Shown piece by piece: positions 1 through 63,357 of a stretch of DNA of 63,357 nt (position 1 is the first letter of the stretch; every line of letters begins with the position of its first letter). The stretch comes from Paraflavisolibacter caeni (GTDB lineage: Bacteria; Bacteroidota; Bacteroidia; Chitinophagales; Chitinophagaceae): contig NZ_JAOTIF010000033.1 of the NCBI RefSeq assembly GCF_025628885.1, positions 1 to 63,357 on the forward strand. The letters are read 5' to 3'. Position numbers and translations under genes: made by a program. The notes below the pieces were generated by a model that saw only the letters and a program-made list of their open reading frames with translations, was not told the DNA's origin and searched no databases.

Positions 1-386
1 AGGGGAGGTAAAATCTCTATAACAGTATACCCTCAGGGGTTACTTAGACCTAAATTGTACGCTCACCCTTTTTCACTGATGGACTCAAAACTACCCAGAC
101 CTTCCCGACTCCTCTCAAAAAATACTGCTTCAAAAAACAAACATAGGAGACCTTACTGCGGTGTAACTCCATAGAAACTCCCTGTCTACTCTTATTATAC
201 CCCGTATCAACTGCCTCCCAACTCCCTGACTGCTCCACCCCAATAAACTCCAAACCTCAAACTCCAAATCCAAGTCCAGACAATCCAATAGTTAATTACA
301 CGCCGCCAGTAAATTCTTCAATTCAAAATCACAGTTTAATTATTCATATCCTCATATTACTTTTAAGTAACCAAAAACCTTTAATC
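1..386. other. Intergenic, low-complexity tract
   Basis: I see no convincing gene here. A 67-codon minus-strand frame at 50-253 has no recognisable family, no signal peptide and a skewed composition, and I leave it out. The minus strand from about 300 to 180 is G/T-rich and shares the 15-mer tttgaggtttggagt (plus-strand 247-261 as its complement) with the tract at 4722-4736, but in the opposite orientation. The AT-rich stretch 280-386 presumably carries the promoter of the gene that starts at 387, though I cannot place a clear -7 box. Confidence 0.5.
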
Positions 387-1049
387 ATGAAAATAGGTAT
401 CCTCGGCACTGGCATGGTGGGCGAAACCATTGCATCAGCCCTTTTAGACAAAAATCATGACGTTATGATCGGCAGCAGGACTGCAACAAATGAAAAGGTG
501 GCGGAATTGGTTAAAAAAAACAGCAAGCATGCGTCCCAGGGAACTTTTAATGATGCAGCAGCATATGGAGATATTGTTTTCATTTGCCTGAACGGCGAAC
601 ACGCTCTTGATGTGATCAGAAGCCTTGACGAATTCAACACGGCTAATAAAATCTTTGTCGACATCACTAATCCACTCGACTTTACCCATGGTATGCCGCC
701 AAGGCTTATCAACGGCTTGAGTAACAACAACTCCCTGGGTGAAGAGATCCAAAGACTCTTACCCAATGCTTATGTGATAAAAGCGCTCAATACAGTAAAC
801 CACAAACTAATGGTTGATGCACGACAGGTCAATAATGGCGACCACAATCTATTTGTTTGTGGCAACAATGCTGATATTAAAAATAAAATGATGCACTTCT
901 TTGTAGATAACTTCCATTGGAGACCAGAACGCCTGATTGATCTTGGCGGCATTGAAATGGCACGCTGCACCGAAGCCTATGTTCCTTTTTGGGTTGCCAT
1001 CTGGCAAGCCACAGGATCTCCGATGTTCAATTTAAAAGTGGTGCAGTGA
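387..1049 (+). CDS. NAD(P)-binding oxidoreductase, F420-dependent NADP reductase-like family
   Basis: The 220-residue protein opens directly with a Rossmann fingerprint, GILGTGMVGETIA at residues 4-16, followed by a beta strand ending in GSRT near residue 31, typical of the NADPH-binding half of the NADP oxidoreductase, coenzyme F420-dependent family (Pfam F420_oxidored). Members in organisms without F420 usually bind NADP and have unknown substrates, so the substrate here is unassigned. The central part (VFICLNGEHALDVI, KIFVDITNPLDF) fits the rest of the nucleotide-binding domain. It is a single-gene transcript ending at the strong hairpin at 1057-1093. A cytosolic location is inferred from the absence of a signal peptide. 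Confidence 0.8.
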   Translation: MKIGILGTGMVGETIASALLDKNHDVMIGSRTATNEKVAELVKKNSKHASQGTFNDAAAYGDIVFICLNGEHALDVIRSLDEFNTANKIFVDITNPLDFTHGMPPRLINGLSNNNSLGEEIQRLLPNAYVIKALNTVNHKLMVDARQVNNGDHNLFVCGNNADIKNKMMHFFVDNFHWRPERLIDLGGIEMARCTEAYVPFWVAIWQATGSPMFNLKVVQ

Positions 1050-1056
1050 GCACAAT

Positions 1057-1093
1057 AAAGGCAGGTGATTGCATTTAACAATCATCTGCCTTT
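1057..1093. terminator. Bidirectional rho-independent-type terminator
   Basis: A 15-bp stem (1057-1071 with 1079-1093) contains one G.U pair and closes a 7-nt loop. It is flanked by A-run and T-run sides. It sits between two convergent genes (stops at 1049 and 1100) and can serve both. Confidence 0.85.
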
Positions 1094-1099
1094 TATGAA

Positions 1100-2326
1100 T
1101 CATTTTTCTCTTAATTGAACAGATATTCTTCGGTCGACACGCCTTTCTTCATCAGGAGCGGAGGCTGGCACTTTTGCAAACTCAGACCCATATCCCTCAG
1201 CACCTATCAATTGAGATTGCTGAACACCTCCTGCCTTCAGAGCGTTTAAGACAGTCTCTGCCCTATCCTGGCTCAGCTTTTTGTTGGCAGCATCGTCGCC
1301 TGTCTTATCTGTATAGCCACCAATCTTGATCTTAGCTTTCGGATAAGCGTTCATAATCATAACAATGTTGGAAATCTGCGCCTGGCTTTGAGCTGTAAGT
1401 TGCGCACTACCTGTTTCAAAATTGATATTGTCAAAATCAAACCATTGGTCTTTACCAGCCATGCATGTTGCATCATTCAAGCATGTTACCAGCCTATCTT
1501 CTATTCCTCCCTTGTAAGCATTAATTTCAGTATTATCTGCCAGCCGCACTTTCATTGATTCCCTTTCGACAGCTGCTGCAGCAGATTCTGCCGGCGTCAT
1601 AGGAGCTTCAGAAACGGTATCTGTAACTGGGGTGGCAGCCACCTCCTTTTCTTTATTGTCACTCCGGCCCAGGAAGTACCAAAGCAAGCCAACAGCCCCT
1701 AAAATAAGAATCAAAGGAAGTACCCAATTGGTTCGAGGAGGAGCAGCACTTGCCATAGCTCTACGGGCAGTGGCAGTTGCAGTAGTTACATTTTCATGCA
1801 CCCTTTCTGTGCTACCTAACCATCTATCTATTCCAAGGTTTAAGCCATCTGGTAAAGCTCCCAAAACTGACGCTTTCTGGCTGGAAAGAAAGGAAGTAAG
1901 ACCACTTGCCGATAAATTACTATCCAGTGCATGCTTCCCAATAACGCCAAGACCTACAGGCGCCAACATTCCTAATAAAGAATTTGCAGAGGCTGATTTG
2001 ATACCTGCAAACCTAGCCAGGACATCTTCAATTGAGCTTAATCTGGTGCCAAATAAATTATTAACCCATTCTATCCCTTTCGAGAGTACAGAACCAGTAT
2101 CGGAGAAATTACTAAGGTTATTGCTTGCCGCTTCCTTTGCATCTTGCAATAAAGAATCAGCATGACCGGTTTCAGCCATGTGAATAAATCCAGCCAGGAT
2201 AGCCGGCACCGCACCTGATACAGCTTTACTGATACCAGCCTGGCTTTCCCCAAACTGTAAAGCTGCTTTATCAACGATTTCGGGCGTTATCAGGCTTTTA
2301 AATGAATCTATTAAATTAAAGGCCAT
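1100..2326 (-). CDS. DUF937 domain / OmpA-like C-terminal domain envelope protein
   Basis: This 408-residue protein combines a DUF937 helical domain (about residues 5-165, beginning FNLIDSFKSLITPEIVDKAA), one membrane helix (about 200-216, WVLPLILILGAVGLLWYF), an acidic Ala-rich linker, and a C-terminal OmpA-family peptidoglycan-binding domain (about 290-405). The OmpA domain shows the usual INFETGSAQL start, the GYTDKTGDDAANKKLSQDRAE core and an RRVDRRI end. The topology implies a cytoplasmic DUF937 part and a periplasmic OmpA part anchored in the inner membrane. This is inferred, because no signal peptide precedes DUF937. The role is unknown; it probably ties a cytoplasmic domain to the cell wall. 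Confidence 0.85.
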   Translation of the reverse strand: MAFNLIDSFKSLITPEIVDKAALQFGESQAGISKAVSGAVPAILAGFIHMAETGHADSLLQDAKEAASNNLSNFSDTGSVLSKGIEWVNNLFGTRLSSIEDVLARFAGIKSASANSLLGMLAPVGLGVIGKHALDSNLSASGLTSFLSSQKASVLGALPDGLNLGIDRWLGSTERVHENVTTATATARRAMASAAPPRTNWVLPLILILGAVGLLWYFLGRSDNKEKEVAATPVTDTVSEAPMTPAESAAAAVERESMKVRLADNTEINAYKGGIEDRLVTCLNDATCMAGKDQWFDFDNINFETGSAQLTAQSQAQISNIVMIMNAYPKAKIKIGGYTDKTGDDAANKKLSQDRAETVLNALKAGGVQQSQLIGAEGYGSEFAKVPASAPDEERRVDRRISVQLREK

Positions 2327-2547
2327 AACAATTACTATTTAAAGGTGAAGAATATAATTTTTGTAATTGGGCCTGGATCAAGGGTTTATGACAAGACAAT
2401 GCTTTGTTCCTGTATTTCTAAAGAAGCGTATCAAATGGAGTTTCTATAAAGCTACAATTTTAATTAGCAACCATTATTATAATACATGATATAAATTGAC
2501 AGACAAATCATTGGATTAGCATTTGCCAGCTCTTACTGAAGATCGAT

Positions 2548-3267
2548 TTAATTATTCTCTTGTGGCAGGAATTGGTTTAAACAAAGGATCATATCTGGAT
2601 TGGGACAATTTGAAAGATATTTCTCTTTTTCAGAATAGCGGCAAACACCAGGGTAATCGCCTTTCATACCTTCTAAATCTTTAATGATCTGGAAATGGAG
2701 ATGAGGAGGCCAGCTACCATTTTCCTGAGGTATACCGAATTCGGCAAACACCTCTCCCTTTTTAATCCTGGCGCCTTCCTGCAAATTTTTAATAGAAGCG
2801 AGACTCAGATGCCCATAAAGGGTATAAAAACTATATCCGTCCAACTGGTGAGTAAGAATAATTACAGCTCCATAATCGCCAAAAGATTCTCTAAAAGCAA
2901 AACTATGCACAAATCCATCCAAAGGTGCCATTACATGAGTACATGGCTTACCCCAGATGTCTATGCCCAAGTGGAAGCGACGAGGCTCAGACTGGCCTTG
3001 TGCAGAGCCAAATATTTCGCTCCGGCTATAAATTGTCCTGTACTCACCATACCCACCAATGCCAAATCGCGCATCTGCTTTTTCCAGCGTGGCATTAATG
3101 TAGTCGGTAAACTTGTTTGTATTGCCCAGCACATCTTCCGTTAATGCTCGATTTTCCTGTGTAAAGTGAAGCTGTACCAATTTATCCTTTCCAGGCTGAA
3201 GAGGAACAACCGGGTGAAAATATGCCCTGTTTTCAACCAATATTTGCTCAAGCATGGTCATTGTCAT
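2548..3267 (-). CDS. M23 (LytM-type) peptidase domain protein
   Basis: This 239-residue protein has the M23 zinc metallopeptidase core. The first metal motif is HLGIDIWG (His and Asp, about residue 100) and the second is HLHFQ (about residue 187), with a conserved GYSFYTLYGHLS between them. The family cleaves peptide bonds in peptidoglycan. There is no signal peptide or membrane segment at the N terminus (MTMTMLEQILVENRAYFHP), which is unusual for a wall hydrolase, so a cytosolic or other role cannot be excluded. Three closely spaced ATGs (3267, 3261, 3255) make the exact start uncertain. It is separated by about 60 bp from the next minus-strand gene. Confidence 0.8.
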   Translation of the reverse strand: MTMTMLEQILVENRAYFHPVVPLQPGKDKLVQLHFTQENRALTEDVLGNTNKFTDYINATLEKADARFGIGGYGEYRTIYSRSEIFGSAQGQSEPRRFHLGIDIWGKPCTHVMAPLDGFVHSFAFRESFGDYGAVIILTHQLDGYSFYTLYGHLSLASIKNLQEGARIKKGEVFAEFGIPQENGSWPPHLHFQIIKDLEGMKGDYPGVCRYSEKEKYLSNCPNPDMILCLNQFLPQENN

Positions 3268-3325
3268 TGATCTTAAGCAAGGAAATCAACAAGTATTATT
3301 TCCTGTTGCTCAAAAAATACATATA

Positions 3326-4174
3326 TCAATTTACTTCAAATATTGCAAAAACAGGGAAATGATCAGAAGAAAAACGCCCCTGCCAAGTTTGAGACAACGA
3401 AGCATGTTGTAATACTTTGAATCCATTACGAACGAAAATAAAGTCGATAGGCTCATCGTCTACTTCTTTAGGGCCAAAGCCATTAAAAGTTCCCGTAGGA
3501 CCGTAATGGGGTTGACGGGACAACTTCTTAGTATCTGTCATGAAAAAAGGAGCCGTTGTATCTGTAATAATTTGGATAGGCGCTGAATGCGGTTGCGAAT
3601 TAAAGTCGCCAGTTAAGATCACAGGTTGTTTGCCCGCTATATCTTTTATCTTCTGCAACAAGAGCCTGGCGCTTTCCTTACGGGCCTCCTGTCCTATGTG
3701 ATCGAAATGGGTATTGAAAACGTACAACTTCTTCTTCGTTTTACGATCGATGAATTGTGCCCAGGTCACAATGCGGGTAATGGCGGCATCCCAACTTTTA
3801 CTTCCCGGCACATTTGGCTGTTCGGAGAGCCAGAATGTTTCTGTCCGCAACAATTGCAGGCGTAAGGTATCGTAAAAAATAGCTGAATACTCCCCCTTTT
3901 GCTTGCCGTCATCTCTGCCAACACCTGCATACTTATAAGAGGGCAGCAAATTCTTCAGATCAACCATCTGGTTGTGTAAGGCTTCCTGAACGCCCACTAT
4001 GTGTGACTGATGAAATAAGATTTGAGAAGCGACCTTCTCTTTCCGGTATGGCCAGGCATTAAGGCTATCAGCAGGAGTATTTAATCGAATATTAAAAGTC
4101 ATCACGTGAAGGTTGTTCTGCGCAGACAGACTGATAAATACCAACAGGCAAAGGAGGGTATAAATAGTTTTCAT
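3326..4174 (-). CDS. Exported endonuclease/exonuclease/phosphatase (EEP) family hydrolase
   Basis: The 282-residue protein begins with a Sec signal peptide (MKTIYTLLCLLVFISLSAQ), so it is exported. The rest is an EEP/DNase I-like fold. Landmarks are LHVMTFNIRLNTP near residue 22 (metal-binding Asn), VGVQEA (catalytic Glu) around 60, LTGDFNSQPHS (Asp/Asn) around 190, and a final SSDHFPVFA with the catalytic Asp-His pair around 270. The family covers nucleases, sphingomyelinases and inositol phosphatases. Secreted Bacteroidota members are usually annotated only as EEP family, so the substrate is open. Confidence 0.85.
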   Translation of the reverse strand: MKTIYTLLCLLVFISLSAQNNLHVMTFNIRLNTPADSLNAWPYRKEKVASQILFHQSHIVGVQEALHNQMVDLKNLLPSYKYAGVGRDDGKQKGEYSAIFYDTLRLQLLRTETFWLSEQPNVPGSKSWDAAITRIVTWAQFIDRKTKKKLYVFNTHFDHIGQEARKESARLLLQKIKDIAGKQPVILTGDFNSQPHSAPIQIITDTTAPFFMTDTKKLSRQPHYGPTGTFNGFGPKEVDDEPIDFIFVRNGFKVLQHASLSQTWQGRFSSDHFPVFAIFEVN

Positions 4175-4387
4175 TGGTGCAAACTACTTATAAAGCGGGA
4201 TATCTTTCAGAGGACAATCCTGCTTCCTTAAACAGAATCCAAAAGAATAGGGAAGAGCACACTATATACGCTTTATCCCAGGACAGGCAGGATTGAATGG
4301 ACAATTTCGTGTGTGATAAAAGGGTGACTGCTGTCTGAATATAGAGGGAGGCGAATGGAACGGGAAGGGTCAAAATCTGTTTCGTGC

Positions 4388-4442
4388 TTCAGGTATGCTG
4401 TAAGTATGCTTCAGGTGTGCTTCAGGTATGCGGAAGGCATGG
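4388..4442 (+). repeat. 11-bp-period degenerate tandem repeat, CARGTAYGSYT-like words
   Basis: Four good and one decayed consecutive 11-mers run from 4388: ttcaggtatgc, tgtaagtatgc, ttcaggtgtgc, ttcaggtatgc, ggaaggcatgg. The same 11-mer family (rotated to caagtacggct) forms the tandem at 45036-45090. The tract is non-coding and lies downstream of the EEP gene's start, in the 4175-4850 gap. Confidence 0.85.
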
Positions 4443-4463
4443 TCGGTTAGATAAAGGGGATAG

Positions 4464-4550
4464 TAGGTCGTGGGGGTATGGTAGATACGCCTTAGGTAGG
4501 GGGTAGATACGGAGTGTATAGGGAGGATGTATGTAGCATGTACGGCTGAT
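4464..4550 (+). repeat. 11-bp-phased GTAYGG-rich low-complexity stretch
   Basis: Between the two clear tandems the motif TA, usually inside gatacgg, gtatgt or gtacgg, recurs at 4464, 4486, 4497, 4508, 4519, 4530 and 4541, that is at multiples of 11 bp. The sequence around it has drifted. I see no open reading frame with coding character. Confidence 0.6.
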
Positions 4551-4616
4551 GTTTACTATAACTCTACTATAAGTTTACTATAACTTTACTGTAAGTTTCC
4601 TATAAGATTACTATAA
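4551..4616 (+). repeat. Six 11-bp tandem units, consensus STTTACTATAA
   Basis: The units are gtttactataa, ctctactataa, gtttactataa, ctttactgtaa, gtttcctataa and gattactataa, with no indels across 66 bp. The G/C alternation at position 1 suggests a 22-bp higher-order unit for the first five. Non-coding. Confidence 0.9.
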
Positions 4617-4793
4617 GGCATATTAGGAATGACGAATGGAGGGAGGGAAGATGATAGATGATAGTTGGTAGATGATTGCTGGTAGAAGGGATTTGTGAAT
4701 TCGGATTTCGGAATTTAGGGATTTGAGGTTTGGAGTGGAGAATTTGAGGTTTGGGGGATGTTGAAGTAATCAATTATTTGACGGATAGGGCAG

Positions 4794-4859
4794 AAACGTA
4801 TAGGCTCGGGTATGGCTTAGATACGGAGTCGGTACGGGGTAGGTATGGAGTTAATATGG
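4794..4859 (+). repeat. Six 11-bp tandem units ending in RTAYGG
   Basis: The units are aaacgtatagg, ctcgggtatgg, cttagatacgg, agtcggtacgg, ggtaggtatgg and agttaatatgg. Only the last 6-7 positions are conserved, and the spacing is exact. The tract ends inside the last codons of the minus-strand gene at 4851-5141. Confidence 0.85.
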
Positions 4860-5141
4860 TGGAGCGACAAAGGATGATTGCCTCAAATTTTTCCCTTCCA
4901 GGTAATCTACGTGTCTTTTATCGCCGAGGCGGATGAATAGATTTAGTTTGGACTGCTTTTGCAACTGGTCTTCTTTTTTACAAAAGAAACCCAGGTGTTG
5001 ATTGTAGAAATTTTGCGGCAAAATCAAGATTTTTTCAGTCCGGGCGGTGCTATCCATTTTTCTCCTAAAACACAGCTGTGTCAAGGCTTTTGAAGAAAAA
5101 AGCAGAAAAGAAATTATAAAACAAACGACAGTTTTCCCCAT
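4851..5141 (-). CDS. Small exported protein of unknown function
   Basis: This 96-residue protein has a signal peptide (MGKTVVCFIISFLLFSSKALT). Its body contains ILPQNFYNQHLGFFCKKE and FIRLGDKRHVDYLEGK, a pattern I associate with small conserved exported proteins of Bacteroidota (recollection, not a search). It is divergent from rpoN with an 80-bp gap. The last dozen residues (NLRQSSFVAPPY) come from DNA that borders and enters the 11-bp repeat tract, so the original stop may have been near the LEGK motif and the tail may be an extension. Function is unknown. Confidence 0.65.
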   Translation of the reverse strand: MGKTVVCFIISFLLFSSKALTQLCFRRKMDSTARTEKILILPQNFYNQHLGFFCKKEDQLQKQSKLNLFIRLGDKRHVDYLEGKNLRQSSFVAPPY

Positions 5142-5220
5142 GGAATGATATTTACTTGTAAATTTACGGCTCGATTTTTGTGCAAAGGGCCGATTTTTTT
5201 GGCCACTAAAATGATTTCTG

Positions 5221-6714
5221 ATGAGCCTTAACCAAAGTTTACAACAAAAGTTACTTCAAAAATTATCACCGCAACAAATTCAATTAATGAAATTGCTGCA
5301 GGTGCCTACCGCAAATTTGGAAGAACGCGTTAAAGAAGAACTGGAAGAGAACCCTGCTTTGGAACTCTCTGAAGAGGGTTTTGATGAAAATTATGAGGGA
5401 GAAATGAAGGACGAGTTTGCAGATCGTGAGGAAGATAATTATGATGAAAGCAGCAAGGATGAAGAAACCTATGATAATATAGATATATCCGATTATGTCC
5501 GGGAAGGAGATGATGACATTGCTGATTACAAATTAAGGGATGACAATTACGGGGAGCAGGAAGAAAAGCAAACCATGCCTTACAAAGTGGAAACCAGCTT
5601 TTACGAAGTACTGGAAGCACAATTGGGAATGCTGAATCTGGACGAAACGGAATACAGGATAGCTGAACAGATCATTGGCAGTATCGACGAAGATGGTTAC
5701 CTGCGCCGTGAAACCTCGGCCATTGTGGACGACCTCGCTTTTCGCCAGAATATTTTTACCGATGAGGAGCATGTGGAACGCATCATTAAGCGAATTCAGT
5801 ACTTTGACCCGTCGGGTGTGGCAGCAAGAAACCTGCAGGAATGCCTCTTGCTTCAGTTAATGCGCCAGAAGGAGGAAGGGAAGGATGTTGACATTGCCAT
5901 TGCGGCTCTGACCAAGTACTTTGACGAGTTTACCAAAAAGCACTATGAAAAAATCCAGCGAGGACTGAACCTTACTGATGAAGAGCTGAAGGACGTGATG
6001 CACCAGATCACCCGCCTGAATCCTAAACCAGGAGGTCATGTAGGTGAAGTGAACAAAGCAGAAAGTTATGTGGTACCCGACTTTTTCATCACCAATACTG
6101 GTGGTAAACTGGAACTCACCCTAAATTCTAAAAACGCCCCCGAACTACGCATCAGCGAAGGCTACCGGGACATGTTGCGTGAATATGACCGAGGATCGAA
6201 GAAGGACCGGCGTCAGAAAGAAGCTGTTTTATTTATCAAGCAAAAGATAGATGCCGCTAAATGGTTCATTGATGCCATCAAGCAGCGTCAACATACGCTG
6301 ATTAGTACGATGACAGCCATTATGAACCACCAGCACGACTTTTTCCTGACAGGTGATGAGACCATGCTAAGGCCGATGATCCTGAAAGACATAGCAGAAA
6401 AAACGGGTTTGGATATTTCCACCGTGAGCCGTGTAGCGAACAGCAAGTTTGTGCAGACAGAATTTGGTACTTACAGGTTAAAGTTCTTCTTCAGCGAATC
6501 GCTTACTACCGATTCTGGAGAAGAGGTGTCTACAAGGGAGGTAAAAAAGATACTGAGCGACCTGATTGAATATGAAAACAAGAAAAAACCTTTGAGTGAC
6601 GAGCGTTTAACAGAGTTGCTTCAGGAAAAAGGCTATAATATTGCACGCCGAACCGTTGCCAAATACAGGGAGCAGTTGAATATCCCGGTGGCCAGGCTGC
6701 GCAAGGAGCTATAA
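5221..6714 (+). CDS. rpoN: RNA polymerase sigma-54 factor
   Basis: The 497-residue protein has the full sigma-54 layout. A Gln/Leu-rich activator-responsive region I spans residues 1-50 (MSLNQSLQQKLLQKLSPQQ, then ENPALEL). A very acidic linker spans about 50-125, the core-binding domain about 125-310, and a helix-turn-helix lies around 390-410 (DISTVSRVANSKFVQTEFG). The RpoN box ARRTVAKYRE is at about 475. Sigma-54 recognises -24/-12 promoters and needs an AAA+ enhancer-binding protein; none is encoded in this window. It is followed after 2 bp by a membrane-protein gene, so the two are probably co-transcribed. Confidence 0.97.
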   Translation: MSLNQSLQQKLLQKLSPQQIQLMKLLQVPTANLEERVKEELEENPALELSEEGFDENYEGEMKDEFADREEDNYDESSKDEETYDNIDISDYVREGDDDIADYKLRDDNYGEQEEKQTMPYKVETSFYEVLEAQLGMLNLDETEYRIAEQIIGSIDEDGYLRRETSAIVDDLAFRQNIFTDEEHVERIIKRIQYFDPSGVAARNLQECLLLQLMRQKEEGKDVDIAIAALTKYFDEFTKKHYEKIQRGLNLTDEELKDVMHQITRLNPKPGGHVGEVNKAESYVVPDFFITNTGGKLELTLNSKNAPELRISEGYRDMLREYDRGSKKDRRQKEAVLFIKQKIDAAKWFIDAIKQRQHTLISTMTAIMNHQHDFFLTGDETMLRPMILKDIAEKTGLDISTVSRVANSKFVQTEFGTYRLKFFFSESLTTDSGEEVSTREVKKILSDLIEYENKKKPLSDERLTELLQEKGYNIARRTVAKYREQLNIPVARLRKEL

Positions 6715-6716
6715 TT

Positions 6717-7388
6717 ATGAACGTAATAGAACAAAAGCGACAGGTTTTACCTGCCACAAATATGTCTTATCATCCGGTTATAAGATTCATTGCCCGTGTT
6801 ATATCAGTTATTTTTCACCCGCTTTTTATCCCGGTTTATGTATCCTGGTTCCTGATTTATATATACCAGATCTTTCCGGCATTCACAGGCTGGGATAAAA
6901 GTTTGTTGCTCATCCGCTTCCTGGTGATGTATGCACTCTTCCCCTTAGCTACCATCCTGTTGGCTAAAGCTTTGGGATTTGTTCAAACTATTTTTCTCAG
7001 GAACCAGAAAGACCGGATCATTCCTTACATAGCGTGTGGGTTGTACTATTTCTGGATGTGGTATGTTTTAAAGAACCAGCCACAGATCCCTACTGAAGTA
7101 GTCATGTTTAGCCTAGCCATTTTCCTCGCCTCCAGCATAGGATTGATATTGAATATCTACATGAAGGTAAGTATGCACGCATTAGCCGTTGGCGTGGCAG
7201 TAGCATTTATGTTGCTGCTGGGCTTTACGACTTATCTCAACCTCGGACCTTATATTTCCATCACCTTATTAATAGGCGGGCTTGTATGCACATCCAGGCT
7301 CATCAATTCGGACCATAACCCATGGGAAGTTTATTTTGGCTTTGCGGCTGGCGTTTTAGCACAGATCATAGCTTATTTGTTCGTTTAA
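6717..7388 (+). CDS. Polytopic membrane protein, PAP2-like
   Basis: This 223-residue protein has about six hydrophobic segments and starts 2 bp after the rpoN stop. An in-frame ATG at 6762 (MSYHPVIRFIARVISVIFHPLFIP) is an alternative start. Motifs such as RNQKDRIIPY, MKVSMHALAVG and TSRLINSDHNPWEVYFGFAAG resemble the KxxxxxxRP / SxHA / SRxxxxxHxxxD order of PAP2-type phosphatases. Similar Bacteroidota proteins are often annotated as PAP2 superfamily or hypothetical membrane proteins. Assignment to lipid phosphate hydrolysis is therefore tentative. A strong terminator follows at 7415. Confidence 0.65.
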   Translation: MNVIEQKRQVLPATNMSYHPVIRFIARVISVIFHPLFIPVYVSWFLIYIYQIFPAFTGWDKSLLLIRFLVMYALFPLATILLAKALGFVQTIFLRNQKDRIIPYIACGLYYFWMWYVLKNQPQIPTEVVMFSLAIFLASSIGLILNIYMKVSMHALAVGVAVAFMLLLGFTTYLNLGPYISITLLIGGLVCTSRLINSDHNPWEVYFGFAAGVLAQIIAYLFV

Positions 7389-7414
7389 AGCTAATTTGTA
7401 AATCTATAGGTAAA

Positions 7415-7453
7415 AATAAAAGCCCGGCCGAGAAATAAGGCCGGGCTTTTATT
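7415..7453. terminator. Strong bidirectional terminator
   Basis: A perfect 15-bp stem (7415-7429 with 7439-7453) has a GC core (gcccggcc) flanked by A and T runs, around a 9-nt loop. It separates the rpoN operon from the convergent L,D-transpeptidase-like gene. Confidence 0.95.
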
Positions 7454-7475
7454 TTATTTTCTAGACCACTCAAAA

Positions 7476-8237
7476 TCAGGAGTTTAAGATCCTGGAATTT
7501 TGAAGGTAATTAGGTGAGGGATGATAAATGAATAAAACGGTTCCATCTTTTATTGTATTGATCACTTTAGCAGCCTGCTCCTGAGGAACGGCCGGGCAAC
7601 CAAAGCTACGTCCCATGCAGGGAGTATTCAGACGATGCGCTCCTATGTAATCTGCACCATGTACAACGATAGCTCTTTCTTCAGCCCTATTGTTGAACCC
7701 GGGCTCTTTGCCGTCCAGTTTTAGCGACAAACCATGCTTGCCGTTGTAAATGCCTTTTGTTACATAAAAGCCAAGGCTGCTTTGCAAAGACTCTGGCTTG
7801 TTAGAGAAATCTTTAGCATATTGCAAGCCTGTATTCCTTCCATGAGCAACATAAGTGTTCACTAAAACTTTGTAATTCTTTACATCGATGATATACATTC
7901 TTTTCTTGAAAGAAGATTGGCTGAAGTCAACTACTGTAATAATGTTGCTGTTTTTTACTGCACCGTTTTCCAGCAGGTACTCATATCCTTTGTAGGCGTA
8001 CTGAAGTGCTTCCTGGGACAACCCTAATTCATTCAATTTAAGGCTATCGTATAGCAGAGCGCTTGCAGACTTTGCATTAACGGATGCTGTTTTGCCAGTT
8101 GTGGCAACTGTTTCAATATTTGTGAAAGCAGGTGTTTCTATTGAAGAATTTTTACTACCAGCTTGTAATGCGGGAACTATAGCCACGAAAGCCGTTAGAA
8201 ATGCCAGGGCGATAAAAAGGTGGTTTCTCACTCTCAT
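7476..8237 (-). CDS. Murein L,D-transpeptidase catalytic domain (YkuD-like) protein
   Basis: This 253-residue exported protein has a signal peptide at residues 1-26. The C-terminal two thirds hold a catalytic domain with VVHGADYIGAHRLNTPCMGRSFGCPAVP near residue 205-230; His and the Cys in SFGCPA form the L,D-transpeptidase-type active site (SxGC). This is the family annotated as murein L,D-transpeptidase catalytic domain family protein, thought to act on peptidoglycan stem peptides in the periplasm. It is a single gene ending at the shared terminator at 7415-7453. Confidence 0.85.
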   Translation of the reverse strand: MRVRNHLFIALAFLTAFVAIVPALQAGSKNSSIETPAFTNIETVATTGKTASVNAKSASALLYDSLKLNELGLSQEALQYAYKGYEYLLENGAVKNSNIITVVDFSQSSFKKRMYIIDVKNYKVLVNTYVAHGRNTGLQYAKDFSNKPESLQSSLGFYVTKGIYNGKHGLSLKLDGKEPGFNNRAEERAIVVHGADYIGAHRLNTPCMGRSFGCPAVPQEQAAKVINTIKDGTVLFIYHPSPNYLQNSRILNS

Positions 8238-8361
8238 ATGGTTTTAACATGAATATTGGAACGGCAAAGGTCATGGATTATTATGAGGGGAGGAAAAAAT
8301 GAGCTGAATTAAAACAAAATATTAGTATTTAGGTTAAAGCATTGTGAATGGAGCGTGAGCG

Positions 8362-9402
8362 TTATTTTAATTTGGGGGTTTCGCGTTTTTTTACGAGGAA
8401 TTCGGAAGAGTAGATCCGGAGGAGCAGGATAAACATGGAAATAAGTAAGGGGCCAAAAATAAGTCCTATAAAACCGAAGAGCTGAATCCCTACAATGACG
8501 CCCAATACGGTGATCATGGGGTGTATATTTCCAAATCTTTTGTTCAGAATAAAACGGAAGAGGTTATCGACAAGGCCAATTAATCCAAACCCCCAGAAAG
8601 CCATTGCAATTCCTCTACCAGTTTCACCTTGTACCAGCAACATGATTGTAAGAGGGACATAGACCAAGGCTGCTCCCAGTATGGGCACCATGGCCGTAAG
8701 GCAGGTTACAACGAACCACAAAAAAGGCTCGTTAATACCAATGATGAGGTATCCTATGAGCCCAACAATGCCCTGGATAAAGGCAATCAACGGAATACCT
8801 ATGGATGAGGCAATAACCATGCGCTTTACTTCTTTTCCCAACAATACCACATTCCCATCCCTTAAGGGTATGTATTCATACATTGCATCTTCCAAACGCC
8901 TGCCATTTACCAGCATAAAGTACAGGATGAAGTACATCAACGCCACCAAGGTAAGCGTGTTAAAAGTTATATTCAGCACCTTTGGGAGCAATTGGCCTAT
9001 CCAAGGGCCAAGCTGATTAATTGCATTAGGATTGACAAGCTCGTAGCCTATCTTATCCTTCAGATTAACCACTGCAATCTTTAGTGAATTGATTAATTCA
9101 CCACTGTGCATCACCAGGTAACTAACTTTTGAATACAAGATATTCCCCAACAAGCCGATAGGTACCAGGATCACAAAAAAAGATAGCAACATTAATACCC
9201 AAGCAGCCGTACTCTTTCTCCATCCTTTTTTTTCGGTCAGGTAGAACATGCGGTCACGCATGAGGACATAAAACGTGACAGAACCCAAGAATGCAGAAAG
9301 GAAGAATCTTAGTTCACGAAAAAGAATGACACCCAGAAAGATGATCAGAATGATAAAAAATATCTGCCGGAGCAGGTTGGTATTGATGGTATTGTTATTC
9401 AT
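8362..9402 (-). CDS. AI-2E family transporter
   Basis: The 346-residue integral membrane protein has about eight hydrophobic segments. They are arranged as in the AI-2E/PerM family: two N-terminal helices, a soluble stretch (about 90-130), then GIPLIAFIQGIVGLIGYLIIGI and a long C-terminal block with LIGLVDNLFRFILNKRFGNIHPMITVLGVIVGIQLFGFIGLIFGPLL, the most conserved part of the family. Despite the name, most members are not shown to move autoinducer-2; sodium/proton antiport has been reported for some. The substrate is open. It is followed on the same strand by the MATE gene, 60 bp upstream. Confidence 0.88.
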   Translation of the reverse strand: MNNNTINTNLLRQIFFIILIIFLGVILFRELRFFLSAFLGSVTFYVLMRDRMFYLTEKKGWRKSTAAWVLMLLSFFVILVPIGLLGNILYSKVSYLVMHSGELINSLKIAVVNLKDKIGYELVNPNAINQLGPWIGQLLPKVLNITFNTLTLVALMYFILYFMLVNGRRLEDAMYEYIPLRDGNVVLLGKEVKRMVIASSIGIPLIAFIQGIVGLIGYLIIGINEPFLWFVVTCLTAMVPILGAALVYVPLTIMLLVQGETGRGIAMAFWGFGLIGLVDNLFRFILNKRFGNIHPMITVLGVIVGIQLFGFIGLIFGPLLISMFILLLRIYSSEFLVKKRETPKLK

Positions 9403-9462
9403 AAAAAAGCTGCAAGGCCGGGGTATGGTGCGGAGTAAAATTAACGGAATCTATATTATATT

Positions 9463-10863
9463 CTATACTTTCACTTTCTTCCATTTTCCTTTCCTGAAGG
9501 TTAGAAAGGCGGCGATGGTAATGGCTGTTTCGGCCACCGGGATTGCTATGAAAACTCCAGTGGGACCAAAATCTAATACTATAGCCAGCAGGTATGCGAG
9601 TGGTATCTGGAATGCCCAAAAGCCGAACAAATTAATGATGGTAGGTGTACGGGTATCTCCGGCACCATTAAAAGTATTGGCCATCACCATTCCGACTCCA
9701 TAAAACACATAGCCAAGGCTGATGATCCGTAATGCCTCCACGGCGTAGACTTCTACCTGCACATCTTTGTTCATGAACTGCACAATCATTTCAGCAAAAA
9801 CTAAAAAAATGACCATTACGGTTGCCATGAAAATGGCATTATAACGAGCAGTCAACCATACTGCCCGCTCTGCTCTTTCTGGGTCGTTGGCACCCAAGTT
9901 TTGACCCACCAGCGTGGCTGCCGCATTACTCATTCCCCAGGCAGGCAAAAGGAAAAACATAATGATCCGAATTGCTACTCCATAGCCTGCAATAGCAGCA
10001 TCATTGCCAAAGGAGCTCATAATACGCGCCAGCACGATCCAGCTGGCTGAAGCAATGAAAAACTGAACAAAGCCTACCCAGGAAATCTGGAATAATGATT
10101 TGATAATGTGCCAGTCAATAGTGAAATGAACAGACCGGATGCTCAACGTCTTGTTGCCTTTAAACAGGTGATAGAGCTGAAAACAAACTCCCAAACCACG
10201 ACCAATTGAGGTAGCGATCGCTGCACCTGTAAGACCAAAGAAATGAATGAGCAATGGGCATAACACGATATTACAGCCATTGGCCACCCAAAGCGACTTC
10301 ATAGCAATCGAGGCATTACCTGCACCACGAAAGACACCGTTGATCAAAAAAAGCAATAGGATCACGACACTGCTTCCAAAAACAACCCTAGTATAAGACA
10401 CTCCAATAGCAAGCACGCTTTCAGAAGCGCCCATTAACTGAAGCACGTCGCGCGCATAGACCACGCCAATTATGCTGATCACAACAGCCACCATCCAGCC
10501 CAGGTTAATCGCTTGTGCCCCAGCCTTTGCTGCGGCATCAAAATTCTTCTCTCCCACCCGCCTTGCTACCATAGCAGTAGCACCTACACTAAAGGCGATT
10601 GCAGCTGAGTAGAGAAGGGTTAAAAAGGTTTCTGTAAGCACTACCGTAGATATGGCTTCCTTGCCCAGCTTGCCGACAAAGAAGATGTCTACAACGGCAA
10701 AAACGGATTCCATCATCATTTCCAAAATCATTGGGATGGCTAATAGAATAACAGCCATGCGTAAACTACCTTTGGTATAGTCATGCTCTTCGCCCCGGAT
10801 GGCCGTTTTTATTAAAGAAAAAATATACGATGCCCTATTTGTTGAAATAGATTGCTGCGACAT
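9463..10863 (-). CDS. MATE family efflux transporter
   Basis: This 466-residue protein has twelve predicted membrane segments in two homologous halves, the usual size for MATE exporters. Characteristic parts are GSLRMAVILLAIPMILEMMMES at the start, AKAGAQAINLG, GNASIAMKSLWVANGCNIVL at the end of the first half, and GQNLGANDPERAERAVWLTARYN in the second half. MATE proteins export cationic drugs or metabolites using Na+ or H+ gradients. The substrate cannot be read from the sequence. The gene is probably transcribed with the AI-2E gene downstream. Confidence 0.9.
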   Translation of the reverse strand: MSQQSISTNRASYIFSLIKTAIRGEEHDYTKGSLRMAVILLAIPMILEMMMESVFAVVDIFFVGKLGKEAISTVVLTETFLTLLYSAAIAFSVGATAMVARRVGEKNFDAAAKAGAQAINLGWMVAVVISIIGVVYARDVLQLMGASESVLAIGVSYTRVVFGSSVVILLLFLINGVFRGAGNASIAMKSLWVANGCNIVLCPLLIHFFGLTGAAIATSIGRGLGVCFQLYHLFKGNKTLSIRSVHFTIDWHIIKSLFQISWVGFVQFFIASASWIVLARIMSSFGNDAAIAGYGVAIRIIMFFLLPAWGMSNAAATLVGQNLGANDPERAERAVWLTARYNAIFMATVMVIFLVFAEMIVQFMNKDVQVEVYAVEALRIISLGYVFYGVGMVMANTFNGAGDTRTPTIINLFGFWAFQIPLAYLLAIVLDFGPTGVFIAIPVAETAITIAAFLTFRKGKWKKVKV

Positions 10864-11165
10864 GATAAAAAATCTAATTGATGAGTTGAGAAATGAATGA
10901 ATAAAAAAAGAGGCTGAAAAGACATCAGCTCAGGCCATCTGAAAAACCTGCATCATTAAAAGGGCATGAAAACGAGCTTCATATTCTAAGGTTAAAAAGC
11001 AAAAGTAAAATAAATCATCAACATGTTTATGAGTGTGAGGAAAATGCCTGGTAAGCCAATGACCTACTGCTTGACTTAAAATCCCTTGCCTGTATATAAA
11101 AAGTCAACCATTATAATTATTAAAATACTTATCATTGACCTAGAAAACAATTGTAACCTGAAGAC
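10864..11165. other. Divergent intergenic region, MATE / YceI-like
   Basis: No gene is visible in these 302 bp. The stretch 11071-11100 has a sigma-70-like arrangement, ttgact followed after 18 bp by tataaa, but this does not match the TAnnTTTG consensus of Bacteroidota, so I do not call it a promoter. No inverted repeat of note was found. Confidence 0.4.
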
Positions 11166-11759
11166 ATGCGTAAGGCTTTACTATACCTGTTTTTAATTGT
11201 TGCCGCATCTGGTTTTCAGGACAATAAAACCAACGTGAAAAAATGGGTGGTCACAAGCGGTTGCTCATTAAAGGTTGACGGTTCGACGAATGTCAATAAT
11301 TTCAGTTGTATTATCGCTGAATATAGCAATCCAGATACCATTATAGCTACCATAAATTCGTCGCAATCTGTAGGATTAAGCGGCAACATCAAACTTGATA
11401 TTCAGAAATTCAATTGCCATAATCCGGTAATGACCTCAGATCTACGAAAAACCTTAAAAGCCAAAGAATTTCCTAAACTAATGATCCGATTTATATCTCT
11501 ATCGCAATATCCTGATATTGCAGCCAGGAATACATTCACCAAGGGAATTGTAATGATTGAATTGGCAGGCATAACGAAACGGTTTGATGTAAACTACAAG
11601 ATTGTTTCAGTAACTAACAACTTCATTAATATGATCGGTACCAGGCAGGTTAATTTCTCTGATTTCAAAATCACTCCTCCCAGCAGATTAGGAGGAATGA
11701 TCCGTACCAATAATGAAATCAATGTGGTCTTTGACTTAAAACTGAAAGTATTTGAATAA
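11166..11759 (+). CDS. YceI-like domain exported protein
   Basis: The 197-residue protein has a signal sequence (MRKALLYLFLIVAASGF) and then a beta-rich domain. Phrases such as SLKVDGSTNVNNFSC, LDIQKFNCHNPVMTSDLRKTLKAKEFP and GIVMIELAGITKRFDVNY match the lipocalin-like YceI fold, which binds isoprenoid lipids in studied members. The substitution of the usual N-terminal motif by CSLKVDGSTNVNNFSC is common in Bacteroidota. Ligand unknown; periplasmic location inferred. Confidence 0.75.
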   Translation: MRKALLYLFLIVAASGFQDNKTNVKKWVVTSGCSLKVDGSTNVNNFSCIIAEYSNPDTIIATINSSQSVGLSGNIKLDIQKFNCHNPVMTSDLRKTLKAKEFPKLMIRFISLSQYPDIAARNTFTKGIVMIELAGITKRFDVNYKIVSVTNNFINMIGTRQVNFSDFKITPPSRLGGMIRTNNEINVVFDLKLKVFE

Positions 11760-11783
11760 GAAAGGAGTTCGTGGTTGCACTGA

Positions 11784-12191
11784 TCAGGGATTGAACCTAG
11801 CAAACAATATACCTGCTAACACAGCCTGAAATAATCCATATACAAACCAACTTACGACCATTGTCAAAGTAATATCCATTGAGCTAAAAGTAATCCACAT
11901 AACCGGCAGCAAAGCCACCAAAGCATAGACCAGCCCGAACTCAAGCCCTCTTAATAAAAAAGGCCCATTGAACAATCCCTTAAACCGCTCCCAAAACCAT
12001 GACAATGCAAAGCTGATAATGAAGGCATGCAAATAAAACAGGATATCCCTGCCGCCGCTAGAATTAAATAATGGATTATTATACAGAACAAAAAGCTCAG
12101 GAAAAAACCTGATTGCCAGGAATAATCCGCCGTAGCTTACAACAAACAATATTATACCAACTATCAATCCTGTTATCAATACTTTTTTCAT
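11784..12191 (-). CDS. Small polytopic membrane protein, unknown
   Basis: This 135-residue protein has four hydrophobic segments (about residues 4-28, 50-68, 85-105 and 112-130) and a short charged loop FWERFKGLFNG. I do not recognise a family. It is convergent with the YceI-like gene (24 bp between stops) and lies 32 bp downstream of the M28 peptidase gene on the same strand, so it may belong to that transcript. Confidence 0.7.
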   Translation of the reverse strand: MKKVLITGLIVGIILFVVSYGGLFLAIRFFPELFVLYNNPLFNSSGGRDILFYLHAFIISFALSWFWERFKGLFNGPFLLRGLEFGLVYALVALLPVMWITFSSMDITLTMVVSWFVYGLFQAVLAGILFARFNP

Positions 12192-12223
12192 AACTGTAAG
12201 ATATTTAAAGATACTTAACCTTA

Positions 12224-13603
12224 TTACAAGCCATCCTTATCGATCAGGTAAATGAGTGCAGTTATCGCAGCGGCACCCAATTCTAATTCCCGCTTATTCA
12301 CTTTATCGAAAGTGTCCTCTTGTGTATGATGAATATCGAAATAACGTTGTCCTTCAGGCTTAAAGCCAATCAACAAAGCACCCTGATCTTTTAAAGGATC
12401 AATGTCTACACCACCTTCTCCTTCTTTAAAATAAAGCACATTAAAAGGTTCCAAATACATCTTCCACTCACTCATTTTTCTCAGTTGGTCGGTATTTTTT
12501 GTTTGAAAAGTAAAACCAAGCGGAGCAAAAACACCAAGGTCCGATTCGAGTGCGACCAGGTGTTTTTCGCCTTTAGCATTTGAAATATTGTAATAGGCTG
12601 TGCTCCCCAACCCATTGATCTCTTCATCCATCCACATCACCACGCGAATGGTCCTTTGGGGCTGAATGCCCAACTTCTTGTACATCCTGCCCAGTTCAAT
12701 CGCCTGCATACAACCGCCGCCATCATCGTGTGCGCCCTCTCCTACATCCCAGGAATCCAGGTGCCCTCCTACTGCAATAATTTGTTGCGGATATGTTTTT
12801 CCTCTTAATTCACCAACCACATTATAGGAAGTCACAGAATCCATCACTCTTCCCTGGTAATTGATGTACACATTTGGCTTCTTCCCACTTCTGATCACTG
12901 CACTTAAATTGTCTGCGTCAATAGTAGAAATTGCAACAGCAGGAATGCGTCTTCCCTTAGGGTCGTTGAATGTATAGCCTGTATGAGGCAAATGGTCTGT
13001 TGTGCCAGTAAGCGACCTTACCAACACCCCGGCAGCACCATATTTAGCCGCTTCGGCAGGACCATTACTCCGTTGATTACCAGCCTCGCTGTACGCATTG
13101 ATCGGATCAACATGGTCCTGGTTAAAGGGGCGGTTGAAGAAAACAATCTTTCCCCTCACCTCTTTTTCGCCTCGCTTCTTTAATTCATCCAGGCTTTTTA
13201 ATTCCAGCACTTCACCTTCAACACCTGCGGGGCCTGTACCTTCTGTGAAACTGAGCGCAAGTGCAGGAATCGTTATACTCTCTGACCCAGTCATTACTTT
13301 TACAACCGGAGGCGTTCCCCTGTCCCACCTGGGAACTTTAATGGGCTGCAAGTAAACAGTATCAAAGCCATAATCCTGCATGAGTTGATGTGTAAACTCT
13401 ACTGCTGCAGCTGCCTGAGGCGAGCCTGTGATCCGATTGCCAATTTTCTTGCAAAGAAAACGCAGGTTTTCATAGACAGGACTGTTGTTCAACACCTCAT
13501 GATAGATCTTTTTAATGGTTTCCTCTCTTGTCTGAGCACCCAGGAAAAGAGGGAAGAAAAGGAGCGTTGATACGGACAGGTATAATGCCTTTTGTTTAGT
13601 CAT
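12224..13603 (-). CDS. Exported M28 family metallopeptidase
   Basis: The 459-residue protein has a signal peptide (about 1-23), then a PA-domain-like insertion region (about 130-250) and an M28 catalytic domain. Zinc ligands are visible in VGGHLDSWDVGEGAHDDGGG (His and Asp, around 280-300), MWMDEEING (Glu-Glu, around 325), ALESDLG (Asp) and DIHHTQEDTFDKV (His, around 430). The family consists of co-catalytic zinc aminopeptidases or carboxypeptidases that digest peptides outside the cytoplasm. The DIHHTQEDT ending is typical of the group annotated as M20/M25/M40- or M28-family peptidases in Bacteroidota. Confidence 0.92.
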   Translation of the reverse strand: MTKQKALYLSVSTLLFFPLFLGAQTREETIKKIYHEVLNNSPVYENLRFLCKKIGNRITGSPQAAAAVEFTHQLMQDYGFDTVYLQPIKVPRWDRGTPPVVKVMTGSESITIPALALSFTEGTGPAGVEGEVLELKSLDELKKRGEKEVRGKIVFFNRPFNQDHVDPINAYSEAGNQRSNGPAEAAKYGAAGVLVRSLTGTTDHLPHTGYTFNDPKGRRIPAVAISTIDADNLSAVIRSGKKPNVYINYQGRVMDSVTSYNVVGELRGKTYPQQIIAVGGHLDSWDVGEGAHDDGGGCMQAIELGRMYKKLGIQPQRTIRVVMWMDEEINGLGSTAYYNISNAKGEKHLVALESDLGVFAPLGFTFQTKNTDQLRKMSEWKMYLEPFNVLYFKEGEGGVDIDPLKDQGALLIGFKPEGQRYFDIHHTQEDTFDKVNKRELELGAAAITALIYLIDKDGL

Positions 13604-13637
13604 TGATCTAATATTGAGATTTTGCGATATTGGGATA

Positions 13638-14315
13638 TTAAGATATTGCCTTTAGATACATGTCTACATACTCCCGAACACTTTTTCTTTTGTATTGCAT
13701 TACAAACCTGGGATGCGGGAGTGGGATGATCTCATCGAACCAATTGTACTTCTCATTTAGGTCATTCAAGTAACGGAAGTTTTTTTCTCCGCCAACACAA
13801 ATGCACCGTTGGCGATTGATATTAAAAGATACCAGGCGCTGCAGGCTGTCTACAATAAAAGGTTCTACTTTTTGCAACAACTGCTTATCATCGTAGTAAT
13901 TAATATTCTTGCCATGCTGCACAAAACCTAATGGACATACAGAGCCAATAAAGTAATGGTGGTAAAAAAGTTCCGCCCCCCCATACTGTTCTATCACTGA
14001 ATAGATAAATTCAGCAGAGATCTCTGATTGCGATTTAAATGGATGTTCAATACCACAATATTGAGAAAGTTGCCTGGGTGCAGTAAAATTCACTCCGGTA
14101 ACACCTGCACCAAATCTCCCGGGATTAATACCCAGCCACAGTATTCTTTGCCCGCTATCATTATAAAACTTCCGGAAAAACTGCCCGATGATTTCCTGTA
14201 CGGTCTTTTCCTTTTGAGGGAAGAGCCACTGAACATCGTTGGGTAAGCTATCCGGAGGTTGTAAGGAAGTGTAATAATGAAGTAAAAAGTCAGCCCATGT
14301 TTGCATGGGGCGCAA
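13638..14315 (-). CDS. SMUG-like uracil-DNA glycosylase family protein (DUF4918)
   Basis: In this 225-residue protein, LGINPGRFGAGVTGVNFTAP (about 57-76) aligns in style with the SMUG1 catalytic motif GMNPGPFGMAQTGVPFG, and LPHPRFVMQYKRK (about 198-210) with the C-terminal active-site loop HPSP. The family removes uracil or related oxidised bases from DNA in base excision repair. The Bacteroidota clade was annotated as DUF4918. It is soluble and cytosolic. It lies 34 bp upstream of the M28 peptidase gene, separated by a spacer of gatatt words, so co-transcription is possible. Confidence 0.8.
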   Translation of the reverse strand: MRPMQTWADFLLHYYTSLQPPDSLPNDVQWLFPQKEKTVQEIIGQFFRKFYNDSGQRILWLGINPGRFGAGVTGVNFTAPRQLSQYCGIEHPFKSQSEISAEFIYSVIEQYGGAELFYHHYFIGSVCPLGFVQHGKNINYYDDKQLLQKVEPFIVDSLQRLVSFNINRQRCICVGGEKNFRYLNDLNEKYNWFDEIIPLPHPRFVMQYKRKSVREYVDMYLKAIS

Positions 14316-14350
14316 ATTAGTGATTCGGGAACAGAAAGAAGTTACTTGAA

Positions 14351-15049
14351 TTACCGGCGTGCACTATTTTTCTGATGAATGATCATTCCATCTTCCATTT
14401 CTATGATCCGGCTGGTGTGTTCGGCAAAATCCGGATCATGGGTTACGATGAACAAGGTTTGGCCGAATTCATCACTCAGATTTTTGAAAATATCCAGGAC
14501 AATATTGCTGTTTTTCTTATCCAGGTTACCTGTTGGTTCGTCACCCATAATAATCAAGGGATCATTGATCAACGCCCTGGCAATAGCGACTCTTTGTTTT
14601 TCACCTCCGGACAGCTGGTTAGGCATTTTAGTAGCCAGTTGCTTTATCTGTAAAACATCCAGCCATTTCATTGCCCTGGCCTCAATTTCTTTTTCGGAAT
14701 ACTTATCCAACTTCAGCCCGGGTAGCATTACATTTTTCAAAACAGTAAACTCGTTCAACAAATAGTGAAACTGGAATACAAAGCCAATCTTTTCGTTCCG
14801 AACCTCTGCCAGCCTCCCTGACTTTTTACCTGTCATCAACTCTCCATCAATCAATAACTCACCCTCATAATCGGTATCCATAGTTGAAAGAATATAGAGC
14901 AAGGTGGACTTTCCACAACCAGATTTTCCCATAACAGAAACAAACTCCCCTCTACCAACCGTAAAACTTATGTCTGACAGTACAGGTATATGCATTTGGT
15001 CCGGGAATCTTTTGCCGATGTGCCTAGCTTCTAATACAGGTCCATTCAT
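14351..15049 (-). CDS. ABC transporter ATP-binding protein (MacB/LolD class)
   Basis: The 232-residue ATPase has Walker A GKSGCGKST (about 41-49), Q-loop around FVFQFHYLL, signature LSGGEKQR (about 144), Walker B LIIMGDEPTG (about 164) and switch His in FIVTHD. It is the last gene of an adaptor-permease-ATPase set and starts 1 bp after the permease stop. Proteins of this class power MacB/LolCDE-type mechanotransmission across the inner membrane rather than conventional import. The substrate is unknown. Confidence 0.93.
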   Translation of the reverse strand: MNGPVLEARHIGKRFPDQMHIPVLSDISFTVGRGEFVSVMGKSGCGKSTLLYILSTMDTDYEGELLIDGELMTGKKSGRLAEVRNEKIGFVFQFHYLLNEFTVLKNVMLPGLKLDKYSEKEIEARAMKWLDVLQIKQLATKMPNQLSGGEKQRVAIARALINDPLIIMGDEPTGNLDKKNSNIVLDIFKNLSDEFGQTLFIVTHDPDFAEHTSRIIEMEDGMIIHQKNSARR

Positions 15050-15050
15050 G

Positions 15051-16310
15051 TTATTTGCCTCTAATGATGATGACCGGGTCTACTTTACTTGCTTTTGCAG
15101 CAGGGAACAGCCCAGCCAGATAAGTTGTCACTAATGAGAAAACAATACCGATGCAATAAAATAAAGGGTTATAATTAACAGGATATGTTTCAATGGTTGG
15201 TAATGATGCCGTTTTAAAAGGTACTGCATCAATCAAGAGCGATAAAAGATAGCCGAGGAAAAGACCAACTGTTCCGCCAAAAAGGCCAATACTTATTGCA
15301 ATCATCAGAAAGATCTTTTTTACATCCCGTCCAGAAAAACCTGTAGCTTTTAAAATGGCAATGGAGTCCATTTTTTCATAGATCATCATGTTCAGAATAT
15401 TATAAATACCGAAACCCGCCACAATTAATAAAGTAATACCCACTACATAAGAGATCAACGTTCTGATGAAGCTCCCCGTCTCGAACTCAGCATTGGCTGT
15501 CTGGATATCCACAGCCTGTGTACCGAATAAATGACTGTATTCCTTTGCGACTCCAGGCGCTTGTTCTATATCATTCAATTTCACCTGTATATCCGTCACA
15601 TAATTAGCAGGCTTGCCCAGAATTTTTTGTGCAGTTGTGATGGAAGTAAATCCTTGTACTTTATCATAATCCCTGATGCCGGATTCATATAAGCCTACCA
15701 ATTTTAAAGGAAATACCTCACCTGTTGACGTAGTAACATATACAAGGTCACCGATGTATACCAGTAATTCTTCAGCCAACACCTTGCCAAGTACGATACT
15801 ATTGGGCACTACCTTCAAGTCAGTACCAGAACCGCTTGTGATGTAATCGTAAAAATGAAACAATCTATTCTCTTCCTGCACATCGATGCCATTAATCACA
15901 CCTGAAATGCGGGCACTTCCTTCGGTAAAGAATGCAGGCGTAGTGATCTTGGGAGCAATTCCCAATACCCTTTTATCTTTTTGTATGGTATGAATAATGG
16001 CTGCACTGTTGTATATCTGCTCACGACTGTTGCTTGCCTTTACGGAAGAAATGAAATGATAATACCCATTATAAATGGTTACATTTTTAATGGGCTGGTT
16101 GGGGTTTTGTTCGATCTCATTATATAAACGTACATGAGGGGTCCTGTTCACAAAAAGATCATCCAGCATAATATTCAGTCCTGTCATAAAGCCTAACAAT
16201 GCAATAAACATCATGATGCTGAAGGTCACTCCTATGGCAGCCACCAGTGTTTGTCGCCACCTGGCCATCAACAAGGACTTTGCAATATCAATGCTCAACC
16301 TGGATTTCAT
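15051..16310 (-). CDS. ABC transporter permease, FtsX/MacB type
   Basis: This 419-residue protein has one N-terminal membrane helix (about 17-42), a large periplasmic domain (about 50-270) and three C-terminal helices (about 285, 340 and 390). This is the MacB/LolC layout. The FtsX-like region contains YNILNMMIYEKMDSIAILKATGFSGRDVKKIF, the coupling-helix segment, and the end reads AGLFPAAKASKVDPVIIIRGK as in LolC/MacB. Its start overlaps the upstream adaptor gene by 4 bp, showing translational coupling. Confidence 0.92.
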   Translation of the reverse strand: MKSRLSIDIAKSLLMARWRQTLVAAIGVTFSIMMFIALLGFMTGLNIMLDDLFVNRTPHVRLYNEIEQNPNQPIKNVTIYNGYYHFISSVKASNSREQIYNSAAIIHTIQKDKRVLGIAPKITTPAFFTEGSARISGVINGIDVQEENRLFHFYDYITSGSGTDLKVVPNSIVLGKVLAEELLVYIGDLVYVTTSTGEVFPLKLVGLYESGIRDYDKVQGFTSITTAQKILGKPANYVTDIQVKLNDIEQAPGVAKEYSHLFGTQAVDIQTANAEFETGSFIRTLISYVVGITLLIVAGFGIYNILNMMIYEKMDSIAILKATGFSGRDVKKIFLMIAISIGLFGGTVGLFLGYLLSLLIDAVPFKTASLPTIETYPVNYNPLFYCIGIVFSLVTTYLAGLFPAAKASKVDPVIIIRGK

Positions 16311-17386
16311 TCTATTGGCTTTTTGATCATAACGTCTTTGGTTAAGCCACTCACTATTTCAGCCCGCTGGTAATCTTTTAATCCCACCACCACTTTCCTT
16401 TTCTCGCCACTCTTAAGAATCACATGGTTTTCATCTACTAAGTAATCCCTTGGTATTGTCAATACATTTTTCTTAGTACTGATCAGGATATTCGCTTCAA
16501 CAGTCAAATTAGGATAGAGGTCGGGTGGTTCTTTTGTAAAATCAGCTTCAATTGTAAGTGACCTTGAGCGATCATCCATCATGGGATTGATCTTACAGAT
16601 AACAGCTTCAAACGTCTGGCCTTTGTAGCTGTCCATAGTGATGAAGACAGTTTGTCCTATCCTTATCTTAGAGATATCATACTCATCAATTTCCAGTTCA
16701 ACAATAAATTCCTTTGCATCGCCAATTACAGCAACAGGTGTTTGTATATTGACCATTTCACCGGGCTCCTTTAAAACGCTGTAGACCTTTCCATCCTGTT
16801 TGGCTTTTATCGTGTAATCGTCAGCTACGACTGTACTTATTTGCAAGTTTTTTCTAGCTTGTTTTGCAGCATAATCAACCTGTTTCTTTAATTCGCTGTA
16901 CCTAAGCAAAGCTGATTGATAAGAGGTTACAGAACTTTTCCATGCCAACTCTTTCTGGTCCAATTCCGTACGGCTGCCTATGCCTTGTTCCCAAAGATTC
17001 CTTTGTCTTTGCAGAAAGATTGAATCACTCTTCAGCTTTGTTCTAGCCAGATCAATATCGGCTCTCAATTCGTTTAGTTTATCCCTATTGGCGTCAACTG
17101 ATGAGTAGTCCGCAGAAAGGCGGGCATTTTCTGAATTAAGCCTTTGTGCTTCATTCACCAGTGTGATCATTGCATCTCCTTTGTGCACCAATGCCCCTTC
17201 AGTAATATGCACATGTTGGATAATACCATTGACAGCGGAGTAAACCTGGTATTGATTTTTGCTTTTTACGACGCCGGAACCATAGACCGACTCAGTAATA
17301 TTTTGAAGGATAGGCTTTACAGTTTCCACTTTCTCCCCGCAAGAAAACAAGAATACTATAAATAGAACCCATACAAAAATTCTCAT
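16307..17386 (-). CDS. Periplasmic adaptor (HlyD/MacA-type) lipoprotein
   Basis: I choose the internal ATG at 17386 because it begins a clean lipoprotein signal (MRIFVWVLFIVFLFSCGEK), giving 359 residues. A start 48 bp upstream would put a hydrophilic extension before it. The protein has a barrel-sandwich half (VNGIIQHVHITEGALVHKGD), a coiled-coil hairpin (about 90-185, including LIDLARTKLKSDSIFLQRQRNLWEQG-like heptads), the second lipoyl half (IKAKQDGKVYSVLKEPGEMV) and a beta-barrel domain. It links the MacB-type permease to an outer-membrane channel; no TolC homologue is nearby. Confidence 0.88.
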   Translation of the reverse strand: MRIFVWVLFIVFLFSCGEKVETVKPILQNITESVYGSGVVKSKNQYQVYSAVNGIIQHVHITEGALVHKGDAMITLVNEAQRLNSENARLSADYSSVDANRDKLNELRADIDLARTKLKSDSIFLQRQRNLWEQGIGSRTELDQKELAWKSSVTSYQSALLRYSELKKQVDYAAKQARKNLQISTVVADDYTIKAKQDGKVYSVLKEPGEMVNIQTPVAVIGDAKEFIVELEIDEYDISKIRIGQTVFITMDSYKGQTFEAVICKINPMMDDRSRSLTIEADFTKEPPDLYPNLTVEANILISTKKNVLTIPRDYLVDENHVILKSGEKRKVVVGLKDYQRAEIVSGLTKDVMIKKPIE

Positions 17387-17862
17387 AGACCAAATATAAA
17401 TTAGCCACTGGTCTAAATCAATGATATGAGGCAATTACAAACGTGAGTTTGATTAAAAAAAGAGTCGCAGAGAATGCTCCTTTTTTGGTGGAGGCCATTT
17501 CCCATAAAAAATCATACCCGGTCAACGCAAAACTGGTGCATAATGTTAAAAATCAGTGCCATGGAAGGAAATTCCGGCTATTTTTTTTATCATTTCCTTC
17601 CCAATCTCCCATTCAGCAGAATCTATTCATAATCAAAAACTTACACTAAGGCTCATTTTACTGAAACATGATAAACGGCTCCCTGACCATGACCAGGATG
17701 ACCAAAGCATGATCAATGCGAATTTTAACAATCAGAACGTATATAACCTATTTACCACTTGTAAAGTAATGCTCCCAACGAAAAAAAACCAGCCCTGCTG
17801 AATAGGCGCGAGGATTAGTTTTGAGTTGCCGGTTAAACCCTTACCATATTCCCGGTCCGACT
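17387..17862. other. Divergent intergenic region between the ABC exporter and the LytS/LytTR genes
   Basis: No credible gene lies in these 476 bp. A 10-bp inverted repeat (17563-17572 with 17592-17601) surrounds a T-rich loop. Farther on, atgay words recur at 17668, 17689, 17698 and 17709, spaced 21, 9 and 11 bp. Direct repeats with about two-turn spacing are typical of LytTR-type binding sites, so the second cluster is a candidate control site for either divergent unit. Confidence 0.45.
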
Positions 17863-18882
17863 ATGATCAATGACAGTGTCTTCAAGACCTTCTGCATACC
17901 AATACTAGGAATTGTCATTCCTTTATTAGCTCATTTGGTGAACTACGACCAGATGAGCGCGGTCAGAGTCCTTGTATCTAACCTGTCTTTTATCGCTACA
18001 TCGTATATCATCTGGCAGGGATCAGTTTGGATTATATCCAACGTACGAAGGAATAAGACCATTCGTAAAAAAATATTTTTAAAGCTATTCCTGCTCTGCA
18101 GTCTAACGGCCTTGTACGGTTTTACAATAGCTACGGCCTCAGCTTTATTATGGCAAACAATTTCATTAAAGAACAACTATATTCAACCAGCTCTTAATTG
18201 TGGTTTCATAGCCGCTGGGATTGTGATGTTCCTAACATTGGTTTATGAGGCTTTATTTCTATCGAAAGAAAGGGAATTAGACGTAATGATTGTAGACCAG
18301 TTGGATAAAGAACGACTGCAAGCAGAACTCTCTGCAGTTAAAGGAGAATTGGAGCCTCACTTTGTTTTTAATTCACTGACCACACTTTCGCAACTCATCA
18401 GTGTTGATGCAGAGAAAGCACAGATGTTTACCAATAAGTTGGCTGTTGTTTACAAATACCTTTTGATCAACAAAGACAAGGAGTTGATTTCTCTTGAAGA
18501 TGAACTCAACTTCATTGATGATTATTTCTACCTCTTGCGTATCCGCTATGATCACAAAATAAACCTGCATTTAAATTTCAGTAAGGGAGAAGAGTCGATC
18601 ATGATCATTCCCTGCTCGCTACAGTTATTGATAGAAAATGCAATCAAGCACAATTACTTTACAGAAGCTGATCCTTTGCAAATAATGATTTCCCTGAATG
18701 GAGAATACCTGAAGGTTGAAAACAATAAAAGAAGCAAGAATTACGCAGTAGTATCAACTAAGGTGGGGCTCGCCAAACTGAGAACCCATTACAGGTTGAT
18801 CTGCAATAAGGACATCGTAATCTATGAAAAGGATTCCAGGTTTATTGTGAAGATCCCCTTAATCAAACAGGAACAATTATGA
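17863..18882 (+). CDS. LytS-type sensor histidine kinase
   Basis: With the ATG at 17863 this is a 339-residue protein; a TTG 42 bp upstream is less likely. Four membrane segments (about 8-145) form the sensor. The His_kinase domain (Pfam PF06580) follows with GELEPHFVFNSLTTLSQLI, where His is the phosphoacceptor, and a HATPase_c domain with SLQLLIENAIKHN. No extracellular ligand domain is visible, so the signal is presumably sensed in or near the membrane. The stop overlaps the next gene's start by 4 bp, so kinase and regulator are made as a pair. Confidence 0.92.
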   Translation: MINDSVFKTFCIPILGIVIPLLAHLVNYDQMSAVRVLVSNLSFIATSYIIWQGSVWIISNVRRNKTIRKKIFLKLFLLCSLTALYGFTIATASALLWQTISLKNNYIQPALNCGFIAAGIVMFLTLVYEALFLSKERELDVMIVDQLDKERLQAELSAVKGELEPHFVFNSLTTLSQLISVDAEKAQMFTNKLAVVYKYLLINKDKELISLEDELNFIDDYFYLLRIRYDHKINLHLNFSKGEESIMIIPCSLQLLIENAIKHNYFTEADPLQIMISLNGEYLKVENNKRSKNYAVVSTKVGLAKLRTHYRLICNKDIVIYEKDSRFIVKIPLIKQEQL

Positions 18883-19640
18883 CCAAGATTATTATCATCG
18901 AAGATGAAAAGTATGCCTGCGATGCGCTGGTCAAAACATTGTATGAAGCAGCGGCCGACATTGAAATCAAAGCGATTTTAACCAGTGTGGAGGAAAGCAT
19001 CCGTTTTTTATCGCAGGATGCAGAGGCTGATCTCATTCTCAGTGACGTGCAATTAACTGACGGCCTATCTTTTTCTATTTTCAACGAAGTAGATATCGAT
19101 GCACCTATCATCTTTATCACAGGCTATGATAAGTTCATGATGACCGCATTTGAATACAACAGTATTGACTACCTATTAAAGCCTGTATCTAAAGATGATC
19201 TGCAAAAGGCTTTAACGAAATACAGAAAGCTGCAAAAGCACTTTATGAGCGCCAATGAGTCGTTGTATCATTTCATCAATCACTTTGGCGAGAAAAAGAA
19301 AACAAGGATATTGGTGCGCAAAGGAATGGAACATGTAGCCCTGCAACTTGATGACATTGCGTTGTTTTATACAGAGAACAAAGTAGTGTATGTATTTGAT
19401 AAATGCGGGAAGAAATACCTGGCAGACAAAAATCTATCGGACCTCGAACTGCAATTGGATAAGGATCGCTTTTTCCGGGTAAACCGCCAGTATATTGTCA
19501 ACATCAATTTTATAAGGTCGTTCAAAGCATTTGAACGAGTGAAGCTACAGGTAGAGCTCACATTAAGTGACTGGCACCATCATATTATTGTGAGCCAGGA
19601 GACAGCACCTTTATTTAAGAAGTGGCTGGCGGATGCGTGA
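18879..19640 (+). CDS. LytTR family response regulator
   Basis: The 253-residue protein has an N-terminal receiver domain (about 1-120) with IIIEDE acidic pocket, LILSDVQLTDG (phosphoacceptor Asp), IIFITGYD (Thr/Tyr switch region) and YLLKPV (Lys). A LytTR DNA-binding domain follows (about 145-245; RILVRKGMEHVALQLDDIALFY, RFFRVNRQYIVNINFI). LytTR regulators bind direct repeats spaced about 21 bp. The obvious local target candidate is the divergent ABC exporter operon. The gene's last 30 bp overlap the end of the convergent SGNH hydrolase gene. Confidence 0.94.
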   Translation: MTKIIIIEDEKYACDALVKTLYEAAADIEIKAILTSVEESIRFLSQDAEADLILSDVQLTDGLSFSIFNEVDIDAPIIFITGYDKFMMTAFEYNSIDYLLKPVSKDDLQKALTKYRKLQKHFMSANESLYHFINHFGEKKKTRILVRKGMEHVALQLDDIALFYTENKVVYVFDKCGKKYLADKNLSDLELQLDKDRFFRVNRQYIVNINFIRSFKAFERVKLQVELTLSDWHHHIIVSQETAPLFKKWLADA

Positions 19641-20549
19641 TTCGATTTGCTTATCTATCGAATCCCTCTTCTGTTGTGCCTCACTTAAGGGTAGTCCAAC
19701 TTTCATTCCTGGCCTCTTGTGCCCAGTTGAAGTTAACCATGCATCTCTCATTATTTCCTGTCGCATTTCTACAAGTTTCAAAATGCTTTCACCATTCACA
19801 AAGGAAGAAAAAGCACTTCTCACATCACTATCCTTTAATATCTGAACCTCGCCCAAGGATAAAAGGATTTGTTTTGCGATTATCCAATGCCCAATATCGT
19901 TTGGATGAATGCCATCTTCTGCATATTTAAATGTGGAATCAATAAGCCGTTGTTCTTCTAAATATTTCTTCATAGGCCAATGAATATCTATTACATTCCA
20001 ATTTGCAGTGTACCGGCAACTGATTAACCAATCAGAATAAATGTCAAGAACATTTGCATATGCACTTCCTTTACGTTCATCATACACGGGAGACGTCAGA
20101 TGAACTATTGGAATTCCTGATTCTGTTACCTTTTCATGTACCCAATTAATACCTTCCTTATATTTTTGGAAACGGGATTCATCAAAAGGCATGTAAATAC
20201 CATCATTCATGCCATAACATTCAAATACCAAATCAGGCTTTGTTTGTGTAAGAATTCTTTCTAAACGTTCATGTAAATCCGGACGCGGAAATTTCCCTCC
20301 AGCATGATTGGGTTCCGAAAGACCTGAGACAGTTTCGCTAGGTAAGCCAACATTAATAAACTCAATATGTCTTCCTGGATATCTAAGTGTTAAATATGCA
20401 TCCATATATGATACATAAAGGCCGCTATAAGTAATACTATTCCCCAAAATAACTATTCGTTTAACATTGCCAGGTATTCTATATGTTTGGGAGCTACAAG
20501 TGAATTGAAAACCAATCAAAAGAATTGTAATCAAAGTAATATGTCGCAT
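19611..20549 (-). CDS. Exported SGNH/GDSL family hydrolase
   Basis: The 312-residue protein starts with a signal peptide (MRHITLITILLIGFQFTCSS, possibly a lipoprotein Cys). It has the SGNH blocks: block I RIVILGNSITYSG (Ser nucleophile in GNS, about 32), block II Gly in GLPSETVSGLSEP, block III CYGMNDGIY (Asn, about 112) and block V EDGIHPNDIGHWI (Asp-His, about 215). Such enzymes deacylate or deacetylate carbohydrates or lipids in the periplasm. The C-terminal 80 residues are charged and helical. The gene runs 30 bp into the end of the LytTR gene on the other strand. Confidence 0.88.
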   Translation of the reverse strand: MRHITLITILLIGFQFTCSSQTYRIPGNVKRIVILGNSITYSGLYVSYMDAYLTLRYPGRHIEFINVGLPSETVSGLSEPNHAGGKFPRPDLHERLERILTQTKPDLVFECYGMNDGIYMPFDESRFQKYKEGINWVHEKVTESGIPIVHLTSPVYDERKGSAYANVLDIYSDWLISCRYTANWNVIDIHWPMKKYLEEQRLIDSTFKYAEDGIHPNDIGHWIIAKQILLSLGEVQILKDSDVRSAFSSFVNGESILKLVEMRQEIMRDAWLTSTGHKRPGMKVGLPLSEAQQKRDSIDKQIESRIRQPLLK

Positions 20550-20621
20550 AAATATTTTGAAGCTAGTGTCTATTTCCTGATCAAAGGTGGAAGATAATTA
20601 AAGTTAAAACATGGTAATCGC

Positions 20622-21641
20622 TTACTGCATTGTACTGGGCTCATTTCCTTTATTGGCTTCATTGCCTTTATTTGTCTCCTTAGGATGCTGGCTTCCCTTG
20701 CCGGATTTGATAGTACGGATCACAGACCGGACAATGTCCAATACCGGCCCTCCGATACCAAGTCGCTGTGCCCTGGAATTGGCAGCTACAACCACCCAAC
20801 TTGTCGGATCAAACACAAGATAATTCCCGGATTCATACGCAGCCGAATCAACCACACTATCGGGTACATATACCTGAATCCTGGTTTGCTTATAGTTATT
20901 GGGAAGGTACCGCACATAATAGCCCTCCTCTTGTCGATACCACTGATCCTGCTTTAAGTCGGTACGCAAAATCGGGGCGGGAGTATTCAACACTGCTAAC
21001 CGCTCAAAGGCCTCATAAGACCTGACACTCAGGTCAAAGAGTTGCCCTATGTCGTTCTGGCTATTCAATGTGGGCACCATCCTGGCCACTGTTTTTACAA
21101 CTCCCAACACCCCTCCCTGCAATTCGAATAACTGCTTTCGTGAAAGCAATTGCGTGGCTGTATATTGTACTTCAGGTGAAAGCTTATAAAAATCGGAATG
21201 GCTGACCACAGACCACAATAATAGCTGGACATTCTTCTGATCTAGTTGAGATTCTTTCCGCGAATTAAAGAGAATGGCTTGAATCATATCTTTCCGCGCC
21301 CCCCCCAAAGGTGCCTGGAAATACACATCACTTGGTGAAGGTCCCGGCGTTCCGGGTTGGAGACAATAGGTCTTGAAATCGGCCTCATACAAACCGGGAG
21401 ATAAAACAAAGGCGCCTTCTTCGGTCCTCGGCAGATCCATCAATGAAACAGGTGATTTACCGGCCGGTAAATCCGGCTGCATGATCAATGTGGTATCAAC
21501 GTCCCTAAAACTGGAGGTAACAGGCGGCGTTGTGCCGATCCAATTCCCCCTGCTGGTGTCTGCACGTTTTTGATGAGCAGTAGAAGCACAGGACGATAAG
21601 ATAACAATAAGTAATAAGCTTCTGAGTAAATGTTGGTGCAT
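20622..21641 (-). CDS. Lipoprotein of unknown function
   Basis: The 339-residue protein has a lipoprotein signal (MHQHLLRSLLLIVILSSCAS). No family is recognised. The middle contains a regular LPRTEEGAFVLSPGLYEADFKTYCLQPGTPGPSPSD segment resembling a short beta domain, and DYLVF-like GNYLVFDPTSWVVVAANSRAQRLGIGGPVLDIV near the end. The C terminus is a low-complexity run of Lys, Asn and Glu (KETNKGNEANKGNEPSTMQ). It is 70 bp upstream of the SGNH hydrolase gene on the same strand and may be co-transcribed. GC content is visibly higher than in neighbouring genes. Confidence 0.75.
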   Translation of the reverse strand: MHQHLLRSLLLIVILSSCASTAHQKRADTSRGNWIGTTPPVTSSFRDVDTTLIMQPDLPAGKSPVSLMDLPRTEEGAFVLSPGLYEADFKTYCLQPGTPGPSPSDVYFQAPLGGARKDMIQAILFNSRKESQLDQKNVQLLLWSVVSHSDFYKLSPEVQYTATQLLSRKQLFELQGGVLGVVKTVARMVPTLNSQNDIGQLFDLSVRSYEAFERLAVLNTPAPILRTDLKQDQWYRQEEGYYVRYLPNNYKQTRIQVYVPDSVVDSAAYESGNYLVFDPTSWVVVAANSRAQRLGIGGPVLDIVRSVIRTIKSGKGSQHPKETNKGNEANKGNEPSTMQ

Positions 21642-21799
21642 AAGGTACGGTTTAAAGTTACTGAATTCAACAGCATCACCATTAATCCCTCAAAGTTGCT
21701 ACTACAAGATGGAAAGTTATTTGCTGATTTAAAACTAATTACCCAGCAAAGGATTGTTAATATTTAATGGTGTGACTGTCATATTGAAATGATAAACTA

Positions 21800-21833
21800 A
21801 TAACTGGAATAAGTAGTTGCTTATTCCAGTTAT
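21800..21833. terminator. Hairpin downstream of the PepSY-like gene
   Basis: A perfect 14-bp inverted repeat (21800-21813 with 21820-21833) closes a 6-nt loop, 75 bp past the stop of the minus-strand PepSY-like gene. The following minus-strand sequence is T-rich but lacks a clean T-run, so it may be a 3'-end stabiliser rather than a true terminator. Confidence 0.55.
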
Positions 21834-21907
21834 AACCTGTCCAAGGAGCACAAGGATTAGCGGATGCCTTGCCTGATAATATACAGGTACATTCATTCGT
21901 TACCCCA

Positions 21908-22342
21908 TTATGCTTTTTTAAACTTTTTGGTTACATACATTGAACCATGAGCATCAGAGTTGACTCTTGTCCAGGTTTTGGCATCTTCTAATACAATTTC
22001 ATATACCACTTCGTCGCCAGAAAGAATTTCTGTAACGCCAAATACTTTCTTATTTGGATACTTCTGTTTCAATTTTGCCAGGATAAAAACAGGAAGGTCT
22101 TTCTCGCTATAATCCCTTCTTACAGAAATCACATTTCCTTTCAAGTCGTAATGAATACGGCAGGTGACCTGGTTATAGTCGAAGAACACTTCATAGTAAT
22201 CTTCATAAGTGTACCATTTTATATTAGTGGCAGTAGGGAAGGTTTCATGAAAGCGTTTAGCAATCGTTTCATCTATGTCGTTATCCAGAGCAAATGCAGT
22301 TGTTGATAATAAAAAGGCCAGGCCTAATAAGATCTTTTTCAT
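21908..22342 (-). CDS. PepSY-like exported protein
   Basis: The start at 22342 is chosen because it begins a signal peptide (MKKILLGLAFLLSTTAFA); upstream in-frame codons are hydrophilic. The 144-residue product continues with IAKRFHETFPTATNIKWYTYEDYYEVFFDYNQ and DYSEKDLPVFILAKLKQKYPNKKVFGVTEI, the twin-repeat pattern of the PepSY_like (beta-lactamase-inhibitor-like) family of small Bacteroidota periplasmic proteins. These are often controlled by two-component systems or stress; their biochemical role is unsettled. A tandem dyad lies about 160 bp upstream of the start (22499-22540). Confidence 0.85.
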   Translation of the reverse strand: MKKILLGLAFLLSTTAFALDNDIDETIAKRFHETFPTATNIKWYTYEDYYEVFFDYNQVTCRIHYDLKGNVISVRRDYSEKDLPVFILAKLKQKYPNKKVFGVTEILSGDEVVYEIVLEDAKTWTRVNSDAHGSMYVTKKFKKA

Positions 22343-22855
22343 AATAAGTGGTTTGAAGGTGAAGGAATGCTCTTTTCTCACTGCCAAATTAGTTCTGCAT
22401 AGGGTCTTGATAAACGAAATTGATATTAGTGGTAAAGGCTTTTGATGCCACTGAAAACATATCATTTTCCATGCTTTACTTTAAGCGTTAAATCAGCTTA
22501 CTGAAATATAACTTTCACATACTGAAACACAGTTTTCACCAACACAACTGATGATGTTAATTCTTCTTAACACGGACTGTTTTAGAGGACGAATGGTTGA
22601 GAGGGATTAGAAATAAGTGATGAGGGATCAGTGATGAGTTTAGATAAAAAAAATATAAGGTCCATTAACTCAACAGGAAACTTCTTTACAGGTTGCTTTT
22701 TATTTGGCCATTAAATTGTAGCATAATATTTATGTGCACATTATAATACGGCTTCAGGCACAAAAAATAATGCTTCGGTAAATAAGGCTTCGTTAATATC
22801 AGCATTTGGCAATCAATACTTGTCCTTTTTGATATCTCTAATCAAATCCACAGTC
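22343..22855. other. Intergenic region between PepSY-like gene and susC
   Basis: These 513 bp contain no visible gene. The most structured part is the pair of 21-bp direct repeats at 22499-22540, reported separately. Around 22585-22640 lies a spacer-type tract with gtgatgag words. The part nearest susC (22700-22855) is AT-rich, as expected for a promoter, but I cannot assign a -7 box with confidence. Confidence 0.5.
22499..22540. promoter_or_regulatory. Candidate tandem operator: two TGAAA-N6-TTTCA dyads, 21-bp pitch
   Basis: Unit 1 is tactgaaatataactttcaca (22499-22519) and unit 2 starts immediately at 22520, sharing tactgaaa and ttttcac. Each unit contains the inverted repeat TGAAA-N6-TTTCA. 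A weaker third copy (actgaaaacatatcattttcc) lies at 22450-22470. The 21-bp pitch puts both units on the same DNA face, as for a cooperatively bound regulator of the PepSY-like gene or of susC. Confidence 0.55.
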
Positions 22856-25800
22856 ATGAGGAAATTGTTACCACTTTTCATTCTTCTTTTTACAGCCCTT
22901 ACATTGCTGTCCCAACAACGCACCATAACCGGCAAGGTTACTGATGCAAATGGCAACCCGGTTGCAGGTGCAACCATTACTGTGCAAGGCAGCACCACTG
23001 CAACCCAAACAAATACTGATGGTTCCTTCAGCATTTTAGCTCCCCCGGGCAGCACGCTTGTATTGTCATCGGTGGGTTTTGAAACGCAGCAAGTGCCTGT
23101 TGGCAGCAATCAAAATCTCAGCATTTCCTTACGCAATCAAAACAGGGAATTATCCGAAGTGGTCGTTACTGCTGTAGGTATTCGCAGGGAGGCCAAAACT
23201 ATCGGCTATGCTGCCACAACGGTCCGCAATGAGGAACTTACCCGTGGCCGGGAAAGAAGTGTGCTCAACTCCCTGCAAGGTAAGGTGGCAGGGGTACAAA
23301 TCACTAATACATCAGGAGGTGTGGGCAGTTCTACGCGTATTCAGTTTCGTGGTCCCACGTCTTTACTTGGCAATAACCAGGCATTGATTGTTGTGGATGG
23401 CATTCCTATTAACAATTCTTCCCTTGAATCGGGTAACCCGGCTGATCCAGACAACCAAGATAACCAGAGCTTGAACAACCAGGTAGACCCTGGTAACCGG
23501 GGCAACGATATCAACCCGGAAGATGTGGAATCAGTGACACTTCTTAAAGGTCCTGCAGCGGCGGCTTTGTATGGTAGCAGGGCTGCGAACGGAGCACTGA
23601 TCATTACTACCAAGAATGGGAAGGGATTAAAAAGCAAACGTGCTGAGATCAGCTTTAGCAGTTCCTATAGCCGTGAATCTATTCTTAAACTTCCCGATCT
23701 TCAAAACGAGTATGGCCAAGGGGGCCAGAAGGAAGTGGACCTTAGAGAAAACTTTAGCTGGGGGCCCAAGTTCGATGGACAGCTACGTCCATGGGGCCAA
23801 GTGATCGATGGCGAACAAAAGGTAAAGCCTTATATTGGATTGAAAGATAACGTCAAAGAGTTTTTCAACATTGGCCAGAATTATAACAACAATGTATCCT
23901 TTTCTCAAAATAACGACCGCAACAGCTATTTTGTTTCGTACAACAATGTAACCCAGAAAGGGATCATGCCGGGAACGGAATATACCCGTAACTCAGTGCG
24001 CCTGACTGGAACAGCCGATCTGTCCAATAAGTTTTACTCCAATGCCACCGTCAATTATATCCACACTTCCGGGGACCTTTCCATACAAGGGCAAGGTCCG
24101 TCTCCTTATGACCAGGTGATCCAAACACCGCGGGACATTCCACTGCTGGAACTAAAGGATTATAAGAACGATAAATTCAATACGCTTTCGGGATATTATG
24201 GCGCTTATACGGTTAACCCATGGTATCTACTTGGAGAAGATTCTTACAATACCAATGTTGACCGTGTGCTGGGCAGCGTGGAAGTGGGTTTCAAGGCCAC
24301 ACAATGGCTGGACATTTTGTACCGTATTGGGACGGATGTTTCCACCGACAAGCGCAAGCAGCAGATCTCCAAAAGGGTGATCCCTGATGACAACCAGAAT
24401 AGCGGCAGCAATTTCCCCGGACAGTACCAGGAAGGATCTTATAACCTGAGAGAACTGACCAGTGATCTGATTGTGACCTTTAACCGCAAGTTATCAGAAG
24501 ATATTTCTCTTAGGGCTTTAGCAGGTCATAATGTATTCCAGCAAAACAGGGATTTACAAGTAAGTACCGTCAACAGCCTTGTGGTGCCCGGCTTGTACAA
24601 TCTATCCAATAGCAAGGACCGTCCACAAGTTTCAAACTTTACATCTCTCAAAAGACTATGGGGATTGTATGCTGATATCAACTTTTCATATAAAAATTAT
24701 CTCTTCCTTGGCCTGACTGCCCGCAACGACTGGTCTTCCACTTTGCCAGAAGATAACAGAAGCTTTTTTTACCCCAGCGCCAATGCATCTTTTGTATTCA
24801 GCGATGCTTTTGAGATGCCGGAATGGCTCACTTACGGCAAACTGAGGGCCAGCGCCGCTAAAGTGGGTAACGATGCCAATCCTTATTTGCTTCAATTAGT
24901 ATATCCCACTGGCTCTATAGATGATGGATTCCAGAATTCTCAATTAACATTCCCCCACAATGGCGTTCCGGGCTACACTGTTAGCAATACGCTTCCTAAC
25001 CCGGATCTGACACCAGAATTTACTACTTCTTATGAGGGAGGGCTAGAAGCATCTTTTCTCAAAAGCCGCATTGGTTTTGATGTAACGTACTACAGTAATG
25101 CAAGCCGCGACCAGATACTTGCGCTGCCCTATGCAGGCAGCACCGGCTTTACAGCACGTATCATCAATGTAGGAAAGGTGACTAACAAAGGTTTTGAACT
25201 CATGCTGCGCGGGCAACCTGTGCGCAATAATGATTTCACATGGGAAGTAACAGGAACATTTACTAAAAATAAAAGCCGTGTAGTCAGCCTATTTGAAGGA
25301 GTCACCCAAGTAGATATAGGTGGTATCAATGGTGCCTCATTGATTGCGAAGGTAGGCGAACCTTATGGTTCTTTCTTTGGCGCCGGCTTTTTGCGTGATT
25401 CTTTGGGCCGAGTAGTAGTAGATGAAGAAACTGGCTTTCCTGTAACAGAACCAACAGCACAAGTTCATGGTAATATACAGCCAAAGTACCTGGCTAGCCT
25501 GATGAACAGCTTTTCTTATAAAGGTTTTACCCTTACAGCCTTGCTAGACGGCCGCAAAGGTGGCGTTTTCCTGTCACGCACAAAGTTTTTGCAAGCCTTT
25601 ATAGGTACAGATCCGAAGACGCTATACAACGACCGGGAGCCCTTTGTTGTGCCTAACAGCGTCATTCAAACACCTGATGGAAAATTCACAGAAAATACAG
25701 ACGTTAAAGTAGAGAATGCTCAAAACTACTGGACAGACTTTGTTTCACCCACGCTGATCGAAAACATGGTAGACGCTTCCTTCCTGAAATTGAGAGAAGT

Positions 25801-26023
25801 ATCACTTAGTTACCAGCTACCACAAGACTGGGTAAAGAAAACACCGTTTACAGCCATACAAGTTGGCCTTATTGGCCGCAACCTGGTATTGTGGACCCCG
25901 GATGAAAACACCTATTGCGATCCAGAAACCAACTCGTGGGGAACAGGGAACCTGCAAGGGTTTGAATATGGAAGTATTCCCTCTACAAGGAGTTATGGTG
26001 CGAATGTGAGAATTACGTTGTGA
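22856..26023 (+). CDS. SusC/RagA family TonB-linked outer membrane protein
   Basis: The start at 22856 gives a signal peptide (MRKLLPLFILLFTALTLLSQ) and a 1055-residue protein. The order is a carboxypeptidase-regulatory-like domain (about 21-100, ITGKVTDANGNPVAGATITVQG), TonB box region, plug domain (about 110-235) with the SusC signature (VESVTLLKGPAAAALYGSRAANGALIITTKNG), and a large TonB-dependent beta-barrel to the C terminus. It lacks an N-terminal STN domain, so it is not a sigma-regulator type transducer. It forms the outer-membrane import pore with the SusD homologue encoded next. No glycosidase, peptidase or sigma/anti-sigma pair adjoins it, so the nutrient is unknown. Confidence 0.97.
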   Translation: MRKLLPLFILLFTALTLLSQQRTITGKVTDANGNPVAGATITVQGSTTATQTNTDGSFSILAPPGSTLVLSSVGFETQQVPVGSNQNLSISLRNQNRELSEVVVTAVGIRREAKTIGYAATTVRNEELTRGRERSVLNSLQGKVAGVQITNTSGGVGSSTRIQFRGPTSLLGNNQALIVVDGIPINNSSLESGNPADPDNQDNQSLNNQVDPGNRGNDINPEDVESVTLLKGPAAAALYGSRAANGALIITTKNGKGLKSKRAEISFSSSYSRESILKLPDLQNEYGQGGQKEVDLRENFSWGPKFDGQLRPWGQVIDGEQKVKPYIGLKDNVKEFFNIGQNYNNNVSFSQNNDRNSYFVSYNNVTQKGIMPGTEYTRNSVRLTGTADLSNKFYSNATVNYIHTSGDLSIQGQGPSPYDQVIQTPRDIPLLELKDYKNDKFNTLSGYYGAYTVNPWYLLGEDSYNTNVDRVLGSVEVGFKATQWLDILYRIGTDVSTDKRKQQISKRVIPDDNQNSGSNFPGQYQEGSYNLRELTSDLIVTFNRKLSEDISLRALAGHNVFQQNRDLQVSTVNSLVVPGLYNLSNSKDRPQVSNFTSLKRLWGLYADINFSYKNYLFLGLTARNDWSSTLPEDNRSFFYPSANASFVFSDAFEMPEWLTYGKLRASAAKVGNDANPYLLQLVYPTGSIDDGFQNSQLTFPHNGVPGYTVSNTLPNPDLTPEFTTSYEGGLEASFLKSRIGFDVTYYSNASRDQILALPYAGSTGFTARIINVGKVTNKGFELMLRGQPVRNNDFTWEVTGTFTKNKSRVVSLFEGVTQVDIGGINGASLIAKVGEPYGSFFGAGFLRDSLGRVVVDEETGFPVTEPTAQVHGNIQPKYLASLMNSFSYKGFTLTALLDGRKGGVFLSRTKFLQAFIGTDPKTLYNDREPFVVPNSVIQTPDGKFTENTDVKVENAQNYWTDFVSPTLIENMVDASFLKLREVSLSYQLPQDWVKKTPFTAIQVGLIGRNLVLWTPDENTYCDPETNSWGTGNLQGFEYGSIPSTRSYGANVRITL

Positions 26024-26052
26024 TTGGAATGATGAATGATTCGAATGACGAA

Positions 26053-26067
26053 TCCGCCAGAGGCGGA
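26053..26067. repeat. Dispersed palindrome TCCGCC-AGA-GGCGGA (copy in susC-susD spacer)
   Basis: Perfect 6-bp arms with a 3-nt loop, in the 89-bp spacer between susC and susD. It is the same core as in ispG at 36716-36730 and, with loop TAA, at 58492-58506. Flanks (gaatgacgaa and cacgtgacgaa) differ from those copies. Confidence 0.75.
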
Positions 26068-26112
26068 CACGTGACGAATAAAAAAGCTTTCATTATTGAC
26101 AAAACAAAAATC

Positions 26113-27591
26113 ATGAATAAATATATTTTTCATATTGTTTTCCTGGGCGTGATGACGGTAGGGTTAATGTCCTGCGAAAAGGATTTTTTGGATGTCAACA
26201 CGGACCCTAATAATCCTACAGAATCGTCTGTTGACTTAATACTCCCGACTGCCGAGGGTTATACAGCCTACATTATGGGCAATCCATATCAAATCCTGGG
26301 GGGACTGTGGTCGCAATACTGGACACAAGGTCCAACCGGAAGCCAGTATAAAAATTTTGACCAATACACGATCACTTCCAGCGACTTCGACCGGCAATGG
26401 CTTCAATTGTATTCAGGTCCACTGAATGATTCTAAATATCTAATCGATGAAGGAACACGACTCAACCGGAAAAACTATGCGGCCATTGGCAAAATTCTAC
26501 AGGCATATATTTATCAATACCTGACCGACCTACATGGCGACATACCCTTCTCGGAGGCCTTGGACCCCAATAACCCATCACCTAAATACGATACCCAGGA
26601 GCAAGTATACAACGGGCTAGTGAAATTAATAGAAGACGGTGTAGCCCTTATAGATGAAGCTTCCGACGATCATCCGGGTGAAGATGATTTTCTTTTTGGC
26701 GGAGACATGACATTGTGGAAAAAGTTCGCCAACACATTGAAACTCCGTGTTTACTTAAGACAGGCATATGTAAGGCCGGATGTAGCCCAAGCAGGCATCA
26801 ATGCGCTGTATACTTCCGGTGCCCAGTTTTTGGAAGCCGGTGAAGATGCGGAAATGGCATTTACAGACGAAATTTTTAACCAGAATCCATTGTTTGCCAC
26901 TTACCAGGCATTAACAGAAGACAACCTAGTGGCCAGCGAAACAACATTGAATTATTTCACTCTCACACATGACCCCCGCGTGGATGTGTTTTATCAACAA
27001 GCTACGCTGCCTCCAAATGCAGGGCATCATGCTGGTATCGAGCAGGGCAATGGCACTAACCTTATCAACCAAAATGCCAATAGCTACTCCAAGCCTGGTC
27101 CTGAAATTGGCGGACCCAATGGCGGTGAAGCAGCTCCCGTTGTATTTATGAGTGCTGCTGAAAGCTACTTTTTGCAGGCCGAAGCAGCAGCAAGAGGCTG
27201 GGGCACGGGTAATGCACAGCTATTGTACAACCAGGCCATACTTTCTTCCTTCCTGCGCTGGGGCTTTACAATTGCCCAGGCCAATGCTTTCATCAGCCAG
27301 TCTTCTGTAGCCTTCCCAAATGCAGGATCAAAAGAAGAAAAAATAAAGGCCATCATCACTCAAAAATGGTCTAGCATGTCTGGTACTCAAAACCTTGAAG
27401 CCTGGACAGAATGGCGAAGGACCGGATATCCGAACTTTTTTGAGATATCAGTTTCTTCCAACATCGGCAATAAATTCCCTACCCGGATATTATATCCCGA
27501 TTCTGAAGTTACCCGTAACGCTAATACGCCGGCACAAAAAACGGTTTCAGACAAGGTATGGTGGGATGTGAATACAACAGGGCAGAACTAA
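26113..27591 (+). CDS. SusD/RagB family nutrient-binding outer membrane lipoprotein (SusD-like_2)
   Basis: The ATG at 26113 is chosen because it starts a lipoprotein signal (IFHIVFLGVMTVGLMSCEKDF, lipidated Cys about residue 18), giving 492 residues; the longer in-frame version reads through spacer repeats. The sequence DVNTDPNNPTESSVDLILPTAEGYTAYI and later AESYFLQAEAAARGWG belong to the SusD-like_2 branch. It is the surface lid of the SusC barrel and binds the nutrient. WR(R)TGYPNF near the C terminus is the family's usual ending. It lies 89 bp downstream of susC. Confidence 0.95.
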   Translation: MNKYIFHIVFLGVMTVGLMSCEKDFLDVNTDPNNPTESSVDLILPTAEGYTAYIMGNPYQILGGLWSQYWTQGPTGSQYKNFDQYTITSSDFDRQWLQLYSGPLNDSKYLIDEGTRLNRKNYAAIGKILQAYIYQYLTDLHGDIPFSEALDPNNPSPKYDTQEQVYNGLVKLIEDGVALIDEASDDHPGEDDFLFGGDMTLWKKFANTLKLRVYLRQAYVRPDVAQAGINALYTSGAQFLEAGEDAEMAFTDEIFNQNPLFATYQALTEDNLVASETTLNYFTLTHDPRVDVFYQQATLPPNAGHHAGIEQGNGTNLINQNANSYSKPGPEIGGPNGGEAAPVVFMSAAESYFLQAEAAARGWGTGNAQLLYNQAILSSFLRWGFTIAQANAFISQSSVAFPNAGSKEEKIKAIITQKWSSMSGTQNLEAWTEWRRTGYPNFFEISVSSNIGNKFPTRILYPDSEVTRNANTPAQKTVSDKVWWDVNTTGQN

Positions 27592-27600
27592 TGGATCAGT

Positions 27601-27654
27601 GATGAGTGACCAGTGATGAGTTACCATTCCTAATACATCACTATTCACTCCATC
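27601..27654. repeat. Imperfect spacer hairpin between susD and the DUF5011-like gene
   Basis: AGTGATG (27612-27618) pairs with CATCACT (27636-27642), GAGTGA (27604-27609) with TCACTC (27645-27650), and GAT with ATC after a one-base bulge. Inner pairs TTA/TAA close a loop ccattcc. The words gtgatgagt recur in other spacers of the window. Confidence 0.7.
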
Positions 27655-27681
27655 TTATCATTCATTTATTATTTCTCATTT

Positions 27682-28308
27682 ATGAAAAATATAAAAGTAA
27701 TCATAACAGCACTGTGCATTTCGATGCTTTTTTCCTGCGAAAAAGAAACCACGGACAATGTGTCAAAGGTGTTTAGTGTGCCATATATCAACATCAAAAA
27801 TGGAGATGTGATCAGCATACCTGTTGGTACCAGTTATACAGATGCAGGTGCTGAATATACTGGAGAAGAAGGGACCACTACTCCTATTCAGGCTGCTTCC
27901 AACACAGTGAATACTACTAAACCAGGGTTGTATTTAGTCACTTATTCTCAAACCAGTACCAGTGGAGCTTATGAAACAGTTGCTACACGCTATGTTGCCG
28001 TAACTTCTGTAAACGATCCGGTAGACTACAGCGGCACCTACCTCCGGCAAGCAACAAATGAGAATGCGTTTGTCACTAAAGTAGGCAATGGCATGTACAG
28101 TGTGCAAAATCCAGGTGGGGCTGCAGTCGGCAGAGGAATTGTTATTTATTACGTAGAAACTGCACTCCATGTATTTGAAGCACCTCCACAACCTACGGTA
28201 GATGGACCCTTCGCAGCCGAGGATATTTCGTTCACAGCCACAGGTGCATCATGGAGGGTAGACAACGAGCATTATGGCACGGCGCTGAGGTTTTTTGTAA
28301 AGCAATAA
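27682..28308 (+). CDS. SusCD-associated surface lipoprotein with DUF5011-like Ig domain
   Basis: The 208-residue protein has a lipoprotein signal (MKNIKVIITALCISMLFSCEKE), followed by SVPYINIKNGDVISIPVGTSYTDAGAEYTGEEG, the start of a DUF5011-type immunoglobulin-like domain (about 35-110), then a C-terminal beta domain (about 112-208). Such lipoproteins often end SusC/SusD_2 loci and presumably help capture substrate on the cell surface (family knowledge; ligand unknown). Transcribed with susC and susD; the only possible terminator I see is the hairpin at 28606-28630. Confidence 0.82.
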   Translation: MKNIKVIITALCISMLFSCEKETTDNVSKVFSVPYINIKNGDVISIPVGTSYTDAGAEYTGEEGTTTPIQAASNTVNTTKPGLYLVTYSQTSTSGAYETVATRYVAVTSVNDPVDYSGTYLRQATNENAFVTKVGNGMYSVQNPGGAAVGRGIVIYYVETALHVFEAPPQPTVDGPFAAEDISFTATGASWRVDNEHYGTALRFFVKQ

Positions 28309-28818
28309 TTCGATTTATAATTTTTCAATGGAAGCAAGCATGATCATTAGATAAATATCTTGCTTTTTCCACCTTTTTTATAAATTTTTCAAAAAAAACT
28401 ACAAATCACTAAACAACGAAAACTTCTTGATTCTCAACCATTTAAAAAATATTCATGTATAAAAGACACATTTACAAAAGCAAAAAAAATGTAAAAAGGG
28501 AAATAAAATCCATGCTTTTAGAGACATAAATCCTATTTTCGATGAAGCGAATTAATTCTTTCAAATATATTCTCATGTGTACTTCGAACTAAAAGTACCA
28601 AAGCGAAGGCGGTTTCTACTGCCTTTTTTTATTATATATTATAAATAAATTATGCACGGGCCTGAACAACCGTAGTTTTTCCACCTTTTATCCACAACAA
28701 AACTGTCCCCATGATTATTGTAAACCTTTCCAACCAGCAGGGTAATCACAACTATAAATATTCCAAAAATCCATAGTTTAATCCTGAAAATCAGTGGTTT
28801 TGCATTTTACTTTGCAGC
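28309..28818. other. AT-rich intergenic region with a terminator and possible small RNA
   Basis: No protein gene of note lies in these 510 bp. A TTTACA...TGTAAA hairpin is near 28468-28495. A conventional terminator sits at 28606-28630. Between them, tattttcg at about 28533-28540 resembles a -7 element with one mismatch to TAnnTTTG, which would allow an independent 80-90 nt RNA. The rest is A/T-rich leader of the GH25 gene. Confidence 0.4.
28606..28630 (+). terminator. Rho-independent terminator
   Basis: An 8-bp stem aaggcggt/actgcctt with one G.U pair closes loop ttct, followed by seven Ts. It ends either the long susCD transcript, 300 bp past the last gene, or a small RNA. Confidence 0.8.
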
Positions 28819-29595
28819 ATGCCTTCCAAAAAGAAGAAATCTTACCGCTTTGTAAAACTGTTTATTTTTTTAATGGCGATGGTGGCAATTGGAGCCATTG
28901 GTTATATAGGAGTTATTTGGTGGCAAAGCCGCAAACTAGAATTTGTACGCTATGAAGAATTCGGCATACCCATGCCCGCTAAATATTCCATCCACGGAAT
29001 AGATGTTTCGCGCTACCAGCAAATTATTTCCTGGGAAAGCGTAAAGGATATGCAAGTGGAAAACATCAAACTAAGTTTTGCCTTTATCAAAGCCACAGAA
29101 GGCAGTGGTAATGTAGATCCCTTTTTCAAACGCAACTGGAAAAAGGCCAAAAATGCAGGCATTACACGTGGAGCCTATCATTTCTTCATTTGCTCGAAAG
29201 ATGGTAAAAAACAGGCACAGAACTTTATCAAACGGGTGACCCTTGAAACAGGTGACCTCCCTCCAGTGCTGGATGTGGAGAAAACCCACGGTGTGCCTGA
29301 TGAGGATATCCGAAAACGGGTGAAAGACTGGCTGTTGACCATGGAGGAATATTATGGTACAAAGCCTATTATTTACACCAATGTATATTTTTATGAGCGT
29401 TACCTGGAAGGACATTTTGATGATTATCCTTTATGGGTAGCGCACTATCTGGAAGCCCATCAACCAAGAATCAGGCGTGACTGGACCTTTTGGCAACATA
29501 GTGAGCAGGGACGTGTGAATGGGATCAGAGCCAAGGTTGACTTTAATGTTTTTAATGGCGATTCAGTCACTTTCCAATCATATTTATTACCTTAA
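28819..29595 (+). CDS. Glycoside hydrolase family 25 (lysozyme) with N-terminal membrane anchor
   Basis: The 258-residue protein begins with a basic stretch and a membrane helix (KLFIFLMAMVAIGAIGYIGVIWW), so it is either anchored to the periplasmic face or exported. The rest is a GH25 barrel: HGIDVSRYQ (about 55), SFAFIKATEGSGNVDPFF (about 85), GITRGAYHFF, PPVLDVEKTHG (catalytic Asp/Glu, about 150) and FWQHSEQGRVNGIRAKVDFNVF at the end. GH25 enzymes cut the beta-1,4 bond between MurNAc and GlcNAc. The gene is followed 16 bp later by a small membrane protein. Confidence 0.93.
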   Translation: MPSKKKKSYRFVKLFIFLMAMVAIGAIGYIGVIWWQSRKLEFVRYEEFGIPMPAKYSIHGIDVSRYQQIISWESVKDMQVENIKLSFAFIKATEGSGNVDPFFKRNWKKAKNAGITRGAYHFFICSKDGKKQAQNFIKRVTLETGDLPPVLDVEKTHGVPDEDIRKRVKDWLLTMEEYYGTKPIIYTNVYFYERYLEGHFDDYPLWVAHYLEAHQPRIRRDWTFWQHSEQGRVNGIRAKVDFNVFNGDSVTFQSYLLP

Positions 29596-29611
29596 TAGTT
29601 CATTTCTTTTT

Positions 29612-29830
29612 ATGTCATTTTTTGACCCAGAGGTAACGAGATATTTTAAAAAGATCATTAACTCTTTCAGTTATGGATTTTTGTGGCTGCTCGCCATTGC
29701 GTATTCAGGTATCTACTTTCAGCTGGCCATTGTCAACGGTGGGTTACACTGGTATAACATCCTCTTTTACATTTGCGTGGCTCTAAGCCTGCTGATCCTC
29801 CTTCGGTATTATTACAGATTGTGGAAATAA
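29612..29830 (+). CDS. Small two-helix membrane protein, unknown
   Basis: A 72-residue protein starts at ATG 29612, 16 bp after the GH25 stop; longer in-frame starts overlap GH25 and are rejected. It has two hydrophobic helices (about residues 17-34 and 45-64) and ends RYYYRLWK. I recognise no family. Tight spacing suggests co-translation with the GH25 gene. Confidence 0.65.
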   Translation: MSFFDPEVTRYFKKIINSFSYGFLWLLAIAYSGIYFQLAIVNGGLHWYNILFYICVALSLLILLRYYYRLWK

Positions 29831-29855
29831 GTTTAGCCCCAATCCGAGGTTCCGA

Positions 29856-30278
29856 TTATGAACTATGATCGGCAACAATCTTCCATTCGCCTTTGATTTT
29901 GCGGATCAGCAGCGTGTAATACCCACTAAATTCACCTACACTTTTTTCCAGCATCCATTTACCCACAACAAAATAGGATTGAGGAGATAAAGCTTTTATT
30001 TCAATCAGGTCGAATGAGAGCTTACCCATTGCGTCCACATCGGGATAGCTCTTTTTATAGTTCTCCAGGGTATTCGTCCATCCCCTGGTAACCCCGTTCT
30101 TACTGACAAATAACAGAGAATCATTTTGCCAGTAGGTTTCCATAAAAGCCTCCAGGTTGCCTTTATTCCAGGCTTCTGTTTGTTCCTGCAGTAATTTTTT
30201 AACAGGATTTTCTTCCTGTGCTAAAGCTGCACTATATAAACTTGCTAAGATTGCGGTAAGAAGAATTAATTTTTTCAT
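29856..30278 (-). CDS. NTF2-like (DUF4440/SnoaL-like) exported protein
   Basis: The 140-residue protein has a signal peptide (MKKLILLTAILASLYSAALAQE) and then an NTF2-like alpha+beta cone fold: EQTEAWNKGNLEAFMETYWQNDSLLFVSKNG and SYFVVGKWMLEKSVGEFSGYYTLLIRKIKGEWKIVADHSS. The VADHSS ending is the usual one in this family. The family can be enzymatic or ligand-binding. The gene is convergent with the small membrane protein (25 bp between stops) and divergent from the SCO gene. Confidence 0.82.
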   Translation of the reverse strand: MKKLILLTAILASLYSAALAQEENPVKKLLQEQTEAWNKGNLEAFMETYWQNDSLLFVSKNGVTRGWTNTLENYKKSYPDVDAMGKLSFDLIEIKALSPQSYFVVGKWMLEKSVGEFSGYYTLLIRKIKGEWKIVADHSS

Positions 30279-30299
30279 CTTTTAAACGATTGGTTAAGA

Positions 30300-30361
30300 G
30301 GTTTTTAATGCTATCACATAAAATCTAATGCCGCTTCTTTCATAAAAAAACATTAAAAACC
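30300..30361. repeat. 11-bp inverted repeat in the NTF2-like / SCO intergenic region
   Basis: ggtttttaatg (30300-30310) is repeated as its complement cattaaaaacc (30351-30361), 40 nt apart. It lies between two divergent starts (30278 and 30432), where a regulator site would be expected. Confidence 0.5.
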
Positions 30362-30431
30362 CAATTTACAGAAGGATTGTCATTTTAGAAGCCAGTTGAA
30401 CTTAGGTAATTTCGTCCATTATTTTTCTCCC

Positions 30432-31040
30432 ATGTCTAAAAAAACCCTTTTTTACGTTCTCTTTTTCTTCTTTTTAGTGATCGGCTTTTATGTAGTGATG
30501 TCCAATGCTGGCCCTGGATTTAAAGCAATCACCACTCCTCCTATTGGCACTGTTCAGCCTTTTGCCTTTCAAAACCAGGATGGAGCTACTGTTACAGAAA
30601 AAAACCTGGAAGGCAAGGTAGTAGCTGTTGAATACTTTTTTACAACCTGCAAGGGTATTTGTCCAAGGCTGAATAAAAACATGAAATCAGTTTATGAGGA
30701 ATTTAAAGGAGAAAAAGATTTCCTGATCCTTTCACATACTTGCGACCCGGAAACGGATTCTTCAGCCAAGTTGAAGCATTATGCAGACTCCATGAAGGTT
30801 AATACGGCCCAGTGGATATTCCTGACCGGCCGCAAGGACAGCCTGTACAATATGGCCCGTCATAGCTATAAAATTGACGACCCCGCAAATAACCTGCAAA
30901 GTACAGAGGATGATTTTTTGCATACACAATTCATAGCTTTGGTGAACCGTAAAGGTGAAGTGGTAAAGATCTATGATGGCTTAAAACCGAGCGAAATGAA
31001 GCTAATGTCCAAGCAGATCAGGAAACTTTTGAAATCGTAA
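30432..31040 (+). CDS. SCO family protein (copper-binding, cytochrome c oxidase assembly)
   Basis: With the ATG at 30432 this is 202 residues. A membrane anchor (about 5-27) precedes a thioredoxin-fold domain with the copper site: CKGICPRL (two Cys, about 78-82) and DDFLHTQF (His, about 168). SCO proteins deliver copper to the CuA site of cytochrome oxidase on the periplasmic side. The next gene encodes a Fur-family regulator, and metal control of the pair is an inference. Confidence 0.9.
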   Translation: MSKKTLFYVLFFFFLVIGFYVVMSNAGPGFKAITTPPIGTVQPFAFQNQDGATVTEKNLEGKVVAVEYFFTTCKGICPRLNKNMKSVYEEFKGEKDFLILSHTCDPETDSSAKLKHYADSMKVNTAQWIFLTGRKDSLYNMARHSYKIDDPANNLQSTEDDFLHTQFIALVNRKGEVVKIYDGLKPSEMKLMSKQIRKLLKS

Positions 31041-31114
31041 ATGGTGAGTAGTGAATGGTCAATAGCCAATGGAGAATGGAAAGTGGGAATTTCAAAACTG
31101 AAAATACTATATGT

Positions 31115-31552
31115 ATGACTCCAATAGAATCCAAATCATTAGAAAACCGGGCGGCTAATGTTTTGCGACGCAAGCACCTGAGTATTACTGAAAGCCGTAA
31201 AAAAATATTATCACTTTTCCTGGTGAATAATGATGCCCTGAATCATGGTGATATAGAAAAACGAACTGACGAAAAGTTTGACCGCGTCACGATATACCGT
31301 ACACTGCAAACCTTTGTTGAAAAAGGCATTGTTCATACCATCCCGACAGCAGACAATGCCGTGCTTTATGCCTTGTGTAAAGACTGCACAGAGCACCACC
31401 ACCATGACGACCACGTGCATTTTGTATGTACCAACTGCAACACTACCATTTGCCTAGATAATATTGTGACACCAGAAATAACACTTCCCGAAGGGTACCA
31501 GTCCGAAAGTGTCCAGGTAGTAATCAGGGGGAAGTGTAAGAATTGTTCCTAA
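31115..31552 (+). CDS. Fur family transcriptional regulator
   Basis: The start at 31115 is preferred, since the upstream in-frame segment is spacer sequence (gtgaatgg words). The 145-residue protein has the winged-helix domain (LSITESRKKILSLFL, DRVTIYRTLQTFVEKGIVHTI) and a metal-rich hinge (CTEHHHHDDHVHFVCTNCNTTICL), with two CxxC pairs (CTNC and the C-terminal CKNC) as in zinc-structured Fur/Zur-type proteins. The His-rich run suggests zinc or copper sensing; which metal is not decidable here. It follows the SCO gene by 74 bp and shares a terminator with the convergent oligopeptidase gene. Confidence 0.92.
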   Translation: MTPIESKSLENRAANVLRRKHLSITESRKKILSLFLVNNDALNHGDIEKRTDEKFDRVTIYRTLQTFVEKGIVHTIPTADNAVLYALCKDCTEHHHHDDHVHFVCTNCNTTICLDNIVTPEITLPEGYQSESVQVVIRGKCKNCS

Positions 31553-31590
31553 AATAAAAAAGCTGGCTCTCTAAGCCAGCTTTTTTATTT
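31552..31590. terminator. Bidirectional terminator
   Basis: A perfect 17-bp stem (31552-31568 with 31574-31590), GC core gctggct, closes a 5-nt loop with A-run and T-run flanks. It overlaps the last codon of the minus-strand oligopeptidase gene. Confidence 0.95.
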
Positions 31591-33323
31591 TAGGACTTGG
31601 GATGCGTGAACTTCTCCATTTCCTCCTTCACGAAGATCATCAACTCACTAATATAATCCGGAGAGAAATTGAACTGCAAACCAGCGGCTTCATACAATTC
31701 AGGAAGCGTTCTGGTTCCACCAAGCTGCAGCGCGTTCAAATAGTTTTGAACTGCTTTTTCTTTGTTTTCCTTGAACTGCTTCCACAAGCCGATAGCGCCT
31801 AATTGTGCAATGCCATATTCAATGTAATAAAATGGAACTTCAAACAAGTGCAACTGTCTTTGCCAGCCATAACGACGGTAGTTCTCCAGTCCAGAAACAT
31901 CCATCGCAATAGATGTAAACTCGTTCAGGATGCTGCGCCAATTTTCGGCCCTTTCTTCCAGGGTATGGTCAGGATGTTCGTATACCCAGTGCTGGAACTT
32001 ATCGATGGTTGCAATCCATGGGAAGATAGTCAACACCCTTTCCATCTGGTGTTCCTTTGCGCGACGCAGGTCTTCTTCATCATCAAAGAATACATCCCAG
32101 TATTCCATACTAAAGAGTTCCATGGTCATGCTGGCCACTTCTGCGATCTCCATTGGATAATCTTTGAAAGCAGTCAGTGGCAGGTGGTGTGCCAGGAAAG
32201 AATGAATCGCATGGCCACCTTCATGTACCATAGTGGTTACATCATGCATCTGCCCTGCGGCATTCATGAAAATGAAAGGAGCACCGGTTTCCGGCAACGG
32301 ACAATTGTAACCGCCAGGAGCTTTGCCTTTGCGGCTGTCCAGGTCGAGGCGGCCCATTTCTTTCATTTTGATCAGGCAATCTGCAAAGAATGGGTTCATC
32401 TGCCGGAAGCATTCAATGGTCTTAAAGGTCAGGTCTTCGCCATTCCGGAATGGCGTCAGCGGAAGAATACCTTCCGGCTCTGCATCAACGTCCCAGGGGC
32501 GTAAAGCATCCAGTCCCAGTTTCTGGCGCTTCCTGTCGTAAATATAATCAACCAGTGGCTGTACATGCGTTTTTACGGCATGGTGAAACTGGAAGCAATC
32601 TTCCTTCTTGTAATCAAACCGGCCAAGGTCAGCAAACTTGTAATCACGATAGTTTTCGAATCCGGCATTCAAAGCAACCTGGTGGCGCTTTTGCACGAGC
32701 GATGAAAACAGATCGTTCAGTTTGTCTTTATCCTGCAGTCTTCTTTCCTGGATCTTACGGTAAACCTCTTCGCGTAATTCCCTATGAGGACTTTCCAGGA
32801 ATTTTGCGGCCTGCTGAAGGGTATATTCTTTCCCGTCTACTTCAACGGTCATTTTCCCGTTAATTACACCAAACTGCTGGGCCTGCACGGCAATTTCTGC
32901 CAATATGGGGATGTTCTCTTCCCTGAAAAGGTCTATGCTCTTTTTGACATTACGCAGGTAAGTAAAATATTCTTTCTGGTCCAACTCCTTTGTATAAGGG
33001 CTATCCACCAGTTTACGGTTCAATTTATCTGCATAAGGCCTGATCTTAGGATCGATCTCGAGAACAAAGTAATTAAAGGCTTCTTCCAGCTCTTTGTTCT
33101 CAGTATCGCATGTCATACGTATCTGCCGCCATGCAGCATCCTCGCCCACCACTGCTTCTAACTCGCTAAGATCCTGCAACCAGTCTTGCATTTCCTGCAC
33201 AGAATTGATGGGCCTATCCAATAATTCTTTAAAATATGGTTCAAGGCTTTCCCAGTCAGTCACCTTAAAATCTTCTGGTAAAAACTTCCGGGGGATTTTG
33301 GTTATCGCTGCACTGTATTCCAT
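31590..33323 (-). CDS. M3 family oligoendopeptidase (PepF-like)
   Basis: The start at 33323 (MEYSAAITKIPRKFLPEDFKV) is preferred over one nine codons upstream; it gives 577 residues, the usual size for the M3B/PepF group. Zinc-binding HEGGHAIH is at about 355-362, with the Glu ligand in EIAEVASMTMELFSMEY about 25 residues later. The enzyme hydrolyses oligopeptides in the cytosol, in line with the absence of a signal peptide. The DUF5606 gene, upstream on the same strand, ends 31 bp before it. Confidence 0.93.
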   Translation of the reverse strand: MEYSAAITKIPRKFLPEDFKVTDWESLEPYFKELLDRPINSVQEMQDWLQDLSELEAVVGEDAAWRQIRMTCDTENKELEEAFNYFVLEIDPKIRPYADKLNRKLVDSPYTKELDQKEYFTYLRNVKKSIDLFREENIPILAEIAVQAQQFGVINGKMTVEVDGKEYTLQQAAKFLESPHRELREEVYRKIQERRLQDKDKLNDLFSSLVQKRHQVALNAGFENYRDYKFADLGRFDYKKEDCFQFHHAVKTHVQPLVDYIYDRKRQKLGLDALRPWDVDAEPEGILPLTPFRNGEDLTFKTIECFRQMNPFFADCLIKMKEMGRLDLDSRKGKAPGGYNCPLPETGAPFIFMNAAGQMHDVTTMVHEGGHAIHSFLAHHLPLTAFKDYPMEIAEVASMTMELFSMEYWDVFFDDEEDLRRAKEHQMERVLTIFPWIATIDKFQHWVYEHPDHTLEERAENWRSILNEFTSIAMDVSGLENYRRYGWQRQLHLFEVPFYYIEYGIAQLGAIGLWKQFKENKEKAVQNYLNALQLGGTRTLPELYEAAGLQFNFSPDYISELMIFVKEEMEKFTHPKS

Positions 33324-33353
33324 AGCTAAGAGTTTTTTATAAAGAAACATCCA

Positions 33354-33800
33354 TTAAGCTTTCTCATCAGCCGCCTCTAAAACGTCGGCAGACGATTGGC
33401 CCTCTTCACCTTCTTCAGCAACAAGCGTGAAGTCTACATTATTTTTCTGCAGTACTTCAAACCATTTTACCATTTTCTTCATATCGCTGGCGTATACTCT
33501 TTCAAAGTCCAGCTCAGGATATACTTTTTCAAAGTAGCCTTTTAAAAGCTTATTGTCTTTCACATTTGGCAAAGCCTCGGCACTTCCCTTCATAGCCTGG
33601 AATACTTCGGCAAGATTTACATTATCGCGAGTGGTATAAACTTCAATGCTTTCAAGATGTGACAAGTTGTGAACGCGTGAAGAAACGAATTTTGTGCTTC
33701 CTTCTTCCAGAGAACGTACAATAGCGCCATCACTTTTGCTGCTTAGGATTTCATATAATCCAGGCAAACCTGTAACTGCTACAATTCTTTTATACTCCAT
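33354..33800 (-). CDS. DUF5606 family protein
   Basis: The 148-residue protein begins MEYKRIVAVTGLPGLYEILSSKSDGAIVRSLEEG, which I recognise as the DUF5606 family of Bacteroidota. A small beta domain is followed by an all-alpha part (VFQAMKGSAEALPNVKDNKLLKGYFEKVYPELDFERVY) and an acidic tail. Function is unknown; the tail is typical of soluble cytosolic proteins. It probably forms a two-gene unit with the oligopeptidase. Confidence 0.85.
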   Translation of the reverse strand: MEYKRIVAVTGLPGLYEILSSKSDGAIVRSLEEGSTKFVSSRVHNLSHLESIEVYTTRDNVNLAEVFQAMKGSAEALPNVKDNKLLKGYFEKVYPELDFERVYASDMKKMVKWFEVLQKNNVDFTLVAEEGEEGQSSADVLEAADEKA

Positions 33801-33981
33801 AATCGTTTAATTTTTGGGAGGTGCAAGATACAAAGGCTGATTTGAATGACAGAAACCATTTATTCTATTTTTACAAACGGTTCCTGAACTGCTTTAAAAG
33901 GCATTCATACAATAAACTTATGAACAAACTCAACATTAGCACAATACTTGCAGGGGAAAATGCGATTTTATAGTTTAGCAA

Positions 33982-34005
33982 GGGTTCTTAACCCAAATAT
34001 TTTTG
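33982..34005 (+). promoter_or_regulatory. Candidate promoter and overlapping dyad upstream of batB
   Basis: The dyad gggtt-ctt-aaccc at 33982-33994 is followed after 3 bp by tatttttg (33998-34005), which fits the TAnnTTTG -7 element of Bacteroidota. No good -33 TTG is visible. The dyad sits where a repressor or activator would touch the polymerase. The TTG start of batB is 70 bp downstream. Confidence 0.45.
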
Positions 34006-34075
34006 AACTTAGTAAATTTATTTAACGTTTATACCTGATTGATAGTAAACATTTAAACAAATAAAAACGCCCTAC

Positions 34076-35077
34076 TTGAACATTCAATTTCAATATCCTG
34101 ACCTTTTATGGCTACTGCTCGCTGTTCCGGTTTTCGGATTACTTTACTTCTTTAATTTATACAGGCGGAAAAAAGCGATCCAGCGTATTGGCAACCCCGC
34201 CCTGATAAAAGAATTATATAAAACCCACTCTTCAGCGAAAGCCGCCATTAAATTCGCCTTTTTTACAATTGCATTTGCCCTGGGCTGCATAGCCCTGGCC
34301 AATCCACGCAAACCGGAAGAAGGGCTTCAACAGGTGCGTAAAGGCATCGACATTATGGTTGCCCTGGATGTAAGCAACAGCATGCTGGCTGCCGATCTTC
34401 AACCCAACCGCCTGCAACAGGCAAAAGAAGTGATCGATCAACTGATCCAAAAATCCGGAGACGACCGCATCGGCCTGGTACTTTTTGCCGGCACGGCTTT
34501 CATTCAAATGCCACTGACATATGATCACAATGCGGCCCAATTATTTACCGCTGGCGCTTCTCCATCTGTTATCCGTTCACAGGGTACGGCCATTGGCGAC
34601 GCACTTGAAAAGTGCGAAAATGCATTTGACCAGCAATCCGAACGCTTTAAAGCAATCGTCCTGATCTCTGACGGTGAAACCCATGATGAAAGTGCATTAA
34701 GGAAAGCAAAAAACCTTGCAGATAAAGGCATCATGATCAACACCATTGGTGTAGGTTCTCCTGCAGGAGCTACCATCCTGGACACCGCAACAAATACTGC
34801 TAAAAGAGACGCTTCAGGCAATATTATCGTTTCCAAATTGAACGAGGAGCTGTTACAGCAAATTGCAGATGTCACCAATGGCGCTTACATCCATTTGACC
34901 AATCCGTCTCAGACGGTCGGCCAGCTGACAGCCCAACTTTCGCAAATACAGAAAAAAGCTTTGGGCGATGCTACCCAGTTTATTTACAAGACCTATTATC
35001 TCTGGTTAGCGCTTCCGATGCTGCTATTGATGCTTGCTGAGATTTTTACTCCTGACAGAAAAAAGTTAGCCCTATGA
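34076..35077 (+). CDS. batB: VWA domain protein, BatB-like
   Basis: The 333-residue protein starts at TTG 34076 (NIQFQYPDLLWLLLAVPV); no ATG lies before the conserved N-terminal helix, so TTG is preferred. It has two N-terminal membrane helices (about 8-25 and 58-75), a von Willebrand A domain with the MIDAS motif DVSNSM (about 99), and a C-terminal helix (about 305-325). Bat (Bacteroides aerotolerance) proteins are thought to form membrane complexes; family order normally includes MoxR, DUF58, BatA and BatD. None of those is beside this gene, only BatC, with a 4-bp overlap. Confidence 0.85.
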   Translation: MNIQFQYPDLLWLLLAVPVFGLLYFFNLYRRKKAIQRIGNPALIKELYKTHSSAKAAIKFAFFTIAFALGCIALANPRKPEEGLQQVRKGIDIMVALDVSNSMLAADLQPNRLQQAKEVIDQLIQKSGDDRIGLVLFAGTAFIQMPLTYDHNAAQLFTAGASPSVIRSQGTAIGDALEKCENAFDQQSERFKAIVLISDGETHDESALRKAKNLADKGIMINTIGVGSPAGATILDTATNTAKRDASGNIIVSKLNEELLQQIADVTNGAYIHLTNPSQTVGQLTAQLSQIQKKALGDATQFIYKTYYLWLALPMLLLMLAEIFTPDRKKLAL

Positions 35078-35658
35078 AAAAGTGTTTGATCCTGGTCTGC
35101 TTTTTATTTCTCCTGGCTGAAGGCAGGGCACAATCTGTAGAACAAAGCCTAGCTAAAGGGAACCAATATTACAAAAATCAACAATACGATTTAGCAGAAA
35201 TACAATACCGCAAAGCCCTGGAAGAGGTCCCCAACAATCTTACCGCCAAGTACAATCTCGCCAATTCTCTTTACCGTCAAAGAAAAAATGACGAAGCATT
35301 GGATATCTTAAAGAACATCCACGAAGAAGGCAGCAATAAAAACCTGCAATCTTCTATATTCTACAATACTGGTGTCATTTACACACGCCAGAAGAGCCTG
35401 GAAGCCAGCATTGAAGCGTACAAAAGCGCCCTACGGCTCAACCCGGACGATAAAGAGGCCAGGGAAAACCTTCAAAAAGCTTTACTGGAACTAAAGAAGG
35501 AACAACAAAACCGCCAGAACCAGCAACAACAAAACAAAATGAGTCAGAATGAAGCCCAGCGCAGGCTGCAGCAGTTGCAACAGAAGGAAAAGGATATCCA
35601 ACAGCGCCTTCAAAATCAAAACAAACAAGGTGGCGGCTCCATGCCTAAAGATTGGTAA
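35074..35658 (+). CDS. batC: Tetratricopeptide repeat protein, BatC-like
   Basis: The 194-residue protein has a signal peptide (MKKCLILVCFLFLLAEGRA), then three TPR units (about 25-130, e.g. AKYNLANSLYRQRKNDEAL, SIFYNTGVIYTRQKSLEAS), a long Gln/Asn-rich coiled segment (about 145-185) and the MPKDW ending usual for BatC. It starts in the stop codon of batB (overlap ATGA) and so is translationally coupled. The PKDW ending supports the assignment. The ispG start follows after 158 bp. Confidence 0.85.
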   Translation: MKKCLILVCFLFLLAEGRAQSVEQSLAKGNQYYKNQQYDLAEIQYRKALEEVPNNLTAKYNLANSLYRQRKNDEALDILKNIHEEGSNKNLQSSIFYNTGVIYTRQKSLEASIEAYKSALRLNPDDKEARENLQKALLELKKEQQNRQNQQQQNKMSQNEAQRRLQQLQQKEKDIQQRLQNQNKQGGGSMPKDW

Positions 35659-35787
35659 CCCCCGCACTCTTCCCGTTATGATGGGACAGGCATTAGAAGG
35701 GGTGTTATTCATACCACAGATCGTTAAAGAATCGACCAATATTCAAAAAAGAGCCATTACTAACTTACTTTTGCGGCTTCAAAAGTC

Positions 35788-35802
35788 TCCGCATCTGGCG
35801 GA
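35788..35802 (-). repeat. Dispersed palindrome, inverted copy upstream of ispG
   Basis: On the minus strand it reads TCCGCCAGATGCGGA, one mismatch from TCCGCCAGAGGCGGA. It lies in the batC-ispG gap, 14 bp before the ispG ATG. Confidence 0.55.
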
Positions 35803-35816
35803 TTTGGGGGTATAAC

Positions 35817-37889
35817 ATGCAGTCTTATTGCGAAAATCTTACACAGTATAAACGTTTAGCAACTAAGGAAGTTTCCGTTGGCGGCCTGCTTCTGGGTAAC
35901 TTCCATCCTATTCGTGTGCAAACAATGACCACTACTGATACGATGGATACCATAGCAACAGTGGAGCAATCGATCCGTTGTATAGAAGCAGGTGCCGAAC
36001 TAGTCAGAATTACCGCGCCTTCCAAAAAAGAAGCAGAGAACCTGCTCCAAATCAAAAATGAGCTGCACCGGCGAGGCTATAAGACGCCCCTGGTAGCTGA
36101 TATCCATTTTACACCCAATGCCGCAGAAATCGCAGCCCGCATTGTAGAAAAGGTGCGCATCAACCCTGGCAACTATGTAGACAAAAAGAAGTTTGAAACA
36201 ATTGAATACACGGATGCCGAATACATAGAGGAAATAGAACGCATTCGCGACCGCTTTATCCCACTGCTCAATATTTGTAAAGAGTATGGCACTGCCATGC
36301 GCATAGGCACCAACCACGGGTCGCTCAGCGACCGTATCATGAGCCGCTATGGTGATACTCCTATGGGTATGGTGGAAAGCGCCATGGAATTCCTGCGCAT
36401 AGCAAGAGCAGAAAGCTATCACAATATTGTCCTAAGCATGAAGGCCAGCAACCCCCAAGTGATGGTACAGGCCTACCGCCTGTTGGTCAAGACCATGTTC
36501 GAAGAGTTCAATGAATGCTACCCCCTTCACTTAGGCGTTACAGAAGCCGGAGACGGTGAGGATGGCCGTATTAAGAGCGCTATAGGAATCGGCACTTTAC
36601 TTGAAGATGGTCTAGGTGATACAATCCGCGTTTCTCTTACCGAAGATCCGGAATTGGAGATCCCGGTGTGCAGGGATATTATAAAGAGATACCCGCAGGC
36701 CAGCGCACACCCCAGTCCGCCAGAGGCGGAGAGCATCAGCGCGCAAGGGCTTAATAGTTATTCCATACGAGAGGACTCGGGGGTGAGTGTGAGTAGTGCC
36801 GCACGCCGTGCTACTTTCCCAATAGGTAATATTGGTGGCACACAGGTTCCAGTTGTAATAGCAGACCTCAGCAAACTAGAAAATATTACTCCAAAGGACC
36901 TGCAAGGTATTGGCTATACCTATCATGAGGAGACCGACAAATGGACCATTTCTGACATGGCCGCTGACTATATATTCACAGGCCACCAATTGTTGAACTT
37001 TTCCCTTCCCGGAACACTCAAAGTAATTGCATACCCGGCGACCTGGGTAGAGGCTGCAGATAAAACAAAGTACTTTCCTATTTTCTCTGCCAAGGGCTTT
37101 AACGAAGCAGGGTTGGTCAGTGATACCATGAACTTTGTGATGATCGACTGCTTTAGTGATGAAACCTCGATCAATGACTTTACAGATCTTGAACATTTCA
37201 GTTCTTCAGGAAAAGGAGCACAGGACAAGGTAGTTCTTTGCCTGAGCAGCACCCGTCAAAATGCAATGCAATCAGTGCGGCAGATGTTTGAAGAACTGGA
37301 AAAGCGCAATATAAAAAACCCGGCCATCCTCATCGTTGACAGCAATTGGCAAACAGCAGATGAACACCTGATTCATTTTGCCACGGAAGCCGGCGCCCTG
37401 TTGCTGGATGGCTATGGTGATGGTGTTTGCTTTGGCATGTCTGCGGAGGCTTACAAGCAGTTTAATGAAGATAAAGTTGGCCTGTCAGGCAGGCGCTACA
37501 CAGGGCAAGGACAAGAAAAGGCCGAACAGTTCATCAACAACACCGCCTTCAGCATCTTGCAGGCAACCCGTACAAGAATCTCAAAAACAGAATATATCAG
37601 CTGCCCAAGCTGCGGCAGAACCCTGTTTGATCTGCAGGAAACGACAGCAAAGATCCGCTCTGTGACCAATCACCTAAAAGGCCTGAAGATCGCCATCATG
37701 GGCTGTATCGTAAACGGTCCCGGCGAAATGGCAGATGCCGATTTTGGTTATGTGGGCAGTGGCCCGGGAAAAATCACACTCTACAAAGGCAAAGAAGTAG
37801 TAAAGCGTAATGTTGCCAGTGAAGTAGCCGTAGAAGAGCTCATCAACCTGTTGAAAGACAATGATGCCTGGGTAGAACCTCAATTGTAG
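35817..37889 (+). CDS. ispG: 4-hydroxy-3-methylbut-2-enyl-diphosphate synthase, long form
   Basis: The 690-residue enzyme converts MEcPP to HMBPP in the MEP isoprenoid pathway. An N-terminal TIM barrel (about 1-295, VGGLLLGNFHPIRVQTMTTTDT) is followed by a large insertion domain (about 330-560, the long form of Bacteroidota and plants) and a C-terminal 4Fe-4S domain with ISCPSCGRTLFD (Cys pair) and IMGCIVNGPGEMADADFGYVGSGPGK (third Cys and catalytic Glu). At residues 299-310 a 35-nt copy of a dispersed palindrome is inserted in frame (PSPPEAESISA), in the barrel-insertion linker. The product feeds undecaprenyl-P and quinone synthesis; uppP is also in the window. It ends at a terminator at 37906. 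Confidence 0.97.
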   Translation: MQSYCENLTQYKRLATKEVSVGGLLLGNFHPIRVQTMTTTDTMDTIATVEQSIRCIEAGAELVRITAPSKKEAENLLQIKNELHRRGYKTPLVADIHFTPNAAEIAARIVEKVRINPGNYVDKKKFETIEYTDAEYIEEIERIRDRFIPLLNICKEYGTAMRIGTNHGSLSDRIMSRYGDTPMGMVESAMEFLRIARAESYHNIVLSMKASNPQVMVQAYRLLVKTMFEEFNECYPLHLGVTEAGDGEDGRIKSAIGIGTLLEDGLGDTIRVSLTEDPELEIPVCRDIIKRYPQASAHPSPPEAESISAQGLNSYSIREDSGVSVSSAARRATFPIGNIGGTQVPVVIADLSKLENITPKDLQGIGYTYHEETDKWTISDMAADYIFTGHQLLNFSLPGTLKVIAYPATWVEAADKTKYFPIFSAKGFNEAGLVSDTMNFVMIDCFSDETSINDFTDLEHFSSSGKGAQDKVVLCLSSTRQNAMQSVRQMFEELEKRNIKNPAILIVDSNWQTADEHLIHFATEAGALLLDGYGDGVCFGMSAEAYKQFNEDKVGLSGRRYTGQGQEKAEQFINNTAFSILQATRTRISKTEYISCPSCGRTLFDLQETTAKIRSVTNHLKGLKIAIMGCIVNGPGEMADADFGYVGSGPGKITLYKGKEVVKRNVASEVAVEELINLLKDNDAWVEPQL
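36712..36746 (+). repeat. Dispersed palindromic element inserted in frame in ispG
   Basis: A 35-nt stretch (ccagtccgcc, aga, ggcggagagcatcagcgc, g, caa) matches 58488-58522 at 32 of 35 positions. The core TCCGCC/GGCGGA is a 6-bp hairpin. In ispG it is translated as about 11 residues with no frameshift. See findings. Confidence 0.9.
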
Positions 37890-37905
37890 TCGCTACCTTT
37901 GAACT

Positions 37906-37937
37906 AAAAAAAGAGTGATGCTCATCACTCTTTTTTT
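37906..37937 (+). terminator. Terminator after ispG
   Basis: An A-run, then agagtgat paired with atcactct around a short loop, then seven Ts. It lies 17 bp past the ispG stop. Confidence 0.85.
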
Positions 37938-37964
37938 CATTATCTTACCTATCATTTTCACTTT

Positions 37965-38744
37965 ATGAAAAGGCCCTTACTCATATTGCTTGCCGCCTCC
38001 GTTCTCTTTTTCCTGGCCGGCTGCTTCGACACTACAGAAGAAATTACTATTGACAAGAATGGCGGCGGTGTCTACCAAATCAATGCCGACTTCAAGGGAC
38101 TCTTTGAGTTGCTTGACGCTATGAAAGCTTTCGACACCTCAGCGAACTCTTCTTTGCAAAACCTGCCTTCAAACATCGATACGACCATCAACCTGCGCTC
38201 CTTTACCGATACGGCATCTAGCCTTACTGCTGAAGAAAAAACCTTACTGCGCAATGCAACGCTCAATATGGTCATGAACGAAAAGGACAAAGTCTTTAAG
38301 GTATTGATGAAGTATCCCTACAAAGACATCAATGACGTACAAAAGATCATCAAGCTAAGTCAATCAGGGAACAACTTTCTTGGTAAGGCATTGCAAGGAA
38401 AAGAGTCTCCTCTCACTGATATGCAGATGAACCAGGATATGGGCATGCCTCAATTGAACAATTTCTACGATGTTACCATCAAGAAAGGATTCCTTGAAAA
38501 GAAGGTTAATGCTGACAAACTCAAAGAGTTCGAGGAAAACGAGCAATTTGCACAGATGAAACAAGCCCTGGAAATGATGTCAGAGGCCACAATGAATACT
38601 GTCATCCACCTGCCAAAGCCAGTTAAAAAGGCCGAAGGGGCTAATATAAAACTATCAGACGACAAAAAAACCGTTACCATTAACGCATCTTTATCCGATC
38701 TTTTCAACGATCCAAACGCCTTTGCTTACCACGTTGAATATTGA
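37965..38744 (+). CDS. Lipoprotein of unknown function
   Basis: The 259-residue protein has a lipoprotein signal (MKRPLLILLAASVLFFLAGCFD). After it come DTTEEITIDKNGGGVYQINADF, a start seen in beta-rich envelope lipoproteins that are loosely similar to LppM, a helical middle (TAEEKTLLRNATLNMVMNEKDKVFKV) and a beta-rich end (VKKAEGANIKLSDDKKTVTINASLSDLF). I make no firm family call. The end overlaps a longer in-frame version of the next gene, but the better start of that gene (38773) clears it by 28 bp. Confidence 0.75.
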   Translation: MKRPLLILLAASVLFFLAGCFDTTEEITIDKNGGGVYQINADFKGLFELLDAMKAFDTSANSSLQNLPSNIDTTINLRSFTDTASSLTAEEKTLLRNATLNMVMNEKDKVFKVLMKYPYKDINDVQKIIKLSQSGNNFLGKALQGKESPLTDMQMNQDMGMPQLNNFYDVTIKKGFLEKKVNADKLKEFEENEQFAQMKQALEMMSEATMNTVIHLPKPVKKAEGANIKLSDDKKTVTINASLSDLFNDPNAFAYHVEY

Positions 38745-38772
38745 TCGTTTACAAAATAAAACCATACCGCTT

Positions 38773-39729
38773 ATGCAAACCATTTTAGGGGCCAAAGGTG
38801 CTATCGGCACCGGCCTTGCTAAAGAACTTACCTCTTATGCCAATAAAATTCGCCTCGTTAGCCGGAGGCCAAAGAAAGTAAACGACAATGATTTTCTGTT
38901 CGCTGCAGACCTGACAAAGCCAGAAGAGGCAGACGAAGCCATTGCTGGATCTGAAATCGTCTACCTTGCTATTGGCACTGATTACAATACAAAGGTCTGG
39001 CAACAGGTATGGCCATTGATTATGCGTAATGTAATTGATGCCTGTAAAAAGCACAACGCCAAACTTGTTTTCTTCGACAACATGTATATGTATGACCCGG
39101 ACTATTTAAACAATATGACGGAAGATACTCCCATCCGTCCTGTAAGCAAGAAAGGGGTTGTACGGGCAGAAATTGCGCAAATGCTGCTCAATGAAGTGAA
39201 GACCGGGGCTCTAACTGCCATGATCGTTCGGTCTGCTGATTTCATTGGCGTGCAAAACAGTGCACTGACCGAAACTGTGGTCAAGAACTTATTAAAGAGG
39301 AAAAAAGCAATCTGGTTTGCCAATGTCAACAAATTACACAGCTACACATTCATTCCTGATGCAGCAAGAGGAACAGCCATATTAGGCAACACACCCGATG
39401 CCTATAACCAGGTTTGGCACCTGCCAACCATCAATGAGCCATTAACCGGCAAACAATGGATAGAACTGTTTGCAAAAGAGGCAGGAGTAAAACCCAGGTA
39501 CCAGGTACTTTCCAAAAACATGATGGGCATTCTGGGTCTCTTCGTTCCAGTCTTGAAAGAATTGAAGGAAATGGTTTACCAATATGAACTGGACTACGTA
39601 TTCGACAGCAGTAAGTTTGAAGAACGCTTTCAATATAAACCAGTATCACCACAGGAAGCAGTGGCCTATGTTGTCAGAGAACTGAAGAAAGAGAAGGCCG
39701 AGGCTAAAAAGAAGATCACTGATTATTGA
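38773..39729 (+). CDS. NAD-dependent epimerase/dehydratase family protein
   Basis: The ATG at 38773 begins directly with a Rossmann motif, TILGAKGAIGTGLAKEL, so I prefer it to one 51 bp earlier; 318 residues. Further family features are FAADLTKPEEADEAIAGSEIVYLAI, FFDNMYMYDP (replacing the usual YxxxK catalytic pair; I do not see a clear YxxxK) and a C-terminal substrate-binding half ending QEAVAYVVRELKKEKAEAKKKITDY. The group is close to atypical SDR proteins used on nucleotide sugars or other NAD-linked substrates. Its stop codon lies within a perfect 47-bp palindrome (39715-39761). Confidence 0.82.
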   Translation: MQTILGAKGAIGTGLAKELTSYANKIRLVSRRPKKVNDNDFLFAADLTKPEEADEAIAGSEIVYLAIGTDYNTKVWQQVWPLIMRNVIDACKKHNAKLVFFDNMYMYDPDYLNNMTEDTPIRPVSKKGVVRAEIAQMLLNEVKTGALTAMIVRSADFIGVQNSALTETVVKNLLKRKKAIWFANVNKLHSYTFIPDAARGTAILGNTPDAYNQVWHLPTINEPLTGKQWIELFAKEAGVKPRYQVLSKNMMGILGLFVPVLKELKEMVYQYELDYVFDSSKFEERFQYKPVSPQEAVAYVVRELKKEKAEAKKKITDY

Positions 39730-39761
39730 TCATTTATAATAAATGATCAATAATCAGTGAT
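39715..39761. repeat. Perfect 47-bp palindrome across the stop codon
   Basis: Two 23-bp arms (39715-39737 and 39739-39761) are exact reverse complements around a single base at 39738. The left arm codes for the C-terminal ITDY and stop of the epimerase gene. The right arm begins spacer words (aatcagtgat) that recur elsewhere. Confidence 0.98.
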
Positions 39762-39786
39762 GGGTAATCAGTAATGAATGATTTTC

Positions 39787-40590
39787 CTACCAGCCATCAC
39801 CGTCAAGCACGTTGCCGATGCCGCCTAAGATGCCTCCTTCTTCTTTACGCGTAGTTGTACCGTATTGTAATATCCGGGAAGCTAAACGACTTACCGGAAG
39901 CGTTTGGATCCACACGCGACCTGGTCCCCGAAGTGTAGCAAAGAACAAGCCCTCGCCACCGAAAATGGTGTTTTTAATGCCGCCTACGAATTGAATATCA
40001 TAGTCGATTGAAGGAGTGAAAGCGACAAGGCAGCCTGTATCTACTTTCAGCATCTCACCAGACTGAAGGTCCTTTTCAACGATATGCCCACCCGCATGTA
40101 CAAAAGCCAATCCATCACCTTCGAGCTTTTGCATGATAAAGCCTTCCCCGCCAAACAAGCCAGTACCTAATCTTCTTTGGAATTCAATACCTACACTAAC
40201 ACCTTTGGCTGCACATAAGAACGCATCTTTCTGGCAAATCATCCTGCCACCAAGGCGCATCAAATCCAGAGGAATTACCTTGCCCGGATAAGGAGAAGCG
40301 AAGGAAACTCTTCTTTTGCCGTGGCTGATATTTGTAAATGCGGTCATGAATAAGCTTTCACCAGTCAGAAGGCGTTTTCCGGCACCCAATAGTTTGCCCA
40401 GAATGCCTCTTTGTTGCTGGCTGCCATCACCAAAAATGGTTTCCATCTGAATACCGTCATCCATCATCATAAAGGCACCACTTTCAGCTATTGCAGTTTC
40501 GTTGGGATCCAGTTCAATCTCCACGCACTGCATTTCCTCACCTAAAATCTTATAGTCTATTTCATGAGATCTCTGGTAATATGTTTCCAT
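39787..40590 (-). CDS. AIM24 / TIGR00266 family protein
   Basis: The 267-residue soluble protein matches the TIGR00266 (AIM24-like) family: [74 protein letters not shown] and the final [15 protein letters not shown] and [16 protein letters not shown]. These are repeated beta-helix-like proteins related to the mitochondrial AIM24 family. Function is unclear; a phage-tail-like trimer fold is known. It is divergent from the GAF-like gene, sharing a 115-bp gap. Confidence 0.88.
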
Positions 40591-40632
40591 ACGTGATTTT
40601 TTGCCTAAGGTAAAGAGTTTGAACGGATTAAC

Positions 40633-40669
40633 TAAAGGGAGTGTAACTTTATATCAGATCCTCCCTTTA
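40633..40669. repeat. Small inverted repeat in the AIM24 / GAF-like gap
   Basis: taaagggag (40633-40641) pairs with ctcccttta (40661-40669), 19-nt loop. It lies just before the GAF-like start and could be an operator or 5'-UTR hairpin. Confidence 0.4.
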
Positions 40670-40705
40670 AATGCTTTTAGTCCCCACCGACAAAAATCTT
40701 CAAAG

Positions 40706-43066
40706 ATGGAAGCAGGTATCTATACAACAAGACCTGAATTCAGAAGCCGTCTTTCTTTTATGCCCCTCATCAGGACATGGCAGCAAATTGCAGCAACTGA
40801 AAAAGGGACTCCGGCAAAGATTTGCAACCATCTTGTCAGAAAGTTCATGCAGCATCCAGAATTGACTGAAGTTATAGATGACTATACTATTCTTGAACAA
40901 CACAGTCAGCTCATTGAAGAAGCTATGGCAACATTTTTCCCCTCTTCACTGAGCCTGATGCATCAACTCAATGCTGTTGCAGTTCCTTTTTCCCACCAGA
41001 TTATCCATGCATCTCATTTATTCAGAACTTCCTTTATGGACGAGAGTGGCAATTATATGCAACCTCTTGACCTGCAAGTGGAAGATAATCTCGCCATTGC
41101 AAAAGAACAACTCGCCTATAAGCTAATCTTAAAGACCTTCTACCATATTGATCTAGCCGGCGGTGATGCCTTTATTTGTGCTTATCCGGATCCGGCACAA
41201 GACATCCATAATTATTTTGAACTAACATGGAATGCACAGTTTATTGATGTAACCACTACTCTCAGATTACCTTCCTTACCCAAAGATTTCACATTAAAGT
41301 GTCATAGTGTAAACGAGCTAGATCATTTTCCGGAGGTCAAAACAATACTGCCTATCGATGAATTCATTTTTGATGGTCTTATTGTCATTCACATCAAAGA
41401 AGTTACAGAACGAGAAACCATCAATAAGATCAAAGACATTCTACAAAATGAGAATGCGCTTGAGGATGCGGATCTTTATTCCTCCTTCAAAACTCAACTT
41501 ACCTATCTCATTCACCGGGAAGAAGCAAATGTTGGCTTTATCGTTTTTAACGACAGGCCTTATTTCAGGCTGCTTCGTTACACCAGCGTCTTGCTAAGAA
41601 ATGCCAACGACAATGAAAAAGAGAACCTTTTCAAAACTTTACAAAGAGAGCTCCAAAGCTTTCCACACTTTACATGGAACGACAGTATCCATACGGATAG
41701 TCTTCCAGGCAGGATATTAAAAAAAGAAGGCTATAAGAATGTTTTAATATCAGCATTGTATCACAATAATAAAGTAACAGGATGCCTTGAAATATGCACT
41801 AAAACAGAGACATCCTTTAACAGCCTGGATATAGCAAAAGTTGAGCAGGTAACAGGACTGCTACAGAATGCGTTAAAGAGGTATAGCCAATATCTCCAAA
41901 ATGAAGTAAACCGGCTGGTGAAAGAACATTTTACTGATGTACAATCGGCTGTAGAATGGAAGTTCAATGAAACAGTGCTTGATTACCTTGAAAAGTTAAG
42001 GCAGGGTGAGCATGCGGAAATGCAACCCATAATATTTGACCATGTATACCCACTTTATGGATCTATAGACATCCGCAATTCTTCAAGCGAGCGCAACCAT
42101 GCGGTGCAGCAGGATATGAGCCAACAACTTCATTGGATCAGGAACATTTTACTCATGGCACAGGAAGCAAAACACCTTCCATTCCTGGACGAAGTCATCA
42201 TGCGCATTGATGACTACTCCGCATCTATCAGCAACTTTTTATTTGCTGCCGATGAACAGGCTATCCATGACTTTTTGAGATCAGAGGCTATGGATCTGCT
42301 GCAATCGATTCAAGAAACGTCGCCAGAAGTAGATCAACAGGTGGATGTATACTTCAAAGCTTTGGACCCCTCATCCTTAAGATTAAATATGCGCCAAAAG
42401 CAGTTTGAGGAAAGTGTTAAAGCCATCAATAACCATATTACCAACTTTTTGCAAAGAGAGCAATTGGAGGCTCAACAGGCTTACCCGCATTACTTTGAAA
42501 GGTTTGTCACCGATGGGGTTGAGATGAATATTTATATAGGGCAAAGCATTGCACCAAGCAAAAAGTTCAACAAGATCTATCTTAAAAACATGCAACTGTG
42601 GCTAGTCAACTTTTTAGCTCAGGCCGGACAACAAATAGGCCAGTTATCGCCTAAGTTGGCTGTACCACTTGAAACTACACAATTGATCCTGGTGTATCAT
42701 GAACCGATACGTGTTCAATTCAGAACAGAAGAACGAAAGTTTGATGTAGAAGGCATGTATAATGTACGTTATGAGGTTGTGAAGAAGCGCATTGATAAAG
42801 CATTGGTAAAGGACACCAACCAGCGCCTTACCCAGCCAGGCACAATAGCCATAGTGTATTCGCACAGTAAAGATGCAAAGGCGTTTATGCAGCACATACA
42901 GTTTTTACAGAAGCAGCAAATACTTGAAGGTGAAGTGGAGCACCTGGAACTGGAAGAAATGCAAGGTGTGAGCGGCCTCAAGGCCCTACGTGTGCACATT
43001 CGCCTGCAGACAGAAGAAACGGGAAATGTAAAACGAGATACATCAAATCTAATAGGAGAGCAATAA
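40706..43066 (+). CDS. Large GAF-like domain protein, cytosolic
   Basis: The start at 40706 (MEAGIYTTRPEFRSRLSFMPLIRTW) is preferred to one 105 bp upstream, which adds only a hydrophilic leader; 786 residues. The part about 290-430 (SYKNVLISALYHNNKVTGCLEI, SLDIAKVEQVTGLLQNALKR) fits the second half of a GAF fold. The rest is largely alpha-helical, with no kinase, HTH, GGDEF or membrane segment. It is probably a sensor or scaffold of unknown ligand. Length and order resemble large GAF domain-containing proteins of Chitinophagaceae (recollection). It stands alone, bounded by a spacer hairpin at 43064-43127. Confidence 0.7.
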   Translation: MEAGIYTTRPEFRSRLSFMPLIRTWQQIAATEKGTPAKICNHLVRKFMQHPELTEVIDDYTILEQHSQLIEEAMATFFPSSLSLMHQLNAVAVPFSHQIIHASHLFRTSFMDESGNYMQPLDLQVEDNLAIAKEQLAYKLILKTFYHIDLAGGDAFICAYPDPAQDIHNYFELTWNAQFIDVTTTLRLPSLPKDFTLKCHSVNELDHFPEVKTILPIDEFIFDGLIVIHIKEVTERETINKIKDILQNENALEDADLYSSFKTQLTYLIHREEANVGFIVFNDRPYFRLLRYTSVLLRNANDNEKENLFKTLQRELQSFPHFTWNDSIHTDSLPGRILKKEGYKNVLISALYHNNKVTGCLEICTKTETSFNSLDIAKVEQVTGLLQNALKRYSQYLQNEVNRLVKEHFTDVQSAVEWKFNETVLDYLEKLRQGEHAEMQPIIFDHVYPLYGSIDIRNSSSERNHAVQQDMSQQLHWIRNILLMAQEAKHLPFLDEVIMRIDDYSASISNFLFAADEQAIHDFLRSEAMDLLQSIQETSPEVDQQVDVYFKALDPSSLRLNMRQKQFEESVKAINNHITNFLQREQLEAQQAYPHYFERFVTDGVEMNIYIGQSIAPSKKFNKIYLKNMQLWLVNFLAQAGQQIGQLSPKLAVPLETTQLILVYHEPIRVQFRTEERKFDVEGMYNVRYEVVKKRIDKALVKDTNQRLTQPGTIAIVYSHSKDAKAFMQHIQFLQKQQILEGEVEHLELEEMQGVSGLKALRVHIRLQTEETGNVKRDTSNLIGEQ

Positions 43067-43127
43067 TTATTAATTAAATGTCGGAAGTCGTCTCATGCGA
43101 AACTTAATAATCTTTAATCAATAATCA
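43064..43127. repeat. Spacer hairpin downstream of the GAF-like gene
   Basis: Arms 43064-43078 and 43113-43127 pair at 13 of 15 positions, with two A.C mismatches, around a 34-nt loop. The left arm includes the stop codon of the GAF-like gene. The right arm ends tttaatcaataatca, a word found in other spacers. Confidence 0.6.
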
Positions 43128-43149
43128 CCCCATTGCGTGTAATATAAGT

Positions 43150-43395
43150 TCATTTGTCCTTCCGTGCTTCTTCCTCCATGTTTTTGCCAATAAAGTAACC
43201 TAACAGGCTTCCTGCCAAAGCGCCGATAATCATAGCTGCATAACCAGATTCTGAAGCGAATGCTCCGATGAGCAACCCGAAAACACCAATCAATAAAGCC
43301 CAGATAATTCTTCCTTTGATAGCCTGGCGCGCAGGGATAGAAGTGGATGGTTTTTGATACTGATGATGTACGTGGCGTTTTTTACTTTGTGGCAT
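43150..43395 (-). CDS. Small membrane protein with glycine-zipper-like segment
   Basis: The start at 43395 (MPQSKKRHVHHQYQKPSTS) gives 81 residues. A basic N-terminal stretch precedes two hydrophobic helices (IIWALLIGVFGLLIGAFA and AAMIIGALAGSLLGYFIG) rich in small residues. I recognise no family. It runs on the same strand as the SRPBCC/GyrI-like gene, whose stop is 20 bp upstream. Confidence 0.65.
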   Translation of the reverse strand: MPQSKKRHVHHQYQKPSTSIPARQAIKGRIIWALLIGVFGLLIGAFASESGYAAMIIGALAGSLLGYFIGKNMEEEARKDK

Positions 43396-43415
43396 GGTGG
43401 TTATATTTAAAGTTA

Positions 43416-44342
43416 TTAATAGACCGGGTAATAAACTCTTGTGACCCACTTTGCTGTATCCTGTTCTTTACTTCGGTCCGTAACCAATAACATAAATGGT
43501 ATGGCCGGCGAGGCCAGCTGATGGTCTTCCAAATAATTACCCAATTGCACCATGGCTTCCTGTGCGGTTACAGCTCCGCCGCGTACTTCAGTTTCCAAAA
43601 TATTTCCTTGTATCATTCTTTTCAGAAAGATATCACCACTTCCTCTTAGTTCCCTGCTGGTTGGGATAGCAACCATACTTTCAAAACGGCTGGAGTCCAA
43701 TTGTTGTACATGCAGCATAGGGTAATTAATCTCTGTTGCACTTTGTGATGCAATGTATGCTTTCAATTGAGAAATATACTGATAAATATCATTAGTTTGA
43801 GGATAAGCATTAGTAATAAACTTGGTCGCAATCAGCGTTGTATCTTTCTGTTTGGTCAACTTTACATTGAAGCCATACAGGTTTTCATCTTTTTCAATGT
43901 ACTCTTTAAGACTCTGCAGGATATCAGCCATTTGCCCCTGGATTTGTTTTGCATCCAGGTAAGTTCGAATTTTTTCCCAAGGACCGCCTTGTACTACTGC
44001 TTTCCATTCAAAGATGGTATAATCAATACCCAGAGGAATAAATGAAAGGGTACTGAGGATTTTCTTGTCTCCACTATTTACCTGAATCAAAAGCGATTGA
44101 AAGAATCTTTGCTGAAGCTGATAAGTGATCTGTTTCAAAGCAAAGGGCGCTTGTGCCTTAATACTTGGTCTTTCCTGGGGCCACCACTTGCTCCAATTGT
44201 TTTGATCAGCCACGTTGCGATAGGCGCTGTTGGCATTGACTTTAAAAGAAATCCTTTGCTGAACAGATATTTCCGTAGGAAGGAGGATGTAGATAACTAC
44301 CAATACAAGGACTATCAATGAGGCCGCGATCCATTTCTTCAT
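43416..44342 (-). CDS. SRPBCC / GyrI-like (effector-binding) domain membrane protein
   Basis: The 308-residue protein has an N-terminal helix (about 5-22, signal anchor). About 30-150 resemble an SRPBCC (polyketide-cyclase-like) fold, ISFKVNANSAYRNVADQNNWSKWWP. The C-terminal half contains a GyrI/AraC-effector-binding domain with SATEINYPMLHVQQLDSSRFESMVAIPTSRELRG and a final AVYYPVY-type strand. GyrI-like domains bind small hydrophobic molecules. The HD gene lies 3 bp upstream, so both are likely in one unit. Confidence 0.75.
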   Translation of the reverse strand: MKKWIAASLIVLVLVVIYILLPTEISVQQRISFKVNANSAYRNVADQNNWSKWWPQERPSIKAQAPFALKQITYQLQQRFFQSLLIQVNSGDKKILSTLSFIPLGIDYTIFEWKAVVQGGPWEKIRTYLDAKQIQGQMADILQSLKEYIEKDENLYGFNVKLTKQKDTTLIATKFITNAYPQTNDIYQYISQLKAYIASQSATEINYPMLHVQQLDSSRFESMVAIPTSRELRGSGDIFLKRMIQGNILETEVRGGAVTAQEAMVQLGNYLEDHQLASPAIPFMLLVTDRSKEQDTAKWVTRVYYPVY

Positions 44343-44344
44343 AT

Positions 44345-44950
44345 TTAAACTTCTTTCTGTTTTTCTATAATGAACGTAATCAAATCTTCTACCGGGTAAT
44401 TTATCCGGCTAATGGCGTCCTGTATATCCTCGCGGCTCACCTGGGCTGCAAAAGAAGGCGTTTTCAACTTCTTCAGCACACTTTTGACATCCATTTCTTC
44501 ATACCTGTTGGGACGGATCAGAGCTGCGGCATGGATAAAGCCTGATAATTCATCAAAAGCATAGATCATTTTATCCATTTTTGATTGCGGCTCTACTCCA
44601 AAATGCCTCGGGCCATGAGAGGCTATGCAATGGATGATCTCCGGGTCTATATTTCTTCTTTCCAATTCTTCAATAATAACCCGGCAATGATCGTCCGGAT
44701 ATTTTTCCCAATCGGCATCGTGCAGCAAACCGGCCAGCCACCATTTATGGGCAGTGCTCTCATCCAACTCTTCCTTTTCCAAAGCCCAGGATTTCATCAG
44801 GGCAGCCACTTGCTTCATGTGGAGGCGCAGGCGATCGTTTTCTACCCATTGGTATAAAAGCTGCAAAGCTTCTTCGGCAGAAAGAACCTTACCAGTATTT
44901 GCCGGGTTTCCGAAGGAGGTGCGATTGAGTGGTTGTATTGTTTCCATCAA
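44345..44950 (-). CDS. HD domain metal-dependent hydrolase
   Basis: The 201-residue protein has the metal-binding HD pair in WWLAGLLHDADWEKYPDDHCRVI (about 72-94) and the helical HD-superfamily profile from ALLKSWALEKEE to a C-terminal AAQVSREDIQDAISRINYPVEDLI. The family acts on phosphoester bonds of nucleotides or (p)ppGpp-like molecules. The specific substrate is unknown. It leads a unit with the SRPBCC/GyrI and small membrane protein genes. Confidence 0.85.
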   Translation of the reverse strand: MMETIQPLNRTSFGNPANTGKVLSAEEALQLLYQWVENDRLRLHMKQVAALMKSWALEKEELDESTAHKWWLAGLLHDADWEKYPDDHCRVIIEELERRNIDPEIIHCIASHGPRHFGVEPQSKMDKMIYAFDELSGFIHAAALIRPNRYEEMDVKSVLKKLKTPSFAAQVSREDIQDAISRINYPVEDLITFIIEKQKEV

Positions 44951-45035
44951 TGTGTTTGAATTCTTAAATTAACGGATCAACAGGGATGAGCAGCAATTTA
45001 CTAAAGATGTTGTGTGAAAAATGGGTTTCTAGGCT

Positions 45036-45090
45036 CAAGTACGGCTAAAGTACGGCTAAGGTACGGCTCAAGTACGGCTCAGGTATGGAT
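45036..45090 (+). repeat. Five 11-bp tandem units, CARGTAYGSYT family
   Basis: Units are caagtacggct, aaagtacggct, aaggtacggct, caagtacggct and caggtatggat; no indels. The rotated copies at 4388-4442 (caggtatgctt and relatives) fit the same CARGTAYGSYT consensus. It is non-coding and lies between the HD gene (minus) and rplM (plus). Confidence 0.92.
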
Positions 45091-45277
45091 TAAGGGTCAA
45101 GAGTTATGGGAGAAGGGGGGCAAAATGGTTATGTTGGTTGGGGGAAGGTGGTGAGTTTTTGAGGTTCAAATGAAACAAAAGGAGGCTTTTTAGTTAAGCA
45201 TTTCAAAATACCGTCAAAATATTTATTGATAATCAATCTATTGTAAATACGTCCTAAAAAAATACCCTGTATTTTCT

Positions 45278-45308
45278 TTGTTCACGCTGAATAATTCTCC
45301 TACTTTTG
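45278..45308 (+). promoter_or_regulatory. Promoter of rplM-rpsI operon
   Basis: A TTG at 45278-45280 lies 20 bp upstream of tacttttg (45301-45308), matching the TTG / TAnnTTTG promoter pattern of Bacteroidota. The start codon is 123 bp downstream, leaving a structured leader. Confidence 0.75.
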
Positions 45309-45431
45309 CGCCTCCAAAATCATCTTTGGACAGATTGTCATGGGCTGATAGAGGAAAGCAGTAAGCGGGATGGCGCAACTGTTTTAGATTTTTTAACCCG
45401 CTATTGGGATCAATAGCAAAAAGTTTTTTTC
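45309..45431 (+). promoter_or_regulatory. Candidate uL13 operon leader with mutually exclusive helices
   Basis: AGCGGG (45364-45369) can pair with CCCGCT (45397-45402). GCTATTG (45400-45406) can instead pair with CAATAGC (45411-45417), and the two helices share gct. The second helix ends 14 bp before the ATG and is followed by an A-run and a T-run, as in an attenuator. A minor hairpin gaca-gat-tgtc is at 45329-45339. Autoregulation by uL13 (or uS9) is an inference. Confidence 0.5.
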
Positions 45432-45878
45432 ATGAGCAAATTGCATTTTACAACAAAGCATGCGAATGCGGCTACCGTTCAGCGCAACTGGTATGTTGTG
45501 GATGGTACCAATCAAACCGTGGGTCGTATGTGTGCCCGTATTGCGGCTATTCTGCGCGGCAAAAACAAGGCATACTACACTCCTCACGTTGACTGTGGCG
45601 ATTATGTAATCGTTACCAACGTTGAAAAAGTAAAGTTCACTGGTAACAAGTTGGAAGAAAAAGTTTACGACCGTTTTACCGGATATCCTGGTGGCCGTAA
45701 AGAAGAGATCGCAAAAGACCTGCTGAAACGCAGACCAGAAGTGATCATCGAGAGAGCTGTTAAAGGTATGCTTCCTAAGAACCGCCTTGGCCGCAAAATG
45801 TACAAGAAGTTGTATGTATATGCTGGCGACCAGCATCCTCACACTGCACAACAACCTAAAGAACTGAAATTCAAATAA
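45432..45878 (+). CDS. rplM: 50S ribosomal protein uL13
   Basis: The 148-residue protein is the usual length for uL13. Landmarks are NWYVVDGTNQTVGRMCARIAAILRGKNKAYYTPHVDCGDYVIVTNVEK and RKMYKKLYVYAGDQHPHTAQQPKEL. It is the first gene of the rplM-rpsI operon, with rpsI 21 bp downstream, and rpsB-tsf following on the same strand. Preceded by the structured leader described above. Confidence 0.98.
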   Translation: MSKLHFTTKHANAATVQRNWYVVDGTNQTVGRMCARIAAILRGKNKAYYTPHVDCGDYVIVTNVEKVKFTGNKLEEKVYDRFTGYPGGRKEEIAKDLLKRRPEVIIERAVKGMLPKNRLGRKMYKKLYVYAGDQHPHTAQQPKELKFK

Positions 45879-45899
45879 TTAAATTCCAAATTTTAATAA

Positions 45900-46289
45900 A
45901 TGGAAAAGCAAAAAAATGGTGTTGGTCGTCGTAAAGAAGCCGTAACAAGGGTATTCCTTTCTAAAGGCTCTGGCAACATCACTGTAAACGATAAAGATTA
46001 TAAAGTATACTTTCCTCTGGTTTATTTGCAAAACCAAGTTGAGAGACCTTTAAAGACAATTGAAGCTATTGATAAATTCGATGTTAAGATCAACGCTGCC
46101 GGTGGTGGTTTGAAAGGTCAGGCTGAAGCTGCCATGCTGGGTATTGCCCGTGCATTGGTTGAAGTGAACGCTGAGCTTCGTCCAACTTTGAAAGCTGCAG
46201 GTTTACTGCGTCGTGACCCACGTTCTGTTGAGCGTAAGAAATTCGGTCATAAGAAAGCTCGTCGTAGCTTCCAGTTCTCTAAACGTTAA
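45900..46289 (+). CDS. rpsI: 30S ribosomal protein uS9
   Basis: The 129-residue protein has the uS9 N terminus (NGVGRRKEAVTRVFLSKGSGNITVND), central LKGQAEAAMLGIARALVEVN and the C-terminal SKR tail that reaches the P-site tRNA. 21 bp separate it from rplM. The 106-bp spacer to rpsB carries a spacer-type inverted repeat. Confidence 0.98.
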   Translation: MEKQKNGVGRRKEAVTRVFLSKGSGNITVNDKDYKVYFPLVYLQNQVERPLKTIEAIDKFDVKINAAGGGLKGQAEAAMLGIARALVEVNAELRPTLKAAGLLRRDPRSVERKKFGHKKARRSFQFSKR

Positions 46290-46296
46290 TTATTCA

Positions 46297-46369
46297 TTAT
46301 TGATTATTGGTTACTTAAAGCTTTTCAGGCAGCCAGCAATCATTAGTCAATAATAAGTAATCAATAATA
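46297..46369. repeat. Spacer inverted repeat between rpsI and rpsB
   Basis: attattgatta (46297-46307) pairs perfectly with taatcaataat (46359-46369), with about 50 nt between. The right arm is inside a run of aatcaat/aataatca words that continues to the rpsB start. Alternative local pairings (ttactta/taagtaa) overlap it. Confidence 0.6.
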
Positions 46370-46395
46370 AAATAATCATTAATCAAATAATCACA

Positions 46396-47340
46396 ATGGA
46401 ACAAAATACTTCACTTCAACAACAACTCCTGGATGCAGGTGTACACTTCGGCCACCTGAAGAAGAAGTGGAATCCAAAGATGTTGCCTTACATTTTCGCT
46501 GAAAAGAAAGGTATTCACATCATTGATTTAAATAAAACTACTGAGTGCATGCAGGAAACTGCAGCTGCTTTAAAGCAAATTGCACGCAGCGGTAAAAAGA
46601 TCCTGTTTGTTGGCACTAAAAAACAAGCAAAAGATATCGTTACCGAATGTGCTCAGCGCGTAAACATGCCTTATGTTACCGAGCGTTGGCTGGGTGGTAT
46701 GTTGACCAACTTCAACACTGTTCGTAAGAGCGTGAAGAAGATGCAAAGCATTGAGAAAATGCTGGGTGATGGTTCTTTCGACAACGTAACTAAGAAAGAG
46801 CGTCTGACATTGAGCCGTGACAAAGAAAAGATGGAAAAAGTATTGGGCGGTATTGCTCAACTGGGACGTGTTCCTGCTGCTTTGTTCATCGTAGACATTG
46901 GCCATGAGCACATTGCTTTGGCTGAAGCTAAACGCCTGGGTATTACTACTTTCGGCGTAGTTGATACCAACTGCGATCCTAACAAAGTTGACTTTGCTAT
47001 TCCTGCAAACGACGATGCTACTAAATCTATCGCTATCGTAACTCAATACATCACTGCAGCTATTGCAGAAGGTTTGGCTGAGCGTCAAGCTGCTAAAGAT
47101 GAAGAGGGTGATGAACAAAGTGATGATGAAAAAGAAAAGAAAGCAGCACGCCTTGAAGCAGAAGCTCAAGCTGAAGGTGGTCGCGGTGGCCGTGGTGGTC
47201 GCGGTGGCCAAGGTGCTGGCCGTGGACCTGGCGGAAACCGTGGTGGTGGTGGCCAAGGTCAAGGTGGCGGTCGTGGCCGTAGCGGCGGTGCCAACCGTGG
47301 TGGTGGCCAAGGCGGAGCACGCAGACCTGCTGGAAGATAA
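46396..47340 (+). CDS. rpsB: 30S ribosomal protein uS2 with Gly/Arg-rich C-terminal extension
   Basis: Residues 1-235 are a normal uS2 (LLDAGVHFGHLKKKWNPKMLPYIF, ERWLGGMLTNFNTVR, ALFIVDIGHEHIALAEAKRLGI). An acidic/basic linker (about 236-260) is followed by about 55 residues dominated by RGG, GGR and GGQ (about 260-314). Ordinary uS2 is about 230-250 residues. The extension would lie on the solvent side of the 30S platform or head junction, near bS18/bS21; its role is inferred to be RNA or protein contact. Confidence 0.97.
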   Translation: MEQNTSLQQQLLDAGVHFGHLKKKWNPKMLPYIFAEKKGIHIIDLNKTTECMQETAAALKQIARSGKKILFVGTKKQAKDIVTECAQRVNMPYVTERWLGGMLTNFNTVRKSVKKMQSIEKMLGDGSFDNVTKKERLTLSRDKEKMEKVLGGIAQLGRVPAALFIVDIGHEHIALAEAKRLGITTFGVVDTNCDPNKVDFAIPANDDATKSIAIVTQYITAAIAEGLAERQAAKDEEGDEQSDDEKEKKAARLEAEAQAEGGRGGRGGRGGQGAGRGPGGNRGGGGQGQGGGRGRSGGANRGGGQGGARRPAGR

Positions 47341-47434
47341 TAAGACCCAATCACACCCCCGCCCTTAAAGGGGAGGCTAAGGTTGGACACTCTTTTTGAT
47401 CAGAAATAGTTCTTTTCAAGAGCTTTTCATATAA

Positions 47435-47489
47435 TTAGTGGTGGGTTGTAAGTAGTGAGGAATACTCACGGCTCACAATTCACCACTAA
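47435..47489. repeat. 25-bp imperfect hairpin between rpsB and tsf
   Basis: Arms 47435-47459 and 47465-47489 pair at 23 of 25 positions, including three G.U pairs, around the loop gaata. It falls 45 bp before the tsf start. It lacks a T-run, so it is not a standard terminator. The arms use the spacer words agtggtg and gtgag. Confidence 0.85.
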
Positions 47490-47533
47490 CATTTTATACA
47501 ATACATTTTTAATCTACACTTAAATTTTTGATC

Positions 47534-48376
47534 ATGTCAACTGTACAAATTACAGCTCAGGATATAAACAAGCTGCGCCAAGCTACTGGTGCAGGTATGA
47601 TGGATTGCCGCAAAGCTTTGACTGAAACAGGCGGTGATTTTGAAGCTGCTATCGACTGGTTGCGTAAGCAAGGCCAGAAAGTAGCTGCAAAACGTAGCGA
47701 CCGTGAAGCTAAAGAAGGCGTTGTTATTGCCAAAACAACTGCAGATAACAAAACCGGTTTTATCGTTACCATCAGCTGCGAAACTGACTTCGTTTCCAAG
47801 AATGCAGACTTCGTTGCTTTTGCACAAAGCATTGCAGATGCAGCTGTTGCCAACAATGTAAAGAGTGCAGAAGAACTGAACGAAGTAAGCGTAAACGGTT
47901 CTAAAGTATCTGACCTTATCAATGATAAACTGGCTGCTATCGGTGAGAAAATCGCTGTAAGCCGTTTTGAAAGAGTTGAGGCTCCTTATGTAGCTTCTTA
48001 CATTCACGGTGCTTACCGCATGGGTGTATTAGTAGCCTTCAATAAGGAAGTACCAGCTGAAGTTGGTAAAGACGTAGCGATGCAAATTGCTGCTATGAAC
48101 CCAGTTGCTGTTGATGCGGCTTCTGTACCAGCTGATATCGTTGCCCGCGAGAGAGATATCGTAGTTGAGCAAATGAAGCAGGATCCTAAAATGGCTGGCA
48201 AACCAGAAGAAATGATCTCTAAAATTGCTGAAGGCAAGCTGAATGCATTCTTCAAAGAAAGCACTTTGACTGCCCAAGCGTTTGTAAAGGACAGCAGCAA
48301 ATCAGTAGGTGACTACCTGAAGAGCATTGCCCCTGAGTTGAAAGTAACTGAATTTAAGCGTGTTGCTTTGGGATAA
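47534..48376 (+). CDS. tsf: Elongation factor Ts
   Basis: The ATG at 47534 is preferred over a TTG two codons earlier; 280 residues. The N terminus is a UBA-like domain (TAQDINKLRQATGAGMMDCRKALTETGGDFEAAIDWLRKQG), followed by the EF-Tu-binding core (FIVTISCETDFVSKNADFVAFAQ, ASYIHGAYRMGVLVAFNKE). EF-Ts exchanges GDP on EF-Tu. It follows rpsB, separated by a strong hairpin, and ends at a GC-rich terminator. Codon use is strongly biased, as expected for a highly expressed gene. Confidence 0.98.
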   Translation: MSTVQITAQDINKLRQATGAGMMDCRKALTETGGDFEAAIDWLRKQGQKVAAKRSDREAKEGVVIAKTTADNKTGFIVTISCETDFVSKNADFVAFAQSIADAAVANNVKSAEELNEVSVNGSKVSDLINDKLAAIGEKIAVSRFERVEAPYVASYIHGAYRMGVLVAFNKEVPAEVGKDVAMQIAAMNPVAVDAASVPADIVARERDIVVEQMKQDPKMAGKPEEMISKIAEGKLNAFFKESTLTAQAFVKDSSKSVGDYLKSIAPELKVTEFKRVALG

Positions 48377-48413
48377 TTCGAATTAAGAATGATTCGAATG
48401 TCGAATACGAATT
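48375..48413. repeat. Spacer hairpin at the end of tsf
   Basis: AATTCG (48375-48380) pairs with CGAATT (48408-48413) and ATT with AAT inside, with mismatches; words gaatg and cgaat repeat. It begins at the tsf stop and is followed directly by the GC-rich terminator. Confidence 0.45.
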
Positions 48414-48414
48414 G

Positions 48415-48443
48415 AAGGCCCCGCAGAGATGCGGGGCTTTTTT
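48415..48443 (+). terminator. Terminator after tsf
   Basis: gccccgc (48418-48424) pairs with gcggggc (48431-48437) around agagat, followed by seven Ts. Confidence 0.95.
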
Positions 48444-48471
48444 ATGCACTTTTGTTGAAGTTTATAGGGCA

Positions 48472-49008
48472 TTAAAATTTGCCAGCGAATGAACCATTGT
48501 TGATCGTCCATTTTCCAGCTGTTGTAGAAAAAGTACCTTCTATTTCAGAAGCTGTTAATCTGGTAATGGTAATTGTGCCTGAAGTAGATTGTCCCCACTC
48601 ACTGAAAACAGAGATATAAGCATTTTTTTCAAGCCTTACATGCCCCAAGGGCAATCCTGAAATGGAAGACAGATTAATGGAGATATTTCCACTTGCTGTA
48701 CTGGCAGTACTCCGGACGGCTAGGTCAAAGTAGATGACGCGTGTTCCGTCGTCTTCACCGATTTGCAATTTGATGTCGCGCAATCCTGAAGATGTTTGAG
48801 AGGTGGCAAATGTTGTAGCAGTATTTCTTACATTAAATGAATTGCTTTTACCAAAGTCCGTATTTGTTTTAAAACTGGCTCCAGCTTTACCTGGGCTCAA
48901 TGAGGCTGAACTGACAGGAGGGGGAGCATTATCATCTTTCTTACAAGAACTAAAAAGAGCAGAAACGGAGATCACAGCCATTATTGCTGCGGAGGCAATT
49001 GGTTTCAT
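48472..49008 (-). CDS. Lipoprotein of unknown function
   Basis: The start at 49008 (MKPIASAAIMAVISVSALFSSCKKDD) gives a lipoprotein signal and 178 residues; the upstream in-frame part is not signal-like. A Pro/Ser-rich linker precedes a beta-rich domain (SGLRDIKLQIGEDDGTRVIYFDLAVRS, TASEIEGTFSTTAGKWTINNGSFAGKF). Proteins of similar length ending in ItNGsF-type strands are common Bacteroidota envelope lipoproteins; I do not recognise a named family. It is convergent with tsf. Confidence 0.7.
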   Translation of the reverse strand: MKPIASAAIMAVISVSALFSSCKKDDNAPPPVSSASLSPGKAGASFKTNTDFGKSNSFNVRNTATTFATSQTSSGLRDIKLQIGEDDGTRVIYFDLAVRSTASTASGNISINLSSISGLPLGHVRLEKNAYISVFSEWGQSTSGTITITRLTASEIEGTFSTTAGKWTINNGSFAGKF

Positions 49009-49406
49009 TTCAATGCAATTTACATTTATGAGCAAGGGAAGAAATTCACTGCACATCTTATTTTGCGTCTGTATTTGTATTGAAATACAAGCTAACAAGA
49101 TGCAGTATTCTATTTCACTGGAATTTAACTCAAAGTTAACATACTCTGCAGCGGTTCCCTAATTGAATTTCAATAATCGAAGAAGAAATATTTGCAAAAA
49201 TCAATTATAGCGACAGAGTTTATTTCTGTCCAATTGCCTTTTTAGTAAAAAGTTCAATTGGACAGAAATCTTTAATCAGTTTTGAAGTGATACTTAACCG
49301 TTATGCAACAACGAAAATGTTTTAAGCAATAACAGAATGTATGAGTGACAAATCATCATTCACTGCTGATATACCGCATTATTTGAATGAAAGAAGTGCT
49401 TACGGA
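49009..49406. other. Intergenic region with inverted repeats
   Basis: No gene is visible. Besides the 48-nt hairpin at 49222-49269, a 16-nt palindromic hairpin ttgtatt-ga-aatacaa lies at 49075-49090, in the 5' region of the lipoprotein gene. The remainder is AT-rich. Confidence 0.6.
49222..49269. repeat. 48-nt inverted repeat with perfect 15-bp outer stem
   Basis: atttctgtccaattg (49222-49236) and its complement (49255-49269) are exact. Inside, a second stem (tttt/aaaa with a G.U pair) is separated by two mismatches and closes loop agta. It is 137 bp past the SPFH stop and 214 bp before the lipoprotein start. No T-run follows on either strand. Confidence 0.85.
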
Positions 49407-50315
49407 CTATTGTTTGGTATCAATGATCACTGGTGTGTTTCGTCCGCTCATCATGATCAACTTAGCGTTTTGAGAGCCTGCTAATTCTTTCATAGCTTTT
49501 ATTTGTTCGTATTGCAGCTGCCGTTCTGTAAGACTTTCGGAGATAATGCGCTGGTAGTCGGCAATACCTTGCGCTTCTACTCTTTTACGCTCTGCCTCCT
49601 GCCGTTCCTTTTGCAAAATGAACTGCATTTTCTGGGCGTCCTGTTCTGCCTGGATCTTTTGTTCGATAGAGGACTTCACTGGAGCAGGCAAAGCAATGCT
49701 CCTTACGAGTAAGTTTTCAAGCAGCAGCCCGCGGCGTTTGAATTCTTCATCAATGCTTTTGAAGATGCGGTTCTGGAATTCATCACGCTTAGTGGAATAT
49801 AAGGCAACAGCTTCATAATAAACAGCGTTGTCACGGATCTTGGTTCGCGCTATTGGCCTTACAATCTTGTCCTGGTAATCATTACCGGTTTCCCGGATAA
49901 TCCTGGGAGCTTCTGAAGGTGTCAACCGATACAAGACAGTCAGATCAATAGTTACTTCCAAACCGTCGGCAGTCAATACCCTGATAGCGTCGTCACCTCC
50001 TTTCTGCCCCTCATCCGAAACGCCACTCATAGTATAGTTCTGTGTGCGGACGTCCATCTCTTCTATCACATACAATGGATTCACCAGGTGTAAGCCACTT
50101 GGCAAGAAGTCGTTGTGAACTTTTCCAAACAGCTTTTTTACACCTACCATGCCGGCATCTATCTGGACAAATGATTTGGAGAGAATGCCAATCAGTATCA
50201 GTGCGATGCCTATAAGCCGGCCTATGATTAGAGGCCTCTCAATCTGAGGCATTCTTCTTATAAAGAGGGAGGCTATGAGAATGATTACTCCAAGGATGAC
50301 TAAAAACATAAGCAT
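49407..50315 (-). CDS. SPFH/prohibitin family membrane protein
   Basis: The 302-residue protein has two short N-terminal membrane helices (about 1-18 and 28-48), then an SPFH domain (QIDAGMVGVKKLFGKVHNDFLPSGLHLVNPLYVIEEMDVRTQ, ADGLEVTIDLTVLYRL) to about 220 and a long coiled coil (about 205-290, EQKIQAEQDAQKMQFILQKERQEAERKRVEAQGIADYQ). The family builds large ring assemblies that organise membrane proteases or lipids. It ends LIMMSGRNTPVIIDTKQ, as prohibitin-like bacterial members do. Confidence 0.92.
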   Translation of the reverse strand: MLMFLVILGVIILIASLFIRRMPQIERPLIIGRLIGIALILIGILSKSFVQIDAGMVGVKKLFGKVHNDFLPSGLHLVNPLYVIEEMDVRTQNYTMSGVSDEGQKGGDDAIRVLTADGLEVTIDLTVLYRLTPSEAPRIIRETGNDYQDKIVRPIARTKIRDNAVYYEAVALYSTKRDEFQNRIFKSIDEEFKRRGLLLENLLVRSIALPAPVKSSIEQKIQAEQDAQKMQFILQKERQEAERKRVEAQGIADYQRIISESLTERQLQYEQIKAMKELAGSQNAKLIMMSGRNTPVIIDTKQ

Positions 50316-50377
50316 AAGTTTTGAAAACCAGAGGAAAGATAGGTGGAATTACGAAGGATTTGAATGAGGAATATTTT

Positions 50378-50404
50378 GAATGACGAATGACTCGAATGAC
50401 GAAT
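50378..50404. repeat. 11-bp direct repeat in the SPFH / acyltransferase spacer
   Basis: gaatgacgaat at 50378-50388 and 50394-50404, separated by gactc. Related words (gaatgattcgaatgacgaat) occur in the susC-susD spacer and after tsf. Confidence 0.6.
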
Positions 50405-50415
50405 AACGAACGGGG

Positions 50416-51369
50416 TCAGATCTGTCTTTTTAACTGGACGTAGGCCCAGGCGCAGAAGGGCATGGAGAGAGCAATTATGAGGGCAAAGATCCATCCCAAA
50501 AAATTAGTGCATAATAAGGCAATAAGAAGCCAATAGAAGGGGTACTCGACCATCAGTAAGGCAACTACAAGGGAATCGTAATGATCGTTGCTGAAAAGGC
50601 TGGCAACGGCTTTTACGGATATATACAGGGGCAGATGCAGTATAGCGCCAATAAAAGCAGGAATTGCCAGGATTATCTTCTTGAACATTGGCAGAGGCAC
50701 ATAAAAAAGGCTCTTCAATTTTGCCTTGTTGCCCGGCTCTACTTCATAAACCAACTGCCGTAGCTGACTTTCCAGTTGCTCGTTAAAAGCAAGCAGTTGC
50801 TTTCCGTACGTTTCCTGTTCTATGATGAGCTGTTTATTTAAGGGCTCGCCAAAGTTGATGTGTACATTTTTGCCAAAGAGGCGAAATGCATTGTAATTAA
50901 TGCCGAGTGGAATAATAATAAGGTTTATACCTTTTTCCCATGTGCTGGTAGTCAATCTAGCTGTTCCTTTACGCAGGGGCCGTAAATGCCATTCATTTGC
51001 AGAGCCTCCTTCACTGAAAATCAGCACGATTCCGTTGGTAGCAAATACCTGCTGACAGGCTTCAAAAGTGGTATAGTTCTGTGAAAGGTTTTCCTTGCCT
51101 TCGTTGGTACGGTATACGGGCAGTAAAAACATGCGACGTAAAATATTGCCAACCGTTTTCCGGGCAAAAGCATCCCCCCTGGCCAAAGAATAAAGCTGTT
51201 CCTCCATCAAGGTGGTCATGATGATGCCATCCAGAAAGGAATTAGGATGATTGGCAGCAAATAATACCGGACCTTTTAAACTGAGGCATTCTGGCTTATT
51301 GATGACTACTTTCCTGCAATAGACCATCATGCACAACCGAGCGTAAAATTTCAGTATTCGGAAAACCAC
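50416..51369 (-). CDS. PlsC-like 1-acylglycerol-3-phosphate acyltransferase
   Basis: The 317-residue protein carries motif I NHPNSFLDG (the NHX4D catalytic pair, about 40) and motif III-like FSEGGSANE (about 120; usual EGTRS). Hydrophobic C-terminal segments (about 225-315) anchor it to the inner membrane. Such enzymes acylate lysophosphatidic acid in phospholipid synthesis; other acyl acceptors are possible because the EGTRS motif is changed. A spacer with a repeated gaatgacgaat word (50378-50404) lies downstream of its stop. Confidence 0.85.
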   Translation of the reverse strand: MVFRILKFYARLCMMVYCRKVVINKPECLSLKGPVLFAANHPNSFLDGIIMTTLMEEQLYSLARGDAFARKTVGNILRRMFLLPVYRTNEGKENLSQNYTTFEACQQVFATNGIVLIFSEGGSANEWHLRPLRKGTARLTTSTWEKGINLIIIPLGINYNAFRLFGKNVHINFGEPLNKQLIIEQETYGKQLLAFNEQLESQLRQLVYEVEPGNKAKLKSLFYVPLPMFKKIILAIPAFIGAILHLPLYISVKAVASLFSNDHYDSLVVALLMVEYPFYWLLIALLCTNFLGWIFALIIALSMPFCAWAYVQLKRQI

Positions 51370-51478
51370 GCATGAAAATAAGGGATTAGGACCATTATTT
51401 AATCAGTAATGAGTAATCAGTGATCAGGTAAAAATAGACTGGCATAATTTGTTTATTTGGATCAATAAACAAAGAATC

Positions 51479-52282
51479 ATGAATAATCATAAATTAAGTG
51501 ACAAAGTAGCACTTGTTACAGGTGCCAGTTCAGGCATTGGAAGCGCGATTGCAATTGAGCTGGCAAAAGAAGGGGCAAGAGTAGTGATCAATTACCGATC
51601 GGATGAAAAGGGTGCGGAAGCTACGCTGAGCAAGGTAAAAGAAGCAGGCAGTGAAGGCTATATTGTACAAGCAGATGTCAGTAAAGAGGAAGATGTAAGC
51701 AAGATGTTTGATGCTGCCCGTAACCAGTTTGGCACTATAGATATACTTGTAAACAATGCAGGCATACAACAGGACGATGCAATGGTGGAGATGAGCCTGA
51801 CGGAATGGCAACGGGTTATTGATGTAAATTTAACCGGTTACTTTTTATGTTCACGGCAGGCCATTAAAGAATTTCTGAAGAGGGAATGCGACGCAGCCAG
51901 TAAAGCTATTGGAAAGATCATTTGTGTTTCGTCCGTACATGATATTATTCCCTGGGCCGGTCATGTTAATTATGCAGCGTCCAAGGGTGGCGTGCTGATG
52001 TTTACGAAGTCCCTTGCGTTGGAAGTAGCGTCTAAAAAGATCAGGGTAAATGCGATCTCGCCGGGGGCTATCAAAACTGATATCAATGCAGAGGTATGGT
52101 CAGACCCGCAAAAGGCCCAGGAATTACTGAAATTAATTCCTTATAAGCGCATTGGTGATCCTGAGGATGTAGGAAAAGTTGCAGCATGGCTGGCATCAGA
52201 TGACAGTGATTATGTTACAGGCACTACTATATATGTAGATGGAGGAATGACGCTTTACCCGGGGTTTGTGGATAATGGGTAG
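51479..52282 (+). CDS. SDR family oxidoreductase (glucose 1-dehydrogenase-like)
   Basis: The start at 51479 gives 267 residues. TGASSGIGSAIAIELAKEG (cofactor-binding), ILVNNAGIQQDD (NNAG), SSVHDI (catalytic Ser) and YAASKGGV (YxxxK) are all present, and the end GTTIYVDGGMTLYPGF is typical for glucose 1-dehydrogenase-like SDRs. Substrate is inferred only by similarity; the basic NYRSDE after the second strand favours NADP. It is divergent from the acyltransferase and lies 71 bp before the mini-channel gene. Confidence 0.92.
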   Translation: MNNHKLSDKVALVTGASSGIGSAIAIELAKEGARVVINYRSDEKGAEATLSKVKEAGSEGYIVQADVSKEEDVSKMFDAARNQFGTIDILVNNAGIQQDDAMVEMSLTEWQRVIDVNLTGYFLCSRQAIKEFLKRECDAASKAIGKIICVSSVHDIIPWAGHVNYAASKGGVLMFTKSLALEVASKKIRVNAISPGAIKTDINAEVWSDPQKAQELLKLIPYKRIGDPEDVGKVAAWLASDDSDYVTGTTIYVDGGMTLYPGFVDNG

Positions 52283-52353
52283 GCATCTGAAGATAGGCAG
52301 TCTGTGATTTCATTACTGAAAAACTGAAATATTTTTGAGATAATTCAAGATAA

Positions 52354-52710
52354 ATGAATTTAGAACACAAAAAACAAGAAGTTGCCCCTTTTAGTGTATT
52401 TATACTTAGGATCGTCCGTTATAGTCTATTTGCCCTAATGCTTATTTTCATTTCTGTTCTTATTGGGGTTATTGGCTATCGGTATTTTGGAAAGCTCAAT
52501 TGGGTTGATAGCTTTTATATGTCGTGTATGATATTGACGGGCATGGGGCCTGTCGCTGATATGACAACCAAAGGGGCAAAGCTTTTCTCTTCGTTCTATG
52601 CTTTGTATAGCGGTGTTGCCTTTTTAAGTATAACGGCAGTATTCTTTACGCCTATCATTCACAGGCTTTTACACATATTGCATGTAGAAGAGACTGAAAG
52701 GCAAACCTAA
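52354..52710 (+). CDS. Two-helix ion-channel-like membrane protein with atypical pore
   Basis: The 118-residue protein has two membrane helices (about 18-44 and 82-108) separated by a short re-entrant-like segment, WVDSFYMSCMILTGMGPVADMTTKGAKLFSS. This has the outline of a K+ channel pore unit (pore helix, TxTGxG turn, outer-helix lead-in), but the selectivity filter TVGYGD is replaced by TGMGPVAD. It is therefore either a non-K+ pore or a degenerate relative. I recall similar sequences in other bacteria annotated as two-pore potassium channel-like or hypothetical. Confidence 0.6.
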   Translation: MNLEHKKQEVAPFSVFILRIVRYSLFALMLIFISVLIGVIGYRYFGKLNWVDSFYMSCMILTGMGPVADMTTKGAKLFSSFYALYSGVAFLSITAVFFTPIIHRLLHILHVEETERQT

Positions 52711-52718
52711 ATCTGCCT

Positions 52719-52740
52719 CTAAAGCAAGACCTTGCTTTAG
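52719..52740. terminator. Short hairpin after the mini-channel gene
   Basis: ctaaagcaa paired with ttgctttag, closing gacc. No T-run follows, so termination is doubtful; it may mark an mRNA end. Confidence 0.45.
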
Positions 52741-52892
52741 CGAAATAAATACGAGGAAGATGAAAATGTTTATAAAACTTGGCATTTCTTACACTTGTTT
52801 GCTCTGTAACTGTTAGGGAATTGCCCTACATTTAATAAAGTCACCAGCAATCCAAATTGCAAAACCATTCTTTGATCTTAAAACGGATTGAT

Positions 52893-53366
52893 ATGAAAAA
52901 GTTAAGCATTTATGTTCTGCTGGTTTCATTATTATTAAGTGTGGCAAGTATTCGTTGCAGCACAGGAACAAGTCTTCTCAAGGCTGGTTCTCCTTTACTA
53001 TCAGCATTAAGCGGCGTTCCTAACCTTTCTACTTTCACCAACCTTCTTCAAACTCCCGGCCTGGATAAGCTTATAGGAGGTGCTATGAAAAAACCATTTA
53101 CGCTGCTGGCACCAACAAACGATGCTTTGAGCAATTTAGGCTCCAGCGCTATGAGCAATCTGACCAACCCCAGCAACATCAGCCAGTTGGCGAATCTTAT
53201 AAAAGATCATATCATACCGGGCAAATTAGATGCTGCAAGTTTGATGCAGACCGGTTTAAAAGCAGCCAGTGGCAAAGCACTTGACCTAGGAAGCGCTAAG
53301 CTCGGCGACCTGATAGGAGGTGAAAAATTCAATATTTTTCCCGTTGATAAACTCCTTGGCCAATAA
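52893..53366 (+). CDS. Fasciclin-domain exported protein
   Basis: The start at 52893 gives a signal peptide (MKKLSIYVLLVSLLLSVASIRC) and 157 residues. A fasciclin (FAS1) domain follows, with STFTNLLQTPGLDKLIGGAMKKPFTLLAPTNDALSNLGS and ISQLANLIKDHIIPGKLDAASLMQTGLKAAS, and ends FNIFPVDKLLGQ. FAS1 domains act in adhesion; in bacteria their partners are mostly unknown. The Cys at the end of the signal region (RCSTG) could be lipidated. Confidence 0.9.
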   Translation: MKKLSIYVLLVSLLLSVASIRCSTGTSLLKAGSPLLSALSGVPNLSTFTNLLQTPGLDKLIGGAMKKPFTLLAPTNDALSNLGSSAMSNLTNPSNISQLANLIKDHIIPGKLDAASLMQTGLKAASGKALDLGSAKLGDLIGGEKFNIFPVDKLLGQ

Positions 53367-53413
53367 TACAGTTATAACACCAAGCTAGAGGCCCGGTTAA
53401 GAGGTATGAGATG

Positions 53414-53486
53414 AGCCATCTGTGGGAATCGAACCCGCGACCTGTTCATTACGAATGAACCGCTCTACCAACTGAGCTAAGATGGC
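53414..53486 (-). tRNA. tRNA-Thr(CGU)
   Basis: A 73-nt cloverleaf on the minus strand. Acceptor GCCATCT pairs with AGATGGC, discriminator U. The D-arm is AGCTCAGTTGGTAGAGC; the anticodon stem GTTCA/TGAAC holds loop TTCGTAA with anticodon CGT. The T-arm is GCGGG-TTCGATT-CCCAC with one C.A mismatch. The overall sequence resembles threonine tRNA (thrW type). No CCA is encoded. Confidence 0.93.
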
Positions 53487-53504
53487 TAAAGGTTTGAGAT
53501 TTCA

Positions 53505-54368
53505 CTACAACACATCCTGCAGTTTAAAGATCTCTTTTGACCTGATTCCTTTCTCTGTCATTTGCAAGTTACAACATTCAATTTTCGGGTCGTGTTCGAA
53601 GAAGAGTGTGTAATCGCCTTCGAGGGCTTCTGCTAGAAAGCTTTTCTTTTCGTGCATAGTGGTCAGCGGGAACATATCATAAGCCATTACATAGGGCATG
53701 GGTATGTGTGCTTCAGAAGGCAGCAGGTCGGCCATGTAGACGATGGTTTTGTCCTTATAGCGTATTTGCGGCAACATCATGTTGTCGGTATGCCCACTAA
53801 CAAACCGAACGGAGATATTTTCATTGAAGGGCGCAGATGGAAGTTTGCCAGTGCTTGCACTTGCAGGAACTTCTATAAACTTTTGCTGTCCCCATTCCTG
53901 AATGGGAAGAATATTCTCTTTTAAGAAAGAAGCTTTTTCCCTGTCGTTTGGATGGATGGCCCAATCCCAATGCTTTTCATTGCTCCAGTAGGTGGCATTT
54001 TTGAATGCAGGCACCAGCTTATCGCCCTCTCTATTCACAGAGCCACCACAATGGTCAAAATGCAGGTGCGTTAAGATCACATCGGTTATATCATCGCGGT
54101 GAAAACCTTTTTTTGACAAGGATGTGTCCAAGTTATCACCCTGCAAATGATAATGGCCGAAGAATTTAGCGCTTTGTTTATTGCCGATTCCATTATCTAC
54201 CAGGATCAGGCGGTTCCCATCTTCAATCAACAGGCAACGCATTGCCCAGGTGCAAAGGTTATTTTCATCGGCAGGGTTCAGTTTGTTCCACATACTTTTG
54301 GGTACTACACCAAACATAGCGCCACCATCCAGTTTAAATGTTTCTGTTTCTATTGCGTAAAGATTCAT
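53505..54368 (-). CDS. MBL-fold metallo-hydrolase
   Basis: The 287-residue soluble protein has the metallo-beta-lactamase motif THLHFDHCGG (about 105-114) with a downstream His in FVSGHTDNMML (about 190) and an Asp in VYMADLLPSE (about 212). The C-terminal part (FEHDPKIECCNLQMTEKGIRSKEIFKLQDVL) contains the final His. It is of the lactonase/AHL-hydrolase-like length class, but the substrate is not readable here. It is 48 bp from the UMF1 transporter gene upstream, possibly co-transcribed. Confidence 0.88.
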   Translation of the reverse strand: MNLYAIETETFKLDGGAMFGVVPKSMWNKLNPADENNLCTWAMRCLLIEDGNRLILVDNGIGNKQSAKFFGHYHLQGDNLDTSLSKKGFHRDDITDVILTHLHFDHCGGSVNREGDKLVPAFKNATYWSNEKHWDWAIHPNDREKASFLKENILPIQEWGQQKFIEVPASASTGKLPSAPFNENISVRFVSGHTDNMMLPQIRYKDKTIVYMADLLPSEAHIPMPYVMAYDMFPLTTMHEKKSFLAEALEGDYTLFFEHDPKIECCNLQMTEKGIRSKEIFKLQDVL

Positions 54369-54416
54369 GAAAAAGATATTGTGATTTTTAGATATTCAGA
54401 TATTGGAAAAGCTTGT

Positions 54417-55763
54417 TTAAGCAGTAAGGTTTTTTTCGACTTCCAGTGTTTCAGAGGCAAGGGGCCGCGATCTTTGTGCTTGCAATGTATATAAAAGAAG
54501 GAGAAGACCTATGACAAAAAAGGCTATCAGCACGAGTACGGAAGTACGTTGCGACCCTGTGAATTGCGTGATCAATCCAAAGAGGAAGGTACCGATCACA
54601 ATAGCGATCTTCTCTGTAACATCGAAAAAGCTAAAGAAAGAAGTCGTATCCTTTGTCTGCGGCATCAGTTTGGAATAAGTACTGCGGCTCAAAGACTGAA
54701 TCCCCCCCATTATAAAACCGATACCTACAGCCAGCGCATAAAACTTATTAATGTCGCCGGTGGGTAGCAGGTACCCTCCGATACAAAGGCCTATCCATGC
54801 CACGACGCATACCATCAATGCTGGTATGTTACCAATTAATTGCGACAACTTTGAAATTAAGAAAGCGCCAGGTATGGCTACTAATTGTATCAACACTATG
54901 GATACAATCAAATTGGTAGTTGGGATCTGCAGTTCGCTGGTACCATACAAAGCAGCCACCAGCATTACGGTTTGTACGCTGATGTCATAAAAGAAAAAAG
55001 AAGCCAAAAACCTTCTTAGTGATGGCAGTTGCTTCAATTCATGCCACACTTTTTGCAGTTCTCTATAGCCATTGGTGATGGCACTTTTGCGTGGATCTAT
55101 ATTATGAGGCCTATAGACCGGGAGTCTTTTTAATGGGATCTGTGCAAAGCCAAACCACCAAAAACCAACCAGCAAAAATGAAAGCCTGGGCGCAAAAGAA
55201 CCATCTTTTATACCAAACCAATCTGGCTTCAGGATAAACAGGAAACAAATCAACTGCAGGATCACACTGCCTACATAACCATAAGCAAATCCTTTTGCAC
55301 TGACACGGTCCCTTTCTTCGTACGGAGCAATTTCGGGCAGATAAGAGTTGTAAAACACAAGGCTAGCCCAATAACCAATACAGGCTATAATAGTACTCAG
55401 CAAGCCTATCCATAAAGTTTCTTTGTTGAAAAAGAATAAAGTGCAGCAAGCAATGCTACCCATAGTCAGAAAGAAACCCATAAAGCTTTTCTTATTACCC
55501 CTTGTATCAGCAATGGACGACAATAAAGGAGAAATGATGGCTACTACCAGGAAAGCAAAAGCCAGAGCATAATTGTACAGGGAGCTATTTACAAAGTCGT
55601 ACCCCAGAAAACGAACCCTGTCGGTGGTAAGGGGATTGCCGTCGCCTGTAATAGATTCATAATAAGCGGGAAAAACAGTAGAAGTGATCACCAGGTTATA
55701 GGCACTATTTGCCCAGTCGTACATAGCCCAGGCATTGATCACTTTCTTGGAAGATTGCTGCAT
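54417..55763 (-). CDS. MFS transporter, UMF1/Atg22 family
   Basis: The ATG at 55763 (MQQSSKKVINAWAMYDWANSAYN) is preferred; the longer frame overlaps the next gene. The 448-residue product opens with AWAMYDWANSAYNLVI, the family signature, and has about 12 membrane segments. GGIQSLSRSTYSKLMPQTKDTTSFFSFFDVTEKIAIVIGT is also typical. Yeast Atg22 exports amino acids from the vacuole; bacterial members' substrates are unknown. Confidence 0.9.
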   Translation of the reverse strand: MQQSSKKVINAWAMYDWANSAYNLVITSTVFPAYYESITGDGNPLTTDRVRFLGYDFVNSSLYNYALAFAFLVVAIISPLLSSIADTRGNKKSFMGFFLTMGSIACCTLFFFNKETLWIGLLSTIIACIGYWASLVFYNSYLPEIAPYEERDRVSAKGFAYGYVGSVILQLICFLFILKPDWFGIKDGSFAPRLSFLLVGFWWFGFAQIPLKRLPVYRPHNIDPRKSAITNGYRELQKVWHELKQLPSLRRFLASFFFYDISVQTVMLVAALYGTSELQIPTTNLIVSIVLIQLVAIPGAFLISKLSQLIGNIPALMVCVVAWIGLCIGGYLLPTGDINKFYALAVGIGFIMGGIQSLSRSTYSKLMPQTKDTTSFFSFFDVTEKIAIVIGTFLFGLITQFTGSQRTSVLVLIAFFVIGLLLLLYTLQAQRSRPLASETLEVEKNLTA

Positions 55764-55803
55764 GTTTGTGATTTCGACGAGTTTAAGAAAAGAATGAGTG
55801 AAG

Positions 55804-56307
55804 TTACTCCACCCTTGTATTATCCATGCGGCTGCTATCTGGTGTTGTAGCACCGGCATCTGGTGTTATTGAATTTAGCTGTTCCGCTCTTACGGCGGCT
55901 TTGAGTTCAGGAGTCAACTCACCAGCATCTGCCAGGTCGTTGAATTGGTCATCTACCAATACAACTTTAGTTTTCGCCATATTGAATACATCTTCAGAAA
56001 TCCACATCTGCCACACACGAAAGCCTAAGAGTGTATTTTCTTTATCTGTTTCATAACTAGCTTTATCTACCACAAAGCGTACAGTGTAAATACCACTGTC
56101 TTTGGAAAGCTGCACGCTTTTTTCATTTTGGGAATCGAAGAAGTTCCTGTCCAGCAGGAAATTACCCAGTCGCTTAGCTTCAGATTCAGTGGCCTCATCT
56201 TTATAGAACACTTCACTATTGTTGTTAATTTCCACCTTTTTGCCATAACGGTCACAGGAGGCGAGCAACAAGCTTGCTGTTATTAGCAACAGAAAGATTT
56301 TTTGCAT
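55804..56307 (-). CDS. Lipoprotein of unknown function
   Basis: The 167-residue protein has a lipoprotein signal (MQKIFLLLITASLLLASCDRYG). The body (KKVEINNNSEVFYKDEATESEAKRLGNFLLDRNFFDSQNEKSVQLSKDSGIYTVRFVV) is a mixed alpha/beta domain rich in charged residues; no family is recognised. The C terminus is a hydrophilic tail. It is 41 bp upstream of the UMF1 start and 49 bp downstream of uppP, so it may be part of a larger minus-strand unit. Confidence 0.75.
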   Translation of the reverse strand: MQKIFLLLITASLLLASCDRYGKKVEINNNSEVFYKDEATESEAKRLGNFLLDRNFFDSQNEKSVQLSKDSGIYTVRFVVDKASYETDKENTLLGFRVWQMWISEDVFNMAKTKVVLVDDQFNDLADAGELTPELKAAVRAEQLNSITPDAGATTPDSSRMDNTRVE

Positions 56308-56356
56308 AAACTCTGGAATAGTTGCTTAAAGGTAAGTAATCGGGGTGACGGATCAC

Positions 56357-57181
56357 TCATTTCAGATATCCCTGTGCAATCAGAAACAGCAGGAAAATTC
56401 CGGCGATGATGCGGTAAATACCAAAGAGGCGGAAACCATAAACCTGCAGGTATTTGATAAAAAACCTGATAGCAAGCAAGGCCACGATGAATGCAACTAC
56501 ATTACCAACAACAAAGGCGTAAATATTTTCAGTAGAACTGAGGATCAACTCATATCCCTTTTGCTCCAGGCCATTGTTATCCCAACCTTTTACAAACAAG
56601 GAGTAGGCGGTTGCAGCCAACATGGTAGGCACAGCCAGGAAGAAAGAAAACTCGGCAGCCAGGTTGCGGGTCAACTTTTGCTGCATACCACCAATAATTG
56701 AGGCAGCGCTTCGACTAACACCAGGGATCATGGCCAGCACCTGCCAGCAACCAATTATAAAGGAACGCAGGAATGTGATCTTCTCTTCAGAACCAACTGT
56801 AGGATTTTTAAAGAACCTGTCTATAAAGAGCAAAACAATGCCACCGAGCAATAAGCTGACAGCCACAGTAGTTGGACTTTCCAGCATGCTGTCAATCAGG
56901 TCGCCAAAGAAAAAGCCAAAGAAGAGTGCTGGTATGACACCAATGGCCAACTTGAAATAAAATTCAAACCAGTTTTTCTTCAAAAAAAACTTTTTCCAGT
57001 ACAAAACTACTACAGCCAGAATGGCGCCTAATTGAATGGCGACTTCAAAGACTTTAGTAAAACTGCTGGACTCGATCCCCATCAGCGACGAGGTGATTAC
57101 CATATGACCGGTGGATGAAACAGGCAAAAATTCTGTCAGGCCTTCTACTATAGCTATAATGATGGCTTCGATAATGCTCAT
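56357..57181 (-). CDS. uppP: Undecaprenyl-diphosphatase
   Basis: The 274-residue BacA-type enzyme dephosphorylates undecaprenyl pyrophosphate to the carrier used for peptidoglycan and O-antigen synthesis. Motif [14 protein letters not shown] (about 13-26) and [13 protein letters not shown] (about 155) are both intact, with seven or eight membrane helices. In Bacteroidota it commonly follows ftsX and DUF3098, the same order as here (ftsX-DUF3098-uppP). Confidence 0.97.
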
Positions 57182-57193
57182 GGGAGAAGATTG

Positions 57194-57448
57194 TTAGTCT
57201 TTTGGATGACGGAAGATGGCATAGATTTCAATCACCAGTCCTGCTAAAATCAATATGGGAGCAATGGTGATACGAACGGTGCTGTACACGCTGCCAGGAT
57301 TAAACACATTGGGATCTTCACTGCGGCCGCCAGCCATCAGCAAAAAGCCCAGGATCATAACGGCAGCGCCCCCCAGCATCCACATATAGTTGGATTTATC
57401 GAATAAGCGGTTAGTTTCTTTCTCTGTGGTTGTTTTTGTAGACTTCAT
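57194..57448 (-). CDS. DUF3098 small membrane protein
   Basis: The 84-residue protein has two membrane helices (about 24-42 and 60-78) with the conserved linker GGRSEDPNVFNPGSVYSTVRITIAP. DUF3098 is a Bacteroidota family repeatedly found between ftsX and uppP; its function is unknown, but the setting suggests a link to division or wall synthesis. 12 bp separate it from uppP. Confidence 0.92.
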   Translation of the reverse strand: MKSTKTTTEKETNRLFDKSNYMWMLGGAAVMILGFLLMAGGRSEDPNVFNPGSVYSTVRITIAPILILAGLVIEIYAIFRHPKD

Positions 57449-57525
57449 GCGAAAAATTAAAGAAGCAAAGTAAAGAAGAAATTAATTAGTTCATCATGTA
57501 AAACGGGATGAACTAATATTTCAAA

Positions 57526-58404
57526 TTAATAAAGATCATCCAGTTTCATACGCAAATACTTCAGTACACTACGGTGCGTGCTGAAAAGCGTAATGGTAAT
57601 ACCAATAACAATGAGCGCCAGGAACAGTAAAACCAAAAGCGTGTTATCATGCAGGGCTTTCAGATCCGGAAGAAAGCTTTCGGCAACCTGGACAACGCCA
57701 TAAACCAGAGCGATGGCAATAACTGCACTAATGGCGCCATTACCAATGGCCCGCAAATCCATAGGTTTAGCAATAAACCAACGGGTGGCACCCACCATTT
57801 GCATCGTTTTGATAATAAATCGATTACTGAACATGGCCAGACGAATGGTATTGTCAATGAGAACTATAACCAGAATAGCGATCAAAATGGCCACGCCGGC
57901 AAGAACCAGACTGATCAGGTTGAAGTTGCGCTGCATTTTGCTTACGACAGCAGTAGGGTACTTTACTTCATCAACAGCAGGGAAGCTTGCTATGACATCT
58001 TTAATCTGAGCTATGCGGGCGGAATCCACATAATCTGCTTTTAATGTAAAGTCGATGCTGGTTGGTAGCAGGCTGTTTTCCAAAAACTCAGTAAAATCCT
58101 CACCACCAGTTTTCATCCATTCTTTTTTGGCAGTTTCTTTATCGGTATACTTCCAGTTTCTTGTATAGGGTTGAGAGGCTATATAGTTTTGAATGTTTGT
58201 CCTTGAAGAGTCGGGTATATTGGGTTTTAAAAACACCTGGAGTTCCACGCTTTCTTTAAAATATTGAATCAATTTCTGGGAGTTGATGGTCAACCATCCA
58301 ACAATGCCTAAAAGAAATAATACAAGGGTAACTCCCAGGATAGACATAAAATAAGATGGTTTTCCCCGCTTTAATGATGCTTTGCCGTTTTGCGCCATGC
58401 TCAT
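57526..58404 (-). CDS. ftsX: Cell division permease-like protein FtsX
   Basis: The start is set at 58404 (MSMAQNGKASLKRGKPSYF); a second Met six bp later is equally possible, and 292 residues result. The FtsX layout is one N-terminal helix (about 20-42), a periplasmic domain (about 50-160, VELQVFLKPNIPDSSRTNIQNYIAS) and three C-terminal helices. FtsX with FtsE activates wall hydrolases at the division site. FtsE is not encoded alongside. DUF3098 and uppP follow. Confidence 0.93.
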   Translation of the reverse strand: MSMAQNGKASLKRGKPSYFMSILGVTLVLFLLGIVGWLTINSQKLIQYFKESVELQVFLKPNIPDSSRTNIQNYIASQPYTRNWKYTDKETAKKEWMKTGGEDFTEFLENSLLPTSIDFTLKADYVDSARIAQIKDVIASFPAVDEVKYPTAVVSKMQRNFNLISLVLAGVAILIAILVIVLIDNTIRLAMFSNRFIIKTMQMVGATRWFIAKPMDLRAIGNGAISAVIAIALVYGVVQVAESFLPDLKALHDNTLLVLLFLALIVIGITITLFSTHRSVLKYLRMKLDDLY

Positions 58405-58884
58405 GAATTTAGAAGTGAACAAAAATAAAAGATTGCATTTAGAACAGCCCTGCTTCTTTTAAAACCTTTTAAAACTTTTAACCCACTCCAGTCCGCCTAA
58501 GGCGGAGAGCATCAGCGCACAATCCTAAGTTAAGGGATGACAAACCTAATGTCCGGAGGAATGCAGTTATTTTAGAACATAGATAAAAGTGGTATAATCT
58601 GTTATTTTTGCAAACCGTAAAACCACGGAACTGTAGATTTGGATCGCGGATTTTCAGGATTAAGACCGCTGATTATTATGATTTACAGGATTTGGGGAAT
58701 TGCAACATAGTTATAATAGGTTTAGGAATAGGGCAATAGTTGAATTGAAAACGGAATTCTTCATTTCAAATTGTTTGACAAAGGATTTCCCAGACGAATA
58801 TTTCTGTAGGGCGGTTAGAATTGGTAATAAAAACTTTACATATCAAACTTAAAATTCCCTTTTAAGGGATGAGGCACAACCTTC
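58405..58884. other. Divergent intergenic region, ftsX / leuS
   Basis: No protein gene is visible in these 480 bp. It contains the 35-nt palindromic element (58488-58522), a candidate -7 box tatttttg at 58603-58610 (TAnnTTTG), no clear -33, and low-complexity AT-rich sequence up to the leuS start. The leuS 5' leader would be about 270 nt if that box is used; I see no strong T-box-like structure. Confidence 0.5.
58488..58522 (+). repeat. Dispersed palindromic element, intergenic copy
   Basis: Same 35-nt element as in ispG (32/35 identical). The stem TCCGCC/GGCGGA has the loop TAA instead of AGA. Its flank tcctaagttaagggatgac is unrelated to the ispG flank. Confidence 0.9.
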
Positions 58885-61665
58885 ATGGAATACAATTTTA
58901 GAGAAATAGAAAGCAAGTGGCAGCAAAAGTGGAACGAGGACAATGTGTACCGGGTACCAAACCGGTCTGACAGGCCCAAATATTATGTACTGGACATGTT
59001 TCCCTACCCCAGTGGAGCTGGACTTCACGTGGGACACCCTTTGGGATATATAGCCTCCGACATCTTTGCCCGGTACAAACGACTGAAGGGTTTCAATGTG
59101 CTTCATCCCATGGGTTATGACGCTTTTGGTCTGCCTGCGGAGCAATATGCTTTAGAGCATGGCGTTCATCCAGCAACCAGCACTGAACAAAATATTCGAA
59201 ATTTCCGCAACCAGTTGGATAAAATTGGCTTTAGCTATGACTGGAGCCGTGAAGTAAATACTTCTGAGCCCAACTACTATAAATGGACGCAGTGGATCTT
59301 CCTGAAATTGTTCAAATCGTGGTATAACAGAAAAACTGCTAAGGCAGAGCCAATTGAAGGATTGGTGCAAATTTTTGAAACTGAAGGGAACGCGAATCAC
59401 CCTATTCCTAATTCACAGTTTCAAATTAACAATTACCCTCATGTAACCTTTACTTCCGAGGCCTGGAAAAGCTTTGATGAAAAGACACAGCAAACTATCC
59501 TGATGGAGTACCGTATCGCTTATTGTGGATATGGAGAAGTAAACTGGTGTGAGGCCTTAGGAACCGTTCTGGCCAATGATGAAGTTATCAATGGGGTAAG
59601 TGAACGCGGAGGTTTTCCAGTTGTCAAGAAGAAGTTGCGCCAATGGTATTTGCGCATTACTGAATATGCCGACCGCCTGCTTGAAGGTCTTCAGAAGGTT
59701 GAATTCAGCGAGGCGATGAAGGATATGCAAAGCAACTGGATTGGCAAGAGCAGTGGTGCTGAGATTGATTTTGAAATCAGCGGGCAACAATCAACCGGCA
59801 ATAAACTTAGAGTGTATACCACCAGACCTGATACTATTTTTGGTGTAGACTTCATGGTCGTGGCTCCTGAACATGAACTGGTAGAGCAGATCACAACTCC
59901 TGAACAGAAAGTGGCTGTAGAAGAATATATTGCTTACGTGAAAAGCAGGAGCGAGCGCGAGCGCATGGCTGAGAAGAAGATCAGCGGTGTATTTACCGGT
60001 GCTTATGCTTTAAACCCTTTTGATGGCAGACAAATCCCTGTCTGGATCTCTGAATATGTGTTGGCGGGTTATGGAACCGGTGCTATCATGGCGGTGCCTT
60101 GTGGTGATGAACGCGACTTCAAGTTTGCCCAACATTTCCATATTCCGATCACTAACATTATAGGAGATGCCTTCAACGGGCAGGAAGCCAATCCTACCAA
60201 GGATGCCTTGTTAGAAAACAGTGGCTTTATTAATGGGATGGTAATGAGGGATGCTATGGAAATAGTGATCAATAAACTGGAGGAAATGGCCATAGGCAAA
60301 AAGAAGATCAACTTCAAAATGCGTGATGCCGCTTTCAGTCGCCAGCGCTACTGGGGTGAACCTTTTCCTATTGTATGGAAAGATGGTATTGCTTATCCTT
60401 TAAATGAAAGCGAGCTGCCTCTAGAACTTCCTTACGTTGAAAGCTATGGACCTGGCCCAGAAGGTGAAGGTCCCCTGGCCAATATTCCGGAATGGACTTC
60501 CCGCGGTTTGGAAACCAACACTATGCCTGGTTATGCAGGCTCCAGCTGGTATTTCCTGCGCTATATGGACCCAAACAATCAAAACGAGTTTTGTAGTAAA
60601 GAAGCCAGTGACTACTGGAACCAGGTTGACCTGTATGTAGGTGGAACAGAGCACGCAGTAGGTCACTTGTTGTACAGCCGTTTGTGGACCAAGGTGTTGT
60701 TTGACCTAGGTTATATTTCGTTCGACGAGCCTTACAGGAAACTTTTGAACCAAGGTAAAATTGGTGGCGATTCGAGAATCATTTACCGGATACGCGGTAC
60801 GCATAAATTTGTTTCTGCAGGATTAAAAGACCAGTATGAAACAGATGAGTTGCATGCAGACGTGGGCATGATAGATGGTTTTGAACTGGACACTGAAGCT
60901 TTCAAGAAATGGAGGCCTGATTATGCTGATGCTGAATTTATCCTGGAGAATGGGAAATACATCTGTGGCTCGCGCCTGGAGAAAATGAGCAAGCGCTATT
61001 TCAATGTAGTAAACCCAGATGATATCGTTGAACGTTATGGTGCAGATACCTTCCGCATGTATGAAATGTTCCTGGGTCCCATCGACCAGGACAAGCCATG
61101 GGACACTAAAGGCATTGAAGGTGTACACCGTTTTCTGAAAAAGCTGTGGAGACTGTTTGCTGATGAAGAAAAAGGATTGATTGTAACGGATGATAAGGCA
61201 ACAGCGGCTGAATTAAAAGTGTTGCACAGAACGATTAAGAAGATTGAAGAAGACACAGAGCGCTTCTCTTTCAATACTACTGTTTCTGCTTTCATGGTTT
61301 GCGTGAATGAGCTAAACGATCTGAAATGTCACAAGAAAGAGGTACTGGAATCACTGTTGATCTTATTGGCTCCTTATGCACCCCATGTGAGTGAAGAATT
61401 GTGGCATTTATTGGGACATGACACCTATATATTGGATGCAGCCTTTCCAAAGTTTGAAAGTAAACACCTGGTGGAAACTGCAAAAGAATACCCAATCTCT
61501 ATCAATGGTAAGATGCGGACGCAACTCGTTTTGGACCTGAATGCCACGCAACAGGAAGTAGAAGAGATTGTGCTGGGCAATGCTGTGGTGCAGAAGTGGG
61601 TAGAAGGCAAGCAGCCTAAGAAGATTATTTATGTGAAGGGGAAGATGGTGAATATTGTGGTTTAA
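58885..61665 (+). CDS. leuS: Leucine-tRNA ligase
   Basis: The 926-residue class I synthetase charges tRNA-Leu. The HIGH-type motif is HVGHP in PYPSGAGLHVGHPLGY (about residue 48), the CP1 editing domain has TRPDTIFGVDF (about 313-323), and the KMSKS loop is LEKMSKRYF (about 698, Ser to Arg, common in Bacteroidota). The anticodon-binding helical domain is about 750-870. Around residues 172-185, an unusual NHPIPNSQFQINNYP stretch encodes DNA resembling intergenic spacer words. The gene ends at a hairpin that lies in the convergent neighbour. Confidence 0.98.
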   Translation: MEYNFREIESKWQQKWNEDNVYRVPNRSDRPKYYVLDMFPYPSGAGLHVGHPLGYIASDIFARYKRLKGFNVLHPMGYDAFGLPAEQYALEHGVHPATSTEQNIRNFRNQLDKIGFSYDWSREVNTSEPNYYKWTQWIFLKLFKSWYNRKTAKAEPIEGLVQIFETEGNANHPIPNSQFQINNYPHVTFTSEAWKSFDEKTQQTILMEYRIAYCGYGEVNWCEALGTVLANDEVINGVSERGGFPVVKKKLRQWYLRITEYADRLLEGLQKVEFSEAMKDMQSNWIGKSSGAEIDFEISGQQSTGNKLRVYTTRPDTIFGVDFMVVAPEHELVEQITTPEQKVAVEEYIAYVKSRSERERMAEKKISGVFTGAYALNPFDGRQIPVWISEYVLAGYGTGAIMAVPCGDERDFKFAQHFHIPITNIIGDAFNGQEANPTKDALLENSGFINGMVMRDAMEIVINKLEEMAIGKKKINFKMRDAAFSRQRYWGEPFPIVWKDGIAYPLNESELPLELPYVESYGPGPEGEGPLANIPEWTSRGLETNTMPGYAGSSWYFLRYMDPNNQNEFCSKEASDYWNQVDLYVGGTEHAVGHLLYSRLWTKVLFDLGYISFDEPYRKLLNQGKIGGDSRIIYRIRGTHKFVSAGLKDQYETDELHADVGMIDGFELDTEAFKKWRPDYADAEFILENGKYICGSRLEKMSKRYFNVVNPDDIVERYGADTFRMYEMFLGPIDQDKPWDTKGIEGVHRFLKKLWRLFADEEKGLIVTDDKATAAELKVLHRTIKKIEEDTERFSFNTTVSAFMVCVNELNDLKCHKKEVLESLLILLAPYAPHVSEELWHLLGHDTYILDAAFPKFESKHLVETAKEYPISINGKMRTQLVLDLNATQQEVEEIVLGNAVVQKWVEGKQPKKIIYVKGKMVNIVV

Positions 61666-62138
61666 ATGTTTAATGCCCTCAACTTCCTTGAGGGCATTAA
61701 ATTTCCTGAAAGGACCAATGTAGCCAGTCTGTCTTCAAGTAACTGAGCAAAGGTTTCAAAATAGAGGATGACATCCTGCCGTATGTTTTTCTTTAACCAC
61801 CTAAATCCGCCCGGAAGGCTCTTTAGGACTTCTTTATCACCCAGGTATTCCAAGTAATGGATATCGGCAGGTGATAATCCAAGTTCTTCCAGCTTTCCAA
61901 TCAGCAGGTAGGCCGGAGCGGAGGTAACACCACAATAACCTTCAGCTATTTCTGTCCATTCACCAGAGCCAGTACGGGCATAACGCAAAATCTCGTCCTT
62001 ACTCAAATGGGTTATTACCTGCAACAAGTGGCCACAATTACAAGATCCATGATGGCCCCAGGCATAATGAGCTCCATTGCGCAAATTTGTTGCGGCCTTT
62101 CGCAGAGCATTGATAAGCTCTACATTTGGATATGCCAT
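61662..62138 (-). CDS. Conserved hypothetical protein, GHHGSCNCGH motif
   Basis: The start at 62138 (MAYPNVELINALRKAATNLRNGAHYAW) gives a 158-residue soluble protein. The most distinctive part is AWGHHGSCNCGHLLQVITHLS (about 25-45), with clustered His and Cys that could bind a metal. A helical half follows (VITHLSKDEILRYARTGSGEWTEIAEGYCG). I do not recognise the family. Its stop overlaps the leuS stop, and its last eleven codons form the leuS hairpin. Confidence 0.7.
   Translation of the reverse strand: MAYPNVELINALRKAATNLRNGAHYAWGHHGSCNCGHLLQVITHLSKDEILRYARTGSGEWTEIAEGYCGVTSAPAYLLIGKLEELGLSPADIHYLEYLGDKEVLKSLPGGFRWLKKNIRQDVILYFETFAQLLEDRLATLVLSGNLMPSRKLRALNI
61669..61701. terminator. Convergent-gene terminator inside coding DNA
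   Basis: A perfect 14-bp stem (61669-61682 with 61688-61701) closes cttcc, beginning 4 bp after the leuS stop. It is the reverse-strand coding sequence for LMPSRKLRALN of the neighbouring gene. The T-rich 3' side makes it a plausible leuS terminator. Confidence 0.8.
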
Positions 62139-62200
62139 ATTCAAATTCTTTGGAATTATACAGCAAATCCCGTGCACAGAAGGAGCTATTGCAAATACAG

Positions 62201-63238
62201 TTATTCTATCTTTGGTTTTGTCAGTCGAATCAATGCGCTTGTTTCTTCTGTACTTTCCAGGTTGGCCTCAAATCGCTTCTCTCCTACTATTGCGATCATA
62301 TAAGAGGTATTTGGCGGAATGCGTCCCAGGTTTTCGGCTACCATTACCAACTCGTTGCTTTCGGATAATTCTGCGATTGGCAACTTTACCACATAAGGTT
62401 TGCCCGTGAGGCGGATGTGGCTAAAGATCATTTTCTGGTTCAGAAATAATGAAATGGAGTCACCATCGATTTCGGCATTGTCATAGAACCGTAGTTCCAA
62501 AGAGTCGCCAGCTAATGGGATATCCATTACAAATTTGCTTTTACGGACGACAAATTTTTCTTCTATCGTAACAGGTTTTGAAGGTATAATGGGTTTAGGA
62601 GTCTCAGACTTTACTACGGGTTCTGAAGGCATAGGCGGAATGACCACCATTCCTTTTTTTGGAGATTCGACAGGTTCTGAAGGTCTATCCTGAGTTTTCT
62701 GTTGCGGCTGTGGCCCCCGGAAAGCAATGAGCGCTACACTGTCAATAACATCCGGATTATTGGCACCGATTATATAGTTATCAATCACATAATCCCACTC
62801 ATCTCTGAAGTTTGAACTGGATATTTTGTCCAGGTGCAGGGATCCATTGGGATCAGATTCTTCTTTTGGAGCTGCCGTGCCATCCAACATCATTACACCG
62901 CCTCCCGGGCAGTTAAAATCAGCTTTGGCTAACAGGGGGATTTTGCCTGGTGTACCAATGCCCAATGTGCTGCTTTTCTCCTCAATCAATTGATCGTCCC
63001 ACCAAACTACGGCATTTGTGGTGGGTTCAAAAAATCCTTTGATGCTATAGCGGCGGTAGTTGCCAGGAGCACTGTAATAATAGGAAGTGCCAGTCAGGCT
63101 ATCCCCTTTCTGAATGATCTTCACTTCGGCTTTCTGCCTGCCTATACGGCCTTTCCATACACCTGTAACCATTTGGGACTGAAGATCATTCCCAAAAAGA
63201 AAGAAAAGTATTAATAGAAGAAGGGGGATATTTTTCAA
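62201..63238 (-). CDS. Exported protein of unknown function
   Basis: The start is a TTG at 63238, chosen because it begins a good signal peptide (KNIPLLLLILFFLFGNDLQSQ); the frame stays open farther up, but no ATG exists. This gives 345 residues. An N-terminal beta domain is about 25-105 (MVTGVWKGRIGRQKAEVKIIQKGDSLTGTSYYYS), followed by a Pro/Lys-rich linker and a C-terminal beta domain with ELRFYDNAEIDGDSISLFLNQ and AENLGRIPPNTSYMIAI, motifs I recognise from many exported Bacteroidota proteins of unknown role. It is upstream of, and on the same strand as, the GHHGSCNCGH gene. Confidence 0.72.
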   Translation of the reverse strand: MKNIPLLLLILFFLFGNDLQSQMVTGVWKGRIGRQKAEVKIIQKGDSLTGTSYYYSAPGNYRRYSIKGFFEPTTNAVVWWDDQLIEEKSSTLGIGTPGKIPLLAKADFNCPGGGVMMLDGTAAPKEESDPNGSLHLDKISSSNFRDEWDYVIDNYIIGANNPDVIDSVALIAFRGPQPQQKTQDRPSEPVESPKKGMVVIPPMPSEPVVKSETPKPIIPSKPVTIEEKFVVRKSKFVMDIPLAGDSLELRFYDNAEIDGDSISLFLNQKMIFSHIRLTGKPYVVKLPIAELSESNELVMVAENLGRIPPNTSYMIAIVGEKRFEANLESTEETSALIRLTKPKIE

Positions 63239-63357
63239 TTTAACTAAGTTTACTTGCCTGAGGTAAAACGTCAGAGGACGGTAAATCAACGAGCAAGTGC
63301 ATATTGTTGACCGGATGGGATGTAAATAGTTTTGCTTTCTGATCTACTTATCATGAA
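63239..63357. other. End of window
   Basis: No further gene start is seen; the sequence upstream of the previous gene is too short to analyse. Confidence 0.4.

Follow-up and report, generated by a model that had tools for sequence, protein, structure and literature searches.

An in-frame palindrome within ispG

The window, by which we mean the whole 63,357-nucleotide stretch of DNA that was analyzed, carries ispG (gcpE) at 35817..37889 on the plus strand, encoding a 690-aa protein recognized by Pfam GcpE and NCBIfam ispG_gcpE. Within this gene lies a hairpin, TCCGCC-AGA-GGCGGA (36716..36730, plus strand), preceded by a left tag, CACACCCCAG (36706..36715, plus strand), and followed by a tail, GAGCATCAGCGCGCAAGGGC (36731..36750, plus strand). 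Tag and tail were placed by alignment of copies of a repeat that we call family A, and the same tail occurs with another stem elsewhere in the genome. The preliminary description of this DNA reported a match between 36712-36746 and an intergenic stretch at 58488-58522, and a recount confirmed its 32/35 identities. The pattern CCAGTCCGCCNNAGGCGGAGAGCATCAGCGC, with up to 3 mismatches, has two occurrences in the window and none in 100 shuffles; the 35-nt match is real and far beyond chance. The ispG frame stays open across the element, where the translation reads ...PQASAHPSPPEAESISAQGLNSYS..., and IspG is complete.

The element-derived stretch may exceed these 35 nt, because a tag of pattern CGGGGGTGAG faces outward at 36778..36787 (minus strand, where it reads CTCACCCCCG), beginning 47 nt past the hairpin, and because the PFEYK motif usual in IspG linkers is missing from this protein. 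This right tag is the sole match in the window, with none in 100 shuffles, for a pattern picked only after being seen, and it resembles the ends of some of the DUF559 elements described below. The probable full stretch is 36703..36789 (plus strand; codons 296-325, in a predicted disordered linker), both of its ends being our estimates. The ispG insert may be a two-ended mini-element of ~87 nt, given the outward tag and a two-ended insert in the RlmD gene of the same genome.

The linker of the window's IspG measures 55 aa, compared with mostly 41–46 aa in a set of 111 IspG proteins whose linker ends were set by regular expression. The ~11 added residues first reported are thus right as net growth, while the stretch derived from the element is perhaps longer. 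In an AF2 model built from 32 sequences (mean pLDDT 72.4), residues 296-327 fall below a pLDDT of 50, which may partly reflect poor conservation in the alignment; they cover the element-derived stretch and form the linker after the TIM barrel where the insert sits. The insert plausibly persists in ispG because it occupies this disordered linker with the frame open and no stop, adding residues that are tolerated. An ancestral, conserved element in IspG had been named as the finding that would overturn the insertion reading, and it does not hold, as relatives differ at the linker site. The search turned up no strain whose ispG site is empty, and the full-length IspG proteins of the relatives searched share at most 79% identity, too distant to resolve a clean insertion to the base.

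Repeat families in the genome

A count over the 7,014,184-base genome gives 65 occurrences of the palindrome TCCGCCNNNGGCGGA and none of its reversed control, which bears out the proposal of a dispersed palindromic element lying in frame in ispG. This genome-wide search for the core also revealed that the copies split by their flanks: with assignment cut at 9 flank mismatches, 38 belong to family A, 13 to family B, and 14 to neither. Family A has the layout ccccag-palindrome-gagcatcagcgc, with an ACCCC-type tag, the hairpin TCCGCC-n3-GGCGGA, and a AGCATCAGCGC tail; its consensus reads CCCCCAG before the hairpin and GAGC after it. ACCCC stands directly before the hairpin in 25/35 aligned copies and CACCCC in 16/35. 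Family B has the layout gattcgaa-palindrome-caagtt. It can be written GAATGACGAATGATTCGAA-TCCGCC(A)GAGGCGGA-CAAGTT and is a separate family bearing the same palindrome (in the window's genome, G000, for example L024, L017, and L019).

A covariance model built from 35 family A copies found at least 48 matches in the 7.0-Mb genome (E≤0.1) and at least four weak matches, in two genomes, among 12 relatives; these counts are lower bounds, as the model scored 150 of 217 to 959 first-look candidates per genome (150 of 713 in the window's own). Amplification of family A looks lineage-specific because the 12 relatives, with 150 candidates scored in each, yield few and weak matches. Within the window the model matches the left unit of the ispG insert (36696-36756, 64.5 bits) and the intergenic copy (58472..58532, plus strand, 60.7 bits), both of which were in its training set.

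Family A flanks can enclose a different stem, CCCCTAAAGGGG, as in two of 17 stem-agnostic matches and in a third copy; the alternative stem of these three tag-and-tail matches is CCCCTAAA(A)GGG(G). The hairpin itself, more than its sequence, therefore seems to be conserved between the C-rich tag and the tail. Only four of the 38 family A copies, ispG included, have a facing right-hand tag within 350 nt downstream, against ~0.3 expected from a background of six tags in 137,326 nt (both strands). Since 34/38 lack a facing tag, most copies are single units; by the criteria used for MITEs, family A is short and dispersed, with facing ends in just those four copies. A mobilizer bounded by family A within the genome was also considered and set aside: by eye, the ORF in the 0.6-kb gap between the two copies at L084 shows nothing typical of mobile DNA.

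Other palindromes in the window are more distant. The preliminary description placed an inverted copy before ispG (35788..35802, minus strand), which may be a degenerate family A copy. Its palindrome has one mismatch, its ACCCCC tag is one base out of register, and the family A model leaves it unlisted up to E≤10, which makes it no more than a possible relic. The palindrome in the susC-susD spacer (26053..26067, plus strand) had been taken as a core-only copy of the ispG element, an assignment we do not retain. Its flanks differ: with 11 mismatches against the cut of 9 it falls in neither family, its best score is with family B, and by eye it shares flanks with one copy of that family (L019). 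A further tag-plus-hairpin element, ACACCCCCG-CCCTTAAAGGG-GAGG, lies at 47350-47377, just past the end of the ORF at 46396-47340. The bare TCCGCC palindrome was rejected as a diagnostic feature because the sequence around its copies in other genomes (L248-L266) is unrelated in most cases. In G013 and G024 (L248, L251), TCCGCCTCAGGCGGA clusters next to gaac(t/c)gccg and aatccgatgct, words that from their letters look tRNA-derived.

Family A in coding sequence

Most family A copies are extragenic: 30/38 lie outside and 8/38 inside predicted ORFs of ≥130 aa; L020, flagged inside an ORF near its start, is not among the coding copies listed below. This count of genes against spacers, as the ORFs were called, also disposes of the possibility that the core is confined to ispG homologues. 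The element does enter coding DNA, as first suggested, being internal and in frame not only in IspG but also in RlmD (NCBIfam rumA, 329.9 bits) and in a DEAD/Helicase_C/WH_Lhr helicase (DEAD-box; a weak model match, E 0.06). In four cases the element forms the C-terminus of an ORF: L076 with rhamnosidase domains, L084 with a CCG-domain protein, L085 with PaaA_PaaC (a weak match, E 0.03), and L012, which has no Pfam match. Two more copies may form N-termini, in a His_biosynth protein (HisA by NCBIfam; E 0.015) and a semialdehyde dehydrogenase (ArgC by eye; E 0.009); both are weak model matches, and in either protein translation may begin only past the element. Of 38 neighboring ORFs, seven end at a stop codon that lies in the hairpin loop or overlaps it. 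One family B copy forms the C-terminus of isopentenyl-diphosphate isomerase (L025).

The RlmD insert in the window's genome is two-ended, comprising CCTCACCCCCGG with a CCCCTACAGGGG hairpin at one end and TCCGCC at the other, so that each of the two stem types is represented once. Across species the RlmD loop ranges in length between 43 and 84 aa in the region compared (L212-L229, three rows of which were not delimited), and it resembles a further hot spot for inserts of this kind (e.g., L220 and L229).

The IspG linker as a hot spot

IspG linkers were compared at 118 loci, three of which lacked an anchored ORF; removal of duplicates left the 111 distinct proteins from Chitinophagaceae and relatives, with some rows cut short or overrun by the regular expression that set linker ends. 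The linker is hypervariable in both length and sequence. A GC-rich palindrome occupies it in 9/18 searched genomes of the window's genus, and these palindromes belong to several families, including CCCCTTCCC, CCCCTCCC, TCCGCC, and others. GC-rich hairpins with a stem of ≥8 were found in the linkers of 8/111 proteins, all eight from the window's genus. The window's IspG supplies a ninth linker hairpin, outside this tally since its 6-bp stem is below the 8-bp cut. In raw counts there are 10 hairpins in 15,051 linker nt versus 37 in 214,359 other nt, and four of these 37 are runs of N; restricted by eye to GC-rich stems, the comparison is nine in the linker versus about five elsewhere. This marks the linker of IspG as a hot spot, one shared by several families of palindrome. 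Another mode of linker growth is seen in G029, where the linker (L063) is filled with tandem KRETxNVNGEA-like repeats.

In one relative, G010, an entire DUF559 domain (114 bits) lies in the linker, flanked on both sides by palindromes. Besides DUF559, the Pfam matches of that protein are GcpE and a nuclease model that overlaps and is weaker. Two further linkers (L038 and L064) retain both ends of the G010 element, in frame and without DUF559 (by eye).

DUF559 genes between hairpin repeats

Matches to DUF559 (PF04480) were found in 22/38 genomes. The window's own is among them only weakly: its single match (25.5 bits) lies within a 1604-aa frame, and it has no good DUF559 gene. DUF559 genes between hairpin inverted repeats are present in some relatives and were not found in the window's genome. 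EDxHD homing endonucleases presumably belong to the same nuclease superfamily.

Among good matches (≥68 bits) in the 38 genomes, counted by eye, 17/48 fall in open frames of ≥300 aa, which we read as in-frame insertions or fusions. Their hosts are leucyl-tRNA synthetase (LeuRS; four genomes), M23 peptidase (three), TDO (two), and the N-terminal part of an ArgB-like kinase (two), the rest being single cases: IspG, a RecQ-like helicase, HemE (C-terminal), HsdR, a MetH-like protein, and a mutase-like protein. Host and DUF559 domains were found together by Pfam in 15/17; the other two, L108 and L113, contain runs of N and lay outside the Pfam run. Some names were given by eye, namely MetH-like (L108), mutase-like (L113), RecQ for a DEAD/Helicase_C protein, and ArgB for amino acid kinases. 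The remaining 31/48 matches are in shorter frames, one of them (L125) fused to a DUF5522 protein. In-frame DUF559 can be viewed within TDO, LeuRS, the RecQ-like helicase, and IspG at L101, L103, L100, L104, L112, L284, L282, and L107.

Flanking hairpins were counted at 26 of 30 DUF559 loci, with four weak partial matches (L116-L119) excluded. They flank DUF559 on both sides in eight of the 26 versus 4/2000 random windows, and on at least one side in 21 versus 189/2000; five loci have no flanking hairpin by the criterion used. Terminal inverted repeats are perfect in two of seven elements, over 40/40 nt in the G004 LeuRS and 28/28 nt in the G005 TDO, and both consist of a C-rich stretch plus a hairpin. 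The 40-nt ends comprise TAACCTCACCCCCGG, the hairpin, and AGCG, while the G005 repeat has the C-rich stretch and lacks the CACCCCC tag. Inverted ends are imperfect in the G008 TDO (25/29) and the G006 LeuRS (17/18), and weakest at L104, L107, and L124 (10 to 12 of 15 at best). In six elements examined for frames open from end to end, only one of the six frames was open in each, and it was the host frame. One genome, G011, contains 45 copies of the palindrome CCCTTCCC, and two of its six DUF559 genes each lie between two such copies.

Of the 16 genomes with a TDO match, 14 have a TDO free of the DUF559 insert, the exceptions being G005 and G008. For this pair, DUF559 has a dN of 0.23 and a dS of 1.29, compared with 0.08 and 1.51 for the host. 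Only the TDO pair was used, because synonymous sites in the M23 and LeuRS pairs are saturated or nearly so and those comparisons were discarded.

Family A and several DUF559 ends have a layout in common: ACCCCC(A/G)G, a hairpin, and (G)AGC. The tag adjoins 15/86 GC hairpins in the relatives' loci versus 58/5000 controls, and 14 of these 15 are at DUF559 loci. This tie consists of a short common tag and layout, noticed after the fact.

Origin of the ispG insert

We favor, with a probability of roughly 0.6, a reading of the ispG insert as a non-autonomous, hairpin-bearing mobile element of the tag, hairpin, and tail family, and as a cargo-less relative of the DUF559 elements. The observations behind it are the repeat family, the in-frame location, the hot spot, the inverted hairpins that bound DUF559 genes, and low dN/dS of DUF559 in one host pair; that DUF559 mobilizes the element, that family A and the DUF559 ends share an ancestor, and that the element moves today are inferences. 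What counts most against it is that no good DUF559 gene was found in this genome, that no allele with an empty site turned up, and that the short tag is the only sequence tie. Family A might instead be a passive repeat: template switching or repair would make ectopic copies of its hairpins, and an unconstrained IspG linker would retain them, with DUF559 a trapped passenger and no dedicated enzyme involved. The window's genome suits this account, having a single weak match to DUF559 and none to a Y1 transposase, as do the predominance of single units in family A and the hypervariability of the IspG linker. It is harder to reconcile with DUF559 genes whose inverted ends match perfectly over 40 nt and 28 nt, with hairpin-flanked DUF559 in several unrelated hosts, and with a DUF559 dN well below dS in the TDO pair, and we judge it unlikely.

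The remaining explanations invoke known kinds of element. Size, hairpin, copy number, and mostly extragenic sites all fit a classic REP, as known from RAYT (tyrosine transposase) systems, and the loop stop codons that end 7/38 neighboring ORFs recall GTAG REPs, which often supply stops (PMC3733652). This identity is nonetheless disfavored and quite improbable, as the genome has no Y1_Tnp (PF01797) match at E≤0.001, the GTAG tag is absent, and CGTC is present in 4/35 tails, three bases off the hairpin. Several copies lie close to ORF ends, where a hairpin selected in RNA (as a terminator, for mRNA stability, or for regulation) could act, and the ispG copy would then have been placed there for regulation. 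That the copies in RlmD, the helicase, and IspG share no regulatory position, that relatives' IspG linkers hold other palindromes or none, and that the ispG locus (L031) has no Rfam match at gathering score make this very improbable. An open-frame insertion in an essential enzyme, with a G010 version that carries an endonuclease, also invites comparison with an intein or intron relic. However, Pfam detects no splicing domain in the window's IspG or the G010 protein, Rfam at gathering score, introns included, detects no family in 10 loci (nine of them DUF559 loci; L031 and L107 are among the 10), and the window's insert is only about 30 codons long. With neither a splicing domain nor a group I or II intron match, we disfavor such a relic and give it a very small chance.

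Under the favored reading, that of a cargo-less relative of DUF559 elements, a complete element would consist of a gene for DUF559 (Vsr-like, PD-(D/E)XK) bounded by terminal inverted repeats that each comprise a C-rich tag and a hairpin. It would enter housekeeping genes in frame, so that host and endonuclease are translated as a single protein. The likeliest mechanism is that the endonuclease introduces a cut or nick in DNA and that the element is copied during repair, with the hairpin ends serving as putative recognition sites for the enzyme. Short cargo-less copies would be deletion products moved in trans, and family A would represent such units, moved by an endonuclease now absent from the window's genome. 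The ispG insert, of MITE or REP-like size, would belong to a family spread within this lineage, and the IspG copy would have survived because selection spares insertions that keep the frame and fall in a tolerant position.

Comparison with known systems and significance

Small dispersed repeats of cyanobacteria have reportedly been described by Elhai. Rickettsia palindromic elements (RPEs), to which the preliminary description likened the ispG insert, are palindromic, dispersed, of several families, and found in frame in protein genes (PMC10969869, PMC3733652). The likeness stands insofar as the in-frame palindrome behaves alike. RPEs are set apart by their length (~150 bp in PMC10969869, shorter here) and by phylum, and the CGTC end given for them in PMC3733652 is not at the hairpin end here, where 4/35 aligned copies have CGTC three bases beyond. 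Related elements here also carry an endonuclease. GTAG/CGTC REPs and REPtrons are likewise short tagged hairpins, mostly intergenic, some in frame and some giving stops, and CGTC REPs, some RPEs included, apparently lack a dedicated transposase (both from PMC3733652). Here, in contrast, the tag is ACCCC-like, the genome has no Y1 transposase match, and the relatives' endonuclease is DUF559/Vsr-like.

DUF559 occurs in Vsr-like proteins (PMC12907096), and the endonuclease here is of that nuclease superfamily. The nearest splicing-free endonuclease insertion that we found is the ShiLan domain of a phage methylase, which leaves the host frame open with no known splicing; its HNH endonuclease is out of frame (both points from PMC11855218), whereas DUF559 is in the host frame and between palindromes. 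The elements described here may constitute a new class, in which a Vsr-like (DUF559) endonuclease lies within tag-plus-hairpin inverted repeats, inserts in frame into housekeeping genes, is carried unspliced within the host protein, and leaves cargo-less palindromes, that of the window's ispG included, as footprints, a proposal we advance tentatively and at somewhat less than even odds. Our search found no literature on these elements, most subscription journals and bioRxiv preprints being beyond its reach, and the DUF559 literature found included no title on insertions or palindromes.

How palindromes enter protein genes is a question that becomes testable here: the coding palindromes described in these Bacteroidota are accompanied by DUF559 as a candidate enzyme, and some DUF559 genes are bounded by inverted hairpins that match perfectly and lie in frame in essential genes. 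Our results suggest that odd architectures such as DUF559 inside LeuRS, TDO, and IspG are mobile insertions rather than functional fusions, and that functional protein genes have been invaded by small mobile DNA on repeated occasions.
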